A DNA stretch of 30,661 bases from a virus. A program made the translations under genes and the position numbers. The stretch spans positions 1 to 30,661 of the IMG/VR virus record IMGVR_UViG_3300004154_000032; one strand, given 5' to 3'. The notes under the pieces are model-generated. The model was given only the letters and a program-made list of their open reading frames with translations, was not told the origin of the DNA and searched no databases. Positions within the stretch are counted from its first letter, which is position 1. The number at the start of each line of letters is the position of its first letter. Positions 1 to 30,661 of this stretch are shown here, in pieces.

Positions 1-627
1 TTCATGGGCAAGAACAATGACCAGACCTTCGCGACCGCGAACGTCAGCATGCAGCTCAACGAGTCCCAGGTCTTCGCTCCCGAGCGTGATGACTTCGATT
101 GGTTCATAAACAACCGCGTCCTGCCGGAACTCAGGGTTCGCTGGTGGCTGTTCAAGTCGAACGGCCCGAAGCTCGAGGACAACGAGTCCTGGGTCGAGGC
201 CACACGCATGGCGATCGAGTTCGGCGCCGTCCCGGACTACCAGACGCTGCGTGCCATTCTGTCGGAAGTCCTGGACTATGAACTGCCCACCGGCGATGAA
301 GCTGGCAACGTCGCGGAATGGGAAAAGATGCCTCCGGGCTTCGTTAAGCAGCTCATGTCGGTTGTGCAGGGCTTCCCGACGTTCTCCGACCTGGAGGACA
401 CACTGGTCAATGTCGGCATCGGCGGCCCGGCCGATGGCGACGATTCCGAGGGACATCCGGACGTGGCCATGCCGGCGACGACCGAGCGCGGGCTGCAGGC
501 GATGTCCAGCCGGCATCGTTCGCGGCCGTCGCTCGTTGACCGTGTCGCAACGCAGATCGTCCAGATCATGGTCCGGGCACGGGCAAAGCTCGCAGCCAGG
601 GAGGCAGACCGCGATGTCGCAGCCTGA
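1..627 (+). CDS. Phage portal protein, C-terminal part (truncated by window edge)
   Basis: The frame is open from base 1, so this is the end of a gene that starts upstream; the ATG at 4 is probably just an internal Met. The visible 207 residues contain a run reading VFAPERDDFDWFINNRVLPEL, which matches the late part of PBSX/SPP1-type portal proteins (VF.PER..FD..IN...LP.L). An acidic, low-complexity stretch and a basic Arg/Ala-rich tail follow. Portals form the dodecameric ring at the head vertex through which DNA is packaged and which nucleates head assembly. The next gene starts 14 bases before this stop and is a head-morphogenesis protein, the usual partner after portal. The family call is by motif recall; the 5' portion and the terminase that would normally precede it are outside the window. 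Confidence 0.75.
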   Translation, partial: FMGKNNDQTFATANVSMQLNESQVFAPERDDFDWFINNRVLPELRVRWWLFKSNGPKLEDNESWVEATRMAIEFGAVPDYQTLRAILSEVLDYELPTGDEAGNVAEWEKMPPGFVKQLMSVVQGFPTFSDLEDTLVNVGIGGPADGDDSEGHPDVAMPATTERGLQAMSSRHRSRPSLVDRVATQIVQIMVRARAKLAAREADRDVAA

Positions 628-1564
628 TATGAGTGCGCTGCAGATGTTCGATTACGTGTTCCTCGGCCACGACCTGGTCAACGGCCGGGACCTGCAGGCC
701 ATGCAGGACATCGAACGGAAGCGGAAGAAGGGGCCGAAGAGTCCACGTTCCCGGAAGATGCGCGAGATCGAGAACGAGCTCAAGGACTACCTTTCGGGCA
801 AATGGAAGGAGGAGGGCATGACATCCCTGGAGGAAGTGCTCGAGAGCATCGTCTCCGGAGAGGGTGAACTGACGCAAGCCGAAATAACGGAGGCCTTGGG
901 GATTATCGAGAACCGGATGGGGCAGAAGTTCGGGGCGTCGACCGGTTCAGCGATATCGAAAATTTTGGGCGGCGCCTACAACTTCGGCCGGTCCACGTTT
1001 GTCTCCAAGCCGATATTCACCCTCGTCGACGCCAAGGCGAAGGCGTTCTTGACCGACCACAACACGTTCTGGATCGGCGAGCACTACGGCGCGAACGTCG
1101 GCCCCAAGATTGCCGACACCGTCCGACAGACCGTCATCGAGCAGGGGCTGGGTCGCGCCGATGCCGCCAACGCGCTCAAGGAGATTTTCGCGGATACGCT
1201 CGGCGAGAAGTCGGATTCGTACTGGCAAACAGTGGCCGCGAATGCGACGACGAAGGCGCGGAACTTCGGGGCCGTCGAATCGTTCGTTCAGGGTGGGTTC
1301 GAAGAAATCGAAATCCTCGCGATGCTGGACGAGCGGACATCGGACATCTGCAGGTACATGAACGGCAAGGTTTTCAAGACCGAGTGGGCCGTCAGTCAGC
1401 GCGACAAGATGATGGCGGCGACGAGTCCGGACCTCGCGAAGCTCGCCTCGCGGTGGGTCAAATATTCTGAGATCGTCGGCCGCACGCCCGAGCAGCTCTA
1501 CCAGAACGGAATCTGCCTCCCCCCCTATCACGCCAGGTGTCGGACGACGGTGATTGTTCGGTAG
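614..1564 (+). CDS. Phage minor head / head morphogenesis protein (SPP1 gp7 / Mu gpF-like)
   Basis: 316 residues. The ATG at 614 was chosen because it follows a GGGAGG ribosome-binding site near 599 and overlaps the portal stop by 14 bases; the frame stays open further upstream but only inside the portal gene. The C-terminal half carries the hallmark of the family: LDERTSDICRYMNGKVF (D.RT...C....G) followed near the end by LPPYHARCRTTVIVR (PP.H..CR). The N-terminal part is charged and probably helical. Members bind the portal and are carried in the head, and some travel with the DNA into the new host. Position immediately after portal supports the call. The gene ends just before a hairpin and a candidate promoter for two small genes. 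Confidence 0.85.
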   Translation: MSQPDMSALQMFDYVFLGHDLVNGRDLQAMQDIERKRKKGPKSPRSRKMREIENELKDYLSGKWKEEGMTSLEEVLESIVSGEGELTQAEITEALGIIENRMGQKFGASTGSAISKILGGAYNFGRSTFVSKPIFTLVDAKAKAFLTDHNTFWIGEHYGANVGPKIADTVRQTVIEQGLGRADAANALKEIFADTLGEKSDSYWQTVAANATTKARNFGAVESFVQGGFEEIEILAMLDERTSDICRYMNGKVFKTEWAVSQRDKMMAATSPDLAKLASRWVKYSEIVGRTPEQLYQNGICLPPYHARCRTTVIVR

Positions 1565-1576
1565 TCCCGGGAAATT

Positions 1577-1604
1577 TTGCGATTTTCGCAACCTCGCTTA
1601 GATT
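1577..1604 (+). promoter_or_regulatory. Candidate promoter with overlapping inverted repeat, upstream of the first small gene
   Basis: TTGCGA at 1577-1582 and TAGATT at 1599-1604 are separated by 16 bases, a plausible sigma70-type pair. The -35 half is also the left arm of a perfect inverted repeat (TTGCGA, three-base spacer, TCGCAA; 1577-1591), so the site could be an operator or a small hairpin as well. It lies 13 bases after the head-morphogenesis stop and about 30 bases upstream of the next start. A very similar arrangement occurs at 1950-1977. Promoter activity is inferred from sequence only. Confidence 0.4.
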
Positions 1605-1632
1605 GGGGGTAACTTATGCATGGGAGTCCAAA

Positions 1633-1881
1633 ATGGACAACCAGGAAATCGTGTTGAGCGCAGAGGATCTATCGGCCGCCCAGGCAATCCTGATCGCCAA
1701 AGCGGTACTGATGGTTCGTGACGCTGTCGGGAACTACGCGCCGCCCAGTGAGAAGGGATTTCGTTTGAAGATTGTCCAGCCGGAGGTTGGGATTACAACC
1801 AACAATGAATACTTTGACATCCTCGGCCAGCTTACCGGTTACGAGCCGGACAAAATTCGCGCGCATTTCAAAAAAATCTAA
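1633..1881 (+). CDS. Small hypothetical protein (82 aa), moron-like
   Basis: I do not recognise this protein. The ATG at 1633 is preferred to upstream starts because GGGAG lies eight bases before it and the longer version overlaps the preceding gene. The product (MDNQEIVLSAEDLS...) is acidic at its N-terminus and has a hydrophobic helix-like stretch (AAQAILIAKAVLMVRD) that looks amphipathic rather than membrane-spanning. It ends in a basic FKKI. Together with the next small gene it interrupts the otherwise continuous portal-morphogenesis-protease order and has its own candidate promoter, which is typical of morons (independently expressed cargo genes). The alternative is a small virion protein. 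No function is proposed. Confidence 0.6.
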   Translation: MDNQEIVLSAEDLSAAQAILIAKAVLMVRDAVGNYAPPSEKGFRLKIVQPEVGITTNNEYFDILGQLTGYEPDKIRAHFKKI

Positions 1882-1949
1882 CCACCGCAGCTGACGTCTT
1901 CTTTTGTCGACTTATGAACAGGGTCTCGCATGCGGCCATTGTCCTTCAA

Positions 1950-1977
1950 TTGCACAAGTGGCGGATTCGGTTAAATT
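1950..1977 (+). promoter_or_regulatory. Candidate promoter upstream of the second small gene
   Basis: TTGCAC at 1950-1955 and TAAATT at 1972-1977 are spaced by 16 bases, in an AT-richer 122-base intergenic stretch (1882-2003). It closely parallels the TTGCGA/TAGATT pair at 1577-1604 in motif and spacing. A GGAG ribosome-binding site and ATG follow about 25 bases later. Confidence 0.4.
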
Positions 1978-2003
1978 TAGAGTACCTCGAACGGAGTCCT
2001 AAG

Positions 2004-2291
2004 ATGGAATCCAACGACAACAAGTCAACTCTTGAAGAGCTTGTTCAAGTTCAATCAGTTCTACTTGTACGCATCGGCCGCATGCTTCAACGCTTGCTCA
2101 TCGAACCAGATCCCAAGACCAGGGCTATGGCATGGATGGAGGAGGACGATATAAAAAGCATCGTCGACGAATATCACTCACTGCATGGGGTCGTCAGCAA
2201 AGAACTGAACCGGCCGCCAGATGGAGCAAATCTGTTTGAAGGTCTGCTTGATCGAATGTCAAAAGGGCCAGCAGCAGAAGAGCGTCGCTAG
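2004..2291 (+). CDS. Small hypothetical protein (95 aa), moron-like
   Basis: Not recognised. The start at ATG 2004 is fixed by ACGGAG at 1992-1997, seven bases upstream; a longer reading from 1914 has no ribosome-binding site and would run across the candidate promoter. The product (MESNDNKSTLEELVQ...) is mostly helical-looking and charged, with an LVQVQSVLLVRIGRMLQRLL amphipathic helix and an acidic middle. No Cys, signal peptide or clear membrane segment is seen. Like its upstream neighbour it sits between head genes, has its own promoter-like sequence, and is lower in GC than the structural genes around it, suggesting separate acquisition. Confidence 0.6.
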   Translation: MESNDNKSTLEELVQVQSVLLVRIGRMLQRLLIEPDPKTRAMAWMEEDDIKSIVDEYHSLHGVVSKELNRPPDGANLFEGLLDRMSKGPAAEERR

Positions 2292-2343
2292 ACTGCGCCC
2301 CGGCGTCTCAGTGCCCACAACACCCGGCGAACTCGCATCACAT

Positions 2344-2409
2344 TTTGTCCCCCCTTTGTCCTACCTTTGTCCCCCCTTTGGGGTGGGTTTGTCACCCCTT
2401 TGTCCTACC
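2344..2409 (+). repeat. Six tandem 11-bp repeats (TTTGTCCYMCC-type)
   Basis: Six consecutive 11-base units begin at 2344, 2355, 2366, 2377, 2388 and 2399: TTTGTCCCCCC, TTTGTCCTACC, TTTGTCCCCCC, TTTGGGGTGGG, TTTGTCACCCC, TTTGTCCTACC. The fourth unit has the C-run replaced by G-rich sequence, so GGGGTG (2380-2385) can pair with CACCCC (2393-2398). An 11-bp period is close to one helical turn, as in arrays of protein-binding sites. The + strand is pyrimidine- and C-rich, which also resembles a Rho-loading region. The block lies in the 197-base gap (2292-2488) before the protease-scaffold gene; the rest of that gap shows nothing else I can support. Confidence 0.85.
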
Positions 2410-2488
2410 CCCGCCGCATTGCAACCTCACGGCTTTCCGCGCATTCGTAAAAGTGCGCAGACCTCTACCTTCGCACGGAGTGTGTCAT

Positions 2489-4330
2489 GTGAGGAAGGTC
2501 GTTGCTCGATTCCGCAGTGTCGACTCCCAGAAACGTGAAGTCTTCGGACCCGTCGCTGTTCCTCTGCCCCGATTTTTCCCCGGTGACGTCGTAACCCGTG
2601 CAGACATCGACGCGTATCGCGAGTCAGGCGCCCTGCATTACGACAACTGCGCATGGACCGCCGAAGCCGTTGAGCAGCTCGCGCACCTCTACCTGGTCCA
2701 GTCCCGCGAAGTTGACATTGAGCATGACCACCAGCCAGGCTGCGGCCTGGTGTTGGAATCGGCAATCTTTCCAGAGCTCGGCGGCGCGTGGGCAGTTCGA
2801 ACCAAGGTTCTCGACGACGCCGCATGGCAGATCGTTGAGAACTCCCCCGACTCCGCCGGGTACTCGATTTCCATGTATGACCTGGAATCCCAGGTGGAAG
2901 TTCAGGTTCAGGAATCCGACGGAACCACCACCCCGCTAACTATCACCTACATGGAAAGGCCGACGCCGTTCGAACTTTCCATTACAGCGACACCAGCCAC
3001 TGGTCTGGCCATGTATTCGATCATGCGGTCTCGCGGTCGTTCAGCGACGGACCTGCCGATTGCAGGAGAAGACGAGCCCTGGGATCAGGTCGGCGCCGTC
3101 AAGCGTCTTCGTGCATGGGCGACAGACAAGGTCGTCATTGATGGCGAGGAACGCGAAACGGTGAACTGGCAGAAGTTCGGTCAGGCGTTCTTCTTTGTTG
3201 ACCCGGCCAACGTCGACTCTCTCGAAGGATACGTGCTTCCGTTTGCCGACGTCGTCGACGGTGTGCTGACGGCAAATCCCCAGGCAATCATCACGGCAGC
3301 CGGTGTGCTCGAAGGCAAGATGGGCGGGATTGAAATTCCGCCGGAAGAACTCGAACTGGTCAAAACCCGGGTTGTCTTGTGGCTGCGGAAGTGTGACCGC
3401 GTAGCGCCCTGGGAAAACATAAACACCGATACGGAGCGCAGCATGAAAACCAAAATCGAAGTTACCCCGGAACAGGCGGGTGTTCTGAAGTCGCTCTTCC
3501 AGTCGCTGTTCGGCCGCAACAGGTCCGAGGAACAGCAGCCGGAGACGATCGAAGTGCCGACGTTCGCCGGGAAGTGGGCCGCAAAGACCTACGACCAGAA
3601 CATCAGCGAAGCCGGCTGGACGCTGCGGGATGTCATGTACGACATCATCGCCAACGAAAAGATCACCGACAAGGTCACGCCGATTCTGGCGGCCATCGAT
3701 GAATACAAGGCTCTCGTGGCCAGCATGCTGACCGCGATGAACAACGCCGAGGCCGGGGCGTCGGCCGGCATCATCCTCGTCGAAACGAACCGGTCGATTC
3801 CGGAAATCGTCGGACGCATTGAACGCACGTGCCAGATGAAAAAGACCGACCGTGCCGCCGACGTCGCGGCAATCTCGGCCAAGGTCCTGGAGACCACCAA
3901 GGCGCTGGACGAGGTTCTGGCGACCATCGACGCCCAGGTTGAAGACGCCGACGACGACGACAGCGCCAACGAAGATCCGAACGTGCCGGTCATCGCTGAA
4001 CTCAAGGGCCAGCTCGAAAAGACGAAGGCAGACATGGCCACCATGTTGGCCGAACTCGAGGCGATGAAGAAGCCGCCCGAGGAGCCGGCCGCCGAACTCG
4101 CCGACAAGGAAATGGCTGACCTGAGGGCGCAGATCGCGGCCCTCAATGAACAGAACAAGTCGCTCAAGGAATCCATCGAAAAGGTCCGTTCTGCCCGTCC
4201 GGCGCCCCAGGCCGGAGGAGACGATCTGACCAGCGGTGGACAGGCGGCCACGAAAGAGCCGGTCAAGCGGGCGCATCCGCTGGCCAAGCACTTTCATGTG
4301 GTCATCGATGATGGCTCTTCCGGCGAGTAG
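2489..4330 (+). CDS. Fused prohead protease (XkdF-like) and scaffold protein
   Basis: 613 residues from GTG 2489, chosen because ACGGAG at 2475-2480 lies eight bases upstream; longer readings run back through the 11-bp repeats and have no coding character. Residues about 15-185 resemble XkdF-type serine proteases: a substrate-entry segment (TRADIDAYRES), His79 in VDIEHDH, and Ser126 in AGYSIS. Residues about 190-310 contain the accessory region often found in phage head proteases (VKRLRAWATDKV, GYVLPFADVVDG). From Met319 on, the protein is a scaffold: helical, coiled-coil-like, with an Asp-rich patch (about 490-500) and a conserved-looking basic C-terminus (KRAHPLAKHFHVV). Scaffold guides shell assembly and is then cleaved by the protease. 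The gene directly precedes the major capsid gene. Confidence 0.8.
   Translation: MRKVVARFRSVDSQKREVFGPVAVPLPRFFPGDVVTRADIDAYRESGALHYDNCAWTAEAVEQLAHLYLVQSREVDIEHDHQPGCGLVLESAIFPELGGAWAVRTKVLDDAAWQIVENSPDSAGYSISMYDLESQVEVQVQESDGTTTPLTITYMERPTPFELSITATPATGLAMYSIMRSRGRSATDLPIAGEDEPWDQVGAVKRLRAWATDKVVIDGEERETVNWQKFGQAFFFVDPANVDSLEGYVLPFADVVDGVLTANPQAIITAAGVLEGKMGGIEIPPEELELVKTRVVLWLRKCDRVAPWENINTDTERSMKTKIEVTPEQAGVLKSLFQSLFGRNRSEEQQPETIEVPTFAGKWAAKTYDQNISEAGWTLRDVMYDIIANEKITDKVTPILAAIDEYKALVASMLTAMNNAEAGASAGIILVETNRSIPEIVGRIERTCQMKKTDRAADVAAISAKVLETTKALDEVLATIDAQVEDADDDDSANEDPNVPVIAELKGQLEKTKADMATMLAELEAMKKPPEEPAAELADKEMADLRAQIAALNEQNKSLKESIEKVRSARPAPQAGGDDLTSGGQAATKEPVKRAHPLAKHFHVVIDDGSSGE
3443..4330 (+). 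CDS. Nested scaffold protein from an internal in-frame start
   Basis: ATG 3443 lies in frame inside the protease-scaffold gene and is preceded by ACGGAG (3431-3436) with a six-base spacer, the same ribosome-binding motif used for the start at 2489 and for the small gene at 2004. Starting here gives a 295-residue protein (MKTKIEV...) made only of the coiled-coil scaffold part, with no protease residues. This is the classical arrangement of lambda C/Nu3, where excess scaffold is made from a nested start. Use of the start is inferred from the ribosome-binding site and the domain boundary; it could be only a domain junction. Confidence 0.5.
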   Translation: MKTKIEVTPEQAGVLKSLFQSLFGRNRSEEQQPETIEVPTFAGKWAAKTYDQNISEAGWTLRDVMYDIIANEKITDKVTPILAAIDEYKALVASMLTAMNNAEAGASAGIILVETNRSIPEIVGRIERTCQMKKTDRAADVAAISAKVLETTKALDEVLATIDAQVEDADDDDSANEDPNVPVIAELKGQLEKTKADMATMLAELEAMKKPPEEPAAELADKEMADLRAQIAALNEQNKSLKESIEKVRSARPAPQAGGDDLTSGGQAATKEPVKRAHPLAKHFHVVIDDGSSGE

Positions 4331-4361
4331 TTCTCGCGGAAGTCGAAGTGAAATCGAGAAC
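4330..4361 (+). promoter_or_regulatory. Inverted repeat upstream of the major capsid ribosome-binding site
   Basis: GTTCTCG (4330-4336) and CGAGAAC (4355-4361) form a perfect seven-base inverted repeat with an 18-base loop. It begins at the last base of the scaffold stop codon and ends immediately before the GGAGG (4363-4367) of the capsid gene. In mRNA it would place a hairpin right against the capsid translation start, as a processing, stabilising or translational element. Function is inferred. Confidence 0.4.
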
Positions 4362-4374
4362 TGGAGGTTCAAGA

Positions 4375-5325
4375 ATGGACAAGATCGTAAGCCTGGAAGA
4401 GTTCAAGGCGATGCATGCGCGTGACCGCGCGACCGACCCGATCAGCTCGGGCGTTCACCTGCAGTCGTCCGGCAAGCTGGAAACGGAAGTTGCGGATGCG
4501 TTCATCTCCACCGTGATGGATACCCACAGCGAAGTGATGGGCGAAGTCACGGTTGAAAGGATGACAACCGAATCCAAGAGGATCGACCTGATCAGCCTGG
4601 CGAAACGCGCCATGCGCAAGGCCGTCGAAGGGACGGCCCCCACGGGAGTACAGGTCTACACGCCCTCGTCGCGGACCCTCTTGGTCGAAGAGGTGATCAC
4701 GGCTCACGACGTGACGAAGTCCTGGCTCGAAGACAACATCATGCGCGAAGGCGGGCTTGAGTTCATCAACGCCGAATTCGCCAAGCAGTTCCGCAATGAC
4801 ATGGTCGATCTCGGTTTCAACGGCGATGGCGCGACCCCCGGCTTCCTGGCCTGCAACAAGGGCTGGCTGCAGCTGATCAAGGAAGCGTCGACGACCAACA
4901 AGGTCGACGTCCCCGCCGCCAACGTCGACTACGACGCGATCTTCGGCCTTCTGTACGCGGCTCTGCCGAATCCGTACAAGCCCAGGACCAGCGAATTCAA
5001 GTTCTGGGTCTCCACCGTTGCCTGGCAGGGTTACAAAGATCAGCTCAAGGCGCGCAACACCAGCCTGGGTGACGCGATCATCACCGGCAACCAGCCCGTC
5101 TACTGGATGGGCATTGAGGTTGTGCCGCGCGAAGACTTCCCGGTCAGCAACTACCTGCTGTGCAGGCCGAAGAATCTGGTCGCCGGCATTCACGAACGCG
5201 ACATCTCCATCGACATCGACTGGGCGGCGCGTAAGCGGATGTACGAAGTGACGATCAGCGCCCGTATCGATTTCGAATTCGCCGTGGTCGACGAACTGGT
5301 TCTCGGCTACGACATCACCCCGTAG
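4375..5325 (+). CDS. Major capsid protein (P2 gpN-like)
   Basis: 316 residues; ATG 4375 follows GGAGG with a seven-base spacer. Residues 146-166 read LGFNGDGATPGFLACNKGWLQ. The first half recalls the IGFNG motif and the second the N.GWLQ motif of P2-family (gpN) capsid proteins, which have the HK97 fold. The length fits that family (about 330-360). The N-terminal 30 residues are charged and may be the region removed on maturation. Position right after protease-scaffold and before connector genes supports the assignment. It forms the icosahedral shell and is expected to be the most abundant product of the operon, in keeping with the strong ribosome-binding site and the hairpins on both sides. 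Confidence 0.85.
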   Translation: MDKIVSLEEFKAMHARDRATDPISSGVHLQSSGKLETEVADAFISTVMDTHSEVMGEVTVERMTTESKRIDLISLAKRAMRKAVEGTAPTGVQVYTPSSRTLLVEEVITAHDVTKSWLEDNIMREGGLEFINAEFAKQFRNDMVDLGFNGDGATPGFLACNKGWLQLIKEASTTNKVDVPAANVDYDAIFGLLYAALPNPYKPRTSEFKFWVSTVAWQGYKDQLKARNTSLGDAIITGNQPVYWMGIEVVPREDFPVSNYLLCRPKNLVAGIHERDISIDIDWAARKRMYEVTISARIDFEFAVVDELVLGYDITP

Positions 5326-5342
5326 CCGCCTGCACGGCTACA

Positions 5343-5376
5343 GCCCGGCCGGGGACGCCCGGATCCTCGGTCGGGC
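5343..5376 (+). terminator. GC-rich hairpin after the major capsid gene (attenuator or mRNA stabiliser)
   Basis: Bases 5343-5354 can pair with 5365-5376 over 12 positions (ten Watson-Crick and two G-U pairs) around a ten-base loop. It starts 18 bases after the capsid stop in a 95-base gap. There is no T-run, so it is not a textbook intrinsic terminator; partial termination or 3'-end protection of capsid mRNA is more likely. The stem is seen directly; the role is inferred. Confidence 0.5.
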
Positions 5377-5420
5377 CTGCGGTGTGACACGCAACTGACA
5401 ACACGGAACGAGGTTTGATC

Positions 5421-7097
5421 ATGAACAAGAAGAACGAAGACACCACGCCGGTCGAAGATGTCGCACCGGTCGATTCCATTGAAAACAAGGCGCCGAAGCC
5501 GAAGTTCTACCAGCTCGTCGGCGCCAACACGTTCGTCGCGGACTACCTGGATGGCCCCGTGCACAAGGACGACACGGTTTCGTCGGCCTCGCTGAAGAAG
5601 CCCGGCATCGAAGCCATGGAAACCCTTCTGCGCGCCGGCATCTTCAAGATGCTCTCGGTCCTGATGGTTGTCGGCGCCCTGCTCCTGGGCAGCGCCCAGG
5701 CGTCCGCCCAGGAAACGGGCTCGAACTTCCAGTACCAGTCGAAGATCGGCTGGGGTGGCGCTTACCTGCAGACGCTGCCGACGGTGTTCGCGGAAGTCGA
5801 TGCCCTGTTTACCTCCATCGGTTCGGCGACGACCCTGACGTCCAATCTCGCGGCGACGACATCCGGCAAGGGTGCCAGTCTCGTTGGCGTTCAGGACACT
5901 GCGACGTACTTCACGGGGGCCACCGTTGAGGCGGTCCTTGCTGAACTCGGGCTGTTCGACACCAACCTCGGTTTGACCACGAATGGAAATGGCGCATCGA
6001 TGGTCGGCGTTGAAGATGTCGGGACGTACTTCACCGGAACTGACGTTGAAGCCGTGCTTGCCGAACTCGGACTGTTCAAGAGCAATCTGGCGCTTACCAC
6101 CACACCGGGCGGGGCTTCTTATATCGGTGTTTTTGATACCGCAGGGCATTTTACCGCCACCGATGTCGAAGCTGTTCTGGCCGAACTGTTTACCGTGAAA
6201 CAGGGCCTGGCGATTCCGATGGCAGCCGGCGAGACAGCCTATCTGGATGCTGCCGGACAGGTGCAGGCTGGCGGCGTACAACTGACTGACCTCGTTACGG
6301 AAAATGAAGTCGGCTCAACGCTGTCGGATTACGGCATCGTCCATTACCCCGTGACCCGTGCATTGGCTGGCGGAATCATACCCGTTGCCCCTGCTGACGG
6401 ATACCGCACCTTCTGCACGGCTGATGGCGGAACCTTCAGCGAAGGCAAGATCTACGAATACGACGATATCACTGGATGGAATGCCGGAACGAATGTCTCC
6501 GCTGGACAGCTTGTGCTGACTTACGACGGGAACCTGATTGTCGGCGGGGCAAACCTGACTTCATGGACGCAAATCGATGACTACGCGCTGTCCGCCGACC
6601 TTGAAGCCCGCATCATCAATGTCGTGGATATCGTAAGCGATACCGCGCCGGCTGATCCGAATATCGAAGGCTACCGCGTATTTATGACGGCCACGAACGG
6701 CGGCCTGGATGAAGGCAAAGTTTATACCTGGGATGACACCGGCAACGTGTGGGATGCAGGCACCCTGCTTGCGGACGGCCAGCTGGTGACATCCAAGGGC
6801 GCCAACCCCGACATCATCGTCGGTGGTACGGCGGCCACCAATTACGAACAGCTGTCGAAGAAACTCCCCATCGATGCGCTCCAATGTAAAACGATCACGA
6901 TTACCAATCCTGCGACATCCGGTGCCTCGGCGGCAGATCCGGACTGGATAGGCGCCACCATCTACAGCATCGTCCCGACGTCCGGATGCGACCAGCTCAT
7001 CACCGGTCATTCAGTCGCCGGCGACGGGGCGGTAACGGTTTCAACGGCGCTGACGCCCGGCACTGCGTGTGTCGTCAGTGCGTGCACGTTCCTGTAG
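5421..7097 (+). CDS. Capsid-proximal repeat protein with internal signal-peptide-like segment
   Basis: 558 residues; ATG 5421 follows GGAACGAGG. Four parts can be seen. Residues 1-75 are an acidic Pro/Lys-containing leader followed by a folded-looking segment (KFYQLVGANTFVADYLDGPV). Residues 77-96 (MLSVLMVVGALLLGSAQASA) are a strikingly good secretion signal ending in ASA|Q. Residues 143-262 are three exact-period 40-residue repeats (GAS.(V/I)GV.D....FT...VEAVLAEL), a module frequent in phage fibre and decoration proteins. Two further copies of a GYR.F.T...G....GK.Y..DD element lie near 327 and 417. The C-terminus contains several Cys. The position after major capsid suggests a head fibre or decoration protein. 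Met77 (ATG 5649) could be a separate start but has no good ribosome-binding site. Not assigned to a named family. Confidence 0.65.
   Translation: MNKKNEDTTPVEDVAPVDSIENKAPKPKFYQLVGANTFVADYLDGPVHKDDTVSSASLKKPGIEAMETLLRAGIFKMLSVLMVVGALLLGSAQASAQETGSNFQYQSKIGWGGAYLQTLPTVFAEVDALFTSIGSATTLTSNLAATTSGKGASLVGVQDTATYFTGATVEAVLAELGLFDTNLGLTTNGNGASMVGVEDVGTYFTGTDVEAVLAELGLFKSNLALTTTPGGASYIGVFDTAGHFTATDVEAVLAELFTVKQGLAIPMAAGETAYLDAAGQVQAGGVQLTDLVTENEVGSTLSDYGIVHYPVTRALAGGIIPVAPADGYRTFCTADGGTFSEGKIYEYDDITGWNAGTNVSAGQLVLTYDGNLIVGGANLTSWTQIDDYALSADLEARIINVVDIVSDTAPADPNIEGYRVFMTATNGGLDEGKVYTWDDTGNVWDAGTLLADGQLVTSKGANPDIIVGGTAATNYEQLSKKLPIDALQCKTITITNPATSGASAADPDWIGATIYSIVPTSGCDQLITGHSVAGDGAVTVSTALTPGTACVVSACTFL
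5847..6206 (+). repeat. Three 120-bp in-frame coding repeats (40-residue modules)
   Basis: Units at 5847-5966, 5967-6086 and 6087-6206 each encode 40 residues aligned without gaps. Shared positions include GAS at 10-12 of the first unit, G(V/I).D at mid-unit, FT, and VEAVLAEL near the end. Nucleotide similarity is highest around the VEAVLAEL codons and lower elsewhere, so the duplication is not very recent. The periodicity suggests a repeating rod or fibre. Confidence 0.8.
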
Positions 7098-7124
7098 GTC
7101 CTTTGGCAAGCGAGGCTCGGCGAG

Positions 7125-7736
7125 ATGGGCAATTACCTGACGATCGCAGACATCAGGGCAGAGGGTGTCACGGCCGAAATCGCCGCCGACGCCTTGGTTA
7201 CTGCCGCGATCGCAGATGCAGCCAGACGCGCTGAAGCAGCGGCCCACACGTGGTTCGAAGCCCGCACGAAAACGCTGTACGTAAATGGTACTGGACGATC
7301 ACGCTTGGACCTCGACTACCCACTGATCACACTGACATCTCTCACCATCGACGGAGTGTCTGTTACCGATACCATCGTTAGAGCGCATCCGGTCTCGGGC
7401 CTCGCATATGAACTGCGTCGCCCGGCCGGAGCGGTCTTCGCGAAGGGCGAAGGGAACATCACCATCGTTGGTTCGTTCGGTGCTGTTGATATGTCGGGCG
7501 AAACACCGGCCACACCGGCGAACATCAAGTGGGCGCTCAAGCGTTGGGCGTACCTCCTGCTTCCGAAAGTTACTGACGAAGATCTCGCCCAGGAGCGCCG
7601 CTTCCTTACGGCCACCAATGTGAACATGTCCGGTCGGTCCATGTCGCGCGGCCCTGTGCTCGCGCCGCTGTCGGGAGACCCCGAGGTCGATCGCATCATT
7701 ACCAGCTACCGGCGCCCCAGGGTTGCCGTGATTTGA
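7125..7736 (+). CDS. Head-tail connector / adaptor (gp6- or gp15-like)
   Basis: 203 residues from ATG 7125, with GAGG ten bases upstream. The order of elements fits phage head-tail adaptors: an N-terminal helical entry (YLTIADIRAEGV), a helix-rich AADAARRAEAAAHTWFEARTKTLYV segment, a beta stretch with hydrophobic alternation, then NIKWALKRWAYLLLPK, the second helix bundle typical of gp6/gp15-type connectors. These form a ring below the portal. It is the first gene after the capsid block and is followed at short spacing by three further neck-type genes. The family is inferred from size, helical pattern and position; no invariant motif is available. Confidence 0.6.
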   Translation: MGNYLTIADIRAEGVTAEIAADALVTAAIADAARRAEAAAHTWFEARTKTLYVNGTGRSRLDLDYPLITLTSLTIDGVSVTDTIVRAHPVSGLAYELRRPAGAVFAKGEGNITIVGSFGAVDMSGETPATPANIKWALKRWAYLLLPKVTDEDLAQERRFLTATNVNMSGRSMSRGPVLAPLSGDPEVDRIITSYRRPRVAVI

Positions 7737-7747
7737 TGAGGTGTCCG

Positions 7748-8008
7748 ATGAGTAAACCGATTGCGAAAGTTACGGTCCTGGCGACAGGCCCGACGCATTT
7801 TCTGGGACTGCCTGTGGCTGGCCGGACCAGTTTCATTCCTGGTGGTTCCACGCTGGTTTATGACCAGGCGGATCTCGACATGATCAAACGCATGATCCCT
7901 TCGAATCAGCTCAAGGTTCGGGAATTCCCGCGTTCACTGGATGCCCTGGAGACCCAGGTTGAAACTCCGGCGCCGAGAAGCGGCGCAAAGGGAAAACGTG
8001 GAAGGTGA
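7748..8008 (+). CDS. Small conserved-type phage protein in the neck region (86 aa)
   Basis: Not recognised with certainty. ATG 7748 is preceded by GAGG with a seven-base spacer; an earlier TTG overlapping the connector stop is possible but unneeded. The product starts MSKPIAKVTVLAT, is short and beta-rich, contains FIPGGSTLVYDQADLDMIKRMI, and ends in a basic tail (SGAKGKRGR). The size and the link between connector and stopper genes suggest a small head-completion or DNA-contacting accessory protein. The next gene starts inside its stop codon (GTGA overlap), implying coupled translation. Confidence 0.6.
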   Translation: MSKPIAKVTVLATGPTHFLGLPVAGRTSFIPGGSTLVYDQADLDMIKRMIPSNQLKVREFPRSLDALETQVETPAPRSGAKGKRGR

Positions 8009-8412
8009 CTGGCGCACCCCTTATCGGGTGGAGGCTGGCGAAGATCGCCCCACTCCCTGTCGCGGTTAAAGATTCAACGGCCGGCGAAGTCATACCCGGC
8101 AAAGCGCGTCAAGCAACTGTTACGCTTCGTGTCCAGCTTGAAGATTCCGGTAAATCGAGACAGTCCGTGCCTGGTGGTGCTGATGACAACGTCCGCCGCA
8201 CCATGCTTTTCCGGGTGAAGGACGCGCAGGCCTGTTCGTACTCGCCTTGCGACGGTGATCTCCTGGTCCAGATTACAGACCGACTGGGCAACGTCATTGA
8301 TTCCGAGCAGCTTTACATCACGAATCCGCGGCGGGTCGCCGCTGGCATTATGGCGGATTCACTCTTCCGTGTGGACCTGAATGACCGTGCCCCGGCAAGG
8401 AGGCTCGTATGA
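8005..8412 (+). CDS. Putative head-tail stopper / neck protein (135 aa)
   Basis: GTG 8005 overlaps the previous stop by four bases; the nearest purine-rich sequence, GGAAG, sits directly against the start, so translation probably depends on coupling. The sequence is rich in alternating hydrophobic residues (beta pattern), with VTLRVQLEDSG and DLLVQITDRLGNVIDSEQLY, compatible with a small beta-barrel stopper such as SPP1 gp16. It lies between the connector and the gpS/gp10-like gene, exactly where a stopper is expected. There is no diagnostic motif; the assignment rests on size, order and predicted beta content. Confidence 0.5.
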   Translation: MTGAPLIGWRLAKIAPLPVAVKDSTAGEVIPGKARQATVTLRVQLEDSGKSRQSVPGGADDNVRRTMLFRVKDAQACSYSPCDGDLLVQITDRLGNVIDSEQLYITNPRRVAAGIMADSLFRVDLNDRAPARRLV

Positions 8413-9044
8413 GCACCAAAACCGGCAGGTATGGTGACGGATGGGACGAACTTGAGCGCCTGGTCGACCCGGCAAGGTTCGCACAGGTCCTGCCCCAGGC
8501 CACAACAAAGCATCTCGTCAGGATCGGGCAAAATTTCGTGCGTGATGCGCGAAAAGCCATTCAGGCGAAAAAGTACGCGGCGAATTCACCCCTGACTATC
8601 GCCATGAAGGGTTCGTCCACACCGCTTGTGAAAGACGGTGACCTGATCGGCTCGCTGATCGCGGATGTTGCTCCGGATGGGATGACGCTGTGGGTAGGCG
8701 TCAATCGGACAGCCAAGGGGAAGAACGGCAAGCTGGAAAAGGTGGCCGAGTATCTTCACGACGGCGCAGTCGTTGACCTGCAGAAGCATCCGAAGGTGGG
8801 CTTCGCGGTCATGATGCAGTTGAAGGATATCGTCGCTGGCAAGCGTCGGGGCGATGTCGCGAAGGCCCAGGAGCTCCTGGACAAATGGGGCACGGGCGAC
8901 GGCGCAAAGGGCAAGTGGGTTATCCCGGCCCGGCCGTTCATCGGCGATATCACCGAATCACCTGAATTCGAGGCCATGTGTAACGCCGAGCTGCGCGCGG
9001 CTGTCGCCGAAGCCCTCGGTCTGTCTGGGAGGGATGCAGCATGA
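8409..9044 (+). CDS. Tail completion / virion morphogenesis protein (gpS, HK97 gp10-like)
   Basis: 211 residues; ATG 8409 overlaps the previous stop (ATGA) and has a full AAGGAGG at 8397-8403. The C-terminal WVIPARPFIGDITES closely matches the (I/V)PARPF(L/I)G motif of phage virion-morphogenesis proteins (P2 gpS / HK97 gp10 group), and the middle has the accompanying VKDGDLIGSL (LVDTG.L.. equivalent). These proteins complete the tail top and mediate head-tail joining. Its place at the end of the neck genes fits. The next gene starts at the overlapping ATGA. Confidence 0.8.
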   Translation: MSTKTGRYGDGWDELERLVDPARFAQVLPQATTKHLVRIGQNFVRDARKAIQAKKYAANSPLTIAMKGSSTPLVKDGDLIGSLIADVAPDGMTLWVGVNRTAKGKNGKLEKVAEYLHDGAVVDLQKHPKVGFAVMMQLKDIVAGKRRGDVAKAQELLDKWGTGDGAKGKWVIPARPFIGDITESPEFEAMCNAELRAAVAEALGLSGRDAA

Positions 9045-9970
9045 AAATACTTCCATCTGGTCGCGGTTTTTACATTTGGGTGCTCGCGAGATGCGAAGGC
9101 GGAGACGTTGCAGCCATCATTAATCGCTGCAAGCGTTGCGGTATTTCTTGGGTAGCGATCAAAGGCGGGAACACCGGTTCGTCGTGGATACCGAGATTCC
9201 GCAACAAGGTTCAGCTTACCAAGGACATCGTCGAGCGGTTCCATGCGGCCGGCATCAAGGTGTATGCCTGGTCGTATGACATCCCCCGGTCATACCGCAC
9301 GAAAGACGGCGGCGCCCGCTTCGATCCAGACGTGCTGGCCCGCCAGGCCGAGGCCTTCAGCAAGGCCATGGACATCGGCTGCGATGGTGTGGTCAGCGAT
9401 TCCGAAACCGAATGGGATCGGGGGATTAACGCCGACTACGACGCCGAGGTCTTCGGCGTCGAGATTAGAGAGCGTTGCCCGGACGCTGCTGTCGGCGATG
9501 CGCCGTGGGCGTACACCGGTTATCACAAGCCTTTCCCGTTCACGAAGTTCGGTGGGTTCGTCGATTTCCGTTGTCCGCAGGTCTACTGGATGGAAATCAG
9601 TGGTGGTGTCGAGCGGGTCTGCGAGACATACGCCAGGTACTGGGACAAGTACGAATCCCGGCCTAATCATCCGAAGCTGCCGCATCTGCCGTCAGGCTCC
9701 ATTTATGACAAGCAGGCTACTCGCGGCATCGACCAACCGTTCCAAACGAACGGTATTCCGAAGCAGTTCCCGGAAACTGGATTGAGGGCGCTGTTGAAAA
9801 GCATCCGGGCGATCTCCAAGGCTGTCCATCTCGTAGATGTTGATGACATCGCATTCTTCGAAAAATTCATGCGCGATCGTGGGTGCCCGGGCGTTCTGCA
9901 CTGGGAGTATTCGCAGGTCCCGGACCGCGTGTGGCAGGCATTTGAATCCGGCGAAATTCCGAGGTGGTAG
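9041..9970 (+). CDS. TIM-barrel glycoside-hydrolase-like protein, putative endolysin
   Basis: 309 residues; GGGAGG precedes ATG 9041, which overlaps the previous stop. The sequence has the rhythm of a (beta/alpha)8 hydrolase: GFYIWVL at strand 1, GISWVAIKGG at strand 2, AAGIKVYAWSYDIP at strand 3, and CDGVVSDSETEW (residues 114-125) at strand 4, carrying Asp115/Asp120/Glu122/Glu124 as candidate catalytic acids. Later strands follow (FVDFRCPQVYW, GCPGVLHWEYS). GH25-type muramidases share this layout, but I do not see their exact motifs, so substrate is unproven. The next gene encodes holin-like membrane segments, which supports a cell-wall-degrading role. No signal peptide is visible, consistent with holin-dependent release. 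Confidence 0.6.
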   Translation: MKILPSGRGFYIWVLARCEGGDVAAIINRCKRCGISWVAIKGGNTGSSWIPRFRNKVQLTKDIVERFHAAGIKVYAWSYDIPRSYRTKDGGARFDPDVLARQAEAFSKAMDIGCDGVVSDSETEWDRGINADYDAEVFGVEIRERCPDAAVGDAPWAYTGYHKPFPFTKFGGFVDFRCPQVYWMEISGGVERVCETYARYWDKYESRPNHPKLPHLPSGSIYDKQATRGIDQPFQTNGIPKQFPETGLRALLKSIRAISKAVHLVDVDDIAFFEKFMRDRGCPGVLHWEYSQVPDRVWQAFESGEIPRW

Positions 9971-9972
9971 AC

Positions 9973-11043
9973 GTGAACGAAGCATCGCTCAACGCAGATA
10001 TCCGGGAAATCAAAGGTGACGTGAAACTCCTCCTTGGTCACTACCAAGAGATTAAGGGCGCTCTCGGCACTTACGACGTGCGCCTGAAGCACGGCGAGGG
10101 CGAATTCGGGGGGCTGAAAGTCCGCATGGAAAAGGTCGAAGACTCAATGGTCAGCCTTGATGCGTGTAAGGAGCGGCATGGGTCGAATCGGTGGCTGGTC
10201 GGCACCATCATCGCATGCGCCAGCATGGTGATCGCATGCCTCGCTCTATTTATCCCGGCAAAGGCAAAGGGCCTTGCCATAACTCCGGAGGTACCTATGG
10301 AGCTTATCGAAATGGTGAAAGCGAACTGGGACGCCTGGCTGATGATCGCCGGCGGGATCCTGGTGGTGGTCGGCGTGCTGGCCAAGGCCGCGGAGGGTCT
10401 GTCTTCGCAATGGGCGGCAAGGCCTGAAAAGTTCAAGGGCGCAGTCGTCACGCTGGTATCCGGCCTCGTCGGTCTCGCCGTGGCCTTTCTGCCCGGCTCG
10501 GACATGCCGTGGTATGCGGGCCTCGTGATCGGGCTGTTGGCCGGTGGAGGCGCGATAGGCGCGAACTTTGGATATTCGGCTGGGCAGCGCGCCATGATTA
10601 GGCGCCGCGGACTCAAGATTACCAAAGGTCTCGCAGAGGCGAACAGGCTTCGCAGAGGATCAGGGGGCTTCGCCAGACTGATGCCTCTGCTCATCATCGC
10701 GATCCTTGCTTCTGCGATGGCCCTCGGAAACATCAGTTGCACGGCAGCGCAGCAGCAGATTCAGCAGGGTATCTGGGCGCAGGGCGGCCTGGGCATGAGC
10801 AAGTGCCTCCTCGAATGCGGGGCGCCGGCCGTGACGACTCACATCGATTACAACGAAGTCTCCATCGACACGACCGGCATGACCGACGACCTCTTGTCAT
10901 GTCTGATGACGTGCACGAGCAAGATCGGCATCCCGACAATCATCGCGTCAATTATCTCGGCGGTTACTGACCGGGACATGGTGTGTGATGCGCGACTTGA
11001 ACGCAGGCTGGTCGTGACGAAAAGACCTGGGGAAGGACGATGA
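9973..11043 (+). CDS. Composite lysis-type membrane protein: coiled-coil/1-TM + 3-TM holin-like + lipoprotein-like
   Basis: 356 residues from GTG 9973 (GAGG at 9961-9964). Three modules lie in one frame. Residues 1-73 are a charged coiled coil (NADIREIKGDVKLLLGHYQE) followed by a TM at about 74-94, resembling XhlA-type holin partners. From Met109 (ATG 10297, strong GGAGG six bases upstream) comes a holin-like part with TMs near 122-140, 155-173 and 180-201 and a basic cytoplasmic loop. From about 235 a further hydrophobic segment (MPLLIIAILASAMALGNIS) ends at Cys256, like a lipoprotein signal, then a Cys-rich periplasmic-type tail with LLECG and LSCLMTCT. The second module can clearly be made alone. 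The next gene, a caspase, is coupled by an ATGA overlap. Each module is usually a separate small gene in other phages. Confidence 0.65.
   Translation: MNEASLNADIREIKGDVKLLLGHYQEIKGALGTYDVRLKHGEGEFGGLKVRMEKVEDSMVSLDACKERHGSNRWLVGTIIACASMVIACLALFIPAKAKGLAITPEVPMELIEMVKANWDAWLMIAGGILVVVGVLAKAAEGLSSQWAARPEKFKGAVVTLVSGLVGLAVAFLPGSDMPWYAGLVIGLLAGGGAIGANFGYSAGQRAMIRRRGLKITKGLAEANRLRRGSGGFARLMPLLIIAILASAMALGNISCTAAQQQIQQGIWAQGGLGMSKCLLECGAPAVTTHIDYNEVSIDTTGMTDDLLSCLMTCTSKIGIPTIIASIISAVTDRDMVCDARLERRLVVTKRPGEGR
10287..10299 (+). promoter_or_regulatory. Strong internal ribosome-binding site and in-frame start (holin-like part)
   Basis: GGAGG at 10287-10291 lies five to six bases before ATG 10297, in the frame of the 9973-11043 gene. 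This is the best ribosome-binding site in that gene, better than the one at its own start. It would yield a 248-residue product beginning MELIEMVKANWD and lacking the coiled coil and first TM, giving long and short forms from one gene as in dual-start holin genes. A third possible start, ATG 10681, has only a distant G-run. Confidence 0.6.
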
Positions 11044-11846
11044 AACGCAGGGCGGTCATAGTCGGAATAAACCGGTACCAGATGCCTGGCTGCGATCTCC
11101 AGGGCTGTGTCCCTGACGCCGAACGCTACGCCAACATTCTGGTCAACCTGGCGGGGTATAACCGCGAAGACGTGACCGTCCTGCTCGACTCGTCCGCTAC
11201 CACCCGGGCAATCAAGGGCGCGCTGAACGATGCATCAGCTGGCCTGGTCGACGATGACCACCTGATATTCATTAACTCGTCACATGGCACTCAGACCGAG
11301 GACGGCAACGCCCGGACCGACTGTCTGTGTCCGTATGACTTCGACTGGTCTCCTGATCGCGTGATTTCCGCTGATTGGTTGCATGAATTCGTTTCTGGGA
11401 TCCCGAGCTCGGTCAGGATCCGCGTCGTCATCGATGCGTGTCATTCGGGCGACGCCCTCCGGGATGGCATGCCGCGCCCTGGGGCGCCGGTGGTTATCGG
11501 CTCGAGGACGATGCCCGGTTCGCTGACGTTCGACCGTGGGCACGGCCGCCATCTGCGGTTCCGGGACTTGACGAAACTGTTCCCGTCCGCCGGCTTCATC
11601 GCCGCCTGTCGGTCGAACGAAACAGCGGCCGATGCCCGGTTCGTTGTCAACGGGCGCTCTGTGTACCAGGGCGCTTTGTCATGGTTCCTCGCCGAACAGC
11701 TTGAGGCGCCCAAGGGACTGACAAGGTCAATTCGCCTGGTAACGAAGAAGGCCTTCGAGAATCTGCGTGAAGCTGGTTACAGGCAAAACCCGGTGTTACG
11801 CGGCCCATGGGAAGAAATTTCCAAGGGCTTTACAAGGCACATGTAA
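11040..11846 (+). CDS. Caspase/metacaspase-fold cysteine protease (peptidase C14)
   Basis: 268 residues; ATG 11040 overlaps the preceding stop (ATGA) with GGAAGGA just upstream. The N-terminus (RAVIVGINRYQMPGCDLQGC, then DAERYANIL) is the first strand and loop of bacterial metacaspases (VGI..Y....L.GC..DA). The catalytic dyad is intact: His82 in FINSSHGT and Cys134 in VVIDACHSGD. DCLCPYD (94-100) matches the usual (D/C)....P.D loop, and a late IAACRSNETA strand corresponds to the (I)SAC...Q.A element. It is a single compact domain with no signal peptide or fused effector. Caspase-like proteases in bacteria serve in cell-death and anti-phage pathways; in a late phage operon the target is unknown. 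The next gene starts inside its stop codon. Confidence 0.9.
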   Translation: MKRRAVIVGINRYQMPGCDLQGCVPDAERYANILVNLAGYNREDVTVLLDSSATTRAIKGALNDASAGLVDDDHLIFINSSHGTQTEDGNARTDCLCPYDFDWSPDRVISADWLHEFVSGIPSSVRIRVVIDACHSGDALRDGMPRPGAPVVIGSRTMPGSLTFDRGHGRHLRFRDLTKLFPSAGFIAACRSNETAADARFVVNGRSVYQGALSWFLAEQLEAPKGLTRSIRLVTKKAFENLREAGYRQNPVLRGPWEEISKGFTRHM

Positions 11847-13087
11847 TGGCGGTCCGGACACAAAGCATGATTCTCTCCTGGGGCCGTGATTACGACTTCG
11901 GCCCTTGGGGCAATCCTGTCCTGACTGACCTGGTGAGTTCAAAGGTTGCGTTCGATATTTCCAGGTGCGACTTCGATCGCGGCGTCTTTTTGGACACGGA
12001 CAAGTTGACAGGCACCTACCGATCGATCGTCCGGACGGTCGGTGGCATGTACTCGTGGGGGCCCGCGGAGGTCCTCATCGTTGGTGCTGCCACGGGCGTA
12101 AAAATCAGAGCCACCGACGGTGTTACGGATTACTGGTTCAGGTCCGGAGCATGGGCTCCCGCTGTCGCCAGTACTGACTGGAACGCTCCGGCAGATCTGT
12201 ACAGCGCGATGCCGTTCTGGACGAAGAAGCCCCTCGGCTTCGTGGTTAAGCTTTCGCGGTCATCGGCGAGCCATGATAGCCCGATCTTGATGGGAATAAA
12301 CGCGGTTGTTCGTGTGCTGTTCATGCAGACCGCCAGTGAGCCGCTGCGCGCGTCTTCCTGGCAGGATGATGTCCTGACTCGTGTCCTGATGACCCAGCTG
12401 GCGACGATACGGTTGTCGGGCGTCCAGGAGATCACGATCGCTGCTGGTGACGTGGCGTCCCTGTCATTCGCAGCCGGCGTCGCAGAACTGCCCCACAACG
12501 TGACAGCGATCGAGGCGGTTTTTAATCGCACGACGTGGGTGGAAATCCCCGGGACGTTTAATCCCACAACGAAGATCTGGACGCCGACTGCACCGATGAC
12601 TGTCGGCACCCAGGTCCATGTCCGATATGCGTTCCGGCCGTCAGTCGTGCACACCGGTGATGCTGACTACATCTCCATTACGCAGCCGGAAATCCTGGTC
12701 GAGAGCGTTTCAGAGACTGGTGGGCGTCGCATTGTCGCCTACCCGGCCGTGCGTTCTCTGTCGTCACATGGGGCCGTCTCTGTCAAAGGCCCAACATCGT
12801 ACCAGTACTTGTTCGGGATCAGGGTTCTGGCAGCCAGGGCGACCGAGCGTGATCGGTTGATGTCCGAGATGCATCGGTTGTTCGAAGTCCGAAAAACATT
12901 CCTGTCACCAACAACGTCACTGCCCGTCGAAATCTGGCTGGTCGATGGCTCAATGGAGACTGGGAACATCATCGGGGACGGGTTCGATATGCGGCTTACC
13001 CTCGCTGCAGACACAGAGTGCTGGCATGGCGAGGAATCGATAAGGGCCACCACGGCAGATGACGGGTTCACTCCGTCGGTGGCTTGA
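11846..13087 (+). CDS. Hypothetical tail-region protein (413 aa)
   Basis: Not recognised. ATG 11846 shares its first base with the caspase stop (TAATG), so translation is probably coupled. The product is long, with few charged runs and many beta-type alternations, and contains repeated small-residue/aromatic patches (SWGRDYDFGPWGN, MYSWGPAEVLIVGAATG, DYWFRSGAWAP). No signal peptide, TM or coiled coil is visible. The location between the lysis-like cassette and the sheath gene suggests a virion protein such as a tail terminator or tail-tip adaptor, though it is larger than typical terminators. A stretch near the C-terminus (ATERDRLMSEMHRLFEVRKTF) is helical. Confidence 0.6.
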   Translation: MAVRTQSMILSWGRDYDFGPWGNPVLTDLVSSKVAFDISRCDFDRGVFLDTDKLTGTYRSIVRTVGGMYSWGPAEVLIVGAATGVKIRATDGVTDYWFRSGAWAPAVASTDWNAPADLYSAMPFWTKKPLGFVVKLSRSSASHDSPILMGINAVVRVLFMQTASEPLRASSWQDDVLTRVLMTQLATIRLSGVQEITIAAGDVASLSFAAGVAELPHNVTAIEAVFNRTTWVEIPGTFNPTTKIWTPTAPMTVGTQVHVRYAFRPSVVHTGDADYISITQPEILVESVSETGGRRIVAYPAVRSLSSHGAVSVKGPTSYQYLFGIRVLAARATERDRLMSEMHRLFEVRKTFLSPTTSLPVEIWLVDGSMETGNIIGDGFDMRLTLAADTECWHGEESIRATTADDGFTPSVA

Positions 13088-13101
13088 TAACAGGAGTTCA
13101 G

Positions 13102-15858
13102 ATGAGTACCTACGAGTATGGTGCCAGAAGCGGAGAGGCCGGCACTCGGGTGATCTGGGAAGGGCCGACCAAGGCGGGACGACTCAGTTCGTTCGGAAAC
13201 AGCCTGATGGCTGGAGCCTTCGAGAAGGGCCCGGTCAACAGGGTCTTCAATGGCGCGTCCAAGGACCTGGCAAAGAGGGTTTTCGGGAAGGCGATCCGTG
13301 AGAGTCAGGCCAACCTGGCGATGGATCACTTCTTCGAAATGGCCCGCGGCGCCGGCAGTTTCTTCGGGCTGCGCGTTACCGACGCGACAGAGCGGCAGGC
13401 GGAGATCGTGCTCTACTCCCGCGACGTCGACACGTCGTATGCCGCCAGCCGGTCGGCGACCAAGCTGGCGCTGCCGGTTCTGCGCGTGAAAGCAGCGAAT
13501 GGTGGGCGTTGGGGCGGCGCCGCGGTCGTGCGCGGCGGAAAGGTCGCCAACGTTCCGGCCGCAATTACCGGGTCCGCGTTCGATACCGGTCTGACTGGCG
13601 CCAACTGGCCGTTCAAGACCGACGAACTTAAGGGTGGCGTGCTCACTCTTCACGGTGAAACGCGCACGTGGCTCATCGACGGCAACGACGCCGCCGGGAT
13701 CGTCACGGTCACCGGTGACTTCACCGGCGTCGTGACCACGGATGGCCGTTGGGTCGTCCAGGTGTCGAACATCGACGAAGACAACGCGTTCCGCAGCCTC
13801 GGCGTCGTTGTGAATGACGGCGTGGCCGATCCGGATGACGAATTCGATCTTCACGTGTACGAAAACAGGGCCCGGGCTCGTGCCCACTTCTACGACTGCA
13901 TGTTGTCCTCCAGCGACAACGACTATTTCCAGTCGAAGATTCGCGAGTCACTGGAAGTCGAGCAGTACGAAGTGACGGCCGATGACGAATTCGAGGGTGA
14001 TGTCACCCTGGATGAATCGCGGCCGGCGAACTTCGCCGAAATCGCCGTGCCCGGGGGTGTGACGGCCAAGACCGTGAAGTTCCGCGTCATGAATTTCCAG
14101 GTACCGTCCGGAAAAGACGGGTACGTCGGCACGCTGGTCAACGGCGGATCGATGGTGCCGCACAAGTACGTCCTGACCGTCCTGTCCGGCGCGGCCACGT
14201 TCAGCGTGGAAGCCTATGATCTGGCCGGTGAAAAGATTCTGGGTTCGGACCTGCCCAACGGTACGTTCGGTGTGGCCTATGCCGCCCCGCACTCGTTCCT
14301 GTCGGGCTTCACCGTGACCAACGGCGCAAGCGTTTTCGCTGAAGCCGATGAAATCGACGTTTACGTCAGGCCGCTGCCGGCAAGCCTCAACAAGCTCGGC
14401 GGCCGGTTCTTCCCGTTCGCGTTCTCCGGAACGGGAACCGGGAGCAAGGACGTCACGACCAATTACCGGGTGTACAGCAACACCTATGACACGATCACCC
14501 TGGGCGTCAACGAGGACGTCACGGCTGTGGTCGTGACTCCTGGACTTCCGACGGCCACGGGCGCCACGGCCTGGGACACCACGAAGGACACTTCCAGCAA
14601 GACGTTCATCTTCGTGTTGAACGGAGCGGCGCCGGCGACGCTCACAATGACCGGTGCGGCCACGCAGACGATCGAGGATGCCGTGACCGAACTGAACGGC
14701 CTCGGAACCGACGTCGTGTTCAGCGTCGCGACCGTGTCCGGGCACAAGTACCTGAAGGTGACGGCGAACGATGCGAAGTACGGTCCCGCGTACTCGCTGC
14801 AGCCGACCACCGGGACCCTCAATGCCGTTGCTGGGTTCACCAACAGCGCTACCGTTTACGGTGCGGCGCCGACGATCGGAAGACTGGAATTCACGCAGGA
14901 AATGGAAGGCGGCAGGGACGGAATCGCGAACCTGGCCGACGCGCATTACATCGAAGCATTCGATGCCGAGGATTCGCCGATTCTGCAGCTGCGCAGCAGC
15001 GACATCGGTTGCCTGAAGATCGCGATGCCTGGTGTCGTATCGGTGGCGCCCCAGCAGGCAATGATTGACTTCGGCGAAGTCTTCGGTGCGATGACGCGTG
15101 CGGAAGTGCCGTCGACCATTCTGGAAGAATCAGCGGCCCGTGCATGGCTGAAGGCCAACATCACGCCGAACGACTTCTTCGCCGTCGGTTATCCGTCGTT
15201 CGGGTACCTGACGATCAACCCGTTCGGCGCCAAGAGCAAATACCTGAGCACCATGACTGGCGCTCTCCTGGGTCTCGAAGCCAGGTACGCGGCATCGAAC
15301 GAGGGTTACCAGAAGCCGGCTGCCGACACCAATGCGCTGTTGAGCCCGCTGTTCTCCAGCCTTCCGACTGACAACGACAGCGGCGAGGCTGTCGAGCTCG
15401 ACAACAAGATCATCAACGGCGCGGGCATGCAGGAAATCCGCCATCGCGGCCCGTCGATTTTCATCTTCGGCAATCGCATTCCCGGTCGCGACTGGGTCAA
15501 CCGCTGGAAGCACCAGATCGAATGCAACCTCCACATCCTGCATGAGCTGCTGGCCAACGGCGATCCGCTGGCGTTCCAGATCACCAGCGGAAGCGGTGGC
15601 GATGACACCAGGCAGAAGGCGATCCAGCTCGTTAAGTCGCTGCTCGGCCCGAAGTTCAGCCAGGCAAAGGGCGGCTCCTGGTTCACGGGTGCGTCATTCG
15701 AAGACGCCGTCGAGATCAAGGCCGACGATGAGAACAACGGCTCGTCGGTTCAGGCGGTCGGCGACCTCGTATGTGCGGTGTCGTACCAGATTGTTTCGGC
15801 GAACGAACGGGTCACCTTCTACATCGGCGAGAAGGGCGTTGACGTTTCGGTGGCGTAA
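13102..15858 (+). CDS. Contractile tail sheath protein (unusually large, 918 aa)
   Basis: ATG 13102 follows AGGAG. The C-terminal third is a clear sheath core: NPFGAKSKYLSTMTGALLG, a GPSIFIFGNRIPGRDWVNRW segment (the GnR...W motif), helical residues after it, then a final beta domain with DAVEIKADDENNGSS and a strand-rich ending. The N-terminus (YEYGARSGEAGTRVIWEG) provides the extended arm that links subunits. The middle, roughly residues 200-600, is a long insertion of Gly/Thr/Val-rich beta domains that would sit on the outer surface. Sheaths are commonly near 400 (P2) to 660 (T4) residues, so this is big. The sheath contracts to drive the tube through the envelope. It is followed by the tube gene. 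Confidence 0.85.
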   Translation: MSTYEYGARSGEAGTRVIWEGPTKAGRLSSFGNSLMAGAFEKGPVNRVFNGASKDLAKRVFGKAIRESQANLAMDHFFEMARGAGSFFGLRVTDATERQAEIVLYSRDVDTSYAASRSATKLALPVLRVKAANGGRWGGAAVVRGGKVANVPAAITGSAFDTGLTGANWPFKTDELKGGVLTLHGETRTWLIDGNDAAGIVTVTGDFTGVVTTDGRWVVQVSNIDEDNAFRSLGVVVNDGVADPDDEFDLHVYENRARARAHFYDCMLSSSDNDYFQSKIRESLEVEQYEVTADDEFEGDVTLDESRPANFAEIAVPGGVTAKTVKFRVMNFQVPSGKDGYVGTLVNGGSMVPHKYVLTVLSGAATFSVEAYDLAGEKILGSDLPNGTFGVAYAAPHSFLSGFTVTNGASVFAEADEIDVYVRPLPASLNKLGGRFFPFAFSGTGTGSKDVTTNYRVYSNTYDTITLGVNEDVTAVVVTPGLPTATGATAWDTTKDTSSKTFIFVLNGAAPATLTMTGAATQTIEDAVTELNGLGTDVVFSVATVSGHKYLKVTANDAKYGPAYSLQPTTGTLNAVAGFTNSATVYGAAPTIGRLEFTQEMEGGRDGIANLADAHYIEAFDAEDSPILQLRSSDIGCLKIAMPGVVSVAPQQAMIDFGEVFGAMTRAEVPSTILEESAARAWLKANITPNDFFAVGYPSFGYLTINPFGAKSKYLSTMTGALLGLEARYAASNEGYQKPAADTNALLSPLFSSLPTDNDSGEAVELDNKIINGAGMQEIRHRGPSIFIFGNRIPGRDWVNRWKHQIECNLHILHELLANGDPLAFQITSGSGGDDTRQKAIQLVKSLLGPKFSQAKGGSWFTGASFEDAVEIKADDENNGSSVQAVGDLVCAVSYQIVSANERVTFYIGEKGVDVSVA

Positions 15859-15865
15859 GGCATGA

Positions 15866-15891
15866 GCCGGGGGCGGCGCGCCGCCCCCGGC
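15866..15891 (+). terminator. Perfect 26-bp GC palindrome between sheath and tube genes
   Basis: Bases 15866-15878 are the exact reverse complement of 15879-15891, centred on GGCGCGCC. In RNA it forms a very stable hairpin seven bases after the sheath stop and about ten bases before the GGAGG of the tube gene. With no T-run it is unlikely to terminate completely; it may set the sheath:tube ratio by partial termination, mRNA processing or protection of the sheath transcript. It could also be a DNA-binding palindrome. Confidence 0.6.
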
Positions 15892-15907
15892 ATGATCGGA
15901 GGATCAA

Positions 15908-16345
15908 ATGGGAAGGAAAACCGATTTCGGTGATAACCATGGACGGGACAACGCGTTCAAGTTGATCACGCCTTACGGCGAATTCAACTTCAAGAGTTTC
16001 GGGGAACTGTCCTCCCCGAACAAGTACTTTAAAACCGCTGACGGCAAGTTCCATTTTGCCGGCGGAACAGACTCCGTGGAAGTGTCGGCAGAAATGTACG
16101 ACACGGACAAGGCGGAAGTCACGCAGATCGAAACCTGGGCCGCGTCATGCCGTCTTGCTCTCCTGGGCTCGAAGGTCCCGGGCACCCTCGTGACGTATGG
16201 TCCCAGCGACAGGATCGTCGGGTCCCAGTTCATCGAACAGATGGGCATCGCGGACCTGAAGGCCTCGAGCAAGGACAGGGAAGGCGAAAAGGCCTCGACC
16301 ACGACTGTCGTGTTCGTGATTTACAACGCCAAGCGCGTGATATGA
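15908..16345 (+). CDS. Tail tube protein
   Basis: 145 residues; ATG 15908 is preceded by GGAGG with a five-base spacer. The size, the position right after the sheath, and the pattern fit myovirus tubes: an N-terminal loop and strand (NAFKLITPYGEFNFKSFGELS), a central helix (VTQIETWAASCRLALLG), and a strand-rich C-terminus (STTTVVFVIYNAKRVI). Tube monomers stack as hexameric rings that form the inner pipe for DNA. An abundant product is expected, in keeping with the strong ribosome-binding site. No invariant motif defines the family by eye. Confidence 0.7.
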   Translation: MGRKTDFGDNHGRDNAFKLITPYGEFNFKSFGELSSPNKYFKTADGKFHFAGGTDSVEVSAEMYDTDKAEVTQIETWAASCRLALLGSKVPGTLVTYGPSDRIVGSQFIEQMGIADLKASSKDREGEKASTTTVVFVIYNAKRVI

Positions 16346-16355
16346 GGTGGACAGA

Positions 16356-17252
16356 ATGGTGCAGGACATTCTTCGCGAACTGAAGCCTGGTGAAAGCCGG
16401 GCGACCGTGCAAATGACCAGCCAGCGCCTTGCCGATCGAGGCCCCCGTCTCGGGATGGGGGTCCTCGTCGGCCGGGATGTTGTCGGTGATTTTTCGTTCA
16501 GGCGCCAGGACATAGATCTGGACCTTCGGATCTCTGATCTCAAACAAGACCCGGAATACAACCAGCACCCAGGCAAGCTGATCGCAGCAACCCTCGGCGA
16601 GTCGCTCAGTACGCTGCTTGGCGAGGACCTGACGGCACTGGACACGCAACAGAGGATGATCCGTGTGGCGGCTTTGCCGTTTTGCGACATCATCCATCTG
16701 GCCATTTACCGATCGTGGAAGGCCGGCAAGTTGGATCGCCGTATGCGGTGGGCGAAGCCGGTCGCGTGTCCTCAGTGCGGCGACTACATGATCAGCTTCG
16801 TGCTCGATGCGGCGAACATCGAAATACCGGCCTGGGACTGGACATCTGAAATGCTTCCCCGGGCGGTCATGCGCCTGCGTGAGCCCATCTTTGTCGGCAA
16901 TCCGGAAGAAAAAGGCGCGAGAGCGACAACGGCGCTGGTCTTCGGTGCGCCGTCCTGGATGAAAGCCACGTTCAAGATGACGAGGAAAGCCTTCGACAAC
17001 CTGCTGCGCCTCGATCACTCGGTGGCTCTTGCCGGCATCGTTGCCGGTGATGACTGCGCCGAGGGCGGGTTCTGGAGCCTTCAGCCCCAGGACGTGTTCA
17101 TGGGTGGACACTCCGATGACGGAGAAGTCATGCGTGAGTCCGCCCGGGTGGTCGGCGGCAATGTTAACGCCTGGGCGCCGTTCCATTGCCCGAAGTGCCA
17201 GAAGGTCCTGAAGATGCCGATCGGGTTGAAAGATGTTGGCGTGGATTTTTGA
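16356..17252 (+). CDS. Tail assembly chaperone-like protein with split CPxC zinc site
   Basis: 298 residues; ATG 16356 follows GAGG with an eight-base spacer. It lies between tube and tape measure, the standard place for tail assembly chaperones, and its first 120 residues (LRISDLKQDPEYNQHPGKLI..., TQQRMIRVAALPFCDIIHL) resemble T4 gp26/51-type baseplate-chaperone proteins in layout. Two CPxC knuckles, Cys138/Cys141 (ACPQCGDYM) and Cys278/Cys281 (HCPKCQKVL), could together bind one zinc ion; this is uncommon in chaperones of this kind. The stop overlaps the next start, and a T-run at the very end could allow a -1 shift into it. The family assignment is from context and is moderate. Confidence 0.6.
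   Translation: MVQDILRELKPGESRATVQMTSQRLADRGPRLGMGVLVGRDVVGDFSFRRQDIDLDLRISDLKQDPEYNQHPGKLIAATLGESLSTLLGEDLTALDTQQRMIRVAALPFCDIIHLAIYRSWKAGKLDRRMRWAKPVACPQCGDYMISFVLDAANIEIPAWDWTSEMLPRAVMRLREPIFVGNPEEKGARATTALVFGAPSWMKATFKMTRKAFDNLLRLDHSVALAGIVAGDDCAEGGFWSLQPQDVFMGGHSDDGEVMRESARVVGGNVNAWAPFHCPKCQKVLKMPIGLKDVGVDF
17245..17252 (+). promoter_or_regulatory. Possible -1 frameshift site / stop-start overlap
   Basis: The end of the chaperone gene reads GAT TTT TGA, directly followed by G of an overlapping ATG (TGATG). The small downstream gene is in the -1 frame and remains open back to at least 17186. A single-codon slip on the five-T run would extend the 298-residue protein by about 61 residues, as in many phage chaperone pairs (lambda G/GT). 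The run is not a canonical X XXY YYZ heptamer for tandem slippage, so simple reinitiation at the TGATG overlap is an equally good reading. Confidence 0.35.
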
Positions 17253-17434
17253 TGGGCCTCCTCGAAGGCCTCGATTTCGAGACCTTCTACCAGGAGGCCG
17301 ACATGTTGATGGCTTTGCGGGGAATGAGCTTGAGCGACATAAAAGCCATGACGTTTGATGAGTTCCTGATCGCTCTGGAAACGATGTACCACAACCAACC
17401 GCGGGTGGTCCGCTGGCTCGGGAGGTTCTTCTGA
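17252..17434 (+). CDS. Small tail assembly chaperone partner (60 aa)
   Basis: ATG 17252 lies in the stop codon of the preceding gene (TGATG). The product (MGLLEGLDFETFYQEADMLM...) is short, helical and acidic at its start, with VRWLGRFF at the end, and sits directly before the tape measure, as P2 gpE' or lambda T do. It may be translated alone by reinitiation or as a C-terminal extension of the larger chaperone after a -1 shift. The next gene's ATG overlaps its stop, and its coding sequence supplies the GGAGG for that gene. Confidence 0.6.
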   Translation: MGLLEGLDFETFYQEADMLMALRGMSLSDIKAMTFDEFLIALETMYHNQPRVVRWLGRFF

Positions 17435-19371
17435 TGAGCCTGGGGAAAAGCGGCAAGGTACTTGGCTATAAGATCAATATCGAAGGTGCGAATAAGGCCA
17501 AGTCGGACCTCGGCTCTGTCGGATCATCCCTGAAGGACACAAAGAAGGCTGCGGACGGGCTCACCACCTCGGTGGGCTCGACACTCGGTGGGGCATTCAA
17601 GAAGGCGGCGCTTATCGCGGCGCCGATGATCGGAATCGCGTCGATTCAAAAAGCTTTCTCTGCAGCAGCCGAAAGCGCTGGTGAATGGGCGAAGGTCGGG
17701 ACCATTCTTCCAGTTGGAACCAGTGCCGTGCTCAAGTTCGGTGCGGCAATTAATTCGATCGAACAGCAGACCGGTATCGCTGGCTCAAGACTTAAGGACC
17801 GCTTAGGCTCGGCCTTGAAAGTCAACCTGGCAGACGCCGACGCTATCAAACTGATCGAAAGTTCAGCCACTACGGCCGCAGGGACCATGCAAGAGTTCGA
17901 GGGCGTGGTTGATGCCACTACATCAGTCATGAGTGCATATGGCGAGCAGGCAAATCGGATCGACCATATTCAGACCGCGCTGTGGATCGGCACAAAGAAC
18001 GGTGCCGAGTCAATAAGCGTCCTCGGAATGGCCCTCGAACAGGTCGGCCCTCTGGCCGCTCAGTTGAAGATTGGTTACGAGGAACTGATCGCTGCAAACT
18101 CCGTTCTTGCAAAGTCGGGCGTGTCAGGGGTCAAGGGTTTGATGGCCCTGGGCAATGTCATCTCGACATTGTCATCAGCGAGTGCTGAAGCTCAGGACGA
18201 GGCTTCGAAGCTCGGAATCGTTTGGACGGCTGAGGGTGTGCGCGCCCTCGGTTTCTCGAATTGGATCGAACATTTATCCGAAAAACTTCGGATTGCTGAA
18301 GGCGCCGGAGTCGATGTTGCGGCCAGTCTTACAAAGATGGGCCTGTCTGGTCGGGAACTCGGGATCTTCGGGCTTCTCACAAAAGACGCATCACGTTATC
18401 GCGAAGTACTCGACGACATAATGACGACCACGGATGAACTGCCTCAGCGCTGGGCTGAACGGCAAGATGACGTCGATTTCCAGATGGAACGATTCAAAGT
18501 AAACCTCGGTGAGGTCTGGTCTGCAATTGGCACCGGCATGATCGAAGGTATGGGCAATGGGGCCACAGGCGTCGGTACTGCGGCTGATCAGATTGCCGCT
18601 GGTCTGACTAAGGCCACTGAAGCTGGAAAGTTACTGGGTGAAAACCTGGGGGATTTCGTCAAGTGGGCGACATCTGAGGACGGACTGCCCGCTGTCATCG
18701 AAACACTTAGCGGGCTCAGTAAAGCTATCTCTCCGATTGCTTGGCTGTTTAGTACCGTCGTCGGTGGTGCTGTCGATCTTGGCGATGCATGGTGGGAGAA
18801 GCTCAACGAGCCGATTTCTCGGGAGATCAAAAATGGAAGTCAGGAATTAACGGATAAGGTGAACGATGACATGAGCTCTGGCTCAGCATTGGCTCGTGGA
18901 ACCTGGGAGGTAGAGCGGGATCGCGCCAACCAATACAAGGCCGATAAGATGGAATCGGCAGTTCTCAATGCGGAAGGCATGTGGGCATCGCCAGAACAGG
19001 CGATGATGTACGGTGGTTTCAGTGCTTTTAAGGAAGCACAGGCTGGACTTAAGCCGGGAGAGCTGGCCGTAAACGTACCACCGCACGTGGTGCCTACTCC
19101 TGATAGCCCTGTCCCTCAGGCACCGAATCCGCCCGAGAAACAGGATGGCAAACTGACGATTGAACAACTCTTGAAGCTCAAGATTGATCAATCAGGCAAG
19201 GTCACAGGTGCGAATAGTTCCGGTCGCGTATCGGGCTCCGGCGCCGCAGATGCCCGCGGAATAGATATCAACGCCAGCTATCGGTTCATGGTCATAGGTG
19301 CCGGCCAGGGCGAACACGCGGTTCGCCCGATGCCGATGAACGTCATCATGGGACATGTGAGGCCAGAATGA
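17434..19371 (+). CDS. Tail tape measure protein
   Basis: 645 residues; GGAGG at 17421-17425 precedes ATG 17434. The N-terminus is a Lys/Ser/Gly-rich helical segment (GANKAKSDLGSVGSSLKDTKKA), then a hydrophobic stretch (residues about 54-68, FKKAALIAAPMIGIA), followed by the classical tape-measure domain: SIEQQTGIAGSRLKDRLGSAL..., VVDATTSVMSAYGEQANR, GYEELIAANSVLAKSGVSG, SLTKMGLSGRELGIFGLLTKD. These are the repeats seen in TP901-type tape measures. At roughly 1.5 angstrom per residue it predicts a tail near 95-100 nm. The C-terminal quarter is Pro-rich and less ordered. It guides tail length and later leaves through the tube. Confidence 0.9.
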   Translation: MSLGKSGKVLGYKINIEGANKAKSDLGSVGSSLKDTKKAADGLTTSVGSTLGGAFKKAALIAAPMIGIASIQKAFSAAAESAGEWAKVGTILPVGTSAVLKFGAAINSIEQQTGIAGSRLKDRLGSALKVNLADADAIKLIESSATTAAGTMQEFEGVVDATTSVMSAYGEQANRIDHIQTALWIGTKNGAESISVLGMALEQVGPLAAQLKIGYEELIAANSVLAKSGVSGVKGLMALGNVISTLSSASAEAQDEASKLGIVWTAEGVRALGFSNWIEHLSEKLRIAEGAGVDVAASLTKMGLSGRELGIFGLLTKDASRYREVLDDIMTTTDELPQRWAERQDDVDFQMERFKVNLGEVWSAIGTGMIEGMGNGATGVGTAADQIAAGLTKATEAGKLLGENLGDFVKWATSEDGLPAVIETLSGLSKAISPIAWLFSTVVGGAVDLGDAWWEKLNEPISREIKNGSQELTDKVNDDMSSGSALARGTWEVERDRANQYKADKMESAVLNAEGMWASPEQAMMYGGFSAFKEAQAGLKPGELAVNVPPHVVPTPDSPVPQAPNPPEKQDGKLTIEQLLKLKIDQSGKVTGANSSGRVSGSGAADARGIDINASYRFMVIGAGQGEHAVRPMPMNVIMGHVRPE

Positions 19372-20168
19372 TTGTGCCGCAGTTTTCCAGTATTGCCATT
19401 CTCGCCGCATCGATAGCGGACCAGTTCGGCGCGTCATTCCGGAAGCGCTGGCGCTTGATCAACCATGACTGGGAAATGTTTACTGGCGATGACCTCATCA
19501 ATATGGCCAACGAGGTGGAAGCCCAGCACGACACCGACCAGGTTCAATTTGGGTATACGACGGCGGTCAATTCCCACGGCGGTTTCGGCGATGCCGCGAT
19601 GGGCTCCACACCTGGTCAGAATGGTCCCGATAGCATCACCATCAACGCCGTATTTGCTGCGGAGCACGCAGCGGATGACATACGGATTAAGCTGAATGCC
19701 TTACGGGCTCTGCGAAAATACGATGTCAACATGAACCGCATCCCGCTGGTCAGGTTTGAATATAACGATCAAGTCGTGCTCTGCTGGCTGACGAGTCTCA
19801 ACATAACGACAAACGGCACTTTCCCGATCAGTGGATTGCCAATCTCGGCCAACGTGTCGTTCACATTAATTGAGGCCGTCGAACGAACGCTTGATTCGCA
19901 ACGCCAGGGGACTGAGAGGTCCACGTTCTATCATGTCCTGCGCGCTGGTGAGAATTTTGAAACCCTCGCCGCCAGGTACCTGGGTAACCCGCGGTTGAGC
20001 GCCCATATTCGAAGAACCAACCCCGGCGTCATTGAGCAGGAAGGTGCTTCGGTCAAAATTCTGCCGCGTATGCATTCAGAAATGAGGAAGGAAATCAAAC
20101 TGTCCGCGCCGTTTGCTGTCGCTGGATGGGAAGACGTCTTTGAGGCACTTGCGGAGGAACGCCTGTGA
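19368..20168 (+). CDS. LysM-containing baseplate/tube-initiator protein
   Basis: 266 residues; ATG 19368 overlaps the tape-measure stop (ATGA) with GAGG upstream. The central region (residues about 125-170: PLVRFEYNDQVVLCWLTSLNITTNG... ISANVSFTLIE) has the P.VRF....  ..V......F..(D/S)G.P..A.V...F.E pattern of contractile-injection-system tube-cap proteins, and residues 187-233 form a LysM motif (FYHVLRAGENFETLAARYLGNPRL... ILP). Such proteins (T4 gp53 / Mu gp43 / PVC-type tube adaptors) link hub and tube, and their LysM may contact peptidoglycan or spike. Its place between tape measure and hub genes fits. Confidence 0.75.
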   Translation: MIVPQFSSIAILAASIADQFGASFRKRWRLINHDWEMFTGDDLINMANEVEAQHDTDQVQFGYTTAVNSHGGFGDAAMGSTPGQNGPDSITINAVFAAEHAADDIRIKLNALRALRKYDVNMNRIPLVRFEYNDQVVLCWLTSLNITTNGTFPISGLPISANVSFTLIEAVERTLDSQRQGTERSTFYHVLRAGENFETLAARYLGNPRLSAHIRRTNPGVIEQEGASVKILPRMHSEMRKEIKLSAPFAVAGWEDVFEALAEERL

Positions 20169-21511
20169 TCAGTCATGCGACGCCACAGGTGGCTTTCGTT
20201 GTCAACGGTACGCAGCTGCCTCCGTCCATCATGTCCCGGATCAACCGCATCGAACTTACTGAAACATGTGATGGCGCAGATATTCTGCAGATCAATGCAA
20301 ATGCCTGGGACGAAATACGGGCGAAATTCATTCTCCTGGATGACAAGGTGCTGTTTCCTGGCAATTCAGTGGAGCTTTGGGCTGGGTACGGAGCGGCGAC
20401 TGTCGGCGACGCTGACATGGTCTGTAAAGGCCGGTTCGATCTCCTGACGCGTCAACCGGATTATAGCAATGAAGTCACTGTGCAGTTCATGGCGTATGAC
20501 AGTCTGCGCAAGATGATGGACAACACGGAAGCCCGGGTTTTTCACAGTTTTCAGAGAGACTCCGACGTCGTGATTGAACTTGCGCACGAATACGGGTGGG
20601 ATGTCGACGAGGTGCCGACGCCGTCCAGTCCCCTGCCGAATGCGCGTTCGAGTACGAGTAGAAACCGCAAGAAGGCTTTGGTGGCGACTCGGCGTGTGCC
20701 CGGCGATCGCGTTAAGCCTGTCGGTATGACGGATCTGGCGTGGATCAAAAAGATGGCCGAGTGCTTCGGGTACCAGTACCCGAAGATCAAATATGACCCC
20801 GCCACGGGGCGGGAAACATTGCTCTTTCGCCCGCCAGCCTCGGGTCCGGACGACTGGAGCCAGACATTCCGGTATATGACGCCCGGGATGGGTCATTCCG
20901 ACCTCATAAGGTTTGCCCCGAGTTTTAACATCTCCGACGCACCAACAGGCGTGGAGATTCTCGGATGGGACAAAAAGAAGGGTCGGCCGTTCCGAGTAAT
21001 AGCCACGGTATCACCTGCCCAGAAGATCGATGTTAAGTTTGATGAAGATGTCAGGGTTGATGACAAGATCGAAAAAGCGATCGTGTCGGGCGGCGAGCTG
21101 CGCCTCAGCATCCTGGGCTCAAGCCCCGAACAGGTCGGTCTTCGAAGGGTCAAGAGCGGCGGCAAAACATGGTCTCCGCTCAAAGAGGTGCCCGACGTCT
21201 TGACGTCAACAATGCTTCCGGCCCTGTCCAGCAACAGAGAATCGCTTGAGGCTTTCGCCATCCAGTGGCTGACGGAGCGCCTGGCTGCATGGTGGACAGC
21301 CGAATTCACACTGCAGAATCAGCCGGGCATCCACCTTGTCGACTCAGACCAGGTACATCAGATCCGAGGCGTGGCACCAATGGATGAGGGTTGGTACATC
21401 CTGCTTAAGGCTACCCACGTTTGGGAGAACGGCATTCATACCGTTGATTGCCAGGCACAAAAGCTGATCGAAGCCCCGGGATTGTCGGTGGGCGTGGAGA
21501 CGCAGGCATGA
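20165..21511 (+). CDS. Baseplate hub protein (gpD / gp27-like, late control D family)
   Basis: 448 residues; GTG 20165 overlaps the previous stop and has GCGGAGG with an eight-base spacer. The N-terminus (FVVNGTQLPPSIMSRINRIELTETCDGAD) is the opening of gpD-type hubs, followed by VELWAGYG and FDLLTRQPDYSNEVTVQFMAYDSLRKM, the two-domain beta-barrel pattern of T4 gp27. A Ser/Arg-rich linker near 160-175 follows, then LAWIKKMAECFGYQY, another conserved element (ia...G). It forms the trimeric hub that carries the spike, which is encoded next. Confidence 0.8.
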   Translation: MISHATPQVAFVVNGTQLPPSIMSRINRIELTETCDGADILQINANAWDEIRAKFILLDDKVLFPGNSVELWAGYGAATVGDADMVCKGRFDLLTRQPDYSNEVTVQFMAYDSLRKMMDNTEARVFHSFQRDSDVVIELAHEYGWDVDEVPTPSSPLPNARSSTSRNRKKALVATRRVPGDRVKPVGMTDLAWIKKMAECFGYQYPKIKYDPATGRETLLFRPPASGPDDWSQTFRYMTPGMGHSDLIRFAPSFNISDAPTGVEILGWDKKKGRPFRVIATVSPAQKIDVKFDEDVRVDDKIEKAIVSGGELRLSILGSSPEQVGLRRVKSGGKTWSPLKEVPDVLTSTMLPALSSNRESLEAFAIQWLTERLAAWWTAEFTLQNQPGIHLVDSDQVHQIRGVAPMDEGWYILLKATHVWENGIHTVDCQAQKLIEAPGLSVGVETQA

Positions 21512-22134
21512 GTGGAGCGCTGGAAAGAGGGCAGGCGGAGTTTTACGAAGCAGTCGTTGATCGGGATACTGACGATTCCGATCTTGGCCGCATCGATATC
21601 GTCGCCACGACCCGTTACGGCAACAACGTCATCCGGCGTGTGCCGCCTCTGTTTCCACCGTTTTTCTGTGGACGACCGAATGTCAACGACACCGTAACCA
21701 TCATGGAGTTTCCGGGCGGTCAGTTGTTTTACATAACCCGATCCTCCATCCCACATGACTGGACCGCCGATGTCGAGCGTGTCGGCTTTGGCTCCCGTTC
21801 AGGTGACCTGCAAGTGGGCATTCAGTCGGACGAGAAGGAAGTTCGCCTGGGTTCGTTCGCTGCCACACAGATGGCAACGATATGGGAACCCCTGAAGGTC
21901 ATTCTGCAGGCCGTCATCACGAACCTCGGCCAGTTGAATTCGCATACTCAGAGCATCCCCCCTGGTGGAATCGTAGTGGCGCCGCATCCGAGCACGGGGG
22001 TGTTAACGAACGCCGCTGCCGTAACAGTGCCCGCGCCTTTGGGATGCTCATACGGTATCGCCAGCACAGACACCGAAGCTGACGAGCCGGCATCTGATGT
22101 GGTCCGACTCATAAAGGACAAACCCAATGGCTAG
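21508..22134 (+). CDS. Baseplate spike protein (gpV / gp5-OB-fold)
   Basis: 208 residues; ATG 21508 overlaps the hub stop (ATGA). Residues about 10-75 fit an OB-fold: FYEAVVDRDTDDSDLGRIDI (V.D..D....GR..V), IRRVPPLFPPFFCGRPNVNDTVTIMEFPGGQLFYI. This is the domain that sits on the hub in gpV/gp5 spikes. The remainder includes a helical segment (QMATIWEPLKVILQAVITNLGQLN) and a Gly/Ala/Pro-rich tail without an obvious long beta-helix needle or terminal metal-binding HxH. It pierces the outer membrane at contraction. Next gene overlaps by eight bases. Confidence 0.75.
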   Translation: MSGALERGQAEFYEAVVDRDTDDSDLGRIDIVATTRYGNNVIRRVPPLFPPFFCGRPNVNDTVTIMEFPGGQLFYITRSSIPHDWTADVERVGFGSRSGDLQVGIQSDEKEVRLGSFAATQMATIWEPLKVILQAVITNLGQLNSHTQSIPPGGIVVAPHPSTGVLTNAAAVTVPAPLGCSYGIASTDTEADEPASDVVRLIKDKPNG

Positions 22135-22504
22135 AAGCGTCGCGTGGCCCTTGAGAAAAACCGTCCGCGGCGGCCTGGCGCTGACCAGCGTCGATGACCA
22201 CGGCCGAGAATCCCTGCGTCAGGTAATCACGCTGGGATGCCTGCCATCAGGTTCGGCGAGCCCATTTGACGCCGAAGCCGAAGTTGGCGGCGTCGATATG
22301 GTGTTCGCTTCCGACAACGGGACTCTCGCCGGCCGCTGCGTGCAGTCGGTGCAGAAGCTGTTCCGCAGATTGGAAGGTCAGGGTCGTGCCCGTATTGAGA
22401 GTGGATATCCCCGACCGGAGAAGACGACCGACGGTAAGGCCACGATGAAGATTCTATACACAGACCTTGAGGCCGGTCAGCCTGGCCAGGTTGAGGTGAA
22501 GTAA
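22127..22504 (+). CDS. Baseplate wedge protein (gp25 / gpW-like)
   Basis: 125 residues; ATG 22127 overlaps the spike stop. The sequence starts ARSVAWPLRKTVRGGLALT and has the compact gp25-like plan: conserved entry, an ESLRQVITLGCL helix (the Q.I...L segment) and a VQSVQKLFRRLEGQGRARIES late helix. gp25/gpW proteins start sheath assembly at the baseplate. The neighbours (spike before, baseplate J after) are the invariable context. The canonical ERPM/GER motif is not clear, so the family rests mainly on position and size. Confidence 0.6.
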   Translation: MARSVAWPLRKTVRGGLALTSVDDHGRESLRQVITLGCLPSGSASPFDAEAEVGGVDMVFASDNGTLAGRCVQSVQKLFRRLEGQGRARIESGYPRPEKTTDGKATMKILYTDLEAGQPGQVEVK

Positions 22505-24363
22505 TGGCGGATTCCATTCGATACGCGGGCTTCTATTACGATGATGCACTCCGGCGCCTTATTCAGCAGAAAGCCATTTACATGCCGTGGCATACCGAGG
22601 AAGACCCGGAAGACCCGATCAATGCCCAGCTTCGGTTGGAAGCCTACCGGATGCATCGCGACGCGAGTCTGTTTGACTTCGCCGCAACCGAAAATTTCTG
22701 GAAGACGCTCCAGCAGCGAGCTTCCGCGATCGTTGTGGGTAAGCTTATCGGCTATGATCTTGCAGCCGCAATACCTGCCCAGACCCATGTGCTGGCCAGA
22801 GTGACCAGAATTCCCGCCAGTCTGCCGATTATCATCGTCCCCCAGGGTGCACAATTCGCGACCGAATCAACTGAGGATGACGATGCCGTTGTGTTTGAGG
22901 CAACCGAGTCCATCACCATCGCAGGCACCACGCTTTCGACATATATCGACGGCGATGGCAACGTCTACATTGGACATCCGACCATGCAGTTTGATGCCGT
23001 GGCCTTTACGGCTGGGACATACGCTATCGGATACACGTTCACCCCGGAATTCTGGGACGCGAACAAGGACAACGGGAACGACGTCGGTGATTGGCGAACC
23101 TTAGTCGTGACGGATGGGACGTTGCAGTTGTCACAGGCTGGCAAAATCGCCTGGGACATCCTCGCTGCCCACAGCGTCAACGATTCCAGCCGGTGGGGAA
23201 AAACCACCGTCAACAGCATTGAAGGCTTCTGGATCCGGTTCGCGAAAGCTTCGCTTGGGTCCGTGCCAGTTGTCACGCCCGCAGCCGTGATCGACGGCGA
23301 CTGGTGGGTCAATGCCGAGGTCCTGCAGGGGCAGACAGTCGATGACGCGCTCGGACAGACAACGAGTGAGACCAACCAGGAATTCCGGCTGAATTTGACC
23401 CCGTTCGTGGATGGATCAATTGAAACGGTCGAAATTGGTACTGAAACGAACTGGCTGCGTGTTGACAACTTCCTGACGTCCGGCCCCCAGGACAGGGTCT
23501 ATCGGGTGCAGGAAGACCAGGACGGCTGGTACATCCTGTTCGGCGACGGCACAAACGGCAAGATTCCCGGTGATGGTCTGGATATCTCCGCCGTCTACCG
23601 TATCGGTGCCGACAATAACGGGAACGTCGGGGCGGCCCTGATTACCGTCAACCGGTCGTCTACGCCGCGCCTTGACGACATCACCAACCCACTGGCCGCC
23701 ACGGGCTGGGAAGCGCCGGAGGGCTCGACGCCGGAGTCTCTGGACCGCGTCCGCGAAATGGCGCCCGCCACGCTGCGCGCGAACAAGCGAGCGGTCACGC
23801 TCGAGGACCATGAAACTCTTGCAGTTCGGGAATTCCGGACTGCCGACGACAGGCAGCCGATTGCCCGGGCGATCGCGACAAGAGAAGGCGCCCCGCTGCG
23901 CGAGGTACGTGTCATCGTTATAGGCCGTGTCGGTGCCGCATTGTCGGCTGCGGACCTCGCGGAACTGAACACGTACTTCAACGGGACTCTGGTTGGCGCC
24001 GACCGGAATGGCGGCTGCGTAATGGCTTTCGCGAGCGCAAGCGTTGAGAACTACACCCCCGTGCCGGTCAGCGTGACGGCGACTATCAAGGTCTTGCGGC
24101 GCTTCGCATCCGGTGCAGCGGCAGCCGCCGCAGCGGCATTGGTGGAACTGCTCGATCCTGTCGGCCGCGACGAGGACACACTGGACTGGACGTTCCAGTC
24201 GAACACCGTGATCCCCGATGACCTGTTAAAGGCCAAAGTCGTGAAAGCTGTGCCCGGGTTCTCGTCCTTCGTGTCGTTCTCGACGTCACCGACGCCGATC
24301 GACCTGGCGGTAGACGAACTGCCCACGGCCGGGACGATGACGATTACGGTGGTGGAGGTCTGA
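22504..24363 (+). CDS. Baseplate wedge protein J-like (gp6/gpJ family)
   Basis: 619 residues; ATG 22504 shares a base with the previous TAA. The long N-terminal part is helical then beta-rich; the core from about residue 300 shows baseplate-J features: WYILFGDGTNGKIPGDGLDISAVYRIGADNNGNV (the FGDG..G..P..G......YR.GGG..GNV motif), PLAATGWEAPEGSTPESLDRVREMAP, and VTLEDHETLAVREF (the T.eDye.la). This motif set is diagnostic. It forms the wedge dimers that make the baseplate iris. It is longer than P2 gpJ (about 300), nearer to PVC/T4-type J proteins. Confidence 0.9.
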   Translation: MADSIRYAGFYYDDALRRLIQQKAIYMPWHTEEDPEDPINAQLRLEAYRMHRDASLFDFAATENFWKTLQQRASAIVVGKLIGYDLAAAIPAQTHVLARVTRIPASLPIIIVPQGAQFATESTEDDDAVVFEATESITIAGTTLSTYIDGDGNVYIGHPTMQFDAVAFTAGTYAIGYTFTPEFWDANKDNGNDVGDWRTLVVTDGTLQLSQAGKIAWDILAAHSVNDSSRWGKTTVNSIEGFWIRFAKASLGSVPVVTPAAVIDGDWWVNAEVLQGQTVDDALGQTTSETNQEFRLNLTPFVDGSIETVEIGTETNWLRVDNFLTSGPQDRVYRVQEDQDGWYILFGDGTNGKIPGDGLDISAVYRIGADNNGNVGAALITVNRSSTPRLDDITNPLAATGWEAPEGSTPESLDRVREMAPATLRANKRAVTLEDHETLAVREFRTADDRQPIARAIATREGAPLREVRVIVIGRVGAALSAADLAELNTYFNGTLVGADRNGGCVMAFASASVENYTPVPVSVTATIKVLRRFASGAAAAAAAALVELLDPVGRDEDTLDWTFQSNTVIPDDLLKAKVVKAVPGFSSFVSFSTSPTPIDLAVDELPTAGTMTITVVEV

Positions 24364-24364
24364 C

Positions 24365-25372
24365 GTGACCGCAGCGGAATTTTCCCAGTGGTGCCTGAAC
24401 AACATCGACGAAGCGATCCTGTCCGACGAGGAGTCCCGGGAGATTCTCGCCGAGTTCTACGCCATGGTCGGCGACGTCCAGATCGAGTACATCGACCCCT
24501 TGCGGGAAAACCTGCTGTCCATCCTGTCGGCGGAAGATTCGCCGACGGTATGTCTGGAAGGGCTGCTGTCGTTGGTGGGTTTTTCGTCAGCCCTTGGCTG
24601 GCCGGCCAGGCTGTCAGAAGCTGATCAGCGGAAGGTCATTTCGTTGGGTGCGGCATTCTGGAGCGGCAAGGGCACGGTCGACACCATTCGGGCGCTTTGC
24701 AATATTCTGTCCGGGGCCGACGTCGTGTTCTGGGACTGGCTGCTTCGTCGATATGTTTCCGGTGACGATATCGCCGCCATGCTTGACTGGCAGGACGGGC
24801 TCGCCGGCGGGGATTGTCAACTGGATCTGCATCTGTCTGATCCATACGGACAGGCTGACCGTGACCGCATGACCCAGGCCCTGGCCAGCATTCGCCCTGG
24901 CGTCGACACCTGGAACGTCACCTGGGCCTTCTTGGCCGAACCGTTCGGGCAGGGACTGTATCGCTGGGACGTCACAGGCGCTCCGACCTGTGAACCCGGC
25001 GATGGTGTCTGCGTGCTGGCCACCGGCGACCTGATTACGACATCGATGGGACTGGTCAGTTCTGCAAATGAAATCACATGGGAAATCGGTCGTATCCTGT
25101 CGGAATTCCAGATGGATTCGGCAGGCGAAGTCGAATACCGGTGGGCCGTCGTTGATTCGAACAACTATTACAGGCTGTCCATCGCGAATGGCGACATCGA
25201 AGCTGCCATCGTGCGTGACGGCGTGTCGACCGTCATCTGCTCGGCGACCACGGCCATCGGCACCGGCATCTGGTACATGGTGGACATTCGGTCCTACCAG
25301 CTCGTCAGTGGTGCAGTGGAAATTCAGGTCCTGATCGATGGAAACGAGACGTGCAGGGGATCCGTTTTTTGA
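24365..25372 (+). CDS. Tail protein I-like with C-terminal beta domain
   Basis: 335 residues; GTG 24365 with GGTGGAGG nine bases upstream, one base after the J stop. Residues about 75-125 (SSALGWPARLSEADQRKVISLGAAFWSGKGTVDTIRALCNIL) fit the W...L....R..I......  KGT..AI...... signature of gpI tail proteins, which join baseplate to fibres. From about 215 the sequence becomes a beta-sandwich-like domain with repeated short strands (LITTSMGLVSSANEITWEIGRIL; YRLSIANGDIEAAIVRDGVST), resembling a concanavalin-like glycan-binding domain, ending at Cys/Gly. The added domain may contact host glycans; this is inferred. Confidence 0.75.
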   Translation: MTAAEFSQWCLNNIDEAILSDEESREILAEFYAMVGDVQIEYIDPLRENLLSILSAEDSPTVCLEGLLSLVGFSSALGWPARLSEADQRKVISLGAAFWSGKGTVDTIRALCNILSGADVVFWDWLLRRYVSGDDIAAMLDWQDGLAGGDCQLDLHLSDPYGQADRDRMTQALASIRPGVDTWNVTWAFLAEPFGQGLYRWDVTGAPTCEPGDGVCVLATGDLITTSMGLVSSANEITWEIGRILSEFQMDSAGEVEYRWAVVDSNNYYRLSIANGDIEAAIVRDGVSTVICSATTAIGTGIWYMVDIRSYQLVSGAVEIQVLIDGNETCRGSVF

Positions 25373-25380
25373 GGTGTTAG

Positions 25381-26892
25381 ATGGGTATTCGATACATCGG
25401 GCCGGGCCAGACATATCCTACCATCCAGGACGCGAACGTCGGCCGTTCGGGTGCGGATTCGTTCGTCTGTCGGTTTGACACCGAAGACGCAAGTTTCATG
25501 CTCTCGACGTTTCCCACCGAAGTGGTAGCCGATGATGGGTATACGCCGGCGTGGGTGCGGGCGGGCGTTCTCTGCACCACTGAAGCTGGCTTGATTGTTG
25601 AAGGTCTGCGCGTCGGGCGCAGCGATATTGGCTCATCCTATCTTTTCGGCGCCGCGGCCCAGACGACGGCAGGACTGTCGATTGAGCTCCGGGATTGCCA
25701 GATAGACGTCGTTGGTGGTAGTTCGCACGCGGTAGCGGCGATGACGTCAGTGGCTGTCGGGATTGCGCCCCTTTCGCTTTCGCTGTTGCGCTGCGCAATG
25801 GCCGCAGGCTCGGCGCGGCTTAACATCCTGCTGGGCGTCGCGGGAGCATCAGGGACAAAACTCGGCCGCGGGTATCTGAGTCTGGTCGACTGTCCATCGA
25901 TAGAAACGAATGGGCTTCGCAGCATCTCCGCCAATGGACTGTTTGACGAACAGGAGCTGATACGCTCCATTATTCGCATTTATGTTGCCGCCGGCGCCTC
26001 GAATCATTTCGCGGCAGGTGCGGTTTCGCGTATCTGGCAGTCGGTTTTGGACGGCATGGATGTCGCCAATGCGCTCGTGACCGCTGACTTGGCGGCGATG
26101 ACTCTGGACATCAAGAGCTCCTACATCTGCCGTTCCGCCGGCACGGCTATTCTCATCACGAATCCCGCCGGCCAGCCGATCCGCAATTCCGCCATACAAG
26201 ACAATGCCACAGCAGGCATCAACTCCGCCGCCAACATCACGGTCAATTGTCTGTTCGGCAATAACGGCGCCGATTACGCCGGCGGTGGAGCCTTAGACGT
26301 GTCCGATGTTCTGGGCACGCCCTCATACGTTGACAGGGCCGCCGGGGATTACGAGCCGACTGCTGACAGCGACACGATCGACGATGGCACTGATGAAGGG
26401 TTCGGTAACGACATCCGTGGGCAAGCCATTCCATGGGGTGCCGGTCCGGATATCGGTCCCTTTGAATTCTTCATTCCCGACACCGATCCGCCCGAAGTTA
26501 CCGGCGCCGTTCGCACGGCCGCACAGTTGGTCCGCGTTTCGTTTTCCGAGGCCATGGACACAACCATCGCGTCTTTGACGGATCCCGCCTCGTGGACATT
26601 CGTCGATGATGACGGCGATACCGTGTCCCTGAACTCCATTACGGTTGAGACTGGCGACGCATCGGTGCTGATGGATGTTGCAACCGTCCTGCAACCAGGC
26701 ATGCGGTACACAGTGACCGCCCCTGCTGACCTTCAGGACGTGGCAGGGAACGTGATTGACGGCGAGGCAAGGGTCGCGACGTTCATCGTCCCGTGGACGA
26801 TTGGGCGTCTGGCAATTCGGCAGGCATCTGGCCAGGCGACCGTGCGGGTCGTCGAGGCATTCGAAAATATCCCCGAGACTGCGGAGGTCTGA
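25381..26892 (+). CDS. Tail spike/fibre-like protein: beta-helix plus Ig-like domain
   Basis: 503 residues; GAGG precedes ATG 25381. The first about 365 residues show repeated short hydrophobic strands and turns (TTAGLSIELRDCQIDVVGG, LTADLAAMTLDIKSSYICRS, GTAILITNPAGQPIRNSAIQDN), the pattern of right-handed parallel beta-helix proteins, including the S.I..N stretches. The next about 110 residues, DTDPPEVTGAVRTAAQLVRVSFSEAMD to LQDVAGNVIDG, match a bacterial Ig-like (Big_5/SbsA type) domain (PP.V......  ..V...FSE.(M/V)D......... Y.......D.AGN...). It lies after gpI and is likely a receptor-binding or depolymerase component. No catalytic site is visible. Confidence 0.7.
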   Translation: MGIRYIGPGQTYPTIQDANVGRSGADSFVCRFDTEDASFMLSTFPTEVVADDGYTPAWVRAGVLCTTEAGLIVEGLRVGRSDIGSSYLFGAAAQTTAGLSIELRDCQIDVVGGSSHAVAAMTSVAVGIAPLSLSLLRCAMAAGSARLNILLGVAGASGTKLGRGYLSLVDCPSIETNGLRSISANGLFDEQELIRSIIRIYVAAGASNHFAAGAVSRIWQSVLDGMDVANALVTADLAAMTLDIKSSYICRSAGTAILITNPAGQPIRNSAIQDNATAGINSAANITVNCLFGNNGADYAGGGALDVSDVLGTPSYVDRAAGDYEPTADSDTIDDGTDEGFGNDIRGQAIPWGAGPDIGPFEFFIPDTDPPEVTGAVRTAAQLVRVSFSEAMDTTIASLTDPASWTFVDDDGDTVSLNSITVETGDASVLMDVATVLQPGMRYTVTAPADLQDVAGNVIDGEARVATFIVPWTIGRLAIRQASGQATVRVVEAFENIPETAEV

Positions 26893-26893
26893 C

Positions 26894-28531
26894 ATGAGTG
26901 CGATTTCGTCCGGGCGCAATTACCTCAAGATTTTTTCCAGGCTGATCATTGGCCATGAGTCCTGGCAGGACTACATGATCGATTATTTCAATGCCGCGGT
27001 TCAGGACCTCGTCGAGACGATGAGCTCCGAATCCGGCATCGTCGGCGAACCGCTGCCGGTCGTCAGTTTCGATGGGGCTCCCACGCATCGTGTGCTCAAG
27101 ATCGCCGCGGGTGAATACCGGTTCTTGCTGAACAACCAGGTGGGCATCTTCACGCCGGGCACCACGCCGGGGTGTGATGACATCCCGTATGACGAGGCCG
27201 CGGCGCAGTACATGGCGCTGAAACTCGACGAATACCCTGTCGCAACCGACGTCGGCACTGACGGGACCGTCGGGTACAAATGGAATATCCTGGGTGTCGG
27301 TGAAAACCATACACCGTCGGCCGTGTCTGTCGGGGCGTCATCCATCACGCTGATAATCAACACCATACCAGTGTGGACGAACGCGGCCGCCACCAGGCCC
27401 GTCGTTGTTTACCTGGTGAGTCCCATCACCAGTTCGGTGAATGCCATCTATTCCGGCACGCTGGCGCTTGTCGGGGGTGCGCTTGAGGTCACGGTCCCGC
27501 ATTTCCTCAGCCAGGCTATCCCGTCGACGACGGCTGCCGACTACCGGGTCTTCGTGGCGGGTCCGTCGATCGCCGCGGTCCAGCAGTCGGCCGCGACTTT
27601 CGTTCGCGTCTGCGAGGTCACTCTCGGGGCGCCGGATCCCAATTTTATTGCAACATACACCACCGTGAAGAATCTCACTTCCCTAAAGGCCATCATCACG
27701 GCCATCGCTCAGGCGTTGACGGGAGTGTCTGTTACAAACATGAGCAATTCGGCCCTGGCTAATCTGATTATCAATCGGATTGCAACGGTTGGTGAATTCA
27801 CGACGGACCTGAAGGTTGCAACGAATCCTGCGGGTGCATTCTTGAACTTCCTTGCCCGCGAGGTTTACGGAGCGGGGTTGTATCGTGGCTACCTTCAGAC
27901 GGGCAACATCTACACGCTGTTCGGCCTGGCCACCGGTGCCCCCGGCAGTGCTGTGAACCGCATCGACGAAAACGGCAACGTGACTGCGAACAACGTGTCT
28001 GTTGCCGGGAAGGTCAGCAACGGCGGCAATGCTGTTGTCTTTGATGACGGCATCGACATCGAGGGCACCACGAAGCTGCGCGGGAAAGTTTGCAACGATG
28101 CCGGCGCCGACGTGGTCTTCGACGATGGTGTGACCGTCGAAGGCCCGATGACCGCCCAGGGTGGTGTTACAACCGTGACACCGGTTAATGTCGTAGCCGT
28201 CTGGAATTCAGGCACGAGCGAAATGGAAGCAACGATGAATGAGTGCGGCGGCATTGTTGAAGTGCCGTTTGATGGGACGACCCCATTGCCGGCGGCCGTT
28301 GCTGGTATTGTCGTTTTGCGCCTGACAAACGATAGGATTGGCCTGTCATCGCGAGTCCAAGTGACTATCGAATATAGTGGCACTGGTGCAACGAAGCTTC
28401 CGAACGCTGTGTGCGAGGTGAACGGCGATGAACTGGTCGTATCTTTCTTTAATCATGGTTCTGCTGCCGTCCAGGATAGTGTTTTCGTGCAGTTCGACGT
28501 CATCAACCCTGCGCCCATCGTAGCCCCGTAG
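26894..28531 (+). CDS. Putative tail fibre/appendage protein (545 aa)
   Basis: ATG 26894 has GCGGAGG seven bases upstream and begins two bases after the previous stop; the longer reading from 26756 overlaps the fibre gene. The N-terminus (NYLKIFSRLIIGHESWQDYMIDYF) is helical and probably attaches to the tail. The middle is beta-rich, a central AIITAIAQALTGVSV segment is helical, and residues about 365-450 hold repeated motifs (VNRIDENGNVTANNVSVAGKV, AVVFDDGIDIEGTTKLRG, VVFDDGVTVEGPMTAQGG) typical of the shaft of phage fibres. No chaperone gene for fibre folding follows. It ends the structural operon; the next gene is of a different character. Confidence 0.65.
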   Translation: MSAISSGRNYLKIFSRLIIGHESWQDYMIDYFNAAVQDLVETMSSESGIVGEPLPVVSFDGAPTHRVLKIAAGEYRFLLNNQVGIFTPGTTPGCDDIPYDEAAAQYMALKLDEYPVATDVGTDGTVGYKWNILGVGENHTPSAVSVGASSITLIINTIPVWTNAAATRPVVVYLVSPITSSVNAIYSGTLALVGGALEVTVPHFLSQAIPSTTAADYRVFVAGPSIAAVQQSAATFVRVCEVTLGAPDPNFIATYTTVKNLTSLKAIITAIAQALTGVSVTNMSNSALANLIINRIATVGEFTTDLKVATNPAGAFLNFLAREVYGAGLYRGYLQTGNIYTLFGLATGAPGSAVNRIDENGNVTANNVSVAGKVSNGGNAVVFDDGIDIEGTTKLRGKVCNDAGADVVFDDGVTVEGPMTAQGGVTTVTPVNVVAVWNSGTSEMEATMNECGGIVEVPFDGTTPLPAAVAGIVVLRLTNDRIGLSSRVQVTIEYSGTGATKLPNAVCEVNGDELVVSFFNHGSAAVQDSVFVQFDVINPAPIVAP

Positions 28532-28581
28532 TCCTCGACCTCGAAAGTGCTATCATCAAACCAGTCTTGAGGAGCGTGGTT

Positions 28582-29808
28582 ATGCGACTTCGCCTGTTGC
28601 CATCCATCATAATCTGCATGTGCGCATCGGCATGCGGACAGTCAGTCATCGAACAGGACGCGCTTGACGCCGACCTGGGCGAGGACGTCGTGGAGATATT
28701 CTTCCCCGGGCTGGACGCGATTGACGATGTTCCGGAGGATGACTCGCACGAACTGCCCTGCATTCCGGACTGCACGAACCTTGAATGCGGCGCGGATCCC
28801 ATCTGTGGCGTCGAATGCGGACCTTGCCAGGACCGTTTCGTCTGTACGGCCGGCGCCTGCGTGGATGACTGTCTGGACAGGGAATGTGGCCGTTCCCCGA
28901 ACCTGAACGTGAACTGTGGCTGGTGCGAAGATAAATGGTGGTGTCATGAGGGGCATTGCCTTAATGACTGCATTGACATCGAATGCGGCCCGTCCCCTGT
29001 CATGCAAACGAGCTGCGGCATATGTAGCGGCAACACCGCCTGCTCGCTCGGGCACTGTATTTCGACAGGCGATATGGTCGACGTGCCGTATGGAGCTTTC
29101 TACATGGGTTGCCGAGATCCGAACGATGATTCTTGCACGCCCGGTGAGTACCCTTCACACGAAGTTGTGACCTCGGCATATGCAATCGATCGCACAGAGG
29201 TTACCCAGCATGCCTTCGCTGCCTGCGTCGATGCCGGCGAGTGCGAAACCCCGGCTTGTGGTTGGACGCCTGGCACGACACCTGACAACCCTGCGCTGTG
29301 CGTCACCTGGCACCAGGCTGCGACGTTCTGCGCCTGGGCGGATAAACGTCTGCCTACGGAAGCTGAATGGGAAAGGGCCGCGAAGAAAGATTATGACCGG
29401 ATTTACCCTTGGCAGGGCACCGACGCAACATGCGACCTGGCCGTGATGAACGACTTGGCCGTCGGCGGCTTTGGATGTGGAACCGGTGGGCCCTTGCCGG
29501 TTTGCAGCAGGTCTCCTGCCGGCGACAGCCCCTTCGGTGCCTGTGATATGGCCGGGAACGTCGCGGAATGGGTGGCCGACTGGCACGATGTCGATTACTA
29601 CTCTGTCAGCCCTCTCAATGACCCCACGGGGCCCGCCGAGGGAACGATGAAGGTTATCCGCGGCGGCGATTACGGCCGAGCGGGGCTCCCGAGCGCCATC
29701 CGTGTCACGCAGCGCGTCCGTGCAGAACCGGAACTGTGGGGCAGTTATATCGAGGGACCCGCTCTGTCGGTGGGGTTCAGGTGCGCGAGATCAATTCAAT
29801 CCATGTGA
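28582..29808 (+). CDS. Lipoprotein with Cys-rich repeats and SUMF1 (FGE-type) domain; prophage cargo
   Basis: 408 residues; ATG 28582 follows GAGGAG with a seven-base spacer. The first 18 residues (MRLRLLPSIIICMCASAC) are a lipoprotein signal with Cys18 as the lipidation site. Residues about 60-159 hold three repeats of about 39 residues (DC...ECG..P.....CG.C.....C..G.C). Residues about 164-405 are a formylglycine-generating-enzyme/SUMF1 domain: VPYGAFYMGC, IDRTEVTQHAF, VTWHQAATFCAWADKRLPTEAEWERAAK, GACDMAGNVAEWVADW, KVIRGGDYG, VGFRCA. The Cys pair that catalyses formylglycine formation is not seen in the corresponding stretch before GFRCA, so a non-catalytic, binding or scaffold role is more likely. 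This style of protein is common in delta/Myxococcota-type bacteria. It sits after the fibre genes as a moron, probably surface-displayed by the lysogen. Confidence 0.8.
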   Translation: MRLRLLPSIIICMCASACGQSVIEQDALDADLGEDVVEIFFPGLDAIDDVPEDDSHELPCIPDCTNLECGADPICGVECGPCQDRFVCTAGACVDDCLDRECGRSPNLNVNCGWCEDKWWCHEGHCLNDCIDIECGPSPVMQTSCGICSGNTACSLGHCISTGDMVDVPYGAFYMGCRDPNDDSCTPGEYPSHEVVTSAYAIDRTEVTQHAFAACVDAGECETPACGWTPGTTPDNPALCVTWHQAATFCAWADKRLPTEAEWERAAKKDYDRIYPWQGTDATCDLAVMNDLAVGGFGCGTGGPLPVCSRSPAGDSPFGACDMAGNVAEWVADWHDVDYYSVSPLNDPTGPAEGTMKVIRGGDYGRAGLPSAIRVTQRVRAEPELWGSYIEGPALSVGFRCARSIQSM

Positions 29809-30332
29809 TCGAGTTCGACAGGCTTTAATTCAACCAATGTTCGCCCGCAGGCGTCGCATACGAGGGCGCTTCCGAAGGTGAAATTCTCCATCGCCCGAAT
29901 CGTCAAGCGATCGCTTGCACACATGGTGCATCCACCTTCGGCCAGGACTTCACTGACAGCCATCAGGAAATCATCGAGAGAGCCATAAGCCAGGCTGACA
30001 ACCTTGGGGATTGCCACGGGCTTCATGAATTCTTTGACGTGAAGCTGGCTGATCACGATGTCCTTGTGGCGGTCGTTGCATGCTTTGACGGCGGCAATTA
30101 AGGTTGGTGAATGCTTTTTGCCAGGCATAGCGCCAGAAACCAGGGCCACCCATTGGTTTCCTACGTGGAAGATCTCATACGTCGCCACCGGCGATTCAGC
30201 CTTCCAGTGGTTGGCGTCGTTGTCGACAGGACGAAAAAGCAAAGGGTTGACCTCCACAACGTATTTCCCCAGTCTGATAGACCGCAGCCTGCTCTCAGGT
30301 TCAGTGTCGGGTGGTTGTTTCGGCGAACCCAC
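29796..30332 (-). CDS. Hypothetical zinc-ribbon protein, convergent gene (178 aa)
   Basis: Not recognised. The gene is on the minus strand and its 3' end overlaps that of the SUMF1 gene by 13 bases. GTG at 30332 is chosen because GGGGAAA lies just upstream; a TTG at 30383 would add 17 residues but has no ribosome-binding site. The central region (VNPLLFRPVDNDANHWKAE) is followed by a beta stretch (YEIFHVGNQWVALVSG) and a long helical region (DDFLMAVSEVLAEGG). Two Cys pairs, CTMC and, about 30 residues later, CDAC, form a likely zinc site near the C-terminus. A promoter-like sequence lies just upstream. It might be a phage regulator or lysogen-expressed gene, or a host gene. Confidence 0.55.
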   Translation of the reverse strand: MGSPKQPPDTEPESRLRSIRLGKYVVEVNPLLFRPVDNDANHWKAESPVATYEIFHVGNQWVALVSGAMPGKKHSPTLIAAVKACNDRHKDIVISQLHVKEFMKPVAIPKVVSLAYGSLDDFLMAVSEVLAEGGCTMCASDRLTIRAMENFTFGSALVCDACGRTLVELKPVELDHMD

Positions 30333-30400
30333 TGCTTTCCCCGGTTCGTTGTGAACGGCTGTCGATTCCTCGGGAGTTGCCAAGAGGACACGACTGGATT

Positions 30401-30429
30401 AACGTAGCGTTGCTGTGACCGGAAAGCAA
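30401..30429 (-). promoter_or_regulatory. Candidate minus-strand promoter for the terminal zinc-ribbon gene
   Basis: Read on the minus strand, TTGCTT (30429-30424) and TACGTT (30406-30401) are separated by 17 bases, a good sigma70-type spacing. The expected transcript start is near 30394, about 60 bases before the GTG at 30332. It makes the terminal gene independent of the structural operon, as for genes expressed in the lysogen. Confidence 0.45.
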
Positions 30430-30458
30430 TCCCTCGTATTCAAACAATTTCATGACAC

Positions 30459-30542
30459 GTAGCTGCTACAGTTTTAGCTACAGGTACGGTGTCCTTTTGT
30501 CGCTTTTCGTGTCCCGCGTTGTCCTTTGCTGAGCGTCAGCAA
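30459..30542. repeat. Cluster of short direct and inverted repeats near the attachment site
   Basis: Within the 217-base non-coding stretch 30384-30600 there are: an inverted repeat GTAGCT (30459-30464)/AGCTAC (30476-30481); a direct repeat GCTACAG at 30465 and 30477 (12-base step, about one turn); four GTC(C/G) motifs at 30491, 30499, 30511 and 30521, spaced 8-12 bases; and a perfect hairpin TTGCTGA...TCAGCAA (30526-30542). Such closely phased short repeats 60-140 bases from an integration core resemble integrase arm-type or recombination-factor binding sites. No match to a known site can be claimed. Confidence 0.45.
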
Positions 30543-30603
30543 GTCCGCGAGATATTTTGATTTTGCTGGAAATTCGGAAGCTTACATCGCGCCAAAAATC
30601 TGA

Positions 30604-30655
30604 CTTAAAATCCCTTGTCCGCAAGGGCGTGCGGGTTCGAGTCCCGCCCTCGGCA
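30604..30655 (+). tRNA. 3' half of tRNA-Leu(UAA): prophage attachment-site remnant
   Basis: The sequence folds as the 3' half of a class-II tRNA: anticodon loop CTTAAAA (30604-30610, anticodon TAA), 3' anticodon stem TCCCT, a variable arm with stem GTCC/GGGC and loop GCAA (30617-30628), a T-arm of GCGGG, TTCGAGT, CCCGC (30631-30647), acceptor strand CCTCGGC (30648-30654) and discriminator A. CC follows, then T, so CCA is not fully encoded. Upstream of the loop, the bases (TCTGA) do not pair as a 5' anticodon stem and no D-arm or acceptor 5' strand exists, so it is not a whole gene. A tRNA 3' end at a phage edge is the classic attB-derived attR/attL. Confidence 0.85.
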
Positions 30656-30661
30656 CCTTCA

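Follow-up and report, generated by a model that had tools for sequence, protein, structure and literature searches.

A probable modular capsid fibre with an internal Sec-signal-like segment, encoded between the capsid and head-tail adaptor genes of a phage

The capsid proteins of tailed phages assemble in the cytoplasm. In PBSX/skin-type phages, the gene of YqbF itself presumably lies after the XkdG capsid gene and ahead of the adaptor gene, and at 16 phage loci with related capsids the gene that follows the capsid gene usually encodes a protein of 65-250 residues that is often acidic; in two of them, L005 and L011, the capsid gene is followed in the annotation by what looks to be the adaptor gene. 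Fibres borne on heads or capsids, among them gp8.5 of phi29, are treated in passages of a review (PMC7602432) and, for phage 7-7-1, of a second article (PMC12796354), and a term search of these two texts found no passage on signal peptides. Among the papers searched, titles and abstracts revealed none that plainly describes a Sec signal inside a capsid fibre of a tailed phage.

The window analysed here is the whole stretch of 30,661 nucleotides of the IMG/VR record IMGVR_UViG_3300004154_000032, in which the gene under study, its parts, and its two neighbours lie on the + strand. Profile searches assigned the upstream open reading frame (ORF; 4375-5325) to PHROG 1623 (head; E 7.8e-53), an XkdG-type major capsid protein that is 23-30% identical to annotated capsid proteins of Vibrio, Stenotrophomonas, Rhodobacter, and other phages, and the downstream ORF (7125-7736) to PHROG 442 (head-tail adaptor; E 4e-15). 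The capsid alignment proved too divergent for a scan. The gene between them (5421-7097) begins with an ATG at 5421, past the end of the capsid ORF at 5325, and closes with a stop codon at 7095-7097; an earlier sequence-only reading had placed it directly 3' of the major capsid gene, and the two profile matches bear this out. Its description as a capsid-proximal fibre or decoration protein of 558 residues draws on the ORF, its Shine-Dalgarno sequence, and these capsid and adaptor neighbours, and it has the adjoining major capsid gene by which cement and decoration proteins are recognised. The protein had no match among annotated phages, a sequence search of the PDB returned nothing meaningful, and as a whole the protein was not matched by the cement domain (PHROG 122 / PF09956) in Pfam or PHROGs at E up to 0.1. 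Among viral contigs, searches with the whole protein, with residues 1-138, with the duplicated domain described below, and with the capsid protein returned only L002, a second IMG/VR record whose 11159 bases are identical to the beginning of the window and which is not independent evidence; the baseplate protein of the window had zero relatives there.

Three tandem repeats of ~40 residues with the pattern GASxVGVxDxxxYFTxTxVEAVLAELG are encoded at 5835-6203 (alignment A2), and the same repeat is encoded in 131 viral contigs when the window's own record is counted, that is, in at least 130 others. Two copies of a ~75-residue domain (GYRxFxTAxxGxxxEGKxYxxDD...GQLV; 6381-6872, alignment A6) are 46% identical to each other, and in viral contigs this domain was found only in the window's own record. 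The C-terminal 78 residues (6861-7094) are predicted to form a fibre-tip-like beta domain and belong to a seven-member family comprising the window, L052, L057, L070, and L092-L094 (alignments A3 and A5), the relatives having been recovered by tblastn at E 5e-13 to 9e-7. An AlphaFold model of this domain alone reached a pLDDT of 92; the full-length single-sequence model, at a pLDDT of 34, is too poor to judge. Foldseek matches to the domain were weak (best E 0.03 in the PDB; best E 0.005 in BFVD, with probability 0.99-1.00), and many of them are phage tailspikes, an R-pyocin fibre, and viral fibre or decoration proteins; in the PDB list, proteins with no relation to these, PCSK9 for example, have similar scores.

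Both the tandem repeat and a C-terminal beta domain held in common with decoration-fibre proteins, by which we delimited repeat-bearing phage fibre proteins, are therefore present in the window protein. L052, L057, and L070 encode the repeats together with the C-terminal domain and L092 encodes the C-terminal domain; in all four, the PHROG 122 decoration domain comes first and the gene lies close behind a capsid gene (PHROG 4523), with one other ORF between the two in L092. In L070, the decoration domain is also matched by Pfam Phage_cement_2, and the next gene encodes a head-closure protein. Because the repeats and the C-terminal domain are common to these decoration proteins, the shaft and tip of the window protein appear to be of the kind that is mounted on capsids, and we infer, with good support and at a high probability, that the 558-residue product is a modular capsid fibre. 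This modifies the earlier suggestion of a secreted repeat protein: the repeats are indeed there, but together with the C-terminal domain they are typical also of capsid-decoration and fibre proteins and not solely of secreted ones.

The part of the protein nearest the capsid gene is less readily placed. Residues 1-76 (5421-5648) occupy the position of YqbF by gene order only, a positional equivalence, and it is this position that suggests a capsid-side role for them. They showed no detectable sequence similarity to the small proteins encoded after related capsid genes and were not matched by the PF14553 (YqbF) profile, the agreement being one of position only, and N-terminal pieces of the protein were unmatched by PHROG 122 / PF09956 at E up to 10. 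A linker of residues 97-138 (5709-5834), for which no relatives were found, joins the signal-like segment to the repeats and has the codon composition of the capsid-side part.

Between residue 76 and this linker, residues 77-96 (5649-5708) read MLSVLMVVGALLLGSAQASA and are followed by Gln97, giving a hydrophobic segment that ends AQASA|Q and that direct reading, rarity tests, and insertion energy all mark as Sec-signal-like. The basic residues R71 and K76 precede the hydrophobic core, an acidic residue follows it, and the approximate membrane insertion energy of residues 74-90 is -1.9. With this rough value negative, the membrane-attachment segment that the sequence-only reading had also suggested is possible. 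Under our own crude rule, which is not a trained predictor and which required an upstream basic residue, an uncharged 10-residue core with a mean Kyte-Doolittle hydropathy of at least 3, and AxA, the segment has the basic n-region, hydrophobic core, and cleavage site of a Sec signal; it lacks the N-terminal placement of one, beginning at residue 77.

Hydropathy alone is unexceptional here: when the residues of the protein are shuffled, 16-20% of the shuffles contain a window just as hydrophobic, and this is the figure that a chance stretch with neither a structural nor an export role could draw upon. The full signal-like pattern, however, arose in just 0.6% of shuffles, and the rule was passed by 4 of 763 mechanically predicted genes on the fetched contigs (two of the four in the window) and, in a non-redundant count over the same contig set, by 2 of 514 other genes, which makes a chance stretch very improbable. 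The claim that a Sec-signal-like segment lies at residues 77-96, in mid-protein, accordingly held up, its sequence being as stated and its full pattern rare. So did the view that a signal is unexpected in this place: none of 17 proteins encoded after related capsid genes has a hydrophobic run with a mean above 1.6, so the segment is unusual for its position, and no such signal occurs in 64 of the 67 repeat-bearing phage proteins.

Since capsid assembly is cytoplasmic, an export signal inside a capsid protein would mean either a fibre of dual location or an unusual hydrophobic stalk. We tentatively favour the latter, at a likelihood somewhat short of even: a capsid-decoration fibre made as one polypeptide, in which segment 77-96 would be an uncleaved hydrophobic stalk that does not serve secretion. 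Against this reading, the segment satisfies the Sec rules much more closely than would be expected of a hydrophobic stretch arising by chance. As for the two other genes that pass them, the product of the one in L016, which has an N-terminal signal of the ordinary sort, seems truly secreted, and the multi-span protein at 9964 in the window seems truly membrane-bound. The latter gene (9964-11043) encodes 359 residues that appear to span the membrane several times and include, late in the sequence, a lipobox-like stretch (LLIIAILASAMALGNISC); its product is possibly a fusion of holin/spanin type. At 11040-11846, adjoining what is likely the lysis region, the phage encodes a caspase-like peptidase (Pfam Peptidase_C14, E 8e-18).

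The segment could also have been the start of a product of its own, and a nested gene from 5649 had indeed been proposed. The Shine-Dalgarno sequence at 5421 scores -6.6 kcal/mol against a background median of -2.8, and the anti-Shine-Dalgarno energies at 5616 (Met66; -1.7), 5649 (Met77; -1.7), and 5664 (Met82; -2.4) do not amount to a site at any of the three; at 5559, an internal GTG reaches -5.5, but a start there would fall 30 residues ahead of the hydrophobic segment. A product begun at Met77 would have an n-region free of Lys and Arg, and because this codon lacks both a Shine-Dalgarno sequence and basic residues before the core, the proposal of a gene from 5649 found no support. Met66 was considered as a better-charged alternative start and rejected, being likewise without a Shine-Dalgarno sequence. 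Read from the sequence, a start there would yield a well-formed signal of 31 residues (METLLRAGIFKMLSVLMVVGALLLGSAQASA), but with both candidate starts weaker than the background median and the basic n-region missing at Met77, we give a second, secreted product from within the ORF hardly any credence.

Codon composition bears on where the modules of the gene were joined. At codon 146, GC3 falls from 0.86 to 0.66, a shift that 0 of 2000 shuffles reached. The 2-unit likelihood interval of this break is codons 108-188; placing it at codon 76 instead gives a much poorer fit (4.2 versus 11.6 log units). GC at four-fold sites is 0.92 in residues 1-76, 0.94 in 77-96, 0.90 in 97-145, and 0.71 after 145, and residues 1-145 match the composition of the capsid gene, the GC3 of which is 0.83. 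Since GC3 shifts near codon 146 and not at 77, the signal-like segment goes with the capsid-side module rather than with the repeats. The sequence-only reading had supposed a fusion of a small capsid-associated gene with a secreted repeat protein; a modular join within the gene is borne out by the GC3 shift, but it appears to fall at about codon 146 (108-188) and not at the signal, and the composition break argues, if indirectly, against a small capsid gene having simply been glued to a signal-bearing secreted repeat protein.

A related possibility is that the ORF is a relic of two genes, a small one encoding residues 1-76 and one for a secreted repeat protein, which became one when a stop codon was lost or which merely look joined because the metagenome assembly contains a base error. 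Relatives do have a separate small gene at this place, and the +1 frame contains a TGA (5662-5664), which means that a single-base error could mask the end of a gene; because L002, the sole other record, duplicates the first part of the window exactly and is not independent, an assembly error of this kind is conceivable. We nevertheless regard such a relic as unlikely: codon composition shows no change at residue 76, its break coming only at 108-188, and Met66, Met77, and Met82 all lack the Shine-Dalgarno sequence that would be expected of a separate second gene. The sequence as it stands shows a single open frame, with the position, modules, and composition break given above.

Other repeat proteins bear more directly on export. 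Two further phage repeat proteins, in L056 and L090, have signal-like sequences at their N-termini, and Sec-like segments were found in 3 of 67 repeat proteins (the window, L056, and L090) versus 2 of 514 others, an enrichment (p=0.012; p 0.035 without the window) that is to be taken loosely because the cleavage-site distance in the rule was relaxed between the 4/763 and 3/67 counts and it was this relaxation that brought L056 in. The L056 gene (547-2085) has a head protein gene (PHROG 302) on one side and one for a tail sheath on the other, and its homologues in L096 and L098 are without the signal-like sequence; the L090 repeat gene comes after baseplate-like and tail-fibre genes. A hydrophobic N-terminus in L083 was set aside as a candidate signal, being decoration-domain-like by eye. 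In a Patescibacteria genome (L001, 4717-6936), a typical signal sequence stands ahead of the same repeats. Combinations of repeat and signal thus exist but are sporadic. As side observations, two consecutive genes of L090 (5596-8940 and 8925-10337) follow a tail-fibre gene and both encode signal-like N-termini, the first together with fibre repeats and cysteines, and the L001 gene adjoins others for large signal-bearing proteins.

Because the L056 and L090 proteins carry N-terminal signal-like sequences, which hint at a real link to export and in that measure count against an uncleaved stalk, an export or anchoring role deserves some weight. Under such a role, segment 77-96 would function within the protein as a signal-anchor or as a cleavable signal. 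The protein would insert into the inner membrane with residues 1-76 on the inner side and the repeats on the outer, either anchored or released, and an exported copy of the fibre could occupy surface receptors of the host and so block superinfection, or could stay cell-binding. The placing of R71 and K76, the acidic residue, and the AQASA|Q site, the insertion energy of -1.9, the enrichment of Sec-like segments among repeat-bearing phage proteins, and the Patescibacteria protein all speak for this arrangement, as does a gene at 28567 by which the phage also encodes a signal-like N-terminus with an FGE domain. However, a cleaved signal would not usually have 76 residues ahead of it, the gene is part of the head module and ends in a domain common to capsid-decoration proteins, and the signal-free homologues of L056 indicate that these signals are not conserved; we judge a working signal to be possible, though on balance unlikely. 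More doubtful still is the wider proposition that in some tailed phages a fibre protein carries a functional Sec signal, in this case placed after a capsid-side domain and ahead of the fibre, and is both mounted on the capsid and exported to or anchored in the envelope; such a dual-location fibre, or part of one, could for example occupy the receptors of the infected cell. The gene at 28567-29808 encodes Cys-rich repeats and an FGE-sulfatase domain (E 5e-42) together with an N-terminus that resembles a signal or that of a lipoprotein, and is an unusual cargo at the end of the block of phage tail genes.

Under the favoured reading of an uncleaved stalk, one polypeptide of 558 residues would be translated from 5421, and its N-terminal part, in the position of a small YqbF-type gene, would face or bind the capsid. 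The three repeats would form the shaft and the C-terminal beta domain the tip, which probably touches the host surface. Segment 77-96 would have been borne within the capsid-side module, with shaft and tip probably added later, and most likely stays uncleaved as a short hydrophobic stalk where the subunits meet at the base of the fibre; this packing of subunits, like the lack of secretion, is our inference. Fibre proteins of this sort are known, but an export-like stretch buried in one is unusual, and any use of it here is putative. The finding connects a widespread phage fibre repeat with capsid decoration proteins and with the occasional Sec signals of L056, L090, and the window.

Among known systems, the proteins in the YqbF position of PBSX/skin-type phages (PF14553) resemble the window protein in that a small protein is encoded after the XkdG capsid gene and before that of the adaptor; they differ in being separate proteins of 65-250 residues free of any strongly hydrophobic segment. 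The cement and decoration proteins (PF09956 Phage_cement_2, PHROG 122) with repeats of L052, L057, L070, and L061 have the repeat type of the window protein and, in L052, L057, and L070, the same C-terminal beta domain and proximity to the capsid gene, whereas L061 lacks that domain; the window protein in turn lacks the cement domain and has in its place residues 1-76, unrelated in sequence, and then the Sec-like segment. With phi29 gp8.5 and other head fibres, it has no relation in sequence and no demonstrated one in fold, but as these are portrayed in the passages cited at the outset, they match our reading of it as a capsid-borne fibre that would aid contact with the host.
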